This document shows, piece by piece, positions 1 through 64,000 of a stretch of DNA of 64,000 bases (within the stretch, counting starts at the first letter, position 1; the number at the start of each line of letters is the position of its first letter). The stretch is from Gammaproteobacteria bacterium UBA2679 (GTDB lineage: Bacteria > Pseudomonadota > Gammaproteobacteria > Pseudomonadales > Oleiphilaceae). The notes beneath the pieces were generated by a model that saw only the letters and a program-made list of their open reading frames with translations, did no database searches and was not told the DNA's origin. The stretch spans positions 336,161 through 400,160 of the forward strand of contig DEMD01000007.1 of assembly GCA_002354735.1 (NCBI GenBank), given 5' to 3'. The translations under genes and the position numbers were made by a program.

Positions 1-870
1 ATCGATCTGGCCAAGATGAAGTCGATGATCCTAATCGACGTGAAAATTCTGGAGCTGCGCAAGCGGAATCTTGAGCAGCTCGGTGTTCGCTGGGACAGCT
101 CTATTGCCGGTCCTTCTGCTGCAATTGCTGCCACTGGTACCGTGAATCCGTTTTTCAGATCTGCAGTGGACTCCAATGGTGCCGCCCAGATCGCCGCCGC
201 AATCCCGGTCGATGACACGAACTTCCATAGTTCAGTAGGACTGCTGACCAATGTGGGCTCAAGAATAGACCTGATGGAAGAAGCTGGCGAAGCCAGAATG
301 CTGGCCAGACCCATGCTCAGTGCAAGAGACGGTGCCGTGGCAACGTTCCACTCTGGCGGTGAACTCCCCTACCCGATCGTTGACCCAGACACCGGCAAAA
401 TCGCTGTAAGCTTTCGAAGTTACGGCGTGAAACTCAACGTGCTGCCGCAGCTGAGCTACGAAGGCAAGATCATGGTTGAGGTCAATGCCGAAGTTAGTTC
501 CATAGATAGCTCGATAAACATCAACGGCGTGCCGGGCCTAATCTCCAAGTCGGTTTCATCCACCATCAATGCAATGGACGGCGAGACAATCGTGATGTCC
601 GGGCTTCTGGCAAACACAGAGGCCGAGAGCATCAGTAAAGTACCGCTCCTGGGCGACCTGCCATTGATAGGCGCGCTATTCAGAACGACCAACACTGAGA
701 ACGAAGGCCGTGAGCTGGCGATATTCCTTACGCCAAGAATCAAATTTCTCGACTACAGCGGTGAAGGCGCCTCTTCGGAGACACAGATTACCGAGCTCGA
801 GAAGTTGGGTGAGCGAGTGAGTGAAAAGACCGCCGATATGGACTGGGTTTCCAGAAGGATTCAGGACTGA
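1..870 (+). CDS. rcpA: Tad pilus secretin RcpA/CpaC, C-terminal part (5' end outside window)
   Basis: The frame is open from base 1, so this is the 3' part of a gene that starts upstream; the first ATG at 16 is internal. The 289 visible residues are the secretin domain of the type II/III secretion superfamily. A conserved stretch near the end reads DGETIVMSGLL, then KVPLLGDLPLIGALFR, then ELAIFLTPRI, the usual C-terminal secretin signature. In Tad systems this protein forms the outer-membrane channel for the Flp pilus. The N-terminal BON/N-domains and signal peptide would lie outside the window. Its stop overlaps the ATG of the ATPase gene by one base, so the two are translationally coupled. 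The Tad assignment rests mainly on the downstream tadABC neighbours. Confidence 0.9.
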   Translation: MDLAKMKSMILIDVKILELRKRNLEQLGVRWDSSIAGPSAAIAATGTVNPFFRSAVDSNGAAQIAAAIPVDDTNFHSSVGLLTNVGSRIDLMEEAGEARMLARPMLSARDGAVATFHSGGELPYPIVDPDTGKIAVSFRSYGVKLNVLPQLSYEGKIMVEVNAEVSSIDSSININGVPGLISKSVSSTINAMDGETIVMSGLLANTEAESISKVPLLGDLPLIGALFRTTNTENEGRELAIFLTPRIKFLDYSGEGASSETQITELEKLGERVSEKTADMDWVSRRIQD

Positions 871-2576
871 TGATTACCATTGTTGTGCGTGACCGCAACG
901 GCGGATTCATTGAAAGAAGCAGTTGTTCGTCCATGCGATGCAGCGTCGGCAAGAGCACATCCAACTCGCTCGTGCTGAAAGGCTGGTCGGTACAGAAGGA
1001 ACACTGTGTGATCGAAGTCGTCGGCACAGGCGCTCAGGTTGCGCCGGTTAATCAGTCGGTAGTTCGATTGAATGGACGGCGTATCGACGCTGTGCAGCCT
1101 GTGAATCGCGAAGACGTCATTCAGATTGCCCAGCATTGTCTCTCCGTCGATTGGCTTGTCGAGACTGACGCTACTTGCGCCGCCACTGAGGGCGATACAG
1201 CCAGTGCCGACTACTTGCACACTGCCGAAACGACGAGCCCGGTTATGTCAGCACTGCCGTTGAATTCGGCGCCAGAGCTTGCCGAGAACAGCAATACAGC
1301 AGAGATGCGTCGTCTTCAGATTCAGGTCCACCACGACCTGATCCGATATCTGGAGCGCCGAAGAATCGACGTCAATACGCTGCCCGAAGAAGACCTGTGG
1401 CGGCAAGCGCCGGAGTGGATCGCAGAAGTCATCAATAAGATGGATGCGCTACCAACCTCGATCGATCGACACGCTCTGGAAAAGAGAGTGCTTGATGAAG
1501 CGCTCGGGCTTGGCCCGCTAGAGATCCTGCTGAAAGACAGTGCGGTCACGGAAATCATGGTGAATGCACACGATCAGATCTTTTTTGAAAAGTCCGGTCG
1601 ACTTCATCGGTCGACAGTCGAGTTCTCTGACAAGCAGGCAGTTATCTCGGCTATCGAGCGCATCGTTGCGCCTCTGGGGCGCAGGATCGATGAGTCCTCG
1701 CCGATGGTCGACGCCAGGCTGAAGGATGGCTCACGGGTAAATGCTGTTATACCACCCCTAGCCCTCAAAGGTCCGTGCATCACGATCAGGAAGTTCCCGG
1801 AACACAATCTGACGGCAGCGCAGCTTTGTGAGTTTGGCAGTATGAATCAGGCCATGGCTGATTTCCTGAATCTGATTGTCAGAGAAAAACAGAATGTGGT
1901 GATATCTGGCGGCACCGGCTCTGGAAAAACCACGCTGCTCAATGTGCTGTCAGCAGCGATTCCGTCCAGAGAAAGAATCGTGACAGTAGAGGATGCGGCG
2001 GAACTCAGACTGACCCAGCCAAATCTCGTATCGCTTGAAGCGCGACCCTCCAATCAGGAAGGCAAAGGTGCTGTCACCATACGTGATCTGGTGCGCAATT
2101 GTCTGCGCATGCGGCCAGATCGGATAGTCGTCGGAGAATGTCGAGGTGGTGAAGCCCTGGACATGCTTCAGGCGATGAACACTGGACACGACGGCTCGTT
2201 GACAACTGCTCATGCCAATACGCCGCGAGATTGCCTCTCCAGAATGGAGGTCATGGTGATGATGGCAGACATGGGCATGCCCATTCAGGCGATCAGGGAG
2301 CAGATTTGCTCTGCCGTCAGCTACATCGTTCAGCAAACTCGGTACGCCTGTGGTAGCCGCAAGGTTACCTCGATTAGTGAGGTTTGCGGTATTGAGCAGG
2401 GCGTCGTTCAGCTCGCGGAGATTTTCCGCTTTCAACCGACGGGCTATGACGCGGATGGCAGGGTTCAGGGCCACTTCGTAGCGACTGGAATCATTCCCGA
2501 AATATGTGATCAGCTGAGACGCCGTGGCGTCAGCGTTGACATGGGCTGGTTCGACAACAGTGGCGTCGCGGCATGA
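870..2576 (+). CDS. tadA: Tad pilus assembly ATPase TadA/CpaF with N-terminal FHA-like domain
   Basis: Secretion ATPase of the GspE/VirB11 superfamily that powers Flp pilus assembly at the inner membrane; 568 aa. The C-terminal two thirds holds Walker [10 protein letters not shown] (about residues 347-355), a Walker B region RPDRIVVGE (about 417-425) and the downstream TTAHAN histidine motif. The first ~95 residues are not part of the usual ~430-residue CpaF core and resemble a forkhead-associated (FHA) fold: G27-K28 in place of Gly-Arg, then S40 and H45 spaced like the FHA S-x-x-H, then a late NGR turn. FHA domains bind phosphothreonine, which would imply control by a Ser/Thr kinase; that is inference. 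Start and stop overlap the neighbouring tad genes by 1 and 4 bases. Confidence 0.93.
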
Positions 2577-3421
2577 TGCTTACACTTATCGTGGCGTTAT
2601 TTTCTGCGAGTGCACTTCTGCTGACTTTAGCACTCGGCAACAAGATCCAGTTTGCCATAACCATGCTTCACAGCAGAACGCGGAAACTTGGCGCAGAATC
2701 TGGCACGCCGGGCTCGATCGTGCAGTCGCTTTGGTTGGAACCGGCTGTCCGGGCAGTGGTCGGATTCATGCTCATCCTTATCTTGCTCACAGTCGATTTC
2801 CCAGTGCCTTCAGCCATTTTGGCTGGTGTTGCCGTGCTTGTCCTCCCAGTTGCCATAAAGGCCCACGCCCGTATCAAGCGCATGCAAGCACTGCAGGCAC
2901 AGCTGCCGGACGTGATTCTGGGCGTTTCGAGTGTGCTCGCCTCGGGCTCCAGTCTCATGACCGCCCTTGAACTCTGCTGTAAGGAAAGCATGCAGCCTTC
3001 GAGAGAAGAGTTTTCCAGACTGCTAGGTGATTTGCGGATGGGCATCCCGCTCGAACAGGCGATTTGCGACTTCGAAAAGCGCAATGCTTGCGAAGCCGTA
3101 ACGCTGCTTTCAACCGGCATTCTTATCAACAAGGAGGTCGGGGGAAATCTCGGCATCATGTTGGGCAACCTTGCGGAGACACTCCGGCGGAAACGGGAGA
3201 TGGAAGGCAAGATCAAGGCCTTGACCTCACAAGGGCGAATGCAGGGTTGGGTGATGGCGGGACTGCCATTCCTGATTGCATTTGCTGTCTACCATCTCGA
3301 GCCGCAGGCTATGTCCAGGCTATGGACCGACCCATGGGGATGGTTGGTGCTCGGCGTCGCCACCATACTGCTTGCGATGGGCGGCATGATCATCCGCAAG
3401 ATTGTGATGATCGATATCTGA
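2573..3421 (+). CDS. tadB: Tad pilus inner-membrane platform protein TadB
   Basis: Integral membrane protein of the type II secretion GspF family, 282 aa, forming with TadC the inner-membrane platform on which TadA acts. Hydrophobic segments lie at about residues 1-20, 60-90, 220-235 and 250-275; the cytoplasmic GspF domain between them carries the helical PDVILGVSSVLASGSSL and KEVGGNLGIML stretches typical of TadB. The start ATG overlaps the tadA stop by 4 bases; a second ATG follows directly at 2576. The gene sits between tadA and tadC as in most Tad loci. Confidence 0.9.
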   Translation: MMLTLIVALFSASALLLTLALGNKIQFAITMLHSRTRKLGAESGTPGSIVQSLWLEPAVRAVVGFMLILILLTVDFPVPSAILAGVAVLVLPVAIKAHARIKRMQALQAQLPDVILGVSSVLASGSSLMTALELCCKESMQPSREEFSRLLGDLRMGIPLEQAICDFEKRNACEAVTLLSTGILINKEVGGNLGIMLGNLAETLRRKREMEGKIKALTSQGRMQGWVMAGLPFLIAFAVYHLEPQAMSRLWTDPWGWLVLGVATILLAMGGMIIRKIVMIDI

Positions 3422-3450
3422 ACCCGAACATTTTCATGGAAGATTCTTCA

Positions 3451-4323
3451 ATGTTAAGCACCAGCTTCATCATCAGTCTTTTTGTGCTCAGCGCCTGTCT
3501 GCTGGCCTGGGGCCTCTGGCGCCTCGCAACCTGGATGAGAGCCCAGCACAGGGACTACATGGATCCACTGCCGCGACTGCTGCGGCTGATCTGGCCCTTA
3601 GTCGCCGCGCTAGAGCCCTTGGCTGATTTATTCATACCACAACGTCTGCATCAGCGTCTTGAGCAGCAGCTGCTGACCTCTGGCATGAGCTTACTACTCA
3701 CCTCGGCAGAATATATAAGTCTGCACGTGGTTTCGGCCCTGCTTAGCACTGGCATTGGCTGGGTCTGTCTTGCAACCGTAGGCTACGACACCTCGGTGTC
3801 GACCATTCTACTCCTGTTGACTGTCGGTCTCGTGTTCCCGCAGCTGAGCGTACGAGATATGCGCCTGAAGCGTCAAAAAGCGCTGATAAGAGCTTTGCCT
3901 GTGCTCGTCGACTATCTCGTCATGACACTCGAAGCTGGTCTGAATTTCTCAGGCGCCTTACAGCAGGCCGTAGCCAAGGGACCTGATGGCCCCTTGAGGA
4001 ATGAATTTGCGCGTGTACTTCGGGATATACGGGCTGGCAAAAGTAAGGCAGAAGCTCTGCGGGAACTGGCATCACGAAACCAGGTAAAGGAGCTCAACCT
4101 TCTCGTGAACGCAATTGTGCAGGCTGAGCAAAGTGGCTCGAGCCTTTCCGGCACTCTGAGTATTCAGGCGGAACAGCGGCGCAGCGAACGATTTCAGCGT
4201 GCTGAAAAACTGGCACTTCAGGCCCCGGTGAAGCTCGTTTTTCCGCTTGTTGCCTTCATTTTCCCCATTACATTCATCTTGTTGGGCTTCCCCATCGTCA
4301 TGAAATTCATGTATGAACTCTAA
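3451..4323 (+). CDS. tadC: Tad pilus inner-membrane platform protein TadC
   Basis: Second GspF-family membrane protein of the Tad system, 290 aa from the start chosen here. Features: an N-terminal hydrophobic helix, paired helices around residues 85-125, a cytoplasmic GspF domain (DYLVMTLEAGLNFSGALQQ, then VNAIVQAEQSGSSLSGTL) and a C-terminal membrane hairpin ending near IVMKFMYEL. The frame stays open upstream into tadB. The ATG at 3451 is chosen because a GGAAGA Shine-Dalgarno lies 7 bases before it; an ATG at 3436 has none. The end overlaps the DUF192 gene by 11 bases. Confidence 0.9.
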   Translation: MLSTSFIISLFVLSACLLAWGLWRLATWMRAQHRDYMDPLPRLLRLIWPLVAALEPLADLFIPQRLHQRLEQQLLTSGMSLLLTSAEYISLHVVSALLSTGIGWVCLATVGYDTSVSTILLLLTVGLVFPQLSVRDMRLKRQKALIRALPVLVDYLVMTLEAGLNFSGALQQAVAKGPDGPLRNEFARVLRDIRAGKSKAEALRELASRNQVKELNLLVNAIVQAEQSGSSLSGTLSIQAEQRRSERFQRAEKLALQAPVKLVFPLVAFIFPITFILLGFPIVMKFMYEL

Positions 4324-4720
4324 GACTATCGGCTTGCGGTTCCCGAATGTTGGCAAGCTCGAGAGACGGGAGATCGAGACGTTCATCGCAGCGTCATTTT
4401 TTCAGCGCTTACGTGGACTCCTCGGCCGAAAGAGCCTCGGTGAGTTTCAGGGGCTGCTCCTCGAGGAGTGCAATTCGGTGCACACCATCGGCATGCGGTT
4501 TGCGATAGACATCATTTTTCTGAGTGCCGATTTTCGTATCGTTGAGATACACAGCGCGGTTGCAGGCTTCAGTTTCCGACGCTGTAAAGCAGCTACCCAT
4601 ACGCTTGAGCTGGCGGCCGGCCAAGGTCAGTTACTGCGCTGGACGGTGGGGGACGCTCTGAAGCTGCACCAGAAGAGCACTGACGAAAAAATTCATTGTG
4701 AAAAGGAATTCGCGATATGA
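4313..4720 (+). CDS. DUF192 family protein in the Tad operon
   Basis: A 135-residue protein matching the DUF192 (YjdF/All0342-like) pattern: RLRGLLGRKSL near residue 33, then a CNSVHTIGMRFAIDIIFL core corresponding to the family's 'F-W-M-k-n-t-..-pLDi-F' signature, and a late LELAAGQ. Biochemical function of the family is unknown. No signal peptide is visible, unlike many DUF192 proteins that are exported. It overlaps the end of tadC by 11 bases and its stop overlaps the tadD start, so it is translated with the Tad genes; a role linked to the pilus is inferred only from that. Confidence 0.8.
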   Translation: MNSKTIGLRFPNVGKLERREIETFIAASFFQRLRGLLGRKSLGEFQGLLLEECNSVHTIGMRFAIDIIFLSADFRIVEIHSAVAGFSFRRCKAATHTLELAAGQGQLLRWTVGDALKLHQKSTDEKIHCEKEFAI

Positions 4721-5211
4721 GTTGCTACTTCTTGAGATCGGTAAGGCTTAGCGGCCATGCATCGGCTTCGTGTGCGCACATAGTTCTAGTGCTGCTCATG
4801 CTGAGCGTTACAAGTGCCTGCACACATTTGCAGACGAGTTCAGGCGCCCGTGCAGACATGAGCAGCAGCGAGCGTATCGATGAAGCTGACAGGCTTTACA
4901 GTCGCGGACGCTATAGCGAGGCACATCAGGCCTATCTAGACATAACCCGTGATTACCCTTCATTCAGTTACGCTTGGTTCAAGCTGGGCAATACCAGTAT
5001 AAAGACGGGCCACGCTGATTTGTCGGTCGCCTGTTATGAACGAGCAATCAGTCTCGACGGTAACGATCAGCGCTACTGGTATAACCTGTCCCTTGCGCAC
5101 CTGCAGCTAGCGAAACAGCGTGCCCAGGCGGCGCTTCAACGAAATCCGCAGGCTGACAACTCGCAGCTCATACAACTGATAGCCCAAATCGATGCGGCGG
5201 GTCAGTTATGA
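4717..5211 (+). CDS. tadD: TPR lipoprotein, TadD-like
   Basis: 164-residue protein with an N-terminal hydrophobic segment ending in SVTSAC, a plausible though not ideal lipobox, so probably an exported lipoprotein. Residues ~50-150 hold two to three tetratricopeptide repeats (EADRLYSRGRYSEAHQAY; AWFKLGNTSIKTGHADLSV; RYWYNLSLAHLQLAKQ). TadD in characterised Tad systems is a TPR lipoprotein acting as a pilotin or scaffold for secretin assembly. It overlaps both neighbours by 4 bases (ATGA), indicating tight coupling. Assignment to TadD rests on domain type, length and position. Confidence 0.8.
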   Translation: MSCYFLRSVRLSGHASASCAHIVLVLLMLSVTSACTHLQTSSGARADMSSSERIDEADRLYSRGRYSEAHQAYLDITRDYPSFSYAWFKLGNTSIKTGHADLSVACYERAISLDGNDQRYWYNLSLAHLQLAKQRAQAALQRNPQADNSQLIQLIAQIDAAGQL

Positions 5212-5993
5212 AGGCTTCCATTCGACCAGCTTTAAGCAGACATTTTCAACACGGCGTCTCAATGGTGGAAACGCTATTCGTTCTGCCTGTGTTGTTAGTC
5301 TTCATACTAGGCATTATTGAGTTCAGCTACGCGTATCGAGCCAAGTCGACGCTTAATCATGCAGCGATGGCTGTGGCCCGGACTGGCAGCATCACCAATG
5401 CATGCAAGCCTGCGATGGACCGGCAAATTATACTGTCGATGGTACCGTTATTCATGGATGCAGATCGGTCCCCGCTGCAGCTCAGCGTCAACGCGCTTAC
5501 GCCCGACCTGGTGAACAGAATCAATATCGCCACCCAGCTTGATATTATCAGCCCGACGCTAAAGATCTTCGATGCGTTTAAACAGGATCTCATGCTCAGT
5601 GCTGGGCAGATTGGTGATTGCGGCGATAAAAGCCTGAAACCGATGAAGTTGAATACGGTTATTCCCAATGACAACCTCCGCTTCAGGACGAGTGCCACAA
5701 AAGTTATCGATGGCCGACACGTCAGTATTCAGGATGCAAATCTGCTCAAGATCAAGCTCAGATATTGCCATGAGCTTGTAACGCCGGTGCTGGACCGCGC
5801 CATCGAGCTTGCTCAGCGTCTCATCCCAGATTCGTTCTTTGGGGCGGAGCGGCGGGTTTTCCTTACGGCTTGCACTAACGGCGGCGGCACAATGAATCCC
5901 GCTGCGCCCTTCCAGCGGCGCTTCGTTGTATTGACCGCTGATGCGATTGTGCACATGCAGACGCCAGTAATGGGTCGATTCCTCGACCAATAG
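5208..5993 (+). CDS. TadE/TadG-like minor pseudopilin
   Basis: 261 residues. The N-terminus contains HGVSMVETLFVLPVLLVFIL followed by GIIEFSY, the TadE-like pattern: a Gly-Val-Ser before a Glu at +5-like spacing and a ~20-residue hydrophobic helix. TadE-like proteins are processed by the prepilin peptidase TadV and act as minor pseudopilins. The remaining ~220 residues are periplasmic with several cysteines (about residues 65, 143, 186 and 222) that could form disulfides. It is longer than a typical TadE (~180 aa) and could equally be a TadF/TadG-type protein. The start overlaps the tadD stop. Confidence 0.75.
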   Translation: MKASIRPALSRHFQHGVSMVETLFVLPVLLVFILGIIEFSYAYRAKSTLNHAAMAVARTGSITNACKPAMDRQIILSMVPLFMDADRSPLQLSVNALTPDLVNRINIATQLDIISPTLKIFDAFKQDLMLSAGQIGDCGDKSLKPMKLNTVIPNDNLRFRTSATKVIDGRHVSIQDANLLKIKLRYCHELVTPVLDRAIELAQRLIPDSFFGAERRVFLTACTNGGGTMNPAAPFQRRFVVLTADAIVHMQTPVMGRFLDQ

Positions 5994-6026
5994 TTTCCAT
6001 CACCATCAGTTGAAAAGGAGTTCCTG

Positions 6027-7172
6027 ATGTTCAAGTTCGATTTCAGTACCGCGAGCGCTTCCGGTATTACCCGTAGATCCAGCACAAGCGCACCAGTGGG
6101 CATCCGATGGTCGCAGGCACTAATCGCTCTGCTCATTGGTGCAGCTGGTGCTGCGGAGGGGGCAGGCTCAACCACACCATTCTTTTACGACCTGCTCTCG
6201 CCACAGCTCAGGTTGGATAGCAATTTGTCGAAAGCCGCTGGCCTGACCATCTTTGAACAGTCGCGCAAGGTCGCTTCGCCACTCACCTTTCCTATGGCAC
6301 CGTTTGTAGAACCACCAATTCAGGATGTGGCCTCGAATGAAGTTGCAACAAGTGAGCGGCAAAGTGACTCTGAGGCGCGGCTTTTCGACAGCGTAACCGT
6401 TTTGTTCGATGCGGCTGAAGAGACGGGTATTCATGAAGTGCTTGCTGGTGCGCTTTCTGAAATTACGGCGCGTGGCGCGACTGTCACGGCGTCATGTTCC
6501 GACGCTGCATGCGGTGATACCCAGCGCTGGAGTGAGCGATTCAAATTATATGGATCAGGCTCGAATGAGCAGCAGGCTTATCATCGTTTAGCGATTTCAG
6601 CGTCCAGCACCGGCGAGCAGCAATTCGTATCAGATATATTCGAGATATACGCCACACGCCTAGGTTGTTGCGTTCGGCTGGCTGTGAGCCACCACAAGCC
6701 CAATGTCAATCAGTATCAAATTCAGGAGAACGGCAATCTGGATCCTTTGGCCTTTGCCTCTAAACCATTTTCAGTCTATTTCAAGCATGGAGAAGACCGC
6801 TTTCCGACAAGTCGGACGCATGCCTTAGCGGAGCAAATAGAGTCGCTGCGATCTTGCAGTAGAAGTCGGCCGATCCTTCTCGAGGGGCATAGCGACTCAA
6901 CCGGCTCCCGAGCAGCCAATCGTGCTTTATCTGAACGCCGCCTGGCTAGTGTGCAAGCCGCCTTGCTGGCAGCCGGGGTCCCCGAGGAATGTCTGCTAAC
7001 TGCCGCGTATGGAGATGCCTCGCCTGACAGTGCGTCGGCTGCAGAGCAGCGCAAAGTTGTCGTACGGATGCTCTCTTCTGGATGGAGTGGCATAGCTGTA
7101 GCGGTTCCGCCCACTACTACCCCCGAAGCTCAGACCGGACAGCAGAGAAATCCGCCCGGAGCGCCTCTATAG
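6027..7172 (+). CDS. OmpA-like peptidoglycan-binding protein of the Tad locus
   Basis: 381 residues, preceded by an AAGGAG Shine-Dalgarno. The N-terminus has a long basic stretch and a hydrophobic helix (ALIALLIGAAGAAEG), probably a signal peptide. Residues ~255-350 form an OmpA C-terminal domain: LLEGHSDSTGS, then RALSERRLASVQAALLAAGV and the closing RKVVVRM. This domain binds diaminopimelate in peptidoglycan. The middle (residues ~60-250) is not recognised. It lies 33 bases after the pseudopilin gene on the same strand and is probably the last gene of this Tad operon, anchoring the apparatus to the cell wall; that role is inferred. Confidence 0.75.
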   Translation: MFKFDFSTASASGITRRSSTSAPVGIRWSQALIALLIGAAGAAEGAGSTTPFFYDLLSPQLRLDSNLSKAAGLTIFEQSRKVASPLTFPMAPFVEPPIQDVASNEVATSERQSDSEARLFDSVTVLFDAAEETGIHEVLAGALSEITARGATVTASCSDAACGDTQRWSERFKLYGSGSNEQQAYHRLAISASSTGEQQFVSDIFEIYATRLGCCVRLAVSHHKPNVNQYQIQENGNLDPLAFASKPFSVYFKHGEDRFPTSRTHALAEQIESLRSCSRSRPILLEGHSDSTGSRAANRALSERRLASVQAALLAAGVPEECLLTAAYGDASPDSASAAEQRKVVVRMLSSGWSGIAVAVPPTTTPEAQTGQQRNPPGAPL

Positions 7173-7278
7173 CGACCACCCGGCGTGCTGCTACGGGAAG
7201 GGAGAGCCCGTGCGCAACGCCATCGAGTGCGTGAAGGATGATGCTTGCACACCTGTATGGAGTAAGCCAATTGCCGAC

Positions 7279-7307
7279 TTGTTCCCGTCGCATCCGCACA
7301 GGATACT
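7279..7307 (+). promoter_or_regulatory. Possible sigma-70 promoter for chrA
   Basis: TTGTTC (7279-7284) and GATACT (7302-7307) are separated by exactly 17 bases, 52 bases before the chosen chrA ATG. Both boxes are imperfect (3/6 and 4/6), so this is only a candidate. Confidence 0.25.
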
Positions 7308-7359
7308 GCGTTCCTCCAAGATGGCGCATTTGGCCCCATCAATCAGCAGGACCTACACA

Positions 7360-8715
7360 ATGTCATCAACTCCACTGCCGGTGCCTTCGCCTGTTGGCCT
7401 CAAGGAGGCCTTCTGGTATTGGCTGAAGCTCGGCTTCATCAGCTTTGGCGGCCCCGCCGGACAAATCGCCATCATGCATACCGATCTGGTGGAAAAGCGC
7501 CGCTGGATTTCCGAGCAACGTTTTCTGCACGCCCTGAACTACTGCATGCTGCTACCGGGTCCGGAGGCGACACAATTGGCGATTTATATCGGCTGGCTGC
7601 TGCATCGCACCTGGGGCGGCATCCTGGCCGGGGTGCTGTTCGTGCTGCCATCGCTCCTGTTGCTCTGCCTGTTGGCCTGGGTGTACCTGGTGTATGGCGA
7701 CGCGCCAGTGATCAGCGGCATTTTGTATGGCATCAAGCCCGCTGTGGTGGCTATCGTGCTTGCGGCGGCCTGGCGGATTGGCTCGCGAACGCTCAAGAAC
7801 GGCTGGCTCATTGCTATTGCAGTGGCGGCTTTCCTGGCAATTGCCGTGCTATCTGTTCCATTCCCGGCCATCGTAGCGCTCGCAGCAGTGCTTGGTCTGA
7901 TTGGCGGGCGGCTACTCCCCGGGCGCTTCCGGCTTGGCATGACACACGGCGGCAGCGCAAAGACAAGTTATGGTCCCGCGTTGATTGATGACCACACGCC
8001 TACACCACCGCATGCCATCTTCTCCTGGCGCCGCTTGATGATAATCAGCGGCGTCGGTGTGCTGCTCGGCGTTCTCATACTCGGTGCGCTGGCAGCCATT
8101 CTCGGTAAGGACCAGACGCTGGTGATAATGGGCTGGTTCTTCACCAAGGCAGCCTTGCTGACCTTCGGTGGGGCATATGCTGTGCTGCCCTATGTGTACC
8201 AGGGGGCAGTCGAGTCCTACGCCTGGGTCACGGCGCCGCAAATGATCGACGGGCTGGCACTGGGTGAAACTACACCCGGTCCACTGATCATGATCGTGGC
8301 CTTTGTAGGCTTCGTCGGCGGCTGGACAAAGGAGATCTTTGGCAGCGAGAGCCTCATGCTTGGTGCGATGGCAGGCGCTGGTGTGGCAACCTTCTTCACC
8401 TTTCTCCCCTCATTTTTATTCATTCTCGCTGGTGGGCCGCTCGTGGAATCGACGCGCGACAACATCAAACTCACTGCCCCGCTCACTGCAATTTCGGCAG
8501 CGGTCGTTGGCGTGATCGCAAGTTTGGCGGTGTTCTTTGGGCAGCATGTGTTCAGCCCGAATGGCGAATGGATCTCACTGGACTGGTTGGCGATTACGAT
8601 TGCAGCCGCAGCACTGGTAGCCTTGGTTCGTTTCCAGGTGGGTACGATAAGACTGATTGCGATAAGCGCCCTGCTCGGGCTGCTGGCGTCGCTGCTGGGC
8701 CTTGCTCAAGGGTAG
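7360..8715 (+). CDS. chrA: Chromate transporter ChrA (CHR family)
   Basis: 451-residue inner-membrane protein of the chromate ion transporter family, two tandem CHR domains (about residues 15-200 and 240-440). The signature GFISFGGPAGQIA near residue 26 and LLPGPEATQLAIYIG in domain 1, and FFTKAALLTFGGAYAVLPY with GETTPGPLIM in domain 2, are characteristic. Family members export chromate by proton-coupled antiport. The start at 7360 is chosen because AGCAGGA lies 9 bases upstream and the family begins just before this point, although the frame is open further up to 7210. It is a single gene between the Tad operon and a convergent GH13 gene; no chrB regulator is adjacent. Confidence 0.9.
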   Translation: MSSTPLPVPSPVGLKEAFWYWLKLGFISFGGPAGQIAIMHTDLVEKRRWISEQRFLHALNYCMLLPGPEATQLAIYIGWLLHRTWGGILAGVLFVLPSLLLLCLLAWVYLVYGDAPVISGILYGIKPAVVAIVLAAAWRIGSRTLKNGWLIAIAVAAFLAIAVLSVPFPAIVALAAVLGLIGGRLLPGRFRLGMTHGGSAKTSYGPALIDDHTPTPPHAIFSWRRLMIISGVGVLLGVLILGALAAILGKDQTLVIMGWFFTKAALLTFGGAYAVLPYVYQGAVESYAWVTAPQMIDGLALGETTPGPLIMIVAFVGFVGGWTKEIFGSESLMLGAMAGAGVATFFTFLPSFLFILAGGPLVESTRDNIKLTAPLTAISAAVVGVIASLAVFFGQHVFSPNGEWISLDWLAITIAAAALVALVRFQVGTIRLIAISALLGLLASLLGLAQG

Positions 8716-8754
8716 ATTTTCGCGACAGGGGATCTATTGGAATCCGCCACGCTG

Positions 8755-10476
8755 TTACGGCGCGACGGCCTTCAGGAACCGCCCTTCATAGGGGTCAAGT
8801 GAGACGCTGAAGTTGCCATTGGAGGCAAGCTCTTCACGACCGCTCTGCAGGTCTAACAGCTGTGTTGCCGGGGTGGATGTCAGCAGTGCACCAGCAGAAA
8901 AACTTACGTTCTTGACCGAGCCGGACAGGTTTACCAGATAGGCAATCCTGTCTGAACCGTCGCTCTTCAACACTGCAAACACCCGGCCACCTGATAAAGT
9001 GGTGTCATCAACGGTCAGCGCTGTAGCCGTTCCTCGGTAAAGCGCAGGCTCCTGACTTCGAAGAATGTTCAACTCCCCGACGGCCCCCTTCAATGCGAGC
9101 GCTTCAGCGTATTGAGGATCGGACAAATCGATATTCACCCCGTCTACACGAGCCTGTGTCCGGCTGACGAAGTCATCACAGGTGCCTTCGTTGAGACCGA
9201 TACCGCCGTCGAGCCCGCAATCCACACGCGTGTCAAAACCGTCGAGTTCAGCGCCTATCTCCTCGTTGTAGTACAGGCTGCTGGGGCCACTGTAGGCAGC
9301 CTGCGTTTCGAATGCAGCCCCGATTCGCTGCCAGTATTCCGGGTCTACCGGCTCGGAGAGGTTACCGCGTTGTAGCAGGTCCCCCAGTCGAACGCGTTCG
9401 TGGTTGGTGAGGAAATTAGTGGGCACAGCGAAGTCCGGGTACTGAAAGCTGCCCTCTTCAATGCCGAAGCCAATCCGCAGGTTCTCTGCGGTGGGGGCAC
9501 CCAGCCCGGACTCATCGATCGCGAAGCTTTGCACCAGCGCATTACGCAGCGGGATATCAAAGGCTGAGCACAGACCAGGTTGATCAGCATCACCGTACAA
9601 GGCTGCGCTCAGCGATGCTCGATTGGCTTCATAGACGTCCCCGACTACAAAGCCAAGAGACTTGGCCGGCTTACCTGCAAATTCGTAATCGGTGCGGTCG
9701 GCGGCGACTTCGACAGCCCGGCGAATCTCGCCGAGTGCCCCAACGGGTATCTGATCAGCTCTGTCCAGGCGCCAGCCATCGATGCCGAACTCTGTAATCC
9801 AGTAGCTGGCCACCGCCTGGAAGAACTCGAGATCCTGCGGGTAAACCGCCCTGCGGCTGAATTCGCCTTCGACCGCACCGATTGTGGACACATTTAGTCC
9901 CCCAGGGCTCGGATAAGCTGCCGCATTATTCTTGAAGTGGCCGAACGCGCCGTCGAGGAAGACATAGATACCGCGCTCGTGCGCAGCATTGACGAGCTGA
10001 CGCAGCTGATCGGGCGAACCGAAGTTCGGATCGACATTGAAATAGTTGCTGGCGAAATAGCCAGTCGCATCGCGACGATCGACGAAAAAGCTCTGACCGG
10101 GCATGGCAACTGACTCGAAGACTGGCGAGAGCGAAATCGCGTTGACGCCTAGCGACTCGATGTAGTCCAGCGAATCGATTACGCCCTGTAGATCACCCCG
10201 ATGGTCACTGCTGCCCAAACCAGTGTTGTAATTAGCGGTCGTATCGCCATCAACGAAAGCCTCAAGAACAACCTGGTACATCCGTAGGTCACGTACTGAG
10301 GCGTAGCGTTCCGCGTCACAAGCATAAGCTGTATAGGTCTCGGCCCCATCACGGTTGCCGATGCTTCCAGAGCCCTGAATGTCACTACCGCCACCGCAGG
10401 CCACGATTCCAAGGCCCATAGCGGCAACGATGGCTGCGCGTAAGGCAAGCTTGGTTGGAAATCGGGCTACTCGCAT
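8755..10476 (-). CDS. GH13 alpha-amylase-family lipoprotein with altered catalytic acids
   Basis: 573 residues. The N-terminus ends in a lipobox GLGIVAC with Cys27, so it is probably lipid-anchored and faces the periplasm or cell surface. The TIM barrel of glycoside hydrolase family 13 follows: region I FLDGAFGHF, region II DGWRLDRAD with nucleophile D238, region III FVVGDVYEA, region IV FLTNHERVR, then a C-terminal beta domain. In most GH13 enzymes region III has Glu after Gly (acid/base) and region IV has Asp after Asn-His (stabiliser); here these are D280 and E360, checked in the bases. Activity may be altered, or the alignment shifted (E283 lies nearby). It is isolated from other sugar genes. 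The 113 bases upstream (10477-10589) hold no clear promoter. Confidence 0.85.
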   Translation of the reverse strand: MRVARFPTKLALRAAIVAAMGLGIVACGGGSDIQGSGSIGNRDGAETYTAYACDAERYASVRDLRMYQVVLEAFVDGDTTANYNTGLGSSDHRGDLQGVIDSLDYIESLGVNAISLSPVFESVAMPGQSFFVDRRDATGYFASNYFNVDPNFGSPDQLRQLVNAAHERGIYVFLDGAFGHFKNNAAAYPSPGGLNVSTIGAVEGEFSRRAVYPQDLEFFQAVASYWITEFGIDGWRLDRADQIPVGALGEIRRAVEVAADRTDYEFAGKPAKSLGFVVGDVYEANRASLSAALYGDADQPGLCSAFDIPLRNALVQSFAIDESGLGAPTAENLRIGFGIEEGSFQYPDFAVPTNFLTNHERVRLGDLLQRGNLSEPVDPEYWQRIGAAFETQAAYSGPSSLYYNEEIGAELDGFDTRVDCGLDGGIGLNEGTCDDFVSRTQARVDGVNIDLSDPQYAEALALKGAVGELNILRSQEPALYRGTATALTVDDTTLSGGRVFAVLKSDGSDRIAYLVNLSGSVKNVSFSAGALLTSTPATQLLDLQSGREELASNGNFSVSLDPYEGRFLKAVAP

Positions 10477-10589
10477 GCTGGGCTCCAGGGACTGGCTGCT
10501 GAGTTCGCGCTGCTTATCAACACGATAGACCCAGTCTAACTGATAATTAACAAAGGCTCACGCATGAACGTGCAGGCCTGCAGCCGCAT

Positions 10590-11720
10590 CTACTTTTGCA
10601 GATCCTTCGGTATCTTGAAGTCACGAACTTTCCAGGGTTTGTCACCGCGACCCTTTCTGAATTCGCGCAACTGGAATACATAAGCCAGCACTTGGGCAAC
10701 TGCAAGGTAGAGACCGCTGGGTATCTCCTTGCCCACCTCGGTATGATAGTAGATGGAACGCGCCAGTGGGGGGCTCGAGACAATTTCTATCTTGTGCTGT
10801 GCAGCTATCTCTCGAATTCGAGCCGCCGCGAAATCTCCGCCTTTGGCCAGCAGTATTGGCGCGTTGTCGCCATTACTGTCGTATTTCAAGGCCACCGCAA
10901 AGTGCGTTGGGTTGGTAATGATAACGTCGGCCTTCGGCACGTCCTGCATCATGCGTCTGCTGGCAGCTTCCATTTGCGCTTCGCGAATGCGGCGCTTTAC
11001 CTCGGGCTTACCCTCAGTGTCCTTATACTCGTCCTTGACCTCCTGCATGGTCATCTTGAGATTCTTGTTGTTGTCGTATAGCTGGAACGGAACATCGACA
11101 ATCGCAATCAGAATGGTGGAGCAGCCAAGCGCGAAGAAGGCCCAGGCGACGATTTCGAGTGCATCCTTCATCCCTGCAACAGGATCCTCCCGCCCCAACA
11201 GGACGAGCGCGTCAATCGAGTTACTGATGATCAGCCAGCCCACGGTCCCGATAGTGGCCGACTTGGCAAGCGCCTTTACCAGCTCCATCAATGACTTCAT
11301 GGAAAACATGCGCTTGATACCGGAGATCGGATTGATCCGGCTACCCTTGAACGCCAGTGCCTTCACCGAAAACATCCAGCCGCCGAGGGCTATTGGACCT
11401 GCGATGGCTGCTATCAATAACACGCCGAGAAGCGGCGCCGTAGCTACTGCCGCGCGTTCAGCCTGCAGGCCGAGCAGACTGAACATGGCACTCGTGTCGA
11501 ACAGCATTTCACGGTCGAGCGTGAATGACTCGGTGAAAGCCTGCACCATGGTTGTAATGAGGAAGCTGCCGAACATGAGGATGCCACCGCAGCCCGCAAA
11601 CAGCACAGCAAAAGTTGCCAATTCGCGGGAACGCGGAAGCTGACCCTCCTCCCGGGCCTTCTCTATCTTCCGTTGGGTGGGTTCCTCGGTTTTTTCCTGA
11701 CTGCTGTCATTTTCAGACAT
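10590..11720 (-). CDS. flhB: Flagellar export apparatus protein FlhB
   Basis: 376 residues. FlhB is the substrate-specificity switch of the flagellar type III export gate. The cytoplasmic C-domain carries the autocleavage motif NPTH (in IITNPTHFAVAL), four membrane helices lie in residues ~30-215, and the N-terminus EKTEEPTQRKIEKAREEGQ is typical. It is the last gene of the fliK-flhB run, 33 bases after fliR. flhA, which commonly follows flhB, is not in this window; the next gene downstream is unrelated. Confidence 0.97.
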   Translation of the reverse strand: MSENDSSQEKTEEPTQRKIEKAREEGQLPRSRELATFAVLFAGCGGILMFGSFLITTMVQAFTESFTLDREMLFDTSAMFSLLGLQAERAAVATAPLLGVLLIAAIAGPIALGGWMFSVKALAFKGSRINPISGIKRMFSMKSLMELVKALAKSATIGTVGWLIISNSIDALVLLGREDPVAGMKDALEIVAWAFFALGCSTILIAIVDVPFQLYDNNKNLKMTMQEVKDEYKDTEGKPEVKRRIREAQMEAASRRMMQDVPKADVIITNPTHFAVALKYDSNGDNAPILLAKGGDFAAARIREIAAQHKIEIVSSPPLARSIYYHTEVGKEIPSGLYLAVAQVLAYVFQLREFRKGRGDKPWKVRDFKIPKDLQK

Positions 11721-11753
11721 GCGCGAAGGCTCTCGTCGTCAAATCAGCGCTCA

Positions 11754-12533
11754 TCATTTGGCTTGGATGAACTCGTTCATGAATTCGAATGTCTGTTCGC
11801 TCAACAGTTGGAACTGCGGCAGCACTTCGCCGAAGGTTGCCCAGATGGCAACGAGGCCGAACAGCACCGTCATCGGAAAGCCGATGGAAAAGATATTCAT
11901 CTGAGGCGCGGCTCTGGTCATCACACCAAATGACAGGTTCACAAGCAGCAAAGCCGTCACCGAAGGCAGCGCAATCATCATTGCGGCAGAAAACATCCAG
12001 CTTACCCTGCTGGCGAGCAACCAGAAGGCTGAGCCACTCAGGCTGCCTGCTTCAATCGGCATGACAGTAAAGCTGTGGACCAGCGCCTCGAACAACACGA
12101 GATGCCCGTTCATCGCCAGAAACAGCAGCGTGACCATCATCAGGTAGAACTGGCTCACAGCGGCTACCGTGATGCCGTTGGCCGGATCGACCATGGCGGC
12201 AAAGCCCAGGCCCATCTGCATCGCCATAACCTGACCTGCGACTACAAAGACCTGGAACAACACCGTAACCGCATAGCCCATCGCCATGCCGATAATGACC
12301 TGGTACATGACCAGCAGCATGGCCTGCATCGAAGTCGGATCAAGCGCCGGAGCCTCGGGTAAGGTCGGCACGACCGCTACTGTAATGGCGAGCGCCAGGC
12401 TGAGGCGCACGCGGGCGTTGACAAAGTTGGCACCGAATATCGGCACGATCATCAGAAAGCTGGCGATACGGAATAACGGCCAGAGATACTGGCCAATCAT
12501 CTGCCCGATTTCAGCTTCGGAGAAGGTAAACAT
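11754..12533 (-). CDS. fliR: Flagellar export gate protein FliR
   Basis: 259-residue polytopic membrane protein, a core component of the FliPQR export gate. It begins with FSEAEIGQMIGQYLWPLFRI, carries about six hydrophobic segments and ends with the conserved PQFQLLSEQTFEFMNEF region. It starts one base after the fliQ stop codon and precedes flhB, the standard order. Confidence 0.96.
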   Translation of the reverse strand: MFTFSEAEIGQMIGQYLWPLFRIASFLMIVPIFGANFVNARVRLSLALAITVAVVPTLPEAPALDPTSMQAMLLVMYQVIIGMAMGYAVTVLFQVFVVAGQVMAMQMGLGFAAMVDPANGITVAAVSQFYLMMVTLLFLAMNGHLVLFEALVHSFTVMPIEAGSLSGSAFWLLASRVSWMFSAAMMIALPSVTALLLVNLSFGVMTRAAPQMNIFSIGFPMTVLFGLVAIWATFGEVLPQFQLLSEQTFEFMNEFIQAK

Positions 12534-12534
12534 G

Positions 12535-12807
12535 CTAGCCGATCAGCGTCGGTAAGCTGGTAATCAGGGTGGTCGAGTAGTCCATCAACTGACCCAGCAG
12601 AGAGGGACCCGCCCAGATGATGACCAGCAGCGTAATGATCAGACGCGGCAGGAAGCTGAGCGTCTGCTCGTTGATCTGCGTCGCGGCCTGAAAGGTACTC
12701 ACAATCAAACCAACGACAAGACTGGGGACCACGATGATCGTGACCATCTTGACGATGAGCCACAAGGCCTCGCCGTAGATATCGAGCACTACCTCTGGTG
12801 TCATCAT
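12535..12807 (-). CDS. fliQ: Flagellar export gate protein FliQ
   Basis: 90 residues with two transmembrane helices separated by a short loop holding [13 protein letters not shown], the FliQ/SpaQ signature. Part of the FliPQR gate. Its ATG overlaps the fliP stop (ATGA), and a second ATG follows at 12804. Length is as usual for the family. Confidence 0.96.
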
Positions 12808-13673
12808 ATGCCGTAACTCGCTGCAAGTGTGCCCATGATGAGTGCCCAGCCGTCGACCAGCACAAAGAGCATGATCTTGAAGGGCAAACTGATGATGAGC
12901 GGGCTGAGCATCATCATACCCATCGCCATCAGCACGCTGGCTACGACCATGTCGATGATGAGGAAAGGTATGAAGATCATGAAGCCCATCTGGAATGCGG
13001 TCTTTAGCTCGCTGGTCACGAAGGCCGGTAGCAGGATGTTCAGCGGCACGTCGTCGGGGTTATCGAAAGTCTGATCTTCACGTGCCAGGCGGATGAAGAG
13101 ATCGAGATCACTCTCCCGGGTCTGCGCCAGCATGAAGGTCTTGAATGGTTTTACACCTTCGACAAAGGCATCCTGAATACTCAGTTCTTCGTTGAGATAT
13201 GGTTGCAGCGCCTTCTCGTTCGCTACATTGAAAACGGGCGTCATGATGAAGAAGGTAAGAAAAAGCGTGAGGCCGACGATGATCTGGTTCGATGGTGTCT
13301 GCTGCAGACCAAGCGCCTGCCTGAGAATGGAAAATACGATGATGATGCGGGTGAACGAGGTCATCATCATGACGAAGGCAGGGATGAAGGTCAGCGCCGT
13401 CATCACCAGCAGGATTTGCAGGGTTACAGAGTAACTCTGGGTGCCGTCAGGATTGGTAGTGAGATTGACGGCGGGCAGTCCGTCGATGGCAGCATGACCA
13501 ACCGAGCTCCAGGTACCGGCAATCAGTGCGAGAATGATCAGCACGATTGTCAGGGGACCGTTCCATAAGCGGTCAGCTCTTGCTGGAGCTTCCTGGGTGG
13601 CGGCCTGATAGGGCTTCCGGGTCGTCCTGCTGCTCGTCGGCAGCTTGCGTGTCGTTGTCGTGGCGCTTCGCAT
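12804..13673 (-). CDS. fliP: Flagellar export gate protein FliP
   Basis: 289 residues from the ATG at 13673. The core is unmistakable: [35 protein letters not shown], and the C-terminal [17 protein letters not shown]. FliP forms the export gate with FliQ and FliR. The start is uncertain: the fliO stop is at 13573, and the mature protein is preceded by a hydrophobic signal ([20 protein letters not shown]), yet no ATG or good alternative start lies between the fliO stop and that signal. Starts at 13673 (ATG) or 13679 (TTG) give a ~45-residue basic N-region and a ~100-base overlap with fliO. A GTG at the beginning of the signal has no Shine-Dalgarno. Confidence 0.92.
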
Positions 13674-14013
13674 CGGCAATGCTTTTCTCTTGAGTTGGCT
13701 TCTTCAGCAAACTCTGCAATTTCCTGGCAAACTCACTATTTTCAACTGACACATCAATGGGTTGCTCAAGCTCCAGCAGCTTATTTATCTGCTGCGCCGT
13801 AATGCCGACAAGTATTTGACGCTCCCCCACCTGTACCACCGCGATCCGCTCACGTGAACCAAGCGAAATCGCCGCGACAATCTTCAACTGCCGATTCTGC
13901 ATACCAGGACCGCCGGAAAACCGACGCATGATCCAGCCCACCGCTACGATCAGCACGATGATCAGCGCGAGCGAAAAGATGATTTCCAGTGATTGTGAGG
14001 CAGGCGTTTCCAT
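13573..14013 (-). CDS. fliO: Flagellar biosynthesis protein FliO
   Basis: 146 residues: one N-terminal membrane helix ([20 protein letters not shown]) followed by a soluble domain with the FliO pattern [20 protein letters not shown]. FliO helps assemble the FliP ring. The C-terminal ~35 residues are hydrophilic and low in complexity and are read in a second frame by the likely fliP start. It lies 6 bases after fliN. Confidence 0.9.
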
Positions 14014-14019
14014 ACGGCT

Positions 14020-14550
14020 CTATTTCAGCTTCTTGATGCGTTCGGAGGGGCTGATAACGTCGGTCAGACGGATGCCGAACTTCTCATTCACCATTACCAC
14101 TTCGCCATGGGCGATGAGTGTGCCGTTGACCAGCACGTTGAGTGGCTCACCGGCTAGGCGATCGAGCTCGATAACCGAACCCTGGTTCAGCTGCAAAAGA
14201 TTGCGGATGGCAATTTCGGTGCTGCCGACTTCCATCGAGATGGTGACCGGAATATCGAGAATGACTTCCAGATCCGGCGTACCGGTCGATGGTGGTGCAC
14301 TGGTCTCGAAGCTTTCGAATGAGGCTGTCTGAATATTGCCGAGCTCGGCACTGTTCTTGATGCCATCCTTGGATTTACCTTTGCCCACGTCAGCCTTCTC
14401 AGCCTCGGCCATGGCAGCCGCCCACTCGTCTTCTACGCTACCCTCGCCCTCAGATTGCTGCTCCATGGCGGCGGCCCATTCATCGGCCATCGCCTGATCA
14501 TCGACCTTCTCGCCGTCTACGTCGTTTTTGGGCTTGTCTTTGTCTGCCAC
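14020..14550 (-). CDS. fliN: Flagellar motor switch protein FliN
   Basis: 176 residues. The C-terminal ~80 residues form the SpoA domain (VILDIPVTISMEVGSTEIAI, LNQGSVIELDRLAGEPLNVL, EKFGIRLTDVISPSERI) of the C-ring protein FliN. The N-terminal ~90 residues are acidic, with two related copies of DEWAAAMEQ and DEWAAAMAE; such extensions vary between species. It overlaps the end of fliM by 34 bases. Confidence 0.96.
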   Translation of the reverse strand: MADKDKPKNDVDGEKVDDQAMADEWAAAMEQQSEGEGSVEDEWAAAMAEAEKADVGKGKSKDGIKNSAELGNIQTASFESFETSAPPSTGTPDLEVILDIPVTISMEVGSTEIAIRNLLQLNQGSVIELDRLAGEPLNVLVNGTLIAHGEVVMVNEKFGIRLTDVISPSERIKKLK

Positions 14551-15536
14551 TCTTGCTCCTTGCCACGATTATTGGATTCGCGGTTGACGCGTCCGGTCAG
14601 CTTATAGGCCAGGTTGCCGTTCATCTGTCCGAGTCTTGCCTTGTAAATGGGGATGCCATTTGCCTGTATGGTGATGTCTTCTTCCAGTTCTATGGGAATG
14701 ACATCGCCCTTCTTCAGGCTCTTCAGGGCCCGAAGTGAAATTTTCTTTTTAACGATGGTGGCATTAATCGGGATCTTCGCATCCAGAATGTCCGTCTGCA
14801 GCGAATTGATCCAGCGATCATCCACGTCATCGATATCGCTCTGCATGCCAGCATCGAGCACTTCCCGCAGCGGTTCGATCATCGCATAGGGCATCGCCAC
14901 ATTCAGCGTACCGCCACCACCATCCAGTTCGATATGAAAGGTACTGACCACGACAACCTCGCTCGGACTCACGATGTTGGCCATCGCCGGGTTGACCTCG
15001 GAGCCGATGTAGTCGAAATCGACCTTCATCACGGCATTCCAGGCTTCCTTCATATCGATGAAAACCTGTTGCAGCACCATCTGTACGATACGAATTTCAG
15101 TTGGCGTGAATTCGCGGCCTTCGATCTTGGCATGTCGGCCGTCGCCACCGAAGAAGTTGTCGACCAGCTTGAATACGAGCTTGGCATCGAGAATGAACAG
15201 CGAAGTACCACGCAAGGGTCTTATCTTGACCAGATTGAGACTGGTGGGTACGTAGAGCGTGTGGACATACTCGCCGAACTTCATGATCTGCACACCGCCT
15301 GATGACACATCAGCAGCGCGCCTGAGAAAATTGAACAGGCTGATACGGGTGTAGCGCGCAAAACGTTCGTTGATCATTTCGAGCGTCGGCATCCGCCCAC
15401 GGACGATTCGATCCTGGCTGGTCAGATCATAACTGCGAATGCCATCGGTGGTGGTATCGTCTTCGGTATCGATGTCGCCATCGTCCACCCCGTGAAGCAG
15501 CGCATCGATTTCATCCTGGGATAATAAATCCTGCAT
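14517..15536 (-). CDS. fliM: Flagellar motor switch protein FliM
   Basis: 339 residues. The N-terminus LLSQDEIDALLHGVDDG holds the EIDALL motif that binds phosphorylated CheY; the middle CheC-like domain contains RGTSLFILDAKLVFKLVDNFFGG, and a C-terminal SpoA domain follows. FliM is the C-ring component that sets rotation direction. It starts 3 bases after the fliL stop and overlaps fliN by 34 bases. Confidence 0.97.
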   Translation of the reverse strand: MQDLLSQDEIDALLHGVDDGDIDTEDDTTTDGIRSYDLTSQDRIVRGRMPTLEMINERFARYTRISLFNFLRRAADVSSGGVQIMKFGEYVHTLYVPTSLNLVKIRPLRGTSLFILDAKLVFKLVDNFFGGDGRHAKIEGREFTPTEIRIVQMVLQQVFIDMKEAWNAVMKVDFDYIGSEVNPAMANIVSPSEVVVVSTFHIELDGGGGTLNVAMPYAMIEPLREVLDAGMQSDIDDVDDRWINSLQTDILDAKIPINATIVKKKISLRALKSLKKGDVIPIELEEDITIQANGIPIYKARLGQMNGNLAYKLTGRVNRESNNRGKEQEWQTKTSPKTT

Positions 15537-15539
15537 GGC

Positions 15540-16016
15540 TTACTGCAGCACCAGGTTCATGAACAGCACCTGCTCCACTTCACCTTCCACGGCCTCGTTT
15601 TTCAGCACAGTGTTGATGACCTCTTTGGACGTAGACAGTATGGCCAATCGGCCACTGTCGGTTTGCATCTGTTCGAAATCCATTTTGCCAAGTTCACTAA
15701 TAAGACGGTTGCGGATCGTAGGCATGTGCAAGGTGACTGCATCGAGTACTGACTGACTTCTTGCCATGACACTGAAGGTCACCTGCATGAATCGGTCACG
15801 ATTCTTGTAACTATAAGTCGTGATGATCGGCTCGCCGAGCGGCTGATACAGCGCTGGCAATTTTACCGCCTCGGCGGGCTCCTCAGAGGACTCTCCCCCG
15901 AGGAGGAAAAACGCCGCCCCGCCACCGATGAGCAACGCCAGAACGACGATGCCGATGATCACAAACAGTTTCTTCTTCGATTTCGCGCCTGTTTCTGCTG
16001 CTTCGGCTTCAGCCAT
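15540..16016 (-). CDS. fliL: Flagellar basal body-associated protein FliL
   Basis: 158 residues: short basic cytoplasmic N-terminus, one membrane helix (LFVIIGIVVLALLIGGGAAFFLL) and a periplasmic SPFH-like domain (YLPLGEPIITTYSYKNRDRFM-like region, then the conserved end EGEVEQVLFMNLVLQ). FliL supports stator function. The 91-base gap to fliK shows no clear promoter, so it is probably co-transcribed with fliK. Confidence 0.94.
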   Translation of the reverse strand: MAEAEAAETGAKSKKKLFVIIGIVVLALLIGGGAAFFLLGGESSEEPAEAVKLPALYQPLGEPIITTYSYKNRDRFMQVTFSVMARSQSVLDAVTLHMPTIRNRLISELGKMDFEQMQTDSGRLAILSTSKEVINTVLKNEAVEGEVEQVLFMNLVLQ

Positions 16017-16107
16017 GCTTTTCCACGCTCATTCTGTTCTGTAGTGCGAGTTTCATGCAGTCTGTAGAGGCCTGCACCTTCATGAGCATAGCTTAGTACA
16101 CTTTACG

Positions 16108-17778
16108 CTATACGTACTGATCAACCAGCCTGATATTCTGGCTACCGACCAGGACTTCTGCCGCCTCGACTTCAAGTTCTGCGGCAGTTGAACCAGCGTT
16201 TCCACCATAGCCGCCAGTACCCTGCTCGCCGCTGCGCTGGCCGGTCTGGCCGTCTCTACCCTGACTGCTGACGTCGAAACCGCTGAGGTCGATATTCTGG
16301 CTGGCAAGCATGTCGCGAAGCTTATGGGAGGTACCTTCGAGCATTTCACGGACCTGTTGATTTTGTGCGAACACATGAATCTGAGCCTGATCCTTCTGTA
16401 CCTGGATCCTCACGTCAATGGGGCCCATATCAGTGGGGTTCAGTTGCAGGCGAGCAGAACGGATGCCCTCTTTAAGAAACCAGCTGAGTTTCTGCTCGAA
16501 CTGCTCCTTCCATTCGATGCCGTCGTTGATGGAGGCTTGCAGGCTGGTCTGGAACGGCAGCAGGGGCTTTCCAGCCTGGTCAGTAGCAACGCTTGACTGC
16601 GCCGGACCAGCCACTGCGGCTGCCAGTGGCGTCAGTTGACCAGCTGTCTGCCGAATATTGACACTTTCGTCAGCCGCAGCGCCCTCTCTGTTGGCAAGCA
16701 TCTGTGCAAACATCAAACGCTCATTTGTGGCCACGCCTTCTGTGGGTTTGGTCGCGGCGCCAGCAGCCAGGGGTTGTCCCTCAGCGGTAATGCCACCATC
16801 TTCTGAAGTCTCCGCGGCTGGTGTACCGTTAGTGAACGATGCTTTGTCATCAGTGGCATCCATGAGGCCTGCCGGGAAAGCCGACGCCTCATCCATTGCC
16901 ACTGTATTGTCGTCAGCGACCACCGCGATGTGGGTCGCCAGTTGTTGTATGCCAGCCGAGACGTCCTTGATACCAGCGGCGAGATCGCCCTCAAAACCAA
17001 GCAGATCAGCCAGATCCGCCTCTGTTACACCGGCGGCTTCGAGCGCTGGAGTAGACTCCAGCTCACTGAAGGCCAGTATGGCCTGCAGCATACTCTGTGA
17101 TTCCGGGGCTACACCCGCGTCGTCCAACATGGCCTGTAGGTCTTCGGTCGGCACATGACTGAAAAGGTCAACGGTTTGCTGCAGCAGTTCACTGTTCTCC
17201 TCCAGCCAGCCCTTGAGTTCATCGAGCGTCAGACCATCAGCGTCATCAGCCAGCGCGGACAAACCCTCGAAAGCTGTAACCAGTTCGTCAGCAGGCAGAT
17301 TATCTACCAAGGCATTGAGCTCCTTGCTGAAGGGGCCGCTACTGTCTGTTTCAAGGCTTCCCACAGCGTTCTCAGAGACCTCAGCGTCGTTATCCACCGA
17401 ATCTGCCGATTTGCCGGTCCTGTCATTTTCTTCCGCACGCTTGCTGGCGTTAGCCTCGGTAGGCCTTGTACCCGTGCGTTCCCTGCCTGCTTCAGGATCT
17501 GCACGCCGACTTGCATCCTGACGCTGCGCGGTATTGGAGGAGGCCGGTCTGTCCTCACGCGGCGCCGGTCTGGCGGGTGCGGACGGTGTGGCAGGCACAC
17601 GTTCAGGTTGCCGAGAGGACTGCAGCATTGCTGCGAAGCTACTGCCCTTGGAGCCGGCAGCGTTTTCGCCGAGCGAGAACGGCAAAGCCATGCCACCGGT
17701 TTGCCACCCCTTCTCGGCAGACTGCGACAAGGCTTTCGCCTGCAGCTGAAGACCCTTGAACCCTGTTTCGATACTCAT
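16108..17778 (-). CDS. fliK: Flagellar hook-length control protein FliK
   Basis: 556 residues from the ATG at 17778. The C-terminal Flg_hook domain is clear (about residues 415-500): ARLQLNPTDMGPIDVRIQV and the following helical SHKLRDMLASQNIDLSGF. The remainder is hydrophilic and rich in Ala, Glu, Ser and Pro, as expected of the secreted molecular ruler. The ATG is chosen because AGCAGG lies 5 bases before it; a GTG at 17820 in frame has no ribosome site. A sigma-54 type promoter lies about 130 bases upstream, so fliK probably leads the fliKLMNOPQR-flhB operon. Confidence 0.92.
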   Translation of the reverse strand: MSIETGFKGLQLQAKALSQSAEKGWQTGGMALPFSLGENAAGSKGSSFAAMLQSSRQPERVPATPSAPARPAPREDRPASSNTAQRQDASRRADPEAGRERTGTRPTEANASKRAEENDRTGKSADSVDNDAEVSENAVGSLETDSSGPFSKELNALVDNLPADELVTAFEGLSALADDADGLTLDELKGWLEENSELLQQTVDLFSHVPTEDLQAMLDDAGVAPESQSMLQAILAFSELESTPALEAAGVTEADLADLLGFEGDLAAGIKDVSAGIQQLATHIAVVADDNTVAMDEASAFPAGLMDATDDKASFTNGTPAAETSEDGGITAEGQPLAAGAATKPTEGVATNERLMFAQMLANREGAAADESVNIRQTAGQLTPLAAAVAGPAQSSVATDQAGKPLLPFQTSLQASINDGIEWKEQFEQKLSWFLKEGIRSARLQLNPTDMGPIDVRIQVQKDQAQIHVFAQNQQVREMLEGTSHKLRDMLASQNIDLSGFDVSSQGRDGQTGQRSGEQGTGGYGGNAGSTAAELEVEAAEVLVGSQNIRLVDQYV

Positions 17779-17910
17779 AATGACCTGCTTTTTAACAGTT
17801 TTTACCGTTTGTTCCGACACGACAGCTGCTGCTGTTGCGAGCTATAAGCCCGGCAGATGCCTGTCGACTGCTGCTGAAAATTGCCGCTTGTCGCTTGATG
17901 AGGAGGGTAT

Positions 17911-17926
17911 TGCAGAATGTGGGCCA
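17911..17926 (-). promoter_or_regulatory. Sigma-54 type promoter upstream of fliK
   Basis: Reading on the minus strand: TGGCCCACATTCTGCA. GG (-24) and GC (-12) are exactly 10 bases apart and the flanks match the TGGCAC...TTGCA consensus at most conserved positions. It lies in the 179-base gap between fliJ and fliK, ~130 bases from the fliK ATG. RpoN-dependent expression of this operon is established in Vibrio and Pseudomonas. Confidence 0.6.
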
Positions 17927-17957
17927 GAATGCACGCTAGCTTTTATGGCGAGCCTTG

Positions 17958-18419
17958 CTACGAACTGCGCCCTGGCTTGCGTTGGCGAGCGATGAAACGC
18001 TGCAGACTCATTTCGTCAAGCTGCTGCTGCAGTTTCTTGTCTGCCGCAGCGTCCTCTTCGGCCCGGATACGCTGGATAAAGCTTTCCATGTTGCTGAGCC
18101 GGGATTTGCTCGCCTGCCAGTCGAGCAGGCATTTTGCTTGCTGCTTTTCCCGCAACTCCACAAGGCCGACCTGCTGGCGTATCGCTAGCGCGAGTTTCGT
18201 GAGAAAGGTGTGATAGCTGTGATAAGTGCTGGCGGTCCGAATGGACTGGCTATGATTACGCATCTGGGACATATAGTCCTGTTCATATGCTTCGAGATCG
18301 TTAACCTGCTGAATAGCTTCAGTGAGCGCCTGCTGAGCCTGGGCCAGGGCTTCACGAGCCGCGGCCTCTTCCCGCTGAGTCTGATCCAGCACTGGCTGCA
18401 TCCGCTTTGAACGCTGCAT
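17958..18419 (-). CDS. fliJ: Flagellar export chaperone FliJ
   Basis: 153 residues, almost entirely alpha-helical coiled coil (EEAAAREALAQAQQALTEAI and KLQQQLDEMSLQRFIARQR), the form expected for FliJ, which couples the FliI ATPase to the export gate. The ATG at 18419 is preferred to a GTG at 18422 because GAGG, overlapping the fliI stop, lies 7 bases before it. It is the last gene of the fliE-J run. Confidence 0.9.
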   Translation of the reverse strand: MQRSKRMQPVLDQTQREEAAAREALAQAQQALTEAIQQVNDLEAYEQDYMSQMRNHSQSIRTASTYHSYHTFLTKLALAIRQQVGLVELREKQQAKCLLDWQASKSRLSNMESFIQRIRAEEDAAADKKLQQQLDEMSLQRFIARQRKPGRSS

Positions 18420-18428
18420 CACTTAGCC

Positions 18429-19850
18429 TCAGCGCGGCTTCGGCATGGTGGCCGGCTTGCGCGCAGGCGGCTTGGCTTGTACACCCGCTGTCAACAGGTC
18501 GGGGGGCACCAGCTTGAGTAAATCACTCACGCATTCCTCAACCGGTCTGCCTTCGTCGAGGGACTGTTGCAGGAATTGGATGAGCTGAGGGTATTTTGCA
18601 ATCGCAAGATCGATACCAGGGTCCGAGCCGGGCTTGTAGGCACCAACAGCAATAAGGTCACGCGTCTGCTGATAGCGCGCGTACAGCTGCTTGAACAGCT
18701 GCGCACTCTTGAGATGTTCCTTACTGACGACATGCGGCATGACACGGCTGATCGACTGCTCGATGTCGATGGCCGGATAGTGGCCCTCCTCAGCCAGCCG
18801 GCGATTGAGCACGATATGGCCGTCGAGTATGGCCCGCGAAGCATCGGCAATAGGGTCCTGCTGATCATCTCCTTCGGTGAGCACAGTGTAAAAGGCTGTA
18901 ATTGAACCGCCACCTACAGGGCCGTTACCGGTACGCTCGACCAGCGCTGGTAATTTTGAGAAGACTGACGGCGGATAGCCTTTTGTTGCCGGGGGCTCGC
19001 CAATCGAAAGTGCAATTTCCCGCTGTGCCTGGGCATAGCGAGTGAGACTGTCCATCAGCATCAGAACCTGCTGACCAGTATCCCTGAAGTATTCAGCCAG
19101 CCTGGTGGTCAGTTCCGCTGCACGCAAGCGCATAAGCGGGGAATCATCGGCGGGAGATGCGACGACGACCGCGCGTTTCAGTCCTTCGGGTCCGAGAATA
19201 TCTTCGATAAATTCCTTTACCTCCCTGCCCCGCTCTCCAATGAGCCCAACAACCACGACGTCCGCCGTGGTGAAGCGGGTCATCATGCCAAGCAGCATTG
19301 ATTTACCAACGCCACTGCCGGCAAATAGACCGAGCCGCTGACCCACGCCCACTGTCAGCAGCGAATTAATGGCGGCTATGCCGACATCCTGCTTGGCTCG
19401 AATAGGTGCCCTTGCAAGCGGGTTGATGGTTTCGCCCTGGAAGGGAATAAGTTTTGCGCAATCAAGGGGACCCTTGCCATCGAGCGGGACGCCGGCGCCG
19501 TTGAGCACACGTCCGAGTAATCCGGGCCCCACACGGATCCCTTGCGAGGCCGTCATAGGCCGCACTATCGCGCCAGGCTGTAATCCTTCGACTGTATTGA
19601 TCGGCATGAGAAAGGTGACACGATCATCGAACCCAACGACTTCAGCCTCAGCGGTTCGTCCGTTAGGCAGCTCGATCACGCAGCGTGAGCCAAGCGTCAT
19701 AGGGCAACCAGCCGCTTCGAGCGTGAGCCCGACAACGCGGGTAAGGCGACCACAAACCTGGGGTTGAACCTGGCCAGGCAGAAACTTGCGGTAGGCTCTC
19801 AGCCTGCCCGGCAAGGCATTGAAGGTTTCGAATGCCGCCGGTTTATTCAT
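18429..19850 (-). CDS. fliI: Flagellum-specific ATPase FliI
   Basis: 473 residues, related to F1-ATPase beta. Walker A is [15 protein letters not shown], the Walker B region [19 protein letters not shown] and the signature [14 protein letters not shown] follows. FliI drives delivery of flagellar export substrates. The ATG at 19850 overlaps the fliH stop by 8 bases with a GAGGG ribosome site; the frame stays open further upstream to 19979 but that part is inside fliH. Confidence 0.97.
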
Positions 19851-20733
19851 CACCCTCACCGGAAGGCGGCGGCACTGGCTGCGACTGGCTCTTATCAGAG
19901 GCCTCATCAGCGTCGTCTTCACTATCTGCAGAATCTGCAGCAGGACTGCGATTGAGCATGTCCGATACGACCTGGGCAAAGCGCTTGTCAGTGCTGAAGT
20001 CTACCAGCGTGGTGCGGTTGTCTAGCCTGCAACCTCCAGGCGCAAGCGCTGGATCGGCCACACACTGAGACAACCACTCGGGCTGGGGCCTTGCATGCTC
20101 CTGAAGAAATGCCAGATCGTCAGGATTGACGAAAATCTTTAATGGTTTGTCCGATTCCGGCAACTGAGTGAGGGCGTAGCGAACGATTTCAGCGATATGA
20201 CTGGAATCCAGCGCCAGCTCCCTCGCAACAACGCTTCGGCTTATCCCGATCACGAGCGACAGACTGGCCGCCTCGAGCTCATCACTCAGGGCCTCCACTG
20301 GTCCTGCAAGCACCTGCACGACCTGATCAAGCCGTGCAATCCCGCTATCGATCTGGTTGCGCAGTTCAGTCATGATCTCGGTACGACCACTGGCCATGCC
20401 ATCGGTACGACCCTGCTGTTTGCCCTTTTCATAGCCGCTCTTGAAGCCTGACTCGTAGCCTTTCTTGCGCCCCTCGTCGAGACCTTCCGCCAGCCCATCC
20501 TGATAGGCTGCTTCGCGGATGGCCTCAAGATCGGCTGCCGTGGGAGGTTTGATTGGTGCGGGAGGCTCCCGGCGCTTGGCCATCTGGCCTGCTTCACTGA
20601 TCGCAGGCATTTCCCAGCGCTCATAAGCCGTGAGGCTTTCTGCTGGAATGCGCTCCACCGGCATGCGCTCACCCGCTGAGTCGCGTGACTCATGGCTGGC
20701 TGTGGCTGCGGGTTTGTGCGGTCGGTTGCTCAT
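19843..20733 (-). CDS. fliH: Flagellar assembly protein FliH
   Basis: 296 residues. The N-terminal third is variable and Pro/Ala rich. Around residues 75-115 lies a Gly-spaced helical repeat ([19 protein letters not shown], then [18 protein letters not shown]), the GxxxG-type pattern typical of FliH. The C-terminal domain resembles the V/F-type ATPase stator subunit E. FliH regulates FliI. It starts 2 bases after the fliG stop. Confidence 0.93.
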
Positions 20734-20735
20734 TT

Positions 20736-21755
20736 TTAAAGCATTTCTTCACCGCTACCACCGAGCATGATTTCTCCTGCATCGGCCATGCGGCGTGCAA
20801 TGGTCAGAATTTCCTTTTGTGCCGTTTCGACTTCGCTGAGGCGCACGGGGCCCCTGGCCTCCAGGTCATCCTTCAGCAGTTCACCGGCCCGCTTCGACAT
20901 ATTGCCGAAAATCTTGTCCTGCAGTTCGTTATCGGCGCCCTTGAGTGCAAGTATGAGCGTGTCGCTGGCGACTTCTCGCAACAGAGCCTGAATGCCCTTG
21001 TCATCGACGTCTTTGAGGTTGTCGAATACAAACATGAGATCTTCGATCTGGGTACCGAGATCGTTATCCGAATTCTTGATTTTCTCCATGAGCACGGCTT
21101 CGATGGAGCTTTCCATGAAGTTCATGATATCGGCAGCGCGTTTGACACCACCGATCTTGCTGGTCTGGCCCTGAGCACCACCAGAAAATTGCTTTTCGAG
21201 TATCGCATTGAGTTCCTGCAAGGCCTGCGGCTGTATAGTCTCCAGCGACGCGACGCGCATCATGATCTCGAGGCGCACGTTTTCGTCGAAATTGGCCAGC
21301 ACTTCTGCGGCCTGGTCGGGATCGAGATATGACAGCACGATGGCCTGTATCTGTGGATGCTCGAAACGAACGATATCGGATACCGCCCGCGGCTCCATCC
21401 ACTTGAGCGTATCAAGGCCCGTGGTATTGCCACCAATCAGGATACGGTCTACCAGGCTCGCCGCCTTGTCAGCGCCAAGCGCCTGCGTCAGCATCGAACG
21501 GATATACTCATCGGCCCCGATACCAAGACCAGTTTGACCACCAACAGCTTCGAGGAACTCGCTTGTCGCGTCTTCCACAATTTCCTGTGTGACATTCTGA
21601 AGGCTCGCCATAGCCGCCCCGACGCGCTGTACCTCTTTGGGGCCCATATGTTTTAGTATCTGTGCTGCATCCGCCTCACCAAGAGACATCAGCAGAATAG
21701 CCGCCTTTTCGAGACGGGAAACTTTGGCGCCCGCTCTGGCCTTGTCATCACTCAT
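20736..21755 (-). CDS. fliG: Flagellar motor switch protein FliG
   Basis: 339 residues. Characteristic stretches: KAAILLMSLGEADAAQILKH at the N-terminus, the middle-domain PQIQAIVLSYLDPDQAAEVL with the EHPQ-type motif, and the C-terminal charged helix with RGPVRLSEVETAQKEIL that interacts with the stator. FliG links the MS ring to the C ring. It overlaps the end of fliF by 8 bases. Confidence 0.97.
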   Translation of the reverse strand: MSDDKARAGAKVSRLEKAAILLMSLGEADAAQILKHMGPKEVQRVGAAMASLQNVTQEIVEDATSEFLEAVGGQTGLGIGADEYIRSMLTQALGADKAASLVDRILIGGNTTGLDTLKWMEPRAVSDIVRFEHPQIQAIVLSYLDPDQAAEVLANFDENVRLEIMMRVASLETIQPQALQELNAILEKQFSGGAQGQTSKIGGVKRAADIMNFMESSIEAVLMEKIKNSDNDLGTQIEDLMFVFDNLKDVDDKGIQALLREVASDTLILALKGADNELQDKIFGNMSKRAGELLKDDLEARGPVRLSEVETAQKEILTIARRMADAGEIMLGGSGEEML

Positions 21756-23454
21756 CCGCTAGAACCCATGTTCTTACAACCTGTGCAACCCGGCCGGGGT
21801 CTTCAGCAATCAGACCCTTCAGGGCATTGACCTGTTTTTCGTAACTGTCGGAGGCACCGGGCAACAGGAAATCTCCCGAGGCACTCAAGCCAACGGATGA
21901 CTGGGAATCTGGCATGTCGCCAAGGCGTTCGAGTTCGGCCAGACCATCATCATCGCCAGCCAATGCCAGACTCTTGGCGTCGGAACCCCCGCTGGCCAGC
22001 CCTTTAATAGTAGGCCGGACCACGAAGAAAACCAGTACCAACACGATAAGTAATGCTGCGAGCCATTTGATAGCGTTACCGAACCAGTCCTGCTCCCATA
22101 AGGGGATTTCGATGGCTTCGAAAACTTCCTGCTCTGCCATGAAGGGTGTATTGATCACATTGACGCTGTCGCCTCGCGAGGCCGAATAGCCGACCGCGTC
22201 GCGGACGAGCAATGTAAGGCGTTCGAGGTCTGCCGCTGGCCAGGCTTCAAAGCTTGGCGTGCCATCTGCGCCGACCCGCCGAATATCATCGACGACCACG
22301 GCAACCGACAGACGCTCCAGACGGCCCAGCTGTGAGCGGGTGTAGCTAACGGTTCTGTCTACTTCGTAATTACGAACGCTCTGGGTACGGACGTCAGTGG
22401 CAACATCAGCTTCGCCGGCAGCGCCATTACCCGCTGTTGCGACTTCAGGAGCGATACCTGCGCCTGGAGGCTGGTTGGCCAGCGCACCCGGGACGCCATC
22501 GACGGTGCCGGCGATACGCCGCTCACCAGACTGCTGCTCGCTGCGCAAGGCAGACAGATCAGGATTGTAGGTTTCCGCCGCCTGCTCGCTGGTACTGAAA
22601 TCCACGTCCGCTGACACCTCAGCACGGAACTTCTCAGCGCCGAGCACTGGCTCAAGGATGCTGTAAATGCGACGCGAGAGGACTTCTTCCAGCTTGCGGG
22701 CGTAAGCGAACTCACGTGACGTGCGCTTGTCCTCGTCACTCAGATTGTTCTGAGACAGCAGATTGCCCTTCTGGTCCACAACGGTTACGCCACTGCTTTC
22801 CAGCTCAGGCACGCTGCTCGCCACGAGGTTGACGATAGCTTCGACCTGGGCCTGGTTCAGGTTGCCGGAACCAGTCAGCTCCAAAAACACTGAAGCAGAA
22901 GGCTTGCGCGGATCGCGGATAAACACACTTTGCTTGGGGATCGCCAGGTGCACACGCGCACCCTTGACGTTGCGAATACTGGTGATGGTTCGAACCAGCT
23001 CACCTTCCAGGCCACGCCGATAGCGGGTGGTTTCCATGAACTGACTGGTGCCCAGCCCTGATTCCTGATCCAACAGCTCGAAGCCGATAGTCTTGTCCTG
23101 GGTGATGCCCATGGAGGCGAGCTTGAGACGAGCACGGTGAATATCTTCGGCGGCAATAAGCAGCGCACCACTGTTAGGTTCGATCTTGTAGGCGACGTTG
23201 TCCTGTTGCAGAACTGCCGCAACCTCGGTGGGATCATAACTGCTCATGTCATTGAACAAGGGGCGGTAGCTTGGCTCGCTCGCCCACATGATGATGGCAA
23301 TACCAAGTGCGATACTCGCTGCCACACCAACCATGAGAATAAGCTGGCGGATGACCGACAGACGGTTGAGTCCGAGCAGCGTATCGTTCTTCTCTTCAAT
23401 CATCGAGTCATCATCATTGCGGCCACGTGGCAGTTCGGCGGGTACTGTAGACAT
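21748..23454 (-). CDS. fliF: Flagellar MS-ring protein FliF
   Basis: 568 residues. Two membrane helices (residues ~37-55 and ~455-475) flank the periplasmic ring-building domains; the YscJ/FliF signature includes YKIEPNSGALLIAAEDIHRA and RRGLEGELVRTI, and the cytoplasmic C-terminus carries the FliG-binding end. The ATG has AGGAA 7 bases upstream. fliF follows fliE by 32 bases. Confidence 0.97.
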   Translation of the reverse strand: MSTVPAELPRGRNDDDSMIEEKNDTLLGLNRLSVIRQLILMVGVAASIALGIAIIMWASEPSYRPLFNDMSSYDPTEVAAVLQQDNVAYKIEPNSGALLIAAEDIHRARLKLASMGITQDKTIGFELLDQESGLGTSQFMETTRYRRGLEGELVRTITSIRNVKGARVHLAIPKQSVFIRDPRKPSASVFLELTGSGNLNQAQVEAIVNLVASSVPELESSGVTVVDQKGNLLSQNNLSDEDKRTSREFAYARKLEEVLSRRIYSILEPVLGAEKFRAEVSADVDFSTSEQAAETYNPDLSALRSEQQSGERRIAGTVDGVPGALANQPPGAGIAPEVATAGNGAAGEADVATDVRTQSVRNYEVDRTVSYTRSQLGRLERLSVAVVVDDIRRVGADGTPSFEAWPAADLERLTLLVRDAVGYSASRGDSVNVINTPFMAEQEVFEAIEIPLWEQDWFGNAIKWLAALLIVLVLVFFVVRPTIKGLASGGSDAKSLALAGDDDGLAELERLGDMPDSQSSVGLSASGDFLLPGASDSYEKQVNALKGLIAEDPGRVAQVVRTWVLADE

Positions 23455-23486
23455 ATCTGTTTCCTGGCTCTGTTACTGCGCTAGCC

Positions 23487-23858
23487 TTAGACCGGCATGT
23501 TCATGATGTCTTCGTAGGCCTGGACCACACGGTTGCGGACCTGTGTCAGTGCCTGAAAACCGACTGATGCTTTTTGTGAAGCGATCATGACCTCAGTCAG
23601 ATCCACATTGGGATCACCCTGCTGCCAACGTGTCTGCATCGACGCGCTGGTCTGCTGCATGTCATTGACGCCATCGATGGCCTGCTTGAACATCTGGCCG
23701 AAACCAGCTGCCTCAGCCTTGCCAGTCGGATTGACGGTAGTCGTATCAGGACGAATCTCGCGAATCTGGTTGGCTTGCATCGTTGCAGGATTCTGCATCT
23801 GCGCACGCAGATTCCGAATATCGGCTAACACGTTGCTCACATCGATTCGATTATTCAT
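23487..23858 (-). CDS. fliE: Flagellar MS ring-rod junction protein FliE
   Basis: 123 residues. The C-terminal half carries the FliE pattern: FGQMFKQAIDGVNDMQQ, DLTEVMIASQKASVGFQAL and the ending VRNRVVQAYEDIMNMPV. FliE joins the MS ring to the rod. The ATG at 23858 is preferred to an in-frame GTG at 23870. It begins the fliEFGHIJ run 49 bases after fleR; I saw no convincing sigma-54 site in that gap. Confidence 0.93.
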   Translation of the reverse strand: MNNRIDVSNVLADIRNLRAQMQNPATMQANQIREIRPDTTTVNPTGKAEAAGFGQMFKQAIDGVNDMQQTSASMQTRWQQGDPNVDLTEVMIASQKASVGFQALTQVRNRVVQAYEDIMNMPV

Positions 23859-23907
23859 AGATTCGCCCACCAGAACTCAATTGCTTATGCATTGCTTTTG
23901 GATCGTC

Positions 23908-25311
23908 TTAACCAGCTGCCAGACAGGCGTCGATATCGATACCTGACTCGCGCATCTTGGCGATCTTGTAGCGCAGTGTGCGCGGTGAAATACCCAGCTT
24001 TTCTGCCACTCGGTTACGACGTCCAGATTCGGTGCGCAGTGTTTCGAGGATGACCTGATACTCACGCTGACGGACTTCCTGGCCAAGATCCGGACCTTCG
24101 CCGTTCATCTCGTCAGTTTGGTCTTCATCGGTTATAACGACCTTCTGATCGGCAACACTGTAGTCGTCGCCTTGAAAGCTGCTGGTCATACTGTCCAGAC
24201 ACAGGTCCGCCGAGCTGATCAGGCCGTTCTGCTGCATAATGAGCGCACGCTGAATAACGTTGTCCATCTCACGGATATTTCCTGGCCAGTTGTACGCCTG
24301 GAGCGCACTGCGGGCGGCTTCGCTGAACTGCACGCCATTGAGCTTCATCTTGCTGCTGTGCGTGCTGAGCAGGTGCTTGGCGAGTGGCAGAATATCGCCA
24401 CGGCGCTCACGCAATGGCAGCCAATGCACGGGGAACACGGAAAGCCGGTAGAAGAGGTCTTCGCGGAAGCTGCCTGCAGCCACTGACTTTCGCAGATCGC
24501 GGTTGGTCGTCGCGATAACGCGAACATCTAGCTTGATGGTCTTGCGGCTGCCGAGGCGCTCTACTTCACGCTCCTGCAGTACGCGCAGCAGTTTCGACTG
24601 CAGGCCCAGGTCCATTTCAGTGATTTCGTCCAGCAGCAGTGTGCCGCCTTCAGCCTGCTCGAATTTGCCAGGCATGCTGTTCATGGCGCCGGTAAACGCA
24701 CCCTTTTCGTAACCGAACAGAATGGCTTCAAGCATGTTCTCAGGAATGGCTGCGCAGTTGATGGCCACGAAAGGACCAGACTTGCGGGGCGACTGTTCGT
24801 GAACATATCGCGCCAGTACTTCCTTGCCAGTACCACTTTCGCCAGAGATCAGTACAGTGGAGTCTGTCTTCGCAACGCGTGCAGCCAGCTCAAAGGTGCG
24901 CTTGCTGGCAGCATCTGCGGCGATTGGGCCATTCACGACTGCAGGCGCAGATTTGTTGATATAGCGGCCAATGGCTTCGATGAAGTGTGTCGCGTTGAAA
25001 GGCTTCACCAGATAGTCAGCTGCGCCATTCTGCAGCGCTGAAACCGCCTGACTAATCTGGCCATAGGCCGTCATCAGCATGACTGGCAGACCCGGATGCT
25101 GCTTGCGCACCGCTGCCAGGAACTGAAAGCCATCCATGTTGGGCATATTGATGTCGCTAACGACCAAGTCAACCGGCACTCGCTGAAGCATGGTAAGTGC
25201 TTCGGCAGCGCTGTCGAACGCAATGTAATCGATACCTTCCACGTCCAAGGTCGCAGTCAACGCTTCGAGCAAATCAAGATCGTCTTCTACCAGACAGATT
25301 TTAGCTTTCAT
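23908..25311 (-). CDS. fleR: Flagellar NtrC-family response regulator FleR/FlrC
   Basis: 467 residues with three domains: receiver (residues ~4-118; [12 protein letters not shown] holds the phospho-accepting Asp), AAA+ sigma-54 activator (Walker A GESGTGKE, the GAFTGA loop that contacts sigma-54, Walker [10 protein letters not shown]) and a Fis-type helix-turn-helix ([19 protein letters not shown]). With FleS it activates the middle flagellar genes (hook-basal body) from RpoN promoters. The start overlaps the fleS stop by 4 bases. Confidence 0.95.
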
Positions 25312-26483
25312 GAAGAGGTACCTCTGAACAGACGAATATTGGTATCGGCAGTGACAGTGTCGACTTCCTGACTCAGCTGACCTACTGGCGCAGGATTGAG
25401 CGGCAGCGCGATGAAGGCAGATGCCCCTTGATTGACACCGGCCGAGGCTAGCGCGAACTGGCCACTGTGGGCCTGTATCACCTGACGAACGACCGCAAGA
25501 CCGAGGCCCGTGCCGTGAGACTTGGTGCTCACGAAGGCTTCCTGAATGCTTTCGCCGCGTGCGGCCGAAAAGCCCTGGCCGTTGTCCACGATCAGCACCT
25601 CCAGCCGACGGCTCTTGCCAGCCTTGCCAGCGACGGCCACTTCACTTACCCGAAGCGTCACGCTCACGAGCGGTTCTGCAACCTTGTGACAGGCTTCAAC
25701 CGCGTTATTGACCAGGTTGTAGATAGCACCCAGCAGCGTGTCCTTGTTGCACACGAGCAAGGCTGAGTCTTCGACCTGGTTATCGAATTCGACTCGTACT
25801 GGCGTCTTGTTATTGCCCGGCCGCTGAATCAGCGCTGGCAGTGAAGCAATGCCATTGACCAGCTCGTCGCTGAAGCGATCTGCGCTGATGCGCTCCGCTG
25901 CAGGGCGATCGCCGCGAGCAAAAACCAGCATGTCCCGCACCTGCTGCTCCAGCGAGTTCAGTCTGTCAGCGAGCTTGCCGGCACAGGAGATGCGTAACTC
26001 ATCATTCAGTTCAGGACGCTGCAGATGGCCGGCATAGAGCATGGCCGCCGTAAGTGGCGTCCGGATCTGATGCGCCAGAGCGGCGACCATACGGCCCATG
26101 GAGGCCAGACGCTCATCACGCGAGATCGTCGCTTGCAGGCGACGCGTTTCGGTCATGTCGGTCAGCAGAATCAACTGACCGACCTGCTGTGACAGCGAAC
26201 GCGTCTCTACACTTACACGGCGGCCATCACGCAGAGACACTTCATGGCCATCGTCGGCACGTGGCGCAAAGCTTCTGTCGATGATGCTGCTCCAGCGCTG
26301 ACCCACCAGTGGCTCACCGAGAAACTCGATGGCTACCGGGTTGGCTTCCTGGATGATGCCTCGTGAATCCAGGATGACCACACCAGCAGGCAGGATTTCA
26401 AGCAAGGCCGAAAAGCTGGCATGCTGCTGAAAGTGTGGTGCTGATTCTGCGCCTGCCTGTCTTGCTGCGAGTTGAAGTGCCAT
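25308..26483 (-). CDS. fleS: Flagellar sensor histidine kinase FleS/FlrB
   Basis: 391 residues, no membrane helix, so cytoplasmic. PAS domain at about residues 25-105 (LEILPAGVVILDSRGIIQEA), HisKA with LAHQIRTPLTAAMLYAGHL (phospho-accepting His), then HATPase_c with NLVNNAVEAC, VDNGQGFSA and STKSHGTGLGLAVVRQ. Partner of FleR. The ATG at 26483 has GGAG 6 bases before it and is preferred to the in-frame GTG at 26495. It is separated from fleQ by 197 bases holding a possible sigma-54 promoter. Confidence 0.94.
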   Translation of the reverse strand: MALQLAARQAGAESAPHFQQHASFSALLEILPAGVVILDSRGIIQEANPVAIEFLGEPLVGQRWSSIIDRSFAPRADDGHEVSLRDGRRVSVETRSLSQQVGQLILLTDMTETRRLQATISRDERLASMGRMVAALAHQIRTPLTAAMLYAGHLQRPELNDELRISCAGKLADRLNSLEQQVRDMLVFARGDRPAAERISADRFSDELVNGIASLPALIQRPGNNKTPVRVEFDNQVEDSALLVCNKDTLLGAIYNLVNNAVEACHKVAEPLVSVTLRVSEVAVAGKAGKSRRLEVLIVDNGQGFSAARGESIQEAFVSTKSHGTGLGLAVVRQVIQAHSGQFALASAGVNQGASAFIALPLNPAPVGQLSQEVDTVTADTNIRLFRGTSS

Positions 26484-26569
26484 TTGCCGCTCCACTGAAC
26501 GTTAATACCGAAGTCCGTGTTGTGGCAGTCAGCGAAAATTGACGCTAGCTGCCGGATACGGGAGGTACT

Positions 26570-26584
26570 GCACAGAGAGGGCCT
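26570..26584 (-). promoter_or_regulatory. Possible sigma-54 promoter upstream of fleS
   Basis: On the minus strand AGGCCCTCTCTGTGC: GG and GC are exactly 10 bases apart, and TGC is followed by A as in TTGCA. The -24 half (AGGCCC) is only a partial match to TGGCAC. It lies ~87 bases before the fleS ATG. In P. aeruginosa fleSR is transcribed from an RpoN/FleQ promoter, which agrees with this position. Confidence 0.4.
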
Positions 26585-26680
26585 GATTGGCGATTCCGAA
26601 CAAAAATCAGCCATTTGCATTAGGAGGGGTATCGCGGAGCAACTATTTTTTGACGCCTCTACACCTGCAGAGGTGGGGGA

Positions 26681-28156
26681 CTATTCGTTGGCGCTAAGCT
26701 CGTACTTGCGCATCTTCTCGACAAGCGTGGTGCGACGAACCTGCAGTTTCTCGGCGGCACGAGCGACGACGCCGTCCGTGTCGTCCAGCGCCTGCTTGAT
26801 GAGGTTACGCTCGATAGTAGCGAGATACTCCTTGAGATCGAGACCATTGGTCGGAAGTATGGCGGGGGAGTCCATCATGCCACCTGATGGCATTTCCTCA
26901 CCTGGCTCGACAAAGCGTTCCTCCGTATCATCGACATGACGGAACTTGGGCGGAAGCTCGTGAACGCCGATCACCCCATAGGGATGCATGATGGCGATAC
27001 GTTCTACCAGGTTCGCAAGTTCGCGCACGTTGCCCGCCCACTCGTGACGGCAAAGGCTCAGGATGGCCGCCGAATTGAAGCGGAGTGAACCGCGCTTTTC
27101 CTTCTCCATCCTCGATATCAGTTCATTGATGAGTAGCGGCACATCTTCCGAGCGCTCGCGCAAGGGCGGCATCTCAATGGGAAAGACGTTAAGGCGATAA
27201 TACAGGTCCTCTCGGAACTCGCCCTGCTCGATCATGGTCTCAAGGTTCTTATGAGTGGCAGCGATTACGCGAACATCAGCCTGATTTGTCTTGTTGCTAC
27301 CAACGCGTTCATAAGTCTTCTCCTGCAGCACGCGAAGAATCTTTACCTGCATGCTCAGGGGCATGTCGCCGATTTCGTCGAGAAAAAGCGTTCCGCCCTG
27401 AGCAAGTTCGAATCGACCTACTCGCGTGGTGATGGCACCTGTAAATGCACCTTTCTCGTGACCGAAAAGTTCGCTCTCGAGCAGCTCACCTGGGATTGCC
27501 CCACAGTTGACCGGGACGAATGGGCCGGTACGTCGATGGCTGTTGTAGTGGAGATTGCGCGCGACGACTTCCTTGCCGGTACCGGATTCACCGGTAATGA
27601 GCACACTCACCTCCTTGTCGGCCACCTGCCCCATCAGCTCCCTAACCTGCTGGATCTTGCGACTGGTACCCACCAGACTTCGAAATAGCTGAACGTCACG
27701 CTGCTGCCCACGTCCTGCCGAAGCCGCAAACTGCTCGCGATAGACCTGGGCGCGATACAGGTTGTCCATCAAATCGTTATATCGTAACGGGAGGTCAAAG
27801 CTCACAATGACCTTCTTGCGCAAATCCTCATCGAGCTTGTCAAAGCTGGAGCGCCCGAGCGTCAGCACGGGCAGACCTGGATCAAAGGCGTGAAGTTCCC
27901 GCAGGAACTCGTCTGTGACAAGCTCCGCCTGAACCAATGCAGCCTGGATATCAGCAGTCACTGGATACCGCTCTCCGAGCGCCTGTCTCCATGGGCTGAG
28001 GGTCAGACTGCCATTGTCGCCACTATGACTGGACGCCTTCGCCTGCGGCATCTCGACCAAGCTAAAGGACTCATTCAGAAACGTGAGGACAACCGACAGA
28101 ACTTCTGCAAGCTGCCTATCGTTACTGACTACAATGATGGAACCTGCATCCGTCAT
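26681..28156 (-). CDS. fleQ: Flagellar master regulator FleQ/FlrA (sigma-54 activator)
   Basis: 491 residues. N-terminal FleQ domain (receiver-like, apparently without the canonical phospho-Asp surroundings), AAA+ domain with Walker [15 protein letters not shown] loop and [14 protein letters not shown], and a C-terminal Fis-type HTH ([20 protein letters not shown]). FleQ heads the flagellar cascade and in Pseudomonas also binds c-di-GMP. The ATG at 28156 is chosen: the frame is open to a TTG at 28216, but that TTG is the -35 box of a strong sigma-70 promoter. No fliS/fliT-type gene precedes it here. Confidence 0.95.
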
Positions 28157-28187
28157 AACTGCTTTGTCGTTGCTAAAGATGGGAGCA

Positions 28188-28216
28188 ATTAAAGTAGTGT
28201 TTGGCGAGCTGGTCAA
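28188..28216 (-). promoter_or_regulatory. Sigma-70 promoter of fleQ
   Basis: On the minus strand TTGACC (28216-28211) and TTTAAT (28193-28188) are 17 bases apart, each matching 5 of 6 consensus bases. Transcription would start about 25 bases before the fleQ ATG at 28156. This fits a housekeeping promoter for the top gene of the flagellar hierarchy. Confidence 0.65.
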
Positions 28217-28250
28217 ATTAATGACGCCGGAATGAGCAGCGCGAACAGAC

Positions 28251-28279
28251 GCCAGAAATCCGTTTAAAGCGGCTCTGGC
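28251..28279. repeat. Inverted repeat between the SAP-like gene and fleQ
   Basis: GCCAGA (28251-28256) pairs with TCTGGC (28274-28279); inside, CCG and CGG around TTTAAA extend the stem. No T-run follows on either strand, so it is a poor intrinsic terminator. It lies 35 bases upstream of the fleQ -35 box and could be a terminator for the 28318 gene or a regulator site. Confidence 0.35.
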
Positions 28280-28317
28280 AACCTGCCCACGAGTATGGCT
28301 GGGGGGCTAGAGAGACT

Positions 28318-28587
28318 TCAGCTTCTCCTGCCATTACTGATAATCGCCTCAATCAAGGCATCCCTGTCGTTGCCAGATACCTGAATATTGAGGGAATCTG
28401 CGTGTGACTGCAGTTCTTCGTCGGTCCAGCTCTCAAGTTCAGGCTTAGCATACCCGCCCTTTCCTGGCGCCTGTGTCGACGGCTGTTCCCTCGCAGTGAA
28501 TTCACTGGTGAAATTCTTACCCTGCTGCTGCTTGGTCTGTTGATTGTTTGACTTGATGAAATCCTGTTTCACAGTTTTCGTCACCAT
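28318..28587 (-). CDS. Small protein with SAP/HeH-like C-terminal motif
   Basis: 89 residues, not recognised as a named gene. The first half is polar and Gln/Lys rich, probably disordered (KSNNQQTKQQQ). The last ~38 residues read WTDEELQSHADSLNIQV and then a polar turn and ALIEAIISN, the helix-turn-helix spacing of SAP/HeH/Rho-N-like nucleic-acid-binding motifs. An AAGGAG ribosome site precedes the ATG, so translation is probably efficient. The leader contains strong nested inverted repeats. It may be a small DNA- or RNA-binding protein; this is inference from the motif only. Confidence 0.65.
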   Translation of the reverse strand: MVTKTVKQDFIKSNNQQTKQQQGKNFTSEFTAREQPSTQAPGKGGYAKPELESWTDEELQSHADSLNIQVSGNDRDALIEAIISNGRRS

Positions 28588-28599
28588 GAGCGGTCTCCT

Positions 28600-28666
28600 T
28601 ATTATGCTGAATATCGTAGAGGCTGACGATCACGTCGCCTCTACAGTTGTTTAGCCCTGCATAATA
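28600..28666. repeat. Nested inverted repeats in the leader of the SAP-like gene
   Basis: Inner hairpin 28616-28644: GTAGAGGC pairs with GCCTCTAC and, after one unpaired base, GACG with CGTC around a 4-base loop, 12 base pairs in all. Outer arms TATTATGC (28600-28607) and GCATAATA (28659-28666) are perfect 8-base complements. The outer arm nearest the gene abuts the AAGGAG ribosome site, so folding could affect translation; alternatively TATTAT in the distal arm may be a -10 box and the repeat an operator. Confidence 0.5.
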
Positions 28667-28774
28667 TGAGCCAACGATTCGACCGAGCCTCCCTGCCAAA
28701 TAACGAGGGGCCCCACATAGGCTTGCAAACACGAAGGTGCTCGCACGGGAATTGCTTGTAAATGAGCTCGCACC

Positions 28775-29674
28775 ATGACTGACGCGAATGTCGCGTCTGG
28801 ACAGTTCATCGAAACGGAGAAGCAAGTGAGCGAAACAGTGGCCCTGGAAAGGCAAGAAAACCTGATAACGAGCCGGCACCTGAACATACCGGCAATTGGC
28901 TTTGGCACTTGGCAGCTAGAGGGCTCCGATGCTGAGAAGGCTGTGGCAACCGCGCTGGAGGCTGGTTATACCCATATCGACACCGCGCAGATCTACGGAA
29001 ACGAGAAGCAGGTTGGCACGGCGCTCGCGAAATCCGGTGTCGAGAGATCCAGTATTTTCCTGACAACGAAAATCTGGATCGACAACTTCGGCCCTTCCAG
29101 CTTCCATGAATCACTGCAGAAGAGCTTGGAAAAATTACAAACTGACTACGTTGATTTGTTATTGCTGCATTGGCCCAACGAAGATGCAGATATGGAACTG
29201 ACGTTCAAGGCTTTGAATGACGCCCATCGTGAGGGGCTCGCCAAACACATCGGGGTCAGCAACTTCACGAAGGCATGGCTAGGCGATGCACTCAAGGCGA
29301 TTGAAGCACCTATAGCCAACAACCAGATCGAGCTGCACCCCTTCCTTGATCAGTCCGCCTTGATCAAGGAATGCAAAGCCAAGGACGTGGTCATCACCGC
29401 CTATTCACCGCTCGCTCGAGGAAAGGTATTAGAGGACGAGACTATCGCCGGGATTGCGCGGAAGCACGGCAAGTCAGCTGCTCAGGTGTCGCTGCGATGG
29501 TTGAATCAGAATGGTATCGTGGCCATTCCGAAGGGTTCCAGTGCGAAGCATATCAAGGACAATATGGATATTTTCGATTTCGAGCTTGATAAAGATGAGA
29601 TGGCAGCGATAGACAGTCTTGGCAAGCGAAGCGGACGACTCATAGACCCAGAGTTTGCACCCAAGTGGGACTAG
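28775..29674 (+). CDS. Aldo/keto reductase (2,5-diketo-D-gluconate reductase-like)
   Basis: 299 residues, TIM-barrel NADPH-dependent oxidoreductase. The catalytic tetrad is visible: Asp and Tyr in HIDTAQIYGNE, Lys in FLTTKIW, His in LLLLHWPNE; the cofactor region VAIPKGSSAKHIKDN is also present. Closest in outline to DkgB/YafB-type reductases of small aldehydes and ketones; true substrate unknown. The start is ambiguous: the ATG at 28775 gives a ~30-residue extension and has a weak ribosome site, whereas a GTG at 28826 has GGAGA 5 bases upstream. It is monocistronic and convergent with the 29726 gene. Confidence 0.88.
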   Translation: MTDANVASGQFIETEKQVSETVALERQENLITSRHLNIPAIGFGTWQLEGSDAEKAVATALEAGYTHIDTAQIYGNEKQVGTALAKSGVERSSIFLTTKIWIDNFGPSSFHESLQKSLEKLQTDYVDLLLLHWPNEDADMELTFKALNDAHREGLAKHIGVSNFTKAWLGDALKAIEAPIANNQIELHPFLDQSALIKECKAKDVVITAYSPLARGKVLEDETIAGIARKHGKSAAQVSLRWLNQNGIVAIPKGSSAKHIKDNMDIFDFELDKDEMAAIDSLGKRSGRLIDPEFAPKWD

Positions 29675-29725
29675 AGCAGTCGCGCAGTCGGTTCAGATGC
29701 CGTATGTCTACGTAGGCTCCGCTGC

Positions 29726-30160
29726 TCAGTGATAACCAGAGGAATCGAGATATCGCTGGGCAGCGTTATGGCGCTTCCTTGCGGTATCTGCTGACTTGGC
29801 GGCGTCCTGTTGTCGCGATTGGATGGCGGCCAGGAGCAGCGAAAACTGCTCGGCCAGTGTCGATAGCGACTTATAAGCTGCTTGATAAGCCTCAGAATTG
29901 CGCACCTCAACAGCGGACTCGTGAGCCTCCTGGACCGCAACCACGGCAGCGAATCGAGCCACTACCGTGTTGATCGCTTCATCAAGATCCCCGACAACAG
30001 CCGTAAGCTGATCATCTTCGCCCTGGCCATTCGTGGCCTTGTCGACGCCAAGCCCCTGACTCCGGACCATCGTCTCCAAAATCACGTCGATTCTCTGAGC
30101 CAGTGCCAGGAACTGTTTCGACAGATCTTGAATAGCTGACTCAAAGTTCGACATCATCAT
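29726..30160 (-). CDS. Hypothetical coiled-coil protein downstream of oadB
   Basis: 144 residues, not recognised. Almost wholly alpha-helical, with Ala/Gln/Ser-rich heptads (NFESAIQDLSKQFLALAQRI; LDEAINTVVARFAAVVAVQ; LSTLAEQFSLLLAAIQSRQQ); no cysteine, signal or membrane segment. It begins one base after the oadB stop (three ATGs in a row, 30160, 30157 and 30154), with GGGA in the oadB end as ribosome site, so it is probably translated from the oadGAB transcript. Its function, and whether it serves the decarboxylase, is unknown. Confidence 0.65.
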   Translation of the reverse strand: MMMSNFESAIQDLSKQFLALAQRIDVILETMVRSQGLGVDKATNGQGEDDQLTAVVGDLDEAINTVVARFAAVVAVQEAHESAVEVRNSEAYQAAYKSLSTLAEQFSLLLAAIQSRQQDAAKSADTARKRHNAAQRYLDSSGYH

Positions 30161-30161
30161 T

Positions 30162-31496
30162 TCATCCCAGGAACTTGATCATGATACCGGCCGCAACGGC
30201 CGAACCAATTACGCCCGCAACGTTAGGCCCCATGGCATGCATGAGCAGGAAGTTCTGCGGGTTGGCTTCAAGGCCGACCTTATTGGACACCCTCGCTGCC
30301 ATTGGTACCGCCGAAACACCAGCCGAGCCGATCAACGGATTGATGGGGTCCTTGGTGAAGCGGTTGAGCGCTTTTGCCATCAGCACGCCAGATGCAGTGC
30401 CGACGCAGAACGCAGCCATACCCAATATCATGATACCGAGGGTTTGCAGATCGAGAAACTTGTCGGCAGAGAGCTTGCTGCCTACCGCAAGACCCAGAAC
30501 GATCGTCACGATATTGATAAGCGCATTCTGCGCCGTATCGTTCAGACGTTCTACCACGCCACACTCGCGGAACAGGTTGCCGAGACAGAACATACCGAGC
30601 AGCGGGGCTGCATCGGGCAGGAAGAGCGCGACCAGAACCAGCAACAGAATCGGGAAGACGATCTTCTCCTGCTGTGAGACCGGACGCAGCTGATCCATTT
30701 TGATCTTGCGCTCTTCAGGTGTCGTCAACCATTTCATAATGGGCGGCTGGATTAGCGGCACCAGCGCCATATAGGAATATGCTGCAACGGCAATGGCACC
30801 CAGCAGGTGTGGTGCGAGCATCGTCGCAACATAGATGGATGTTGGACCGTCGGCACCACCGATGATGCCTATTGCAGCGGCCTCCTTCATCGAGAAGTCC
30901 ATGGCGCCAGACATCGTCAGAGCGACAGCGCCCAATACCGTACCAAATATACCAAACTGTGCAGCGGCGCCGAGCAGCAGAGTCTTTGGATTGGCGAGCA
31001 GCGGGCCAAAGTCGGTCATTGCACCAACGCCCATGAATATGAGCAGAGGCGCAACACCGGTTTCGATAGCGACCTTGAAGAACAGGTTCAGAATTCCACT
31101 GGTATACCCGAGGTCCGATGCAAGTATCGTCAGCGCTCTGTAGGTTTCTGCATCTGCAGTCTTATAGCCCTCATAGAGGGCATCGCGAACCGCATCCACC
31201 GGCACACTGGCACCGTCGGCGAGAAGCAGCAAATTGATGCCCAGAACATTGGCAATCTGTTCCAGCTGCACCAACGAGCCCAGATGTATCGCGTTTTCTA
31301 CTGCGGACATAGCGAGCCCTGCCTCAGGGATGTTCGCCATCAATCCGCCGAAGCCGATTGGAACGAGCAATAAGGGCTCAAAGCCTTTTCTGATCGCAAG
31401 GAACAGTAATAACAGGCAGATGCCAATCATTACTATCTGCCCAAATTCCAGATTATAAAATCCGCTTCCGTAGAAGAGTTTAGAAAGACCGTCCAT
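30162..31496 (-). CDS. oadB: Oxaloacetate decarboxylase beta subunit, sodium pump
   Basis: 444 residues, polytopic inner-membrane protein. The conserved [15 protein letters not shown] carries the Asp implicated in Na+ binding and carboxybiotin decarboxylation, and [19 protein letters not shown] is the other family hallmark. It couples decarboxylation of carboxybiotin on OadA to Na+ export. Some ten hydrophobic segments are visible. It lies 13 bases after oadA. Methylmalonyl-CoA or glutaconyl-CoA decarboxylase beta subunits are homologous, but the OadA partner and OadG next door favour oxaloacetate. Confidence 0.95.
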
Positions 31497-31509
31497 TTAA
31501 AGCGTGCTC

Positions 31510-33321
31510 CTAGGCCAGGTTCAGAAGAGTCTGACCAACGACGACAGCATCGCCTGGTTTGACTTCGAAGTTCACAACCGTACCGGCTTTGAACGCCCTG
31601 ACCTCGGTTTCCATCTTCATGGCTTCGAGTATCAGCAGCAGATCGCCTTCCTGGACCTGCTCACCTGGTTTCGCAATCAAACGCACAATCGTTCCACCGA
31701 GCGGCGATCCAATCGGCTCGCCGCCACTGACTGGGGCAGGTGCGGGTGCGGCTGCTTGACCCGAAGACTGACCTGAAGACTGACCTGAAGACTGACCGCC
31801 AAGAGACGCCAGCTTTTCGATATCGCCACCGTCATTGACCTGCACGACATATGACTGGCCATTCACTTCGACGGTGTAAACGTTGGAAGCGTTGGACGGC
31901 TCTGATGCTGCCGTTGTTTCAGTACCATCTGGCACCGGCTCAAAAGCACTCGCATCACCTCGATTCTCGAGGAACTTCAGCCCGACCTGAGGAAACAGTG
32001 CATAGGTCAGGACATCGTCGATCTTATCATCGGCCAGTTTGATATTCTTCTCGGACGCAAGCTTGCTGAGCTCCTGCGTCAGCTTGTCCATTTCGTCCTC
32101 GATGTTGTCGGCAGGACGACAGGTAATCGGCTGTGCACCCTCAAGAACCCGCTGTTGTAACTCGGCATTGAACGGTGCTGGTGCAGCACCATATTCGCCC
32201 TTGAGTACACCGGCCGTTTCCTTGGAAATCGACTTGTATCGCTCGCCCGTCATGATGTTCAGAACCGCCTGTGTGCCAACGATCTGCGAAGTCGGTGTAA
32301 CCAGCGGTATGAAACCAAGGTCCTCTCGCACCCGAGGGATCTCGGCGAGCACTTCATCGAACCTGTCGAGGGCGCCCTGCTCTTTGAGCTGGCCTTCCAT
32401 GTTGGTCAGCATGCCACCAGGAACCTGGGCCACGAGAATCCTGGAATCCACCCCGCGCAGAGAGCCTTCGAACTTGGCGTATTTCTTTCGAACCTCGCGG
32501 AAGTAGGCAGCAATCTCTTCAAGCAGATGGATATCAAGTCCGGTGTCGCGATCGGTCCCCTCAAGAATGGCAACCACTGCTTCTGTCGGCGAGTGTCCAT
32601 AGGTCATGCTCATGGACGAGATAGCGGTATCGACATTGTCTATGCCTGCCTCGGCGGCCTTGAGCGCTGTTGCAGTGGACATGCCGGTGGTGGCGTGACA
32701 CTGCATGTGAATGGGCACCTTGAGTGTGTTCTTCAGTTTGGTGACCAGTTCAAAGGCGTCATAAGGCTTGAGCAAGCCAGCCATATCTTTGATCGCGATG
32801 GAATCAGCGCCCATGGACTCGATGGTCTTTGCCAGGTCGACCCACATATCGATCGTATGAACCGGGCTCACAGTATAAGAGATGGTACCTTGGGCATGCT
32901 TGCCCACTTCGAGCACGGCTTTGATGGCGGTTTCAAGATTGCGGGGATCATTCATGGCGTCGAAGATGCGGAAAACATCTATACCATTTACGGCGGCCCT
33001 TTCGACGAACTTGCGAACCACATCATCTGCATAATGTCTGTAGCCGAGCAGGTTCTGGCCACGTAAGAGCATTTGCTGAGGCGTTTTCGGCATCGCTTTC
33101 TTCAGCTCACGGATACGGTGCCATGGGTCCTCGCCAAGATAGCGAATGCAACTGTCGAAGGTTGCGCCGCCCCAGGATTCTAGTGACCAGAAGCCAACTT
33201 GATCGAGCTTGCTGGCAATGGGCAACATGTCGTCAAGCCGCATTCGCGTAGCCAGCAGTGACTGGTGGGCGTCGCGAAGTACGACATCGGTTATCCCCAG
33301 GGGTTTCTTGGTTTGAGCCAT
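31510..33321 (-). CDS. oadA: Oxaloacetate decarboxylase alpha subunit (biotin-containing)
   Basis: 603 residues. The carboxyltransferase TIM barrel occupies residues ~5-290 ([16 protein letters not shown], metal-binding [10 protein letters not shown]), a conserved PYC/OadA domain follows to ~450, then a flexible linker and the C-terminal biotinyl domain with [10 protein letters not shown] (biotin on the Lys). It transfers the carboxyl of oxaloacetate to biotin. The linker contains a GQSS repeat encoded by 12-base repeats. The ATG at 33321 with CAGGA 8 bases upstream is preferred to one at 33342 with no ribosome site. Confidence 0.95.
31763..31797. repeat. 12-base tandem repeat in the OadA linker
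   Basis: GAAGACTGACCT occurs at 31763-31774 and 31775-31786, with 11 of the 12 bases again at 31787-31797. On the coding strand this gives SSGQ repeats between the carboxyltransferase and biotinyl domains, so copy changes alter linker length without a frameshift. Confidence 0.85.
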
Positions 33322-33403
33322 GGTTGAGTCCTGCGTTTCCATTTCAAATTGTGTTGAGCTGGTGAGTCCCTTATTGATCCACTGTGCATGAACCAGTTTC
33401 GCA

Positions 33404-33661
33404 TCAAGACCGACGCCGGGCCCTGTGCTGTTTTATTGCGGCAGATATTGCGGCCTTCAGTTGAGGGTCGCTATCCTGAGCCGGGGCGTTGCCCTGTTGG
33501 ACCGACGAAAGTTTCGGGGCGGTGGCTACCACTGGCGGCTGATAATGCATGATGATCTTGGACATGAGGCTTGTTAGCACCACGAGCAAGGCAAGGAATG
33601 CGAACACAAAGCCCATGCCTATGAACATGAGGTTCAAGGCCTGAAAAAATAGATCCATCAT
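33404..33661 (-). CDS. oadG: Oxaloacetate decarboxylase gamma subunit
   Basis: 85 residues with one N-terminal membrane helix ([19 protein letters not shown]) and a polar C-terminal tail ending in basic residues; this matches OadG, which holds OadA to OadB. Small size and low conservation make it recognisable mainly by its position directly before oadA. AAGGA lies 9 bases before the ATG. Confidence 0.85.
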
Positions 33662-33769
33662 AGCTTGGCGTCCTTAAGGCTTTAGCAGATTTCGATGTGC
33701 TGATGGCCTGGCAGGCATGCAGGATGCAAAAGCATCGCCCACGCAAAACCCGGCGAAAAAAATCGCGTC

Positions 33770-33798
33770 AATGTACCCAAAAATGGGATGGGGTGCAA
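33770..33798 (-). promoter_or_regulatory. Possible promoter for oadGAB
   Basis: On the minus strand TTGCAC and TACATT lie 17 bases apart, ~110 bases before oadG. Each box is a partial match (3/6 and 4/6). The rest of the 281-base gap 33662-33942 holds only short inverted repeats and no coding sequence that I can support. Confidence 0.25.
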
Positions 33799-33913
33799 TC
33801 CAGCGTTATGTTCCCTACCCACAAGACTCTCCATTCGTTCCGGATGTATGAGCTCGAATACGCTGAGGCCAGCGCAGGCAGGATCGATATTAAGAATGAC
33901 CGCTGCAGACCGA

Positions 33914-33934
33914 TTGATCGCAGCAAAAGATCAA
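33914..33934. repeat. Hairpin just 3' of tRNA-Arg
   Basis: TTGATC and GATCAA form a 6-bp stem with a 9-base loop, 9 bases beyond the tRNA 3' end in the direction of transcription. There is no T-run, so it could be a processing signal or a weak terminator for the tRNA transcript. Confidence 0.3.
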
Positions 33935-33942
33935 AGAAGAAG

Positions 33943-34019
33943 TGGCGCGCTCGGGAGGATTCGAACCTCCGACCGCCTGGTTCGTAGCCAGGTACTCTAT
34001 CCAGCTGAGCTACGAGCGC
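33943..34019 (-). tRNA. tRNA-Arg (anticodon ACG)
   Basis: A 77-base cloverleaf can be drawn by hand: acceptor GCGCTCG/CGAGCGC, D arm GCTC/GAGT, anticodon stem CCTGG/CCAGG with loop CTACGAA (anticodon ACG, read after A-to-I editing by TadA deaminase), T arm GGAGG-TTCGAAT-CCTCC, discriminator G and encoded CCA. Confidence 0.97.
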
Positions 34020-34098
34020 GCATAAAAATTGACTCAGTTCCTTACTAACCACCTGGCTATTCAACCAGGCTCTACAACACCACCAGAACTGACGTCAC

Positions 34099-34190
<92 letters not shown>

Positions 34191-34324
34191 AGAAGGCGCG
34201 TATGTTACCACAATGAATTGAAAAGGCTAGGGCAAATCGGCCAAGAATTTACAAAAGAGTAGGAGAAAGTGAAGCGAGACCGATGCAGACACTTAAAGCG
34301 TCCGCTAGACACGCCTCACGCTGC

Positions 34325-34528
34325 TCAGGAGTTGCCAAATTCCGGTGCGTCGTCCGAAGCTGATTTCTCCTGCTGGATCCGCTGGTAGATCTCTTCTCGG
34401 TGCACAGCCACTTCCTTGGGCGCATTGACGCCGATCCGGACCTGGTTACCCTTGACCCCGAGCACTGTCACCGTGACCTCATCACCTACCATTAAAGTTT
34501 CGCCCACTCTCCGGGTCAAAATAAGCAT
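34325..34528 (-). CDS. csrA: Carbon storage regulator CsrA/RsmA
   Basis: 67 residues: [16 protein letters not shown], then [19 protein letters not shown] and [10 protein letters not shown], an essentially canonical CsrA. It is a dimeric RNA-binding protein that represses translation by covering GGA motifs near ribosome sites and controls motility, biofilm and carbon flow. A strong AAGGAGAG ribosome site precedes it. The 203-base leader contains a putative promoter overlapping the end of lysC. Confidence 0.98.
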
Positions 34529-34706
34529 ACATACTCTCCTTATATCCGTCTCTTACGATCCATAGTTCCAGCGCTACCGAGCGCCTTCATTTTTTATGCT
34601 TGTTTTAAAAACCACGTTACGGATTGCAATGGCGGTTTTTACTGCACACGAATGCTAACTTACGGCGAAATCGCCTCTAACGACTTTCCCAACCTAATAC
34701 TACTTT

Positions 34707-34735
34707 AATACAGCATGCGTGGGCGAACCTGTCAA
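34707..34735 (-). promoter_or_regulatory. Candidate csrA promoter overlapping the lysC stop
   Basis: On the minus strand a perfect TTGACA (34735-34730), whose TGA is the lysC stop codon, is followed after 17 bases by TGTATT (4/6). It would give csrA a ~170-base leader. Additional promoters nearer csrA are possible. Confidence 0.45.
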
Positions 34736-35982
34736 CGAGCCTCTGACAGCTCGAAGGCACTGTGCAACGCGCGAACAGCCAGTTCGAGATACTTTTCATC
34801 CACTACGACCGACACCTTGATTTCGGATGTGGAAATCATCTGGATGTTGATCCCTTCCTTGTAGAGCGCATCGAACATCTTGCTGGCTACACCCGCATGC
34901 GAACGCATGCCAACACCGACAATTGAAACCTTTGCGATCTTCTTGTTGCCACGAACTGCCTTGGCTTCAAGCGAGCCCTTCAGGCCCTCAAGAATGCCCA
35001 GCGCCTTCTCATAGTCGTTGCGATGTACTGTAAAGGTGAAGTCAGTCTTCTGATCGTCGCCGACGTTTTGGACAATCATGTCGACTTCGACATTGGCTTC
35101 ACTGATCGGCGTCAGGATTCTCGCGGCTACGCCAGGAATATCGGGCACTCCTGTCAGCGTCAGCTTTGCTTCGTCGCGGTTGAATGCTATGCCTGATACG
35201 ACTGGCTGTTCCATGCTTTCTCCATCTTTTCGTATTTTCTTTTCTACAGGGCCATCAGTGGTGATCAGGGTACCCGGACCTTCTTCAAAGCTCGACAGCA
35301 CTCTGAGCGGCACATTGTACTTCCCGGCAAACTCGACTGCACGAATCTGCAGCACCTTGGAGCCGAGGCTCGCCATCTCCAGCATTTCCTCGAAGGTGAT
35401 GCTGTTCAGACGTCTTGCCGAATCGACGACTCTTGGATCGGTTGTGTAAACACCATCCACATCAGTATAGATGTGGCACTCATCCGCATCGAGCGCCGCT
35501 GCCAATGCTACGCCGGTCGTATCGCTACCACCACGGCCAAGCGTAGTGATATTGCCCTGCTCATCCACACCCTGGAAACCAGCGACGATGACCACATTGC
35601 CGCGCGCGAGATCAGCACGAATGGCTGCATCGTCGATCGAAAGAATGCGGGCTTTGCTATAAGCGTTATCAGTGAGGATTCTTACCTGGGAACCGGTATA
35701 GGAGCGCGCGTTAACGCCTATCTTTTGCAGCGCCATCGCGAGCAAGGCTATCGTCACCTGCTCACCCGTGGAGAGCAGCACGTCGAGCTCACGCTCCGAA
35801 GGCCGTTCGTTGAGCTCCTGCGCCAGGCCGATAAGCCGGTTGGTCTCGCCCGACATTGCCGAGACGACGACGACGAGATCATGACCCTCTTGTCGGCACC
35901 GCTGTATTTTTTCGGCGACTTTGGCAATCCGCTCTACGGTGCCGACCGAAGTCCCACCGTATTTATGTACATATAAACCCAT
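34732..35982 (-). CDS. lysC: Aspartate kinase
   Basis: 416 residues, first enzyme of the Lys/Thr/Met branch: phosphorylates aspartate. The kinase domain begins VHKYGGTSVGTVERI and includes TTLGRGGSDTTGVALAAAL; two ACT domains (about 270-405) end with VSIVGVGMRSHAGVASKMF, the allosteric site for lysine/threonine. Monofunctional (no homoserine dehydrogenase). It lies 64 bases after alaS and directly upstream of csrA, a conserved order in Pseudomonas relatives. Confidence 0.97.
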   Translation of the reverse strand: MGLYVHKYGGTSVGTVERIAKVAEKIQRCRQEGHDLVVVVSAMSGETNRLIGLAQELNERPSERELDVLLSTGEQVTIALLAMALQKIGVNARSYTGSQVRILTDNAYSKARILSIDDAAIRADLARGNVVIVAGFQGVDEQGNITTLGRGGSDTTGVALAAALDADECHIYTDVDGVYTTDPRVVDSARRLNSITFEEMLEMASLGSKVLQIRAVEFAGKYNVPLRVLSSFEEGPGTLITTDGPVEKKIRKDGESMEQPVVSGIAFNRDEAKLTLTGVPDIPGVAARILTPISEANVEVDMIVQNVGDDQKTDFTFTVHRNDYEKALGILEGLKGSLEAKAVRGNKKIAKVSIVGVGMRSHAGVASKMFDALYKEGINIQMISTSEIKVSVVVDEKYLELAVRALHSAFELSEAR

Positions 35983-36046
35983 TGCTGATAGTTACCTGAG
36001 CTGATAGTGAATGAAAGTAGATCGAAGCTGCGACCCTTGCCAATAT

Positions 36047-38728
36047 TTATTCAGGCAATTGCTGTTTCAGCCAGGCTTCGACTGCCCCGTACGCTTCGTT
36101 CAGTTTCGAAATTTCGCCGCCGCCGCCCTGGGCCATGTCTGGCCGACCGCCGCCCTTGCCACCCATCACTGCCGTCATCTGCTTGATGATGTCACCGGCT
36201 TTTATAGTCGCGCTGAGCGACTTGGTCACACCGGCGACAAGCGCGATAGCACCGTCGTCTTCAGCGGCGAGGACGACCACGCCCTGCCCCAACTTGTTCT
36301 TGAGCTGATCGGCAGTTTCCATGAGCGTCTTGCGATCGGCTCCGTCTATGGAAGCCATGAGATAACTGATGTCGCCAAGCTTCTTTGCCTGAGACAATAG
36401 ATCATCACCGGCTTGCGAGGCAGCTTGAGACTTCAGCTGGCTGAGCTGTTTTTCCAGTGCCTTCTGGCGTTCGATGTAACTCGCGAGCTGCTCACTGACC
36501 TTGTCCGGCGTCGTTTTCAGAAGACCTGCAGCAGTCTTGAGACCTGCTAGCGCTTCCGCGGCATAACGATCGGCCCCTGCGCCAGTCACGGCTTCGACTC
36601 GTCTCACACCGGAGGCAATCGCCGACTCGCTGGTGATGATCAAGTGGCCAATATCGCCTGTTCGACGGACGTGCGTCCCGCCGCAGAGCTCGATACTGAA
36701 AGGTGCGCCGTGTTCATCGGTTTCACCCATTTCCAGCACACGCACCTGTTCACCATACTTTTCACCGAAGAGCGCCATGGCGCCTCTGCTTCGAGCAGCT
36801 GCGATGGACATTTCCTCAGTATGAACCGGCGTATTGGCACGAATCTGGTTATTGACCAGGTGACTCACTGCTGCCAGCTCTTCTTCACTGATCGACTCGA
36901 AGTGAGTGAAGTCGAAACGCAGGCGCTCGGAGTTGACCAGCGAACCCTTCTGCTGAACATGCTCACCTAGCACTTTGCGCAGGGCAGCATGAAGAAGATG
37001 GGTAGCCGAGTGATTCGCTGCTGTGGCGCTTCGCAGACTTCCATCGACGCGGGCGTTAATGACAGAATCGACACGAAACGCACCTTTCAGAACGACACCC
37101 AGGTGCAGCACGCTATCCTGCAGCTTGCGGGTGTCTCGAACCTCAAACAGCGAACCGTCACTGCTTTCAATGAAGCCGCAGTCACCGATCTGGCCGCCCG
37201 ATTCGCTATAGAACGGTGTCTGATCGAGAACGACCTGAAGCTCGCAGTCGGTATCTGCATCTGCAACGCTGATGCGTTCGCCATCACAGATGATTGCCTT
37301 GATGCTGGCCTGCGACTGCAGCGATTCATAGCCGACGAAGCTCGTCGCCTCACCCTCAACGGCTGCTGAGTAGTCGGTGTTGAACGAGCTTGCAGCCCGC
37401 GCTCGCTGCCGCTGCACTTCCATTTCTTCTTCGAAGCCAGCCTTGTCCAGCTCAAGTCCCCTCTCTCTGGCGATATCATTCGTCAGATCAAACGGAAAGC
37501 CGTAGGTGTCATAAAGCGTAAAGACTGTCTTGCCCGGGATGACCTTGGATTCCAGGCGCTCTATCTCGCCTTCGAGCAGACGCAAGCCCTTGTCCAGCGT
37601 GCGGCTGAACTGAGCCTCTTCGTTGGCGAGTATTCGACTGATCATTTCTTCGCCACGCTGCAGCTCCGGGTAAGCGGCACCCATCTCGAGCACCAGCGGT
37701 TTCACCAGACGAGAGAAGAAGCCTTCGGAGAAGCCAAGTTTATGTCCGTGCCTGACGGCGCGGCGAATGATGCGACGCAGGACGAAACCACGATTTTCAT
37801 TGGACGGCGTGATGCCATCGGCGATCAAAAACGCACAGGAGCGAATGTGGTCGGCGATAACACGCATCGACGCGACACCAATCAGCTCTTCCACCGTACT
37901 GGTGATGCCATTATTTTCCTGCTTCAGCAACCGGGCAGCCGCCGTGAGCAGGTTAACGAAGAGGTCGATCTCGTAATTCGAATGCACGTGCTGAAGCACC
38001 GCCGCGACCCGCTCGAGCCCCATACCGGTATCGACCGAGGGCTTCGGCAGCGGCTCCATCGTGCCGTCGGCTTGTCGGTTGAACTGCATGAAAACGACGT
38101 TCCATATTTCTATGAAGCGGTCGCCATCTTCATCCGGACTGCCTGGCGGACCACCGGGTATGTCGGCACCATGATCATAAAAAACCTCAGTACAGGGGCC
38201 ACATGGGCCGGTATCGCCCATTTGCCAGAAGTTATCGGACTCGTATCGCCCACCCTTGTCGCCAATTCGAATGATCCGTGTCTCCGGCACACCTATCTTG
38301 TCGCGCCATATTGCGAAAGATTCGTCATCTTCAGAGTATACCGTGACCGTCAGGCGATCTGGGGACAGACCCAGCCACTCCCTGGAGGTCAGAAACTCCC
38401 AGGCAAAGGCGATGGCGTCTTCCTTGAAGTAGTCGCCGAAACTGAAATTGCCGAGCATTTCAAAAAAGGTGTGGTGGCGCGCGGTATAACCGACATTGTC
38501 CAGGTCATTATGCTTGCCACCGGCCCTGACGCATTTCTGCGCGCTGGCCGCACGGTTATACGACCGCTTCTCTCGGCCAAGGAATAGATCCTTGAACTGG
38601 TTCATGCCGGCGTTGGTGAACAGCAGAGTTGGATCCTCTGCTGGAACCAGAGAGCTGCTGCTGACGACTTCATGTTGCCTCGCAGCAAAATAATCGAGGA
38701 ACGACTGACGGAGTTCGGTAGTTTTCAT
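36047..38728 (-). CDS. alaS: Alanyl-tRNA synthetase
   Basis: 893 residues. Class II catalytic core at the N-terminus ([34 protein letters not shown]), the editing domain with zinc-type [13 protein letters not shown] and [13 protein letters not shown], and the C-Ala domain ending in [15 protein letters not shown]. It charges tRNA-Ala and clears Ser/Gly mischarging. The ATG at 38728 starts at the conserved [13 protein letters not shown]; further in-frame codons upstream are discounted. Slightly longer than E. coli AlaS. Confidence 0.97.
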
Positions 38729-38863
38729 GGCCAGGTCTTTGGTTGAAATGCTCGCATATGAAAGTGCCCGACGCACAGGCCGGGCAGCCAATTAATGTAG
38801 CATAGTCAAACCTGCGTCACTAGTGCTCCGTCTGGCGACATCGTTCACTAATCGGACGGCATA

Positions 38864-40255
38864 TCAACCCTGGCTGGCGGAAAGCTTCTCACCGGTCTCA
38901 CGCATGAAGCTGAGGAAGTCAGCGAAGGCTTCGGGCGCTGGCACCTGAGCTGGGGCATCTGCCCCTTCAGGCGAAGCGGCAGCCGCAGGCAAGGCGATTG
39001 CGCCCTGTTCATAGAGTGCCCTTGCCGATGACTCAGCAAAGTCCAACAGACCGGCGCCATCCGAAAGTGCCTGTGCTGACTCCAGCGCAGCCCGCAGGTT
39101 TTCGATAAAACGGGCCAGAGGGGAGAAATCATTCGCCGGCAAGGCTGACTGCGCGCCTGACTGCCTGCCAGCAGCTGGCGCGCTGGCGCCACTTTCATAC
39201 GCCTGGCTGATCGATGAATACGAGACTGAGGAGAGATTGACGGCAAACGATGCGATCTCACCCATATCCACGTCCAGCGACAGCGCCTTCTCGAAGGCCG
39301 CCTGCATGTCGCCGGCGAAAAAGTCATTGGCTACTGAATCGATCTGCTTGAGAAATCCGCCAATCGCCTCGAGCTCTCCGTCATCGAGTTGGCCTTCTAC
39401 ATCAAGCATAAACTGGTTCCCTGAAATACCCTGCAGCACTTCCTGCATGCTGCCACCATTGGCCTGTATTTCTGCAGAAGCCGCTGCCACCTGGCTCAGC
39501 GACAGACGCACGGTGTCCCCATCCCTGGTTTTGAGCTGAATAACAGAGCTTTCTGCCCGGAGATATTCCGAGCGCGCTGCAACAGTACCGGAAGCAGCTG
39601 GTGACGAAGCGATAGGGGCTGGTGTAGTCACCTCACCTTTGCCGGGCACTCGGCCCGCGATAGTGTCGGCGATCTGCCCGAAACCTTTCTGCACTGCGGA
39701 ATAACCGGCATCGATATCTTTCTCAAGCTGACCGTCATCGCTGGGCAGGAAACCACGGGCTTTCAATTCGTCGCGAGCCTCGGCGTAGCCTTGTTCGACG
39801 CCCGCCCTCGCCTGCTGCAGCATAGCATCAAGACGCTCAGGCGCGGCGCCGTCAGCTTTGGCCAGTGCGATACGTTTTTCCACGAAGCCGAGGATTGTGC
39901 CAGCAACCTTATCGGGCGAAGGGATACCGTCCCCATCAGCGGCCTTGCCATAAGCGCCCGGATTCACGGCGGCACCCATCCGCTGCAGTGACGGCTCGGT
40001 CGCTGAGGCTCCACCCATTGCTCTGTCAACCCGCCGCACGATCAGCTCGGCTGCAAATCCGCCCGGTCTCCGGCCTTCACTCAATGCTGCGTAGCCTTTT
40101 TCCAGCGCTGCCGTCAACTCCTGGCCTGAGCGCGATGAAGCGGCCGCAGGAGGATTGGCAGCACTGCTCTGTCCATTAACTCTCACACTGGGCATCTGCC
40201 GCAGTCCATCGGAGAACAGACGATCATACGACGAGTTGAAGAGCTGGTTGTTCAT
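38864..40255 (-). CDS. DUF5610-like protein under a sigma-28 promoter
   Basis: 463 residues from the start proposed here. Residues ~45-200 are helical and resemble my recollection of DUF5610 (ELTAALEKGYAAL; TILGFVEKRIALAKADGA; EARDELKARGFLPSDDG); residues ~230-300 look like a mixed domain (VIQLKTRDGDTVRLSLSQV) and the rest is helical with Ala-rich linkers. No signal or membrane helix. The frame is open to 40501, overlapping the divergent RDD gene, but a near-perfect FliA promoter at 40323-40349 and an AGGATGG ribosome site 8 bases before the ATG at 40255 show that this ATG is the likely start. Function unknown; regulation implies a role in late flagellar assembly, motility or chemotaxis. Confidence 0.75.
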   Translation of the reverse strand: MNNQLFNSSYDRLFSDGLRQMPSVRVNGQSSAANPPAAASSRSGQELTAALEKGYAALSEGRRPGGFAAELIVRRVDRAMGGASATEPSLQRMGAAVNPGAYGKAADGDGIPSPDKVAGTILGFVEKRIALAKADGAAPERLDAMLQQARAGVEQGYAEARDELKARGFLPSDDGQLEKDIDAGYSAVQKGFGQIADTIAGRVPGKGEVTTPAPIASSPAASGTVAARSEYLRAESSVIQLKTRDGDTVRLSLSQVAAASAEIQANGGSMQEVLQGISGNQFMLDVEGQLDDGELEAIGGFLKQIDSVANDFFAGDMQAAFEKALSLDVDMGEIASFAVNLSSVSYSSISQAYESGASAPAAGRQSGAQSALPANDFSPLARFIENLRAALESAQALSDGAGLLDFAESSARALYEQGAIALPAAAASPEGADAPAQVPAPEAFADFLSFMRETGEKLSASQG

Positions 40256-40322
40256 CTGCCGAGCCATCCTGAGTGATGCGGACAACGGTGTAGCACCGTG
40301 CCGATGATAGGTATTAGTGAAG

Positions 40323-40349
40323 CTATCGGCGGTTCCTCTCAAAACTTTA
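40323..40349 (-). promoter_or_regulatory. Sigma-28 (FliA) promoter of the DUF5610-like gene
   Basis: On the minus strand: -35 TAAAGTTT (40349-40342), 11-base spacer, -10 GCCGATAG (40330-40323). This matches 15 of 16 positions of the enterobacterial FliA consensus TAAAGTTT-N11-GCCGATAA with the exact spacing. It gives a 5' leader of roughly 60 bases to the ATG at 40255. Confidence 0.85.
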
Positions 40350-40469
40350 GCGAATCGCCCCGAAACATTGTTAACATGCTGCAATACGCGATCGGCAGAA
40401 CGGAACAGGCTGACCCAAGGCTGTCTGAGCACTGCTGGCGACACTGACTCAAGGTGAAATTCCTGCATC

Positions 40470-40976
40470 ATGCCCGCACCCATTATTGAAGCGAAGCGCA
40501 AGGCGCCACTCCTGCGTCGTTTCGCGGCGATGTTCTATGACTTTTTGCTCTGCCTGGCCCTGGCCCTTGGTACAACGGCCCTCTACGTAGCCATCAAAGG
40601 CTGGTGGATCGGCTCCCAGGCGCTCGAGGCGCAGGTGGCAGCCGGCACTATCAGCCAGGGTCCGGTGCTCACTATCCTGCTGCTGCTGGTCATCACGTTT
40701 TTTTTCTGTTACTTCTGGACCAGAACCGGTCAGACCCTCGGCATGCAGGCCTGGAAAGTTCAGATTCTTACGCGGGAAGACAAGCTGCCGACCCTTGGTC
40801 AGTCGCTCATTCGTCTTGCTGGTGCAGCGATCTCATTCGCGGCCTTCGGCCTCGGATATTTCTGGATGTTGTTTGACCGGGAGCAACTGACCTGGCACGA
40901 GCGAATTTCCGGGACGCGCACCATTTTCCGTGACTATAAAAAAGAGCAGGCCACAGCCTGGAGGCAAGCCAATTGA
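40470..40976 (+). CDS. RDD-family membrane protein
   Basis: 168 residues with three hydrophobic segments (about 20-45, 65-90, 110-135). The first carries the Arg...Asp pattern of the family ([18 protein letters not shown]) and [16 protein letters not shown] is the second hallmark. RDD proteins are poorly understood; some act as Na+/H+ antiporters. It is divergent from the DUF5610-like gene across 214 bases. Its stop overlaps the TTG start of aotP, so it is in the same transcript as the transporter genes, but a functional link is not evident. Confidence 0.8.
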
Positions 40977-41752
40977 CCAGTGATTCCTCTTTGAAGCTCG
41001 ACGTACGCGATGTCCATAAGCGCTTTGGTAATCTTGAGGTACTCAAAGGTATCTCTCTCACCGCCAGCAGCGGTGACGTAATCTCGATGATAGGCTCATC
41101 GGGCTCCGGCAAGAGCACTTTCCTGCGCTGCATCAATCTGCTAGAGATTCCGACCTCGGGCGAACTGTATCTGAGTGGTGAGCAGGTGAAATTCACGCCC
41201 GCTTCTGATAACACCGAGCGCACGCCGAAAGACAGCAAGCAGGTGACTCGGCTTCGCGCGAAGCTCTCCATGGTCTTTCAGTCATTCAATCTCTGGTCTC
41301 ATATGACAGTGATGGAAAACATTTGTGTCGCCCCAGTGCATGTGCTCGGCCTTTCGAAGAAGGAGGCACAGGCGCGGGCTGAACACTACCTGCAACAGGT
41401 AGGCATCTGGGAGCGAAAAGATTACTACCCTAACCATATGAGTGGTGGGCAGCAGCAGCGCGCAGCCATAGCACGTGCGCTCGCCATGGAGCCCGAGGTC
41501 ATGCTGTTTGATGAGCCGACATCAGCCCTGGATCCAGAGCTGGTTGGCGAAGTTCTGAAGGTGATGCGGAACCTCGCCGAAGAAGGGCGGACCATGATTG
41601 TGGTCACTCATGAGATGGCGTTCGCCAGAGATGTCTCGAACAAGGTTCTCTTTCTGCATGAAGGTCTTATCGAAGAAGAAGGCCATCCATCCAAGGTGCT
41701 GGTCAACCCGGAATCTGAACGGGTAAAGAATTTTCTGAGCCGTACGTATTAA
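40973..41752 (+). CDS. aotP: Arginine/ornithine ABC transporter ATP-binding protein
   Basis: 259 residues, polar amino acid (PAAT) family ATPase. Walker [11 protein letters not shown]-loop [13 protein letters not shown], signature [15 protein letters not shown], Walker [17 protein letters not shown]-loop VVTHEMAFA. The start is a TTG overlapping the preceding stop codon, supported by a GGAGG ribosome site 8 bases upstream and by the family's N-terminus. It energises import with AotQ and AotM. Substrate is inferred from neighbours (AotJ-like binding protein, astE); histidine (HisP) is the alternative. Confidence 0.92.
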
Positions 41753-41796
41753 GTCGCAGGCATGTCGGCAGAACCCTGGCACAGCCGAACAATCGG

Positions 41797-41819
41797 ACAG
41801 CAATTATTTACAATGCTGT
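41797..41819. promoter_or_regulatory. Inverted repeat upstream of aotJ, possible operator
   Basis: ACAGCA (41797-41802) and TGCTGT (41814-41819) flank an AT-rich 11-base centre that includes TACAAT, a good -10 hexamer. A regulator bound here would cover the promoter. It does not match the E. coli ARG box closely, so ArgR control is only a guess. Confidence 0.3.
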
Positions 41820-41879
41820 ACCGATGAGCGTATTTTTGAAGGCTTGCGATCCTCAACCGCTAGATTAAAGGAAACATAT

Positions 41880-42644
41880 ATGAAAAGAATAAAATTCCTC
41901 GCAGGCGCCCTTTTGGCGACGTCTCTCGTGACTGGACCAGTCATGGCCAAAGAGTGGAAGGAAGTACGAATTGCAGTTGACGTGCCATATGAACCTTTCG
42001 AATTCAAGAAACCGGATGGCACGCTCACCGGGTTTGAGGTCGATCTTGGCAATGCCGTGTGCGAAGACCAGAAATGGAAGTGCGAGTGGGTTATCCAGGC
42101 CTGGGATGGCATGATTCCCGGCCTGATGACTCGCAAGTTCGACGCCATCATGTCGTCGATGTCCATAACTGAGGAGCGTGCCAAGCAGGTTGCTTTCAGT
42201 GAGCCCTACTACAACACGCCAAGCGCGTGGTTCGGCAAGAATTCCAATAGCAAAATCGACGTAACGTCCAAGGATGCGCTCAAGGGCAAGACCATAGGTG
42301 CTCAGCGTGGCACGATTCAGGACGACTATATCACCAAGGAGTTCGGTGACGTCGCTGAAATCAAGCGCTATAGCACAGCAGACGATCTGGTGCTGGATCT
42401 CAAGGGCGGGCGCCTCGATCTCGTGTTCCTCGACTACCCTGTGGGTGATGAAACAGTGACGACCGATAAGAACTACGCTCAGATCGGCGAGCAAGTTAAG
42501 CTTGGTGACGGGATCGGTGTTGCATTGAGAAAGCGTGACAAGGACCTAGCAGAAGCCTTCAACAAGTCGCTTGCCAAGTTGAAGGAAAATGGCACTTACG
42601 ACGAGATCATGAAGAAATACTTCAATTACGATATCAAGATGTAA
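41880..42644 (+). CDS. aotJ: Arginine/ornithine periplasmic binding protein
   Basis: 254 residues. Signal peptide of ~23 residues (KRIKFLAGALLATSLVTGPVMA) followed by the SBP_bac_3 fold: VAVDVPYEPFEF-type start (IAVDVPYEPFEFKKPDGTL), GFEVDLGNAVCE, AIMSSMSITEERAK, GKTIGAQRGTIQDDY. Binds a basic amino acid in the periplasm and passes it to AotQM. AAGGA lies 7 bases before the ATG. A strong hairpin after the stop may raise its level relative to the permeases. Confidence 0.92.
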   Translation: MKRIKFLAGALLATSLVTGPVMAKEWKEVRIAVDVPYEPFEFKKPDGTLTGFEVDLGNAVCEDQKWKCEWVIQAWDGMIPGLMTRKFDAIMSSMSITEERAKQVAFSEPYYNTPSAWFGKNSNSKIDVTSKDALKGKTIGAQRGTIQDDYITKEFGDVAEIKRYSTADDLVLDLKGGRLDLVFLDYPVGDETVTTDKNYAQIGEQVKLGDGIGVALRKRDKDLAEAFNKSLAKLKENGTYDEIMKKYFNYDIKM

Positions 42645-42650
42645 GTAGCT

Positions 42651-42679
42651 CCGGCCGGTGACACCTTGTTGCCGGCCGG
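42651..42679 (+). terminator. Stem-loop between aotJ and aotQ (attenuator or mRNA-stabilising)
   Basis: CCGGCCGG at 42651-42658 and again at 42672-42679 can pair (the octamer is self-complementary) around a 13-base loop, starting 6 bases after the aotJ stop. No T-run follows, so it more likely protects the 3' end of a processed binding-protein mRNA than terminates transcription. Confidence 0.45.
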
Positions 42680-42700
42680 CACCCACCTGAAGCGAGCGTC

Positions 42701-43417
42701 ATGTTCGAATATCTTTTTGACTTCAAGGGCTACGGCCCTGAGTTGCTGCGGGGCGCCTTTCTCACTGCGCAGCTGGCAGGACTTTCTCTGCTGCTAGCGC
42801 TGATTCTGGGACTGGCCGGAGCAGCTGCCAAGCTATCGTCGAGCAGAGCTGCGCGAGGCATTGCCTTGACCTACACCACGCTGATTCGGGGCGTACCCGA
42901 CCTCGTCATGATGATGCTGATCTTCTACGGCGGTCAGGCGCTGCTCAACATGCTTTCTGACTATGTTTACAATCAGTGGGAAGTCGACTTTTTCATAAAT
43001 GTCGATCAGTTCATTGCTGGCGTCCTCTCGATCGGCTTCATATTCGGCGCTTATATGGCGGAGACCTTTCGAGGTGCTTTCCTGGCGGTACCGGATGGAC
43101 AGCTTGAAGCCGGCAGGGCTTACGGCATGAGCGAGTGGCAGGTGTTCTGGCGCATCATGGTGCCTCAGATGATCCGTCATGCCATTCCCGGTGTTGGCAA
43201 CAACTGGCTCGTCATGTTGAAAACGACTGCACTGGTATCGATCATCGGGCTGACAGACATTGTCCGAGTTGCCAGTGAAGCATCGAAATCGTTACATCTG
43301 CCGTTCAAGTTTTTTATTCCCGTGGTGCTGTTCTATCTCCTCATGACACTGATATCTGAACTCTTCCTCAAATATCTGTCGCGACGTTACAGCGTCGGTG
43401 TGAGAGAGGCACTCTGA
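42701..43417 (+). CDS. aotQ: Arginine/ornithine ABC transporter permease AotQ
   Basis: 238 residues, HisQ/GlnP-family inner-membrane permease. The conserved start FKGYGPELLRGAFLTAQLA, the TTLIRGVPDLVMMMLIFYG segment and the EAA loop (EAGRAYGMSEWQVFWRIMVPQ) are present. Its stop overlaps the aotM start by one base. Confidence 0.92.
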   Translation: MFEYLFDFKGYGPELLRGAFLTAQLAGLSLLLALILGLAGAAAKLSSSRAARGIALTYTTLIRGVPDLVMMMLIFYGGQALLNMLSDYVYNQWEVDFFINVDQFIAGVLSIGFIFGAYMAETFRGAFLAVPDGQLEAGRAYGMSEWQVFWRIMVPQMIRHAIPGVGNNWLVMLKTTALVSIIGLTDIVRVASEASKSLHLPFKFFIPVVLFYLLMTLISELFLKYLSRRYSVGVREAL

Positions 43418-44133
43418 TGGAATGGCTCGAAGGCCTGCTTGCAGGCAACGATATATTTACGCTCCGTACACTGTCCGAGTACGGGACTGGCCTGGTCAAT
43501 ACGCTGCAGCTGGTTGTTCTAGCGGTCCTGCTCGGGCTGGTGATGGCTTTGCCACTGGCATTGATGCGAGCTTCCAAGCGCTTCTGGATCAGTCAACCGG
43601 TGCAGGTCTTTACCTATGTTTTCCGCGGCACGCCGCTGCTCGTACAGCTGTACATCATTTATTACGGCTCCAGCTTCGTTCTGATCGATACGCCGCTTTG
43701 GTTCATTTTCAAGGACGCTTTCATTCCAGCGCTGCTGGCTTTCACGCTGAACACTGCGGCCTACACCACTGAAATTATTCGCGGTGCCATCGTTGCAACA
43801 CCAGCCGGCGAGCTGGAAGCCGCCAAGGCGTATGGGATGAGTTACTGGACAAGGACGCGCTGTGTCGTCTTACCGAGCGCCTTTCGACGTGCCCTCCCCG
43901 CTTATACCAACGAAGTCATCTTCATGCTACACGCCAGTGCCGTGGCCTTTACGGTCACTATTCTCGATCTCACGGGCGCGGCATATCTCATATACTCTCG
44001 GTTCTACACACCATTTTCAGCCTTCATCTTCGTGGCCTGTATTTACCTCTGCCTCACCTTTACGATCATAATGATTTTCCGCAAGATCGAGTTCAGGATG
44101 CTGGCTCATCTGCGGCCGCGAACGGAGACCTGA
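43417..44133 (+). CDS. aotM: Arginine/ornithine ABC transporter permease AotM
   Basis: 238 residues, HisM-family permease. TYVFRGTPLLVQLYIIYYG and the EAA loop ELEAAKAYGMSYWTRTRCVV identify the family; about five membrane helices. Forms the channel with AotQ. It ends 2 bases before the astE start, so transporter and catabolic gene are in one operon. Confidence 0.92.
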   Translation: MEWLEGLLAGNDIFTLRTLSEYGTGLVNTLQLVVLAVLLGLVMALPLALMRASKRFWISQPVQVFTYVFRGTPLLVQLYIIYYGSSFVLIDTPLWFIFKDAFIPALLAFTLNTAAYTTEIIRGAIVATPAGELEAAKAYGMSYWTRTRCVVLPSAFRRALPAYTNEVIFMLHASAVAFTVTILDLTGAAYLIYSRFYTPFSAFIFVACIYLCLTFTIIMIFRKIEFRMLAHLRPRTET

Positions 44134-44135
44134 CA

Positions 44136-45176
44136 ATGGGGCAATTCCTGAGAGCAGCTCTAACACCGTTCGCGAACGATTTTCGCTGGGTCGGTCACGG
44201 CATACTGGAATGGATGCCGTCCGAGCCGCAGACCTCGCCGAACGAAATCTTTGTGATCAGCGCGGGCATTCACGGCAACGAGACAGCACCTGTCGAACTC
44301 CTCGACCAGCTCGTGGAGGAGTTCCGGCAGTCCCCGGCCGGTGCTGCTGCACCCTGCCTGTTTCTACTCGGCAATATCGAGGCGATGCAGGTTCAGCAGC
44401 GCTTTCTTGGCACCAATTTAAACCGCCTGTTTGGGCCCGGCAGTGAAGCTGAAGCCGTTGTTGGCGGCAATACCGCGGAAGCGCTGGAGCAGCAGCGCGC
44501 CAGAATTCTGCAACTCGCCGTTCGCTGCTTTCAATCTCGGTTCTCTAGCAGCACGATGGTACATCTGGACCTTCATACAGCAATTCGCCGCTCAGAGATC
44601 AGCAAATTCGCCATCCTGCCACCGGTCGACCAGACGCCCGCCAGTTCGACTACGAAGCTCCTGAACCTGCTTCTGCAGGCAGCGGGCATGCAGGCTTGCG
44701 TGAGACATCAGGAATCAGGCACTACATTCAGCGGGTGGACGGCCAGGGAGTTTGGCGCAATTTCGGCAACACTCGAGTTGGGCCAGGTCAAGGCATTTGG
44801 CGCGAATGACCTGACATTGCTGGATGAACTGAAGCAGACTCTGCGAGCGTGCTGCAGTGCTGAAGCCAGGCAGAACAGAACAGTGCCTCAGGCGATCGAG
44901 CACTTCGCTAAAAGCCATGACATGACGAGATTCGTTGTCCACCATGAAATCGTGAGGACGAGCGAAGGTTTTGAATTACACCTGTCCGATGATGTCGCGA
45001 ACTTTCATGCTTTACCGCCGGGTTTTCGGCTCTACAGCGATGCGGGCGCCAGCTATGCAATCGACCATGCTGAGGCAAGAATCCTCTTCCCCAATCCGAA
45101 GGTGGAAATAGGTCATCGCGCCGGCTTGGTCGTCGTGCCTGCCGGCTCAGCTACTCAGCAAGCACAGGCAGACTGA
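44136..45176 (+). CDS. astE: Succinylglutamate desuccinylase AstE
   Basis: 346 residues, zinc carboxypeptidase-like family. Zinc ligands are visible in ISAGIHGNETAPVE (His, Glu) and VHLDLHTAIR (His), with the LGNIEAMQVQQRFLGTNLNR segment. AstE performs the last step of the arginine succinyltransferase pathway, releasing succinate and glutamate. The other ast genes are not in this window. The 3' end overlaps the convergent kinase gene by 26 bases. Confidence 0.9.
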   Translation: MGQFLRAALTPFANDFRWVGHGILEWMPSEPQTSPNEIFVISAGIHGNETAPVELLDQLVEEFRQSPAGAAAPCLFLLGNIEAMQVQQRFLGTNLNRLFGPGSEAEAVVGGNTAEALEQQRARILQLAVRCFQSRFSSSTMVHLDLHTAIRRSEISKFAILPPVDQTPASSTTKLLNLLLQAAGMQACVRHQESGTTFSGWTAREFGAISATLELGQVKAFGANDLTLLDELKQTLRACCSAEARQNRTVPQAIEHFAKSHDMTRFVVHHEIVRTSEGFELHLSDDVANFHALPPGFRLYSDAGASYAIDHAEARILFPNPKVEIGHRAGLVVVPAGSATQQAQAD

Positions 45177-46764
45177 ACCAGAACAGACTGCCAGATTCGA
45201 CAGCCGGATCGTTTTGTTTCGCAGGCTGATAACCGATACGCCCGCCATGTGCCTGCACGATGTTCTGACACAATGTGAGTCCTATGCCCATGCCCGTTTT
45301 CTTCGTCGTGAAAAACGGATTGAACAGGAAGGGTTGATTCTCCTCTGTTACGCCTGAGCCCCGATCCTCTATCTCGAAGTGCACATGATTATCGCCAGCT
45401 TTATCGTGATAAACCCTGAAGTGCACGGTGTTGGACGCTGTACTCAGGCTGGCCTCCATGGCATTGCGTAGCAGGTTCAGCGCGACCTGCTGTATCTGAA
45501 TAGCTTCGACCCGTAGCTCAGGCAAGCTTGGATCAATATCGACCTTCAGGGTCATCGCGTGCTGTTTGGCTTCGATGCCAGTAAGCTGGATGATGGCATC
45601 TGCCAGTTCTGTGGCCGAGAGGCGGGCCTTGCCTTCGGTAGGCTTGCGAACGAAATCCCTGATATGCTGGATGACATCACTGGCCCTCAGACTTTGCTGC
45701 TCTATTTTCTCCAGTGTCTCAGCAGCGGCCTCCAACTCCCGGGTGGCTGTGACCCGATTCTTCAGCGACACAAGCTGGCGACTGGCCAGCCGCGCGTAGT
45801 TCACGATTGCCGTTAGTGGCTGATTGACTTCGTGGGCAATACCAGCGGCCATCTCGCCCATCGTACTCAGTCGGGAGACATGCGTGAGCTGCGCACGCTG
45901 AGCCTCGAGCTTGAGGCGAGCCTGTTCGAGTTCGCGGTCCTGCGCCAGTTTGTCAGAAATATCCCTGAACACCACGACCGCGTGAGTAGAACTGGCCGAG
46001 TCCGGCACGATTGTCAGTTGGAAGGAGGCTGGAAAGAAGCCGCCCGCAGGTCGAAAGAAGAGGGCCTGTTCGACACGAATCGACTCATCATCTGCCATGG
46101 CCTTTTCTACATGCCGAATCATCCGCTCATGATCGAACTCAGTAGCGGCGCCACTACTCTGCCCTGGCGCCGCACCACGCCCCGAAAACTGGAGCTCCAC
46201 GAATCGCTGACCTAGCAGTGTATCCACTTCGCACTGATTGGCTCGACAGGCGGCCGGATTGGCGAAAATGATCTGGCCACTTTTATCGAGACCGTAGATC
46301 CCTTCACCCATTGCTCGCAGAATCGAGCTGTTATCGATCAACAGCTCCTTGTTCTGTTGACCAAGGGCCTTTTCGAGCAAGCGCAGACGAAGATGGGTAT
46401 CGACCCGGGCAATAACCTCCTTCACCTGGAAGGGCTTGGAAATATAGTCGACGCCGCCTAGTTCGAAACCGAGCACCTTGGCATCGGTATCGTCGAGGGC
46501 TGAGAGAAATACGACCGAAACAGACTCGGTAAGGCCATTCTGCTGGAGACGACGACAGACTTCATAACCATCCATGCCCGGCATCATGATATCCAGCAGG
46601 ATGAGTTCCGGCTGCATCTTCTGCGCAATACTCAGTGCTTTCGCACCTGAATCGGCCACAAGCAATTTGTAGCCTCTGCCGTTCAGGGTTTCATACAGGA
46701 TTTTCAGGTTGGCCGGATTGTCGTCGACCAGTAATACCAGGCCTCTTGTGGTGTCAGTCTTCAC
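45151..46764 (-). CDS. Receiver-PAS-histidine kinase (FixL/DctB-like)
   Basis: 537 residues, soluble. Receiver domain at residues ~9-125 (LLDIMMPGMDGYEV holds the phospho-Asp), PAS at ~150-285 (AMGEGIYGLDKSGQIIFANP), then HisKA with MGEMAAGIAHEVNQPLTAI and HATPase_c (NLLRNAMEA, FFTTKKTGMGIGLTLCQNI). The receiver at the N-terminus suggests input from another kinase. It overlaps the start-side end of the regulator gene by 11 bases, so the two form a pair. The signal is unknown. Confidence 0.9.
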   Translation of the reverse strand: MKTDTTRGLVLLVDDNPANLKILYETLNGRGYKLLVADSGAKALSIAQKMQPELILLDIMMPGMDGYEVCRRLQQNGLTESVSVVFLSALDDTDAKVLGFELGGVDYISKPFQVKEVIARVDTHLRLRLLEKALGQQNKELLIDNSSILRAMGEGIYGLDKSGQIIFANPAACRANQCEVDTLLGQRFVELQFSGRGAAPGQSSGAATEFDHERMIRHVEKAMADDESIRVEQALFFRPAGGFFPASFQLTIVPDSASSTHAVVVFRDISDKLAQDRELEQARLKLEAQRAQLTHVSRLSTMGEMAAGIAHEVNQPLTAIVNYARLASRQLVSLKNRVTATRELEAAAETLEKIEQQSLRASDVIQHIRDFVRKPTEGKARLSATELADAIIQLTGIEAKQHAMTLKVDIDPSLPELRVEAIQIQQVALNLLRNAMEASLSTASNTVHFRVYHDKAGDNHVHFEIEDRGSGVTEENQPFLFNPFFTTKKTGMGIGLTLCQNIVQAHGGRIGYQPAKQNDPAVESGSLFWFSLPVLAE

Positions 46765-47437
46765 GTGCAGTCATGACCATCTGCACGAGCTGCGCCAGTG
46801 AATGTGTACCCATCTTCTGCATGACGCGCGAACGATGAATCTCCACGGTGCGCTGACTGATATTAAGGTCGATGGCAATGACCTTGTTCGCATTCCCCGC
46901 AATCATCAGATCCATGATTTCGGTTTCACGCGGAGTGAGCGATGCAATCTTCTTCTGCAGCAGCGTCTTCTCTTCGTTCTTCCCATGCCCGGCCTGCTCG
47001 AGTCGAATCGCTTCGCGGACTTTGCTGAGCAACTCCTCTTCCTGGTATGGCTTCTGGATGAAATCCAGTGCACCTGACTTGATAGCTTCGACGGCGAGGG
47101 GTACGTCGCCATGGCCGGTGACGAATATGACCGGTAGCCGGCACTGACGCTTGATCAGTTCACCATGTAACTCCATGCCCGTCATGCCGGGCATCCTGAT
47201 ATCAAGGATGGCACAGCCACGCAGCTGTTCTACCTTGAGCTTCAGGAAATCACTGGGGCTCGCATAAGAATCAGCTTCGTAGCCTTCAGCCCGAAGCAGG
47301 AGAACCAGCGAGTCCCGTACGGCATCGTCATCTTCGACCACATAGACCCTGACTGGCTCTCCGCTGAGGCCCGGGCCATTCGGCCGCAATCCATCCGGAC
47401 GCGATCCATTTACACTTTCCTGTGCATTTGTGGTCAT
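46754..47437 (-). CDS. FixJ/TodT-family response regulator
   Basis: 227 residues: a ~28-residue polar leader, receiver domain (VYVVEDDDAVRDSL, phospho-Asp in CAILDIRMPGMTG, then FVTGHGDVPLAVEAIKSGA) and a LuxR-type HTH (LTPRETEIMDLMIAGNANK, ISQRTVEIHRSRVMQKMG). Partner of the kinase at 45151-46764. It starts 1 base after the M23 peptidase stop, so peptidase, regulator and kinase are probably one transcript. Targets unknown. Confidence 0.92.
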   Translation of the reverse strand: MTTNAQESVNGSRPDGLRPNGPGLSGEPVRVYVVEDDDAVRDSLVLLLRAEGYEADSYASPSDFLKLKVEQLRGCAILDIRMPGMTGMELHGELIKRQCRLPVIFVTGHGDVPLAVEAIKSGALDFIQKPYQEEELLSKVREAIRLEQAGHGKNEEKTLLQKKIASLTPRETEIMDLMIAGNANKVIAIDLNISQRTVEIHRSRVMQKMGTHSLAQLVQMVMTARED

Positions 47438-47438
47438 G

Positions 47439-48344
47439 TCATTTACTCTCCAGTAAGGTCTGCATATCGGGCACCAGCAACTGTGGATCTACCCGCGCTT
47501 TTTTCCAGTTCATTCGCCAATCGAGGTGCGGTCCGGTGACTCGCCCGGTCGCACCGACCTCGGCGATGGGCTCCCCCTGCTCGACCCGCTGCCCCGTCTT
47601 CACCAGCACCTTGCTCAGATGCAGGAAACTCGAGGTCACCTCGTAGCCGTGATTCATGATAACGGTGCCACCAGAATAATAGAGATCCGGGCTGGCCAAC
47701 ACCACGATGCCGGCAGCTGGCGCCTTGACAACCGTCCCCGTTGGCACGGCCACATCGACGCCAAAATGGGGCCTGCTGGGATTGCCATTATACCAGCGCT
47801 GACTACCGTAAACGCCACTTATCGGCCCCAGGACCGGCCATACGAATTCATCGAAGACGGCATCGTGAGCGACACTCTTGAGCCGCGCGTTGGCGACAAG
47901 CGTGACCTCCTGACGTATACGCTTCAGCACTTCCGGTGCCGGCGCCACGTATTTGTGTTCGATACCTTCGACGCGCTGTTCTGCATAAGTTCGCTCCGGA
48001 AGAACGAAGCTGTGCGTTGACGTCTTGCCATCGGCGCTAGTGAAGGTCAATGTATGTTTGCCTGGGGCATCGCGATCGAATCCGAAAACGAATTCACCAG
48101 ACTTGCTGATTTCGAGTGCTTCGCCATTCAGGCTGACTTTCGCATCGGGGCTGACCTTGCCACGAACCAGCGCACCCTGCAGCATCTGATCGCGGAGACC
48201 AAAAACGGCCCGTATGTCCGCTTGGGGTGTCGTGACAGCACGCTCGTCTGCCATGGCCTGCCCCGGAGCGATCGCAGCCATGACCATGACGAGCAAAGCT
48301 GTTGCGAAGAATGAAGTCCGGGCCGAAATCAAATTGAGAGACAT
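47439..48344 (-). CDS. M23-family metallopeptidase (LytM-like)
   Basis: 301 residues. Signal peptide of about 30 residues (SFFATALLVMVMAAIAPGQAMA), a beta-rich domain to ~120, and a peptidase M23 domain with the zinc motif SRPHFGVDVAVPTG, the central SFLHLSKVLV and the closing GPHLDWRMNW. Acts on peptidoglycan peptide cross-links in the periplasm or serves as an amidase activator; all zinc ligands seem present. ATGs at 48350 and 48344 are both possible. Its start practically abuts the divergent alkB start. Confidence 0.9.
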   Translation of the reverse strand: MSLNLISARTSFFATALLVMVMAAIAPGQAMADERAVTTPQADIRAVFGLRDQMLQGALVRGKVSPDAKVSLNGEALEISKSGEFVFGFDRDAPGKHTLTFTSADGKTSTHSFVLPERTYAEQRVEGIEHKYVAPAPEVLKRIRQEVTLVANARLKSVAHDAVFDEFVWPVLGPISGVYGSQRWYNGNPSRPHFGVDVAVPTGTVVKAPAAGIVVLASPDLYYSGGTVIMNHGYEVTSSFLHLSKVLVKTGQRVEQGEPIAEVGATGRVTGPHLDWRMNWKKARVDPQLLVPDMQTLLESK

Positions 48345-48351
48345 AGGCATA

Positions 48352-49017
48352 ATGGCTTTGGAAAGAGAATTGCTGTTGGGACGAAACGAGCTACAGCATA
48401 TTGCATTGTCCGGCGGTGATGTTCAACTCCGCACGGCTGTGCTGGCGGCGGCCGATGCTGACACGGTTTTCACGCAGCTCATGAACGAGCTCGCGTGGCG
48501 ACAGGATCAGATCATGATTCACGGTCGTGTGCTCAGCATACCAAGGCTGCAGGCCTGGTACGGTGAACCACACTGCATCTATACCTACTCAGGCACGACA
48601 CTGGCACCAAAACCTATGCCGCCTTTATTGCAAGGGCTGGCCTCCCTGAGTGCGAGAATCAGTGGTGCGGCCTTCAACTGCGTGCTTTGCAATCTTTATC
48701 GCGACGGTGAAGACAGCATGGGTTGGCATGCCGACAACGAGCCAGAGCTCGGCCCGGAGCCTGCTATAGCGTCCTGGTCGTTTGGCGCTATTCGACGCTT
48801 TCACATGAAGCCAATTTCACGTGCAGGGCAATCGTCTGAGCTGCTTCCGGCAGACCATCGCATTCGACTGGACCTGCCGCACAACTCACTGCTGATCATG
48901 CGGGGCTCAACTCAGCAGAATTGGCAGCACAGGATATCGAAATCGCGCAGAGTCGACACAGCACGCATCAATCTCACCTTTCGCTATATTGGCGAGGCAG
49001 ATGCAGGCTCTGCGTGA
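48352..49017 (+). CDS. alkB: AlkB-family 2-oxoglutarate/Fe(II) dioxygenase
   Basis: 221 residues. Iron ligands H126-x-D128 (in MGWHADNEPELG) and H193 (NWQHRISK), and the 2-oxoglutarate-binding R205 and R211 in ARINLTFR. This is the alpha-ketoglutarate-dependent dealkylase fold that repairs 1-methyladenine and 3-methylcytosine; the short length fits the ALKBH2/3-like bacterial group. No ada gene is near. Its 3' end overlaps the convergent protease gene by 34 bases. Confidence 0.9.
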   Translation: MALERELLLGRNELQHIALSGGDVQLRTAVLAAADADTVFTQLMNELAWRQDQIMIHGRVLSIPRLQAWYGEPHCIYTYSGTTLAPKPMPPLLQGLASLSARISGAAFNCVLCNLYRDGEDSMGWHADNEPELGPEPAIASWSFGAIRRFHMKPISRAGQSSELLPADHRIRLDLPHNSLLIMRGSTQQNWQHRISKSRRVDTARINLTFRYIGEADAGSA

Positions 49018-51368
49018 GCCTTCTCGATCTCACGCATACGCGCAATTCTGTTTCGCACACGCTCATAGACCTCCTCATAGCCAGGCACCGAAGTATCGCT
49101 CAGCAATAATTCGAGTACATGCTCGACCCGGTCGACGGCGTAGATGTGAAACTTGCCGGCCCTGCAGGCTGCAAGTACTTCATCCGCGAGCATCAGATTT
49201 CGTGCATTCTGCCGCGGAATGATTACACCTTGTGTGCCGGTAAGACCTTGCAGGCGACAAGTGTCGAAGAAGCCTTCGATTTTTTCATTCACACCACCGA
49301 TAGGCTGAGCATCGCCAAACTGGTTCATTGATCCGGTAATAGCGAGATCCTGCCTGACCGGCATGCCCGACATGGCGCTGATGAGCGCACAGAACTCGGC
49401 CATCGAGGCGCTGTCGCCATCGACCTCATGATAGGACTGCTCAAAAGTGAGGCTCGTCGACAGTGGTATCGGCCCGTCCTGGGCGAACAGGGTCGATAGA
49501 TAGGCCTTGAGAATCATCATACCTTTCGAGTGAATGGCCCCAGCGAGCTTCACATCCCGCTCGATATCGACGATGCTGCCATCGCCAAAATATGTGGTGG
49601 CCGTCAGTCGTGACGTCACGCCGAATTCCTGATCGCCAGTGGTCAACACCGAGAGCGCGTTCACCTGCCCAACAGTGGCGCCGCGCGTGCTCAGCATCGT
49701 AGCGCCATCACGGATACCCTCGAACACCTGGTCACGAATGCGTCCTGCACGATACCTCGCATTGCTGAGCGCCTGTTTGACGTCGTCAAGGCCTATGATT
49801 TTGTGTTCCGCCCGTTGCGCACAGTAGTTCGCTTCACGCAGCAAATTGGCCACATCCGCCGCATGCAGGCTCAGTTTGTTCTGATGCGCCGCTTCCCGAG
49901 CACTCTGTTCGATGATCTTCATCACAGCGGCCCGGTCGCAGTTAAGCAGGCCTTTTTCCTTGATCAGCCCCGCGATGAAGCGCGCATACTGAAGTTGTGT
50001 TTCCTCGGTACGATCGATCTCGGTTTCAAAGTCGGCGACCACTTTGAAGAGCTCGATGAAATCTGGATCGTAACGCTGCAGCAACAGGTAGGTGTCCCTA
50101 TCGCCGAACAGAATGATCTTGAGATCCGCAGGTATGGTCTCAGGCTCGAGTGAGATAGTGCCTGAAATCGAAATCTCCTTCTCCAGCGCGTGGATGCCGA
50201 TTTTCCCGGAACGCATCAGGCGCTTCAGTGCTTCCCACACAAAGGGCTGCTCGAGAAGCTTTACCGCGTCGATGAGAAGATAACCACCGTTGGCACGGTG
50301 CACAGAGCCTGGTCTGATCAGCGTAAAGTCAGTAAAGACTGTACCTTTGAAGGTTATGTTTTCGACGGCGCCGAACAGGTTGTGGTAGTTGGGATTGTCT
50401 TCGACAAGTATGGGCACGCTTTCATTCTTGTCGTGGTGAACAAACGCGTTGATCTGATAACGCCTCGGCAGCTTGTTATCCATAGTGGCGGCAGCCAGTG
50501 CATTGGCTTCTTCCGAATCGTCGAGGAAAAGATCGATATTCTTCAGAATGTCCTGCTGAATCGCGTCCAGATGATCCACAACCTCCTTATGCTCGCGGTA
50601 TGTCTGCTTCACACTATCGATGAGATGCTGACTCACGTTGAGCGCGACCTCTTCGTTCAGTTGCTGCTGACGCTCGGCATAATCCTGCTCACGAGAAGCA
50701 AGCTGCCGCAGAGTCTTGCGAAGTCGCTTCTCCAGCTTGACGATCTTGGCCTCAATGGCCAGCTGCTCCTCATCAGACAGCGCTGAGAATACTTCCGCCG
50801 ACATCGGCTCATCGCCATCCGCGGCGACCAGGCGGTAACCACCTGGTGTGGCAATCGTGAGTGAAACACCCTGGCGCCGGGCTGAGCGTCCGATGGTAGA
50901 CAGTGCCTTCTCCTGACGCTGCGCAAGCTCATTCTTGAGCTTCTCTGAACGCTCGAAATACGACTCGTTCTCGAAGGCCTGGGGAATGTTCTTGTAAAGA
51001 CGATTCAGCAGTTGCTCAACATCGCTCTTCAGTTTTTGCCCCATTCCCACAGGCAATCGTAGTACACGCGGTACTCTTGGGTCTTCGAAGCTGTTGACAT
51101 AACACCAGTCACTCAGCTTCCCCGACCCGGGTGAATGTTCGGCGAGGTAGCGTTCGATCATCGTGCGCTTCCCAAGACCACTACTACCGACGGCAAAGAT
51201 GTTATAGCCAGATTCAGCCATGGCAATAGCGAACGAAAGTGCGTCCTTCGCTCTATTCTGGCCAAGTATACCGTTCAGACTTGAAAGAGAGGCCGTGGTT
51301 TTGAAGCGTAGCGACTTTGGATCGCAGGGCTTGTACAGATCAGCTGGATCGAGGGATTTGGTATGCAT
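48984..51368 (-). CDS. Lon-family ATP-dependent protease (AAA_32/LonC-like)
   Basis: 794 residues. N-terminal segment with P-loop-like VGSSGLGKRTMIERY, a long coiled-coil insertion (~190-290), an AAA core and a C-terminal Lon protease domain. The Ser-Lys dyad is S653 in DGDSASMAE and K696 in GVNEKIEGF, with the 43-residue spacing of E. coli Lon. Such putative ATP-dependent Lon-like proteases are common in Gammaproteobacteria; substrates unknown. Start at the ATG 51368 (HTKSLDPADLY) rather than further upstream. Confidence 0.9.
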   Translation of the reverse strand: MHTKSLDPADLYKPCDPKSLRFKTTASLSSLNGILGQNRAKDALSFAIAMAESGYNIFAVGSSGLGKRTMIERYLAEHSPGSGKLSDWCYVNSFEDPRVPRVLRLPVGMGQKLKSDVEQLLNRLYKNIPQAFENESYFERSEKLKNELAQRQEKALSTIGRSARRQGVSLTIATPGGYRLVAADGDEPMSAEVFSALSDEEQLAIEAKIVKLEKRLRKTLRQLASREQDYAERQQQLNEEVALNVSQHLIDSVKQTYREHKEVVDHLDAIQQDILKNIDLFLDDSEEANALAAATMDNKLPRRYQINAFVHHDKNESVPILVEDNPNYHNLFGAVENITFKGTVFTDFTLIRPGSVHRANGGYLLIDAVKLLEQPFVWEALKRLMRSGKIGIHALEKEISISGTISLEPETIPADLKIILFGDRDTYLLLQRYDPDFIELFKVVADFETEIDRTEETQLQYARFIAGLIKEKGLLNCDRAAVMKIIEQSAREAAHQNKLSLHAADVANLLREANYCAQRAEHKIIGLDDVKQALSNARYRAGRIRDQVFEGIRDGATMLSTRGATVGQVNALSVLTTGDQEFGVTSRLTATTYFGDGSIVDIERDVKLAGAIHSKGMMILKAYLSTLFAQDGPIPLSTSLTFEQSYHEVDGDSASMAEFCALISAMSGMPVRQDLAITGSMNQFGDAQPIGGVNEKIEGFFDTCRLQGLTGTQGVIIPRQNARNLMLADEVLAACRAGKFHIYAVDRVEHVLELLLSDTSVPGYEEVYERVRNRIARMREIEKAHAEPASASPI

Positions 51369-51477
51369 AGCTATCAGATGTACCGCCAGAATGAGAGCGT
51401 AGAGGCAGGCTGGGCAGGGGCCTGTTGGATTGAGAGGAAAATAGCAGCCATCAGACGGAGCCACAACCAGGCACCGC

Positions 51478-51504
51478 TAAAGTATTCTGTTTTCCCGCCG
51501 ATAT
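51478..51504 (+). promoter_or_regulatory. Sigma-28 (FliA) promoter of the arginine-rich gene
   Basis: TAAAGTAT (51478-51485), 11-base spacer, GCCGATAT (51497-51504): 14 of 16 matches to TAAAGTTT-N11-GCCGATAA with exact spacing, ~75 bases before the ATG at 51580. It lies in the 211-base gap divergent from the Lon-like gene. Confidence 0.8.
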
Positions 51505-51579
51505 ATGAATTAGAAGACCATCGTCTGTGCTGAACAACAGCAGCGTCTGCATACACATATCAAGCAATGGAGGGTAGCC

Positions 51580-51873
51580 ATGTTTCCAATCGACTCACGT
51601 AACAAGCCCTCTGCGGCACAGGCGCCGACACCAGACGCCTACAGATCGGACCGAATCAAACAGCCACAGGAAGTAATACCTGTCGACACCAATGAGCCTG
51701 CCGAAGAGGAACGCCGCCGGCGACCTGAACGTCGCTTCAATACAAGGCGTTATGAAGGCAAAGAGCGACGGCGAAAGGTTGACCGGCGGCGCCCGGAACT
51801 ACTCGACGCTCGCTATGGTCGTCCTGAGCGGTTGAACGATCGCCGTGGCGCGAAAATTGACGTCACTGTATAA
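51580..51873 (+). CDS. Small arginine-rich protein under a sigma-28 promoter
   Basis: 97 residues, not recognised as a named family. The N-terminal 35 residues are polar and Pro/Ala rich; residues ~44-70 are dense in arginine and glutamate (EERRRRPERRFNTRR; KERRRKVDRRRPELL) and the end is DRRGAKIDVTV. Net charge strongly positive; no signal or membrane segment. A GGAGGG ribosome site lies 5 bases before the ATG. The FliA promoter upstream points to expression with the late flagellar genes, and a PilZ gene follows 100 bases later. It could bind nucleic acid or an acidic partner; no function can be assigned. Confidence 0.75.
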   Translation: MFPIDSRNKPSAAQAPTPDAYRSDRIKQPQEVIPVDTNEPAEEERRRRPERRFNTRRYEGKERRRKVDRRRPELLDARYGRPERLNDRRGAKIDVTV

Positions 51874-51973
51874 ATTGCACGCAGCCAGTCGGGAACCTTC
51901 GCATTCCTTTGTATTTTTTTGTAAACTCCATCCATCTTCAAGGCAGACGCTGGGGCGGCTTCAAACTTACATA

Positions 51974-52396
51974 ATGCACGAATTCAATTTCAGGCAGCAG
52001 CTCGAACGACGCATCAAACGACGTCACGATACAGACGAACTCAGGGTTATTGCTGCTCCGAAAGGGTTTTTCGGATTCACCAAGCAGGCTCGCGAAGTCG
52101 ACTGTTTTGACTTCAATCGTTACGGTATGGCAATAGGATTCCCCGGGAAACTGAAGGTCGGCGATCGTCTCAGCTTTAGCTTCACAGCAAAGTACGTCAA
52201 CGAAAAAGCGATTACTGGCAGAGTTGCGAATGTTGATGGTGAGGCCGTCACGACGCCCGGTGTCACGCGTGTAGGCATTACGTTCGACTGCTGGGCTTCG
52301 GAAAAGAACTATGATCGCGCCGTCGATAACGCTCTTGCGCGAATCGAACGCATCTTTAGTGAAAGTAATCAGCAGACCACCAAGGCTGAAAGCTAG
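51974..52396 (+). CDS. PilZ-domain protein (degenerate c-di-GMP site)
   Basis: 140 residues forming one PilZ domain: the RxxxR element in LERRIKRRHD (residues ~10-18), then DFNRYGMAIGF where the family usually has D/N-x-S-x-x-G (Asn in place of Ser), and the strands ITGRVANVDGEAV and TRVGITFDCW. PilZ domains bind c-di-GMP and control motility and surface behaviour. The substitution leaves binding uncertain. The ATG at 51974 has only a weak ribosome site. It may be read from the sigma-28 promoter 470 bases upstream, which would make it a flagellar-regulon c-di-GMP effector. Confidence 0.75.
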   Translation: MHEFNFRQQLERRIKRRHDTDELRVIAAPKGFFGFTKQAREVDCFDFNRYGMAIGFPGKLKVGDRLSFSFTAKYVNEKAITGRVANVDGEAVTTPGVTRVGITFDCWASEKNYDRAVDNALARIERIFSESNQQTTKAES

Positions 52397-52415
52397 CGGG
52401 TCAGACTAGACCAGG

Positions 52416-52892
52416 CTACTTGGTCGGAGCCCAACGCTTGGCGGCAAGATCGTCACTTTCCTTGGATGCCACCCAACGCTCGCCACGGGTGCCAATCTCC
52501 TTCTTCCAGAACGGCGCCTCGGTCTTGAGTAGATCCATGATGTAAGCACACGCGTCGAATGCCGCTTGGCGATGAGACGAGGCTACAGAGACTATGACCA
52601 CCACCTCACCAAGCTCGATTCTTCCAACACGATGAAGAATTGAAATGGCCAGCAGTGGCCAACGGTCGGCTGCGGTTCCAGCTATCTGACGGAGCGAGCG
52701 CTCCGTCATCCCGGGATAGTGCTCCAGATCGAGGGCCACAACATCACTGCCGTCACCATAATCCCGCACCAGACCTTCGAAGCTGCATATCGCACCGAGA
52801 GAGGCTGAGTCCCGCTTCAAACCCGCCCTGAAGGACGAGCCCGAGGTAGCGCTATCAATGGGTGCAGGACCAACCTCTACGTGGATATGCAC
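52416..52892 (-). CDS. moaE: Molybdopterin synthase catalytic subunit MoaE
   Basis: 158 residues. Family hallmarks: ICSFEGLVRDYGDG, LEHYPGMTERSL, ILHRVGRIELGEVVVIVSV, SSHRQAAFDACAYIMDLLK and the catalytic-lysine region APFWKKEIGTRGERW. With MoaD (not in the window) it inserts sulfur into cyclic pyranopterin monophosphate to make molybdopterin. It lies 11 bases downstream of recA, where recX is found in many relatives, and may be read through from recA. Confidence 0.93.
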   Translation of the reverse strand: MHIHVEVGPAPIDSATSGSSFRAGLKRDSASLGAICSFEGLVRDYGDGSDVVALDLEHYPGMTERSLRQIAGTAADRWPLLAISILHRVGRIELGEVVVIVSVASSHRQAAFDACAYIMDLLKTEAPFWKKEIGTRGERWVASKESDDLAAKRWAPTK

Positions 52893-52903
52893 GGACTACC
52901 TCA

Positions 52904-53941
52904 TCAGACAGCGGCTTCGGCTTCGGCTTCAGGCACTGCTTTTGGACCTGTAGGCTTGGGGAGGAGCTTGTCCCGAATCTTGCCTTCGATTTCGGCCAGC
53001 ATTTCAGGGTTTTCCTCGAGGAACTTGGCCGCATTGGCCTTGCCCTGACCAATCTTGTCACCGTTATAGCTATACCAAGCACCAGCTTTGTCGACCAAGC
53101 CCTCCTTCACACCAAGGTCTACCACCTCACCTGTGCGATAGATGCCACGACCGTAGAGAATCTGGAACTCAGTCTGACGGAACGGCGGACTGACCTTGTT
53201 CTTGACGACCTTCACACGGGTTTCATTACCGACAACCTCGTCGCCTTCCTTCACTGCACCGATGCGACGAATATCCAGTCGAACTGAGGCATAAAACTTC
53301 AAGGCGTTACCACCGGTAGTGGTTTCCGGCGAACCGAACATGACACCAATCTTCATTCTGATCTGGTTGATGAATACCATCAGAACATTAGCCTGCTTGA
53401 CGTTACCGGTCAGCTTTCTGAGTGCCTGAGACATCAGTCGAGCTTGCAGCCCCACGTGTGAATCGCCCATCTCGCCTTCGATCTCGGCCTTGGGAGTGAG
53501 TGCGGCGACGGAATCGATGACGATGACGTCGACCGCACCAGATCGCACCAGCATATCGGCGATCTCAAGTGCTTGCTCGCCGGTATCCGGCTGCGAGACC
53601 AGCAGATCATCAATATTAACGCCAAGCTTCTCCGCATACACCGGGTCGAGCGCGTGTTCGGCATCGATAAAGGCGCAGGTCTTCCCTTTTTTCTGCGCCT
53701 CCGCAATCACCTGGAGCGTTAGTGTCGTCTTACCGGAACTTTCCGGACCGTAGATTTCGACTATACGTCCATAAGGCAGCCCGCCTATACCGAGTGCAAT
53801 ATCGAGTCCGAGAGAGCCGGTAGAGACTGAAGGCATAGCCTCCCTGGGCTTTTCACCCATGCGCATGACCGCGCCTTTACCATACTGTCGTTCGATCTGA
53901 CTCAGCGCTGCGGTAAGCGCCTTCTTGCGATTATCATCCAT
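52904..53941 (-). CDS. recA: Recombinase RecA
   Basis: 345 residues. Walker [28 protein letters not shown] at the N-terminus, the L2 region [20 protein letters not shown] and an acidic C-terminal tail. Catalyses strand exchange and LexA cleavage. The ATG at 53941 has AAGGTGA upstream and is preferred to the GTG at 53953. A LexA-type box lies ~130 bases upstream. No recX follows. Confidence 0.98.
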
Positions 53942-54069
53942 TCTTGATTTCACCTTTGTTTAATTGAGGTTAGCCAACAGCGGGGGTTCAGTGCCCTCTA
54001 TTGGCCAGACAGTAGCCAGCCGGTACGCCGACCATTCTGCGTCCATGCAGTATGTCGCCAGAGCAATAC

Positions 54070-54085
54070 TGTATAAAACAACAGC
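54070..54085. promoter_or_regulatory. LexA (SOS) box upstream of recA
   Basis: CTGTATAAAACAACAG matches 12 of 16 positions of the gammaproteobacterial LexA consensus CTGTATATATATACAG, with both CTG/CAG ends intact. On the minus strand it includes TATACAG, which could overlap a -10 box. It lies in the 231-base pncC-recA gap, where SOS control of recA is expected. Confidence 0.65.
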
Positions 54086-54172
54086 AGTATGTCACAGGAC
54101 AATTCAGCCACGCAAGCCTGCCCGAATTGATTTGCCGATAATTCAGGCCTTCGTGTCCTGTTGCTGTACTGC

Positions 54173-54700
54173 CTATAAATTCTGCAGCAGTCTGTGCAAC
54201 TTTGCCAGGCTGTACACAATGGTCTGTTCGCGCACAGCTGACCGGCCGCCGCTGAAGACCTGGCGTTCGGTCACGGTTCCCTTGGGCAGGCACCACCCGA
54301 AGCAGACCGTTCCAACTGGCTTCTCTGCTGTTCCGCCACCAGGTCCTGCGATACCACTCACCGATAGCGCCACTTCCGCGCCCGCGCGTCGTGCGGCACC
54401 CTCCGCCATGGCGGCAGCGACAGGCTCACTCACTGCTCCGTTATCTCTCAGCAGCTGCGGCGCAACATCGAGCAGAGCGGTCTTCGCGGAGTTGCTGTAC
54501 ACGATGAAACCCTGCTCGAACCAGGCGGAGCTGCCAGCCACGCTTGTCAATGCATAGCCGATACCACCTGCAGTGCACGACTCCGCGACAGTCACTTGCC
54601 ATTGCAGCTTTTGCAACATGGTGCCAATCGACGCTAGTAACTCAAGTTCGGGAAGCTTTATACTGAGCCGCTGGGCAGCATCATAAGATTCGTTCTCCAT
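54173..54700 (-). CDS. pncC: NMN amidohydrolase PncC (CinA C-terminal domain family)
   Basis: 175 residues, the stand-alone CinA-C domain. Motifs: VTVAESCTAGGIGYALT, GFIVYSNSAKTALLDV, ALSVSGIAGPGGGTAEKPVGTV. It deamidates nicotinamide mononucleotide in pyridine nucleotide recycling. The ATG at 54700 has GAAGGA 9 bases upstream. It precedes recA as in many Gammaproteobacteria and is divergent from mutS across 107 bases. Confidence 0.93.
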   Translation of the reverse strand: MENESYDAAQRLSIKLPELELLASIGTMLQKLQWQVTVAESCTAGGIGYALTSVAGSSAWFEQGFIVYSNSAKTALLDVAPQLLRDNGAVSEPVAAAMAEGAARRAGAEVALSVSGIAGPGGGTAEKPVGTVCFGWCLPKGTVTERQVFSGGRSAVREQTIVYSLAKLHRLLQNL

Positions 54701-54807
54701 AATATGCAGTCCTTCAGAGAAGTTCGGTGGCGCATCTGCCACTCTTGGACATTCTGCCTTCGGCACCAACGCCGGTCAAAAATCGCTCAGCTTTATCCCG
54801 GAAATCA

Positions 54808-57612
54808 ATGACAACGACCACTCAGACAGCCTCTCACCGCGAGTCAGATGGCTCATCGATCAGCGCTTCGAACCCCACAGCACATGCAGCGGCACTATCG
54901 CAGCATACCCCGATGATGCAGCAGTTTCTGCGTATAAAAGCAGAGCACCCCGATCAGTTCCTGTTTTACCGGATGGGTGATTTCTACGAGCTGTTTTTCG
55001 ACGATGCTCTACAGGTCTCGGCCATCCTGGACATTACCCTGACGCATCGCGGACAGTCGGCTGGCAAGCCCATTCCTATGGCTGGCGTCCCCTATCACGC
55101 TGCCGAAGCTTACCTCGCAAAGCTTGTGAAACTCGGGCACAGCGTAGTCATCTGTGAGCAGGTAGGCCAGCCAGGCGAAGGGAAAGGTCCTGTTGAGCGG
55201 AAGGTTGCGCGCACCGTGACGCCTGGCACCCTGACGGACGATGCTTTTCTCGATGAGCGCAGCGACAACATCATTGTCTCGGTTCACGCCCGGCCCGCAG
55301 CGAAAGCTTCTGGCAGTGAAAGAAGTCTGATCTATGGCATTGCGATGCTGGACGTGAGCACTGCCCGTTTCAGTCTGCAGGAAGTCGACTCACTCGTGGC
55401 TGTGGCTGATGAGCTCGGCCGATTGCGGCCATCGGAACTTCTGCTCAACGAAAGCGGTGCCCTCGCTGAAGCGGGCGGCAGTCTGCTGCGCCAGCAAATA
55501 CTCCGGACCACTGTGCGGAAACTACCCGAATGGCACTTCGATGAGACGACCTGCGAACGAATGCTTTGCGAGCAACTGGGCGTTTTGCATCTGGACGGGT
55601 ATGGCTGCAGTGACAAACCTGCGGCCATCTCGGCAGCTGGGGCGCTACTTCACTACGTTAGGGAGACCCAGCAGAATGCCCTGCCACATATCTGCACACT
55701 GGTCACCGAGCGCCACGATGACGCCATTCTCATCGATGCTGCTACGCGACGAAATCTTGAGATAGACCAGACAAGCAGTGGCGAATTCCGCCACTCCCTG
55801 TGCTGGGCGCTCGACACGACCTCGGGCGTGATGGGCGCCAGATTACTGAAGCGGCTTCTGAACCGGCCTTTGCGTGATCCTGTAGCTATCGGAGAGCGCC
55901 ATGATGCGGTGGCAGCTTTGTTGGTGCGACAGCGTTTTGAAGACGTGCGTGAAGTACTCAAAGGCATCGGGGACATGGAGCGGGTCCTGACACGGATCGC
56001 GCTCGGATCCGCCCGCCCGCGGGACCTCGTACGCTTGCGTGATGCATTGGGCAGGATTCCTGCCCTTCACAGCACGCTGCATTGGAATACCGCAGATGAA
56101 GGTGAAATGCCCTCTCTGCTGAACGGCCTGATGCGGGCCGCACAACCACTGCCAGAGCTATGCGCAGTGCTCGAAGCGGCGATTGAGGACAACCCGCCGG
56201 TTGTCATTCGCGATGGCGGTGTGCTTCGTGACAGCTTCGATGAAGAGCTAGCCGAACTGCGTGCCCTCGGCAACAATGCCAGTGACCAGCTCCTGGCCAT
56301 CGAGACCCGCGAGCGGGAGAGAACGAAGCTTTCCAGCCTCAAGGTCGGCTATAACCGTGTTCACGGGTATTACATTGAAATGAGCCGATCGCAAGCCGAC
56401 CAGGCTCCAGCTGATTATGTTCGCCGTCAGACCCTGAAGAACACCGAACGCTTCATCACGCCCGAGCTCAAGCTGTTTGAAGACAAAGCGCTTGGCGCGA
56501 AGAGCAAGGCGCTCAGTCGCGAAAAGATGCTGTACGAGGCGCTGATTGCGGATATCGCCACCCAACTGCAACAGTTACAGTCATGTGCTGCTGCGATTGC
56601 CATGATCGATGTGCTGGCCTGCTTCGCCGAGCGCGCGCACCAGCTGAACCTGGTTCGACCCGAGTTCACCGAGACGCAGCAAATCTGCATCGATGCGGGC
56701 AGGCATCTGGTTGTTGAGGCGGTGTCGTCCGAGGCATTCGTGCCTAACGGCATCAAGCTCGATTCCGAGCGCTCGATGTGCATCATTACCGGGCCGAACA
56801 TGGGGGGTAAGTCAACCTTCATGCGTCAGACGGCGCTGGTTGTCCTGCTCGCATGCTGCGGCTGTTTCGTCCCAGCGCGTGCTGCTGTACTTGGGCCGAT
56901 AGACCGCATCTTCACCCGCATGGGCGCTTCAGACGATACCGCGTCAGGTCGATCGACCTTCATGGTTGAAATGACTGAAACCGCCAATATTCTCAACACC
57001 GCGACCAGTCAAAGTCTTGTGCTGCTCGATGAAATCGGTCGCGGTACCAGCACCTACGATGGCCTGGCGTTGGCCTGGGCGGTAATTGAACACCTCCACG
57101 ACAAGGTGGGCTGCCTCACCTTATTCGCCACCCACTATTTCGAGCTCACCAAACTGGATGCAGCGCATAAGGGCATTCATAACCTGCATCTGGCTGCCGT
57201 TGAGTACCGGGAAGACATCGTATTTCAACATAAGGTGCTCGAGGGTCCGGCTAGTCGAAGCTACGGTATTCAGGTCGCAAAGCTCGCCGGCGTACCACCC
57301 GCCGTTCTCGCATTTGCGAGAACCCGGCTGAAAGCCCTCGAGGAACAGGGTCGTCATGATGCGAGTGGCGGTGCGGACGTATGGCAGCACGAACTCTTCC
57401 CGGCCACCGGCAGTAGCGGTTCAGCATCTGCCGAGATAGGGCGCGACCGTTTGGAGCCATCAGCTCCGGCCGATCCCCGACTGGCCGAACTTGAGGCACT
57501 GCTGGACGCCACAGATCCTGATGAACTATCGCCGAAAGAAGCGCTGGCCTTGCTCTACACCATGAAAAACCTCAAGAGCGACTGCCTTGAGCGTTCAAAT
57601 CATCTACAATAG
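54808..57612 (+). CDS. mutS: DNA mismatch repair protein MutS
   Basis: 934 residues. The mismatch-reading Phe-x-Glu lies in [12 protein letters not shown]; Walker A is [15 protein letters not shown], Walker [17 protein letters not shown], and the C-terminal end has the tetramerisation-type helix [20 protein letters not shown]. Longer than E. coli MutS (853 aa) owing to an N-terminal tail of ~40 residues and some insertions. The ATG at 54808 has GGA six bases upstream; an in-frame GTG at 54727 is rejected. Confidence 0.97.
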
Positions 57613-57661
57613 CCGCATCTTAACTTTAACAACTTACGTCTCTTGACTGAGGGATCTGCCA

Positions 57662-57985
57662 ATGACATTTGTAGTGACCGAAAACTGCATCAAATGTAAA
57701 TATACCGATTGCGTTGAAGTCTGCCCAGTAGACTGTTTTTATGAAGGTCCGAACTTCCTTGTCATCGATCCCGACGAGTGCATCGACTGCGCATTGTGTG
57801 AGCCAGAGTGCCCCGCCAATGCCATCTTCTCTGAAGATGAACTGCCGGATGATCAGAAGGAGTTTATCGAGATAAACGCCGAGCTGGCTTCGAAGTGGGA
57901 CAACATCACCGAGAAGAAAGATCCGCTGCCAGATGCTGAAGAATGGGACGGCAAGCCAAACAAGACGCCACTACTGGAACGTTAG
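57662..57985 (+). CDS. fdxA: 7Fe-8S ferredoxin FdxA
   Basis: 107 residues, 49 bases after mutS with a GAGGGA ribosome site. The cysteine pattern [17 protein letters not shown] plus [12 protein letters not shown] supplies one [3Fe-4S] and one [4Fe-4S] cluster, as in the Azotobacter/Pseudomonas seven-iron ferredoxins. The C-terminal ~40 residues ([20 protein letters not shown]) are typical. mutS-fdxA adjacency is well known in Pseudomonas. Confidence 0.96.
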
Positions 57986-57996
57986 AGGACACACAC

Positions 57997-58983
57997 ATGT
58001 TCAGAGCCATAGTCATCAACAAGAATAACGATACAAGCGCCGCCGCTGTCGAGTCAGTCGACGAGGCTGATTTGCCGGATGGCGAAGTTAGCGTAGACAT
58101 CGACTATTCCACTCTGAACTACAAGGATGGGCTGGCCATTACAGGCAAGGCGCCTGTGGTCAGGAATTTCCCAATGGTGGCCGGTATCGACTTTGCCGGC
58201 ACTGTGACTGCAAGCAACTCCTCCCGCTTCAAAGCAGGTGACAAGGTCATTCTGAACGGCTGGGGTGTGGGCGAGTCTCACTGGGGTGGTCTGTCCCAAA
58301 AGGCGCGTGTGAAGGCGGACTGGCTTGTCTCGTTGCCCGAGGCCTTGAGCACCTTTGATGCCATGGCGTGTGGTACAGCTGGCTATACCGCAATGCTTTG
58401 CGTTCAGGCACTCGAGGCACAGGGTGTCAAACCTGAGGATGGCGAAATCGTCGTCACTGGCGCATCCGGCGGGGTTGGCAGTGTGGCCGTTTTTCTGCTG
58501 GCCAATCGGGGCTATCGCGTTGTTGCACTGACCGGGCGCATGCAGGAGGCCGACTATCTTCGTTCGCTCGGCGCAAGTGAGGTCATGGATCGCTCAGAGT
58601 TCTCCGAGAAAGGTCGCCCACTCGCACGCGAGCGGTGGGCTGGCGCGGTTGATGTCGCCGGCAGTCACACCCTCGCCAACGTGTGCGCCTCAACGAAATA
58701 TCTAGGCACCGTGACCTGTTGCGGCCTTGCCCAAGGCATGGACTTTCCAGCATCTGTCGCACCTTTCATCTTGAGGGGCGTCAAGCTGATTGGTATCGAC
58801 AGCGTCCAGTGCCCCGCGCCGATTCGTGAAAAAGCCTGGGCAGCGCTTGCTACCGAATGGAAGCCTGATTTACTGAAGTCGGTGACGAGCATCACCACGC
58901 TCGACAAGGCAATCAATGACGCGGCGCGTCTGCTGAACGGAGAAATCCGCGGCCGTCTGGTAGTGGATGTGAATAAGGCGTAA
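57997..58983 (+). CDS. acuI: Acryloyl-CoA reductase (NADPH), AcuI/YhdH family
   Basis: 328 residues, zinc-independent medium-chain dehydrogenase/reductase. YSTLNYKDGLAITGKAPVVR at the N-terminus and the nucleotide-binding VTGASGGVGSVAVFLLA are characteristic of the YhdH/AcuI group, which reduces acryloyl-CoA to propionyl-CoA and protects against acrylate, for example from dimethylsulfoniopropionate. AGAGGA lies 8 bases before the ATG. It follows fdxA by 11 bases and ends 5 bases from the convergent rnhB. Confidence 0.88.
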   Translation: MFRAIVINKNNDTSAAAVESVDEADLPDGEVSVDIDYSTLNYKDGLAITGKAPVVRNFPMVAGIDFAGTVTASNSSRFKAGDKVILNGWGVGESHWGGLSQKARVKADWLVSLPEALSTFDAMACGTAGYTAMLCVQALEAQGVKPEDGEIVVTGASGGVGSVAVFLLANRGYRVVALTGRMQEADYLRSLGASEVMDRSEFSEKGRPLARERWAGAVDVAGSHTLANVCASTKYLGTVTCCGLAQGMDFPASVAPFILRGVKLIGIDSVQCPAPIREKAWAALATEWKPDLLKSVTSITTLDKAINDAARLLNGEIRGRLVVDVNKA

Positions 58984-58988
58984 GTGCC

Positions 58989-59582
58989 TCAAGCCACTGC
59001 GTCAACCTGAAGCAGCTTCCTGATGGGCGCAAAGGATCGTCGATGCAAGGGGCAGATGCCATGCTGTTTCAGCGCATCCAGGTGCTGTGCTGTGGGATAC
59101 CCCATATGCCGCTCAAAGCCATACTGCGGGTACTCTACGGCAGCCTTACACATCTGATCGTCCCTGTGCACTTTGGCTAGTATCGAGGCTGCCCCGATCG
59201 ATTGAATACTGTCGTCTCCGCCAACGACTGCCGTCGCTGGTATAGACAGATTTGGCAGTCGATTGCCGTCAACGAAGGCGTGCTCGAGACGGATCAACAG
59301 ATCTTGAGGCAGGGCTGCTAATGCGCGCTCCATGGCCAGCATACTGGCATGAAGAATATTGATCCGGTCTATCTCTTCAATATCGGCTTCCCCAATGGCG
59401 AATCCTATAGCCGTGGTGCGAATCTCACTGCAGAGCAGAACTCGGTTCTTCGCGCTCAGCTTCTTCGAATCACGTACCCCTACAATCTGCTGTGACTCGT
59501 ACATCACCACAGCGGCCGCAACCACCGACCCCGCCAATGGGCCGCGACCAACTTCATCGAGTCCAACTATCAGTCTACCCAT
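58989..59582 (-). CDS. rnhB: Ribonuclease HII
   Basis: 197 residues. Active-site acids in [12 protein letters not shown] (Asp, Glu), [11 protein letters not shown] (Asp) and the later KVHRDDQM region (Asp); the [16 protein letters not shown] segment is characteristic. Removes misincorporated ribonucleotides and RNA from hybrids. The ATG at 59582 follows lpxB by 4 bases, the usual lpxB-rnhB order; dnaE does not follow here. Confidence 0.95.
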
Positions 59583-59586
59583 CGGC

Positions 59587-60747
59587 TCAGGCCTTCCTTG
59601 TCTTGTCCAGTATTTCGGTTTTAATCGCTTTCGCAGCACGCTCGCTGGCATTGCAGTGAATCTGTTTGTGCAGCGAACGAAATCGCTGCTTCAGCATGGC
59701 AGCCCTGGAGGCTTCAGTCTCTCTCAGCAATGCTTCCGCGATCCGCTCCGGGGTGACCTCATCCTGGATGAGCTCGGGCACGAGCGCTTCATCCGCCAGC
59801 AGGTTTGGCAAGGCTATGTATTTTGATTTCATCAGGCGCTTCATGATCCAGTAAGTCGGTCTGGCCAAACGATAGGCCACAACCATTGGACGCCCAACCA
59901 GCATGGCTTCGAGACTCGCCGTGCCTGATGCGAGGATGACGCCATCAGCAGCCTGTAAGGCTATCCGGGCCTGGCCCTGTAGCACACGTACGGACTGATC
60001 AGCTGTTAGATCGGGGAACGCCTTCAGTAGGTAGTGCAATTGCGATTCCCGAATTGCATTCGCTGCAGGAATCAGAAAAACAGCGGCGGGATTCTTTCGC
60101 TTGAGTACGCGCGCAGCTTGTAGAAACACAGTGCCGAGACGGCTCACTTCACTGCCCCTGGAACCCGGAAGGATGGCATAAACGGGTCCCGAAGTGTCGC
60201 TACTGAGACCGAGCTGCGCACGCGCAGGCGCCGGCTCGAGTCCAAGTGCGATCTCATCCGCCAGTGGATGACCGACAAATGCCACTGGCACTTGCCATCG
60301 CTCGTAGAAGGCTGCTTCAAAAGGCAGCAAGGTCAGCATGAGATCCACCGAGCGCTTGATGCCATGGATCCGCCCCTGACGCCAGGCCCAAACAGACGGA
60401 CTTACGTAATGCACGGTAGGAATACCCGCTCGTTTGATCTTGTTGGCAAGCCGAAGATTGAAATCTGGTGCATCGATACCGATGAAGATGTCAGCTTTCC
60501 AGCCGACAAAATAAGCAAGCAACCTCGCTCTGAGCTCGAAGAGCTGTGGCAGGCTATCCAGCACCTCAACCAGCCCCATAATTGACAGGTGCTCCATCGG
60601 GAACAGTGATTCGCAGCCAGCGCCCTGCATGAGCGGCCCACCCATGCCGCCAAATTCGGCATCTGGATATTGCGCCCGCAGGGCATGAATGAGACCCGCG
60701 CCGAGTAAATCACCGGAGGCCTCACCTGCAACAATGGCGATTCTCAA
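59587..60747 (-). CDS. lpxB: Lipid-A-disaccharide synthase
   Basis: 386 residues, family GT19. [36 protein letters not shown] and [18 protein letters not shown] identify it; [21 protein letters not shown] is the sugar-nucleotide region. Condenses UDP-2,3-diacylglucosamine with lipid X in lipid A synthesis. The start is a TTG with GAAGGGGG 4 bases upstream. Confidence 0.96.
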
Positions 60748-60776
60748 GAAGCCCCCTTCATGCTCAATAAATTTGC

Positions 60777-61556
60777 TTAACGTACGATTCCGCGAGTGGC
60801 GCGCTTGAGACTGGCAATAAACACTTTCAATTCGGCCGACTCATTGTCGGCATCGAGCTTATCGAGTTCCACAATGGCCTGCTCGAAAGTCAGACCGCCA
60901 CGGTAGAGCGTCTTGTAAGCCTTGCGCAGGACTGCTACCGATTCACTGCTGACATCGCGCCGGCGCAATCCTTCGGTATTGAGCCCGTGCGCCGTGGCGG
61001 ACTGCCCTCCAGCCATGACATAAGCGGGCACGTCCTTCAGCACTATACTGCCACCAGCACACATGCTCTGCGTGCCGATGTGGCAAAACTGGTGAACCAA
61101 GGTGCCGCCGCCGAGTATCGCGAAGTCGTCAACCCGAACGTGCCCAGCGATGGTGGCCAGGTTGGCAAGGATGGTACCGTTGCCTACCACACAGTCATGA
61201 GCGACATGAGAGGAGGCCATGAACAAGTTGCCATTGCCAATAGTGGTCTCTCCGCGATCCTGCACCGTTCCACGATGGATACTGCAGTACTCACGAATTA
61301 TGTTGTCGTCACCCATGATGAGCCGTGTTGGCTCACCGTTGTACTTCTTGTCCTGACAGTCTTCGCCAACACTGGCAAATTGATAGATATGGTTGTTGCG
61401 GCCGATGACGGTCGGGCCGCCTATGACGACATGAGAGGCAACGACCGTTCCAGCACCGATTTCAACTTCGGGCCCGATCACGGTGAACGGCCCGATACTG
61501 ACGCTCGGATGAATCCGGGCTGAAGGGCTGACAATTGCCTGCTCGTGGATTGTCAT
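60777..61556 (-). CDS. lpxA: UDP-N-acetylglucosamine acyltransferase
   Basis: 259 residues, left-handed beta-helix of hexapeptide repeats. Signature [20 protein letters not shown] and the catalytic His in [12 protein letters not shown]. First committed acyl transfer of lipid A synthesis. The ATG overlaps the fabZ stop (ATGA). Confidence 0.97.
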
Positions 61557-61990
61557 GCCAGTTTTCTCTCCGCTGTGAGAATTTCGGCGCTGCAGACAAG
61601 AACACCGCCTACATCCGATGTGCAGTAGAACTTCCAGATACCCCGACGGTCGGTAACATAACTGGCGTGCAGGTTCAGCTGGTCGCCGGGCACTACAGGC
61701 TTCTTAAAGCGCACCTTGTCCGTACCAGCCAGATAGTAAGTGACACCATCCGCCGGCTTCTGATCTGTGGTGAGAAAGCCGAGAATACCTGCCACCTGCG
61801 CCATGGCCTCAACAATAAGAACACCAGGCATAATTGCGTAATCAGGGAAGTGTCCCTGAAAGTAGGGCTCATTATGGGTGACGTTCTTGAGCCCCGAGAT
61901 TGTTTTCCCAAGCTCATAGCTCGTTACCCTGTCTACCAGCAGGAAGGGATAGCGATGCGGAAGATACTCGCGAATATCAACGTTTTCCAT
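61553..61990 (-). CDS. fabZ: 3-hydroxyacyl-ACP dehydratase FabZ
   Basis: 145 residues, hot-dog fold. [13 protein letters not shown] and the catalytic block [19 protein letters not shown] with His, and Glu in IVEAMAQ. Dehydrates 3-hydroxyacyl-ACP in fatty acid synthesis and competes with LpxA/LpxD for the same substrate, which fits its place between them. Confidence 0.97.
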
Positions 61991-62022
61991 GTCAGTTACT
62001 CTGCCTTTTGCGTCACGATCCG

Positions 62023-63135
62023 CTATCGTTGCTCAATGCGCTCACGAAGCTCACGGACCTCTTTCTCAAGATTAATTAGCGTTCGAATGTACCCGTCCAA
62101 TTGTCGGAAGCGAGCCACATTCCGGCGCCAGTTGGAATTCGGCTCGACTGCAGTGCCCGACGAATAAACGCCAGGACTGCTGATGTCCTTGGTTACCAGC
62201 GTCATGCCGGTGATGTTCACCTGATCGCAGATCGTGAGGTGACCGGCTATGCCAACACCACCACCGATCATGCACATTTTGCCTACTTTCGTACTGCCTG
62301 CTATGCCAACACAGGCTGCCAACACGGTGTGATCACCGATCTCGACGTTATGCGCGATCTGTATCTGATTGTCCAGTTTGACTCCATCACCGATCACGGT
62401 GTCATCAAGCGCGCCCCGGTCGATGGTAGTACCGGCGCCTATTTCAACGTCGGACCCGATTCTAACGCCACCGAGCTGTTCGATCTTGATGAAACTGCCC
62501 TTATGCGGCGCAAACCCAAAGCCATCCGAGCCGACCGTGCAGTGACTATGTATGATACTTCTATCGCCGATAGTCACATCGTGATAGATGCTTGCCTGCG
62601 GATAGATCAGCACATCTCTGCCGATACGACTGCGCGAGCCAACCGTCGTTCCGGCGGCTATACGTGCACCGTCACCTATCGCCACGCCACTCCCAATCAC
62701 GACGTTTGGTCCGATACAGACGCCCTGCCCCAGCGTCGCATCATCGGCAATGCGGGCACTCGGATGGATACTGGGCGAATTCGGATTCGAAACACCAGCT
62801 TGATCGCCGAATAACAGGAGCGTTTTATCGTGACTGAACAGGTGGGTCAGTTTTGCATAGGCTGCGTAAGGATCGGAAGTCACAAAGCAAGGTACTGGAC
62901 TTTCTTCAGCGTGCTGCGGTTTCAGGATGACCGCAAGCGCGCCAGTAGTCTTCAGTTGCGAAAGATATTGATCGCTGGCCAGAAAGGCGATGTGCTGCTC
63001 CCCAGCCTTAACGAGAGTGGCCAGCCCCATCACAGGACTCGACAGCAGCGCACGGGCGTGCCCCGCGCCTGATACCGGCGCAGGAGTAAGAGGGAGATCA
63101 AGATGATCAGCAACATCAGACAGGGTAATCGTCAT
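62023..63135 (-). CDS. lpxD: UDP-3-O-acyl-glucosamine N-acyltransferase
   Basis: 370 residues: N-terminal uridine-binding domain, a long hexapeptide-repeat helix ([39 protein letters not shown] holding the catalytic His) and a C-terminal helix for trimerisation. Third step of lipid A synthesis. The ATG at 63135 is used rather than an in-frame TTG at 63141; no clear ribosome site is visible. Confidence 0.96.
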
Positions 63136-63190
63136 ACACAAAAAACCGCTAGTCAGTCTGACAGGCGCGAGCCTGCGGGTGCATATGAAC

Positions 63191-63691
63191 CTACTGCTTG
63201 TTGAGCTCTTCGATCAGCTTGTCAGTGATGTCTAGCGCTGGCGCCGAGAAAACAGCAACGGTTTTGGGCAGGACAAGATCGAGGTCATTGTCGGCTGCAA
63301 GTTTCTTGATAGCAGCATCGACCTTGGGCTTTGACTGGTTTACGAATAGTTCTTCACGCTTCGCGACCGAGTTCTGGAACTTGTTCTTCAGAAAGTTGAA
63401 TTCCTGCACTTTCTCTTCGAGTTCCGCCTGGGCCTTTTCCTTTTCGCTCTCGCTCATGATGGCGCCATCTTTCTGCAGACGCTGCTGCAGTTTCTGCGCC
63501 TCTTCCCCTACCTTCCGGATGCGCGCGTCGTCATCAGCGAAGTCTTTTTCCATCTGAGTGGAAAATGATTTGGCCGATTCCGAACCAAGAAGAGCGGCAC
63601 GGAGGTCGATGATGCCGATCTTGGTTTCCGCAGCGGCCATTCCCGCCACAGACAGAAGTGAGCAGGTGAGTACAAGTCTTTTCAAAAACAT
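63191..63691 (-). CDS. skp: OmpH/Skp periplasmic chaperone
   Basis: 166 residues. Signal peptide [20 protein letters not shown], then [18 protein letters not shown], a long coiled coil ([20 protein letters not shown]) and the end LIEELNKQ. Skp carries unfolded outer-membrane proteins to the BAM complex. The ATG at 63691 has AAGG 7 bases upstream. It lies between bamA and lpxD as in most Gammaproteobacteria. Confidence 0.93.
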
Positions 63692-63788
63692 ACAGCTACC
63701 TTCGTTGAATATGAAGTTGTCACTGACTGGCAATTCCAGAAAGTGTACCCCTTTCCCGGGCGTGGGGCTATGTCCTGTGAAATCAGAC

Positions 63789-64000
63789 TCATAGCGTCTG
63801 ACCAAGCAGAAACTGGAAGAACTGTGGGCGGTCGCCATCCTTGTCGTTGAAGGCACGCGCCACACTGAAACTCAGAGGGCCGATAGGGGTGATCCAGGAA
63901 AGCGATAGTCCCGCCGCAAACCGCAGCTCGTCCAGTTCCGGATCGAAACTTCGATCTGTATCGAATACGTTTCCGCCGTCGATAAATACGGTTGATCTGA
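63789..64000 (-). CDS. bamA: Outer membrane protein assembly factor BamA, C-terminal end (5' part outside window)
   Basis: An open frame runs from the window edge to a TGA at 63791-63789 (minus strand), giving ~70 residues: STVFIDGGNVFDTD, then ELRFAAGLSLSWITPIGPLS and FSVARAFND, ending FFQFLLGQTL. This is the last two to three beta-strands of the BamA Omp85 barrel (E. coli: ELRYSAG..., WMSPLGPL, FNIGKTW). The final residue is Leu rather than the usual Phe or Trp. The gene continues beyond base 64000 and is followed by skp 97 bases downstream. Confidence 0.92.
   Translation of the reverse strand, partial: RSTVFIDGGNVFDTDRSFDPELDELRFAAGLSLSWITPIGPLSFSVARAFNDKDGDRPQFFQFLLGQTL

Follow-up and report, generated by a model that had tools for sequence, protein, structure and literature searches.

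Promoters recognised by FliA (sigma-28) follow the consensus TAAAGTTT-N11-GCCGATAA, and FlgM, the anti-FliA factor, is a disordered protein that itself belongs to the FliA regulon. The late flagellar regulon is commonly regarded as an almost complete list of parts. In regard to PilZ proteins, FliA control of motility brakes has been established for YcgR of Escherichia coli and FlgZ/PP4397 of Pseudomonas putida (PMC4183435, PMC6093933), and flxA of E. coli is listed as an accessory gene of the FliA regulon (PMC4183435). The locus presented here, from an Allohahella-like bacterium (its small protein shares 98 percent identity with a hypothetical protein from Allohahella sp. A8), resembles the YcgR and FlgZ systems in that a PilZ-fold protein is encoded near a FliA promoter, and the model of this protein finds its fold matches in 2gjg and 5y6f/5y6g. 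However, it consists of a single 140-residue PilZ domain in which DxNRYG stands in place of DxSxxG, and its gene has no separate FliA site and is retained in genomes devoid of FliA. The likeness to flxA is one of setting, since each gene lies outside the flagellar clusters and has a good FliA site; flxA comes from other taxa. The arginine-rich proteins encoded at this locus and at related ones are best read as a hitherto undescribed family of the FliA regulon whose members are disordered and carry [DE]RR repeats, encoded beside a separable PilZ gene. If so, a constrained protein without a known family, tied to FliA in at least two gammaproteobacterial families, would be a missing piece of the parts list.

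The features of the locus are collected in Table 1, where the window is the whole stretch of 64,000 nucleotides that was analysed. The first-pass annotation had placed here a FliA promoter, a small arginine-rich gene of no known family and, 100 bases further (51874-51973), a PilZ gene; if both genes were on one transcript, late flagellar expression would yield a c-di-GMP-type effector together with the small protein. The Lon-like protease gene is the divergent upstream neighbour in 25/25 loci (L006-L030).

Table 1. Features of the locus, in positions of the window
Feature	Position	Strand	Basis or remark
FliA (sigma-28) promoter TAAAGTAT-N11-GCCGATAT	51478..51504	+	14/16 consensus positions, 11-base spacer
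Ribosome-binding site GGAGGG	51569..51574	+	read in sequence
Arginine-rich [DE]RR-repeat protein, 97 residues, predicted disordered	51580..51873	+	relatives, dN/dS, AlphaFold2
Weak candidate PilZ-gene promoter TTCGCA-N18-TAAACT	51898..51927	+	9/11 against block TTTTCA-N16-18-TANACT of relatives
PilZ-fold protein, 140 residues	51974..52396	+	RxxxR kept, DxSxxG replaced by DxNRYG
LonB/LonC-like protease, divergent (context)	48984..51371	-	profile match
moaE (context)	52416..52892	-	profile match

When the FliA consensus was applied with a minimum of 13 of 16 matching positions and an 11-base spacer, the promoter was recovered at exactly the annotated place, on the plus strand. At a tolerance of 3 mismatches, the whole window contains two sites, against a mean of 0.21 in shuffled sequence. 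A single site in one window is by itself suggestive, and the convincing part is its conservation across relatives. In 56 loci (the window and 55 genomes), the top FliA score between the Lon-like and the arginine-rich gene ranges from 11 to 16 and reaches 13-16 in 52, whereas the value is 8-11 in 48 of the 48 examined loci that share the lonB-PilZ neighbourhood and lack the arginine-rich gene, so that the site travels with the gene. The two ranges meet at L092, which holds the gene and scores 11, the top value among the gene-less loci. Shuffled gaps average about 9.2 with the gene and 9.1 without it, with maxima of 14 and 13, respectively, and the observed scores differ with a Mann-Whitney p of about 2e-19 among loci that are related by descent. 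The gene-less set represents 48 loci out of the 72 genomes having PilZ without the arginine-rich gene; loci repeating a genome were excluded from the comparison, and G009 (L011) was kept. At the level of sequence, these comparisons establish both the conservation of the promoter and its linkage to the gene, and in one genome (G159) a 14/16 site even exposed an unrecognised arginine-rich relative that had given no profile match. Two or more sites with at most 3 mismatches do arise in 3 of 100 shuffled windows, as would be expected to happen occasionally if the promoter and the arginine-rich reading frame were chance features, but both are present in 56 loci and both are missing from 48, which, together with the low dN/dS given below, makes the probability of such an origin negligible.

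The best FliA site of the window is a different one, scoring 15/16 at 40323-40349 on the minus strand, inside the early portion of an ORF (38864-40501, minus strand, taken at its longest reading) that belongs to DUF5610 (PF18433, E 3e-24). The site precedes a plausible later start of this ORF, which is likely a second FliA target.

Patterns of gene loss can separate the true target of a promoter from its mere neighbour. FliA was found above cut-off in 151/163 genomes of the Hahella ganghwensis family, including all 55 with the arginine-rich gene, while the gene is present in none of the 12 FliA-less genomes (chance about 0.006), 11 of which also miss flagellin. Common ancestry may account for some of this absence. 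As the gene is found in only 55 of the 151 FliA-positive genomes, it represents an accessory component.

Coding comparisons show the arginine-rich gene to be genuine and under constraint, with a median dN/dS of 0.07 (range 0.01-0.44) over 29 overlapping pairs, all of equal length and moderate divergence. The protein of the window contains 22.7 percent arginine and five [DE]RR blocks, and its relatives have a median of 19-20 percent arginine and a median of four such blocks (range 3-6). The C-terminus follows [IVLF]-[DNSE]-[TIVL]-x-[AV] in 27/27 sequences of alignment A6 and in 25/27 of alignment A4, from which G009 (L011), a copy with a TGA within the matched stretch and no in-frame ATG, was left out. 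AlphaFold2 predicted no fold (mean pLDDT 64.5, pTM 0.21). The absence of a known family, claimed from the start, held up in profile searches: at E up to 1 neither Pfam nor NCBIfam matches the window protein, and its 27 relatives gave isolated weak matches only, the best being 0.032 in Pfam and 0.0069 in NCBIfam, the latter for one member. A search of PHROGs likewise returned isolated weak matches only, no relatives were found in viral contigs, and a plasmid search, done with DNA only, gave no match to the gene. Our literature search, which covered few subscription journals, found no description of the family. A protein of Marinobacter changyiensis (P0009) counts among the relatives. A profile of the 27 relatives recovers the gene in 54/163 genomes of the Hahella ganghwensis family, or in 55 with G159; three of the 54 matches are weak (G156, G157 and G158), and an arginine-rich ORF was then read in each.

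Relatives are also present outside this family. Wider profile searches gave matches in 13/293 genomes of the order and in 6/369 and 4/369 genomes of the class, several of them weak. In a second family, that of G602, 36/57 genomes match, and among the best 20 of the 36 loci a FliA site is found in 20/20, starting 55-61 bases upstream of the start codon. Its score is 14 in six, 13 in seven, 12 in four and 11 in three of these best 20 loci; of the shuffles, 11 percent attain a score of 11 and 0.15 percent a score of 13. The strict C-terminal pattern fits only 3/15 proteins of this family, while a looser form, [IVLF]-[DNSEY]-[TIVLAS]-x-[AV], fits 15/15 (alignment A7). Profile-profile comparison joined the two groups with 85.6 percent probability and an E of 5.6e-6, values to be taken with caution because of the shared arginine bias, and a bridging protein (L162) combines a start like that of the second group with a C-terminus like that of the first, behind a 12/16 FliA site.

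In regard to the downstream gene, the AlphaFold2 model of its product is a beta barrel with a C-terminal helix, the architecture of PilZ domains of solved structure, which bears out its annotation as a PilZ protein. Pfam PilZ (PF07238) does not match the window protein but detects 14/18 members of its family at E up to 0.01 (best 3.5e-6), and a PDB sequence search with the PilZ profile gave no match. PilZ domains that bind c-di-GMP carry the motifs RxxxR and [DN]xSxxG. The former is kept here, with R13 and R17 invariant in 18/18 family members, while the latter is altered to DxNRYG, also in 18/18, and the protein is therefore not classed as a c-di-GMP receptor. Alignment A5 leaves out the fragment P0007, as well as L010, L011, L014, L016, L021 and L028.

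A single FliA transcript for both proteins, which would jointly tune motility in response to c-di-GMP, would be favoured by their proximity. In the loci seen, the genes are adjacent and share one strand, 48/55 genomes with the arginine-rich gene also have the PilZ gene, and the association over 163 genomes has a p of about 0.005, uncorrected for descent. However, the pair is readily separated: seven genomes hold the arginine-rich gene without PilZ and 72 of the 163 hold PilZ without the arginine-rich gene, when a strong PilZ orthologue is defined by E below 1e-38 and six genomes with weaker matches are counted as lacking it. Of the 12 FliA-less genomes, which all lack the arginine-rich gene, nine keep PilZ, and PilZ stays in 48/48 of the examined loci without the FliA site. 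The altered c-di-GMP motif further speaks against such joint action.

In addition, the PilZ gene has its own promoter-like block in part of the family. The block TTTTCA-N17-TANACT, matched at 10 or 11 of 11 positions, precedes PilZ in 26/49 loci with and in 37/48 loci without the arginine-rich gene, and shuffles reach even 9/11 in only 7 and 11 percent, respectively; since the block was derived from these same loci before counting, the counts describe its recurrence and are not an independent test. It is absent from Hahella-like loci, where a different sigma-70-like block recurs before PilZ by eye (L012-L015 and L018). A general sigma-70 score before PilZ is slightly above that of shuffles (8.22 vs 7.79 and 7.92 vs 7.59), while scans with the sigma-70 consensus in the window and two Hahella loci gave promoter counts no higher than shuffles and did not call the candidate of Table 1, whose 9/11 is equalled by 7 percent of shuffles. 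The loss pattern and, in part of the family, the sequence accordingly give good support to separate control of PilZ, and the PilZ protein is probably mainly under such control, while a promoter within the window itself is a weak candidate. No terminator was called between the two genes in the window; a terminator-like hairpin follows the arginine-rich gene in one Hahella locus, where the count of such structures is not above shuffles. As no terminator was called and the block of the window matches at only 9/11, read-through from the arginine-rich gene into PilZ may occur in the window. The annotated pair is hence frequent and separable, its PilZ member seems to have a promoter of its own in some relatives, and we consider the single transcript unlikely.

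Another PilZ gene adjoins the arginine-rich relative in the second family, in 11/20 loci (L140-L149 and L159) among the best 20 of 36, which could be taken in favour of a joint role, but it lies there on the opposite strand, convergent to its neighbour. The one copy tested matches PF07238 at 2e-12, and a BLAST comparison of this PilZ with the first PilZ family gave no significant match (best E 0.64). The two PilZ neighbourhoods could be due to chance or could mark a shared role. Since in two bacterial families two dissimilar PilZ genes adjoin the arginine-rich gene, on the same strand in one and convergently in the other, it can be speculated that a gammaproteobacterial FliA-driven [DE]RR-repeat family links the finished flagellum to PilZ proteins, with the partnership rather than the operon being conserved, although we regard this as rather improbable. 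In L150, L153 and L154 of the second family, without the convergent PilZ, an RNase J-like gene was seen by eye instead.

On balance, we lean towards the reading in which the FliA promoter serves the arginine-rich gene, whose late flagellar product would act as a disordered cationic binder tuning motility, with the PilZ gene as a frequent, separable neighbour mainly under its own control. The FliA promoter would drive the gene as part of the late flagellar regulon. The timing of FliA-dependent synthesis after completion of the hook is established FliA/FlgM biology, and because of it the protein would be made at that stage. This cationic short-motif protein, mostly disordered and carrying about four [DE]RR blocks along with a constrained C-terminus, would most likely bind an acidic partner in the assembled flagellar or chemotaxis apparatus, and its effect would presumably be the tuning of motility rather than the building of the flagellum. 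A binding role is the most likely one in view of its composition and conservation.

The same composition could also be expected of a protein that binds RNA or DNA and in this way regulates late flagellar or biofilm genes, and the missing predicted fold would be compatible with it. However, a D or E regularly stands in front of the arginine pairs, which in our judgement seems unusual for a plain nucleic acid binder, and no neighbouring gene points in that direction, making this function distinctly improbable.

It is also conceivable that the protein is exported via the flagellar apparatus, with its first residues as the export signal, or that it is a regulator similar to FlgM, with which it shares small size, predicted disorder and candidate membership in the FliA regulon. 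Short N-terminal patterns are conserved (MDIxR, MINIDSRNKP and MVNIxNVG), and look-alike starts exist in some genomes. Yet residues 2-14 resemble FlgM of the same genome no more than they do in shuffled pairings (p 0.18 across 27 genomes and 0.16 by clade), no FlgM (PF04316) row was present among the Pfam matches of the 27 relatives at E up to 1, and a separate FlgM was found in 29/30 genomes searched. Compared with the favoured motility-tuning binder, export or FlgM-like action appears quite remote.

Several loci depart from the common arrangement. The distance from the FliA site to the arginine-rich start is about 360 bases (L001, 9642-10000) and 270 bases (L002, 9727-10000) in two Hahella genomes, and these long leaders contain blocks that are alike by eye and gave no Rfam match; the Rfam search returned nothing above the gathering score in the two Hahella loci and one chance-level snoRNA row in the stretch from the window. 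L036 and L038 have the family layout and no FliA site, the best scores being 10 outside the gene and, for L036, 12 inside it. Outside the Hahella family, three close relatives (G382, G344 and G420), whose genome completeness is unstated, hold the arginine-rich gene and flagellin and no FliA above cut-off; G382 and G344 have no FliA site before the gene, and the copy of G420 is cut by the contig end. A rewiring of the regulon is a possible origin of this pattern. The MAG G213, likewise outside the family, presents the opposite case, a 14/16 site and no FliA above cut-off. L042, L043, L136-L139 and L161 were dropped as members for having no FliA site of 13 or more; L042, L137 and L138 of these carry ERR/DRR blocks without the C-terminus of the family. 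Elsewhere in the window, genes for tRNA-Arg (acg) and tRNA-Ser (gct) lie side by side (33943-34190, minus strand). Finally, the relatives in G248 and G300, to which weak matches outside the Hahella family had led, have FliA sites scoring 16 and 15, and their gene neighbours, read by eye, are cysG-like and glutathione-reductase-like.
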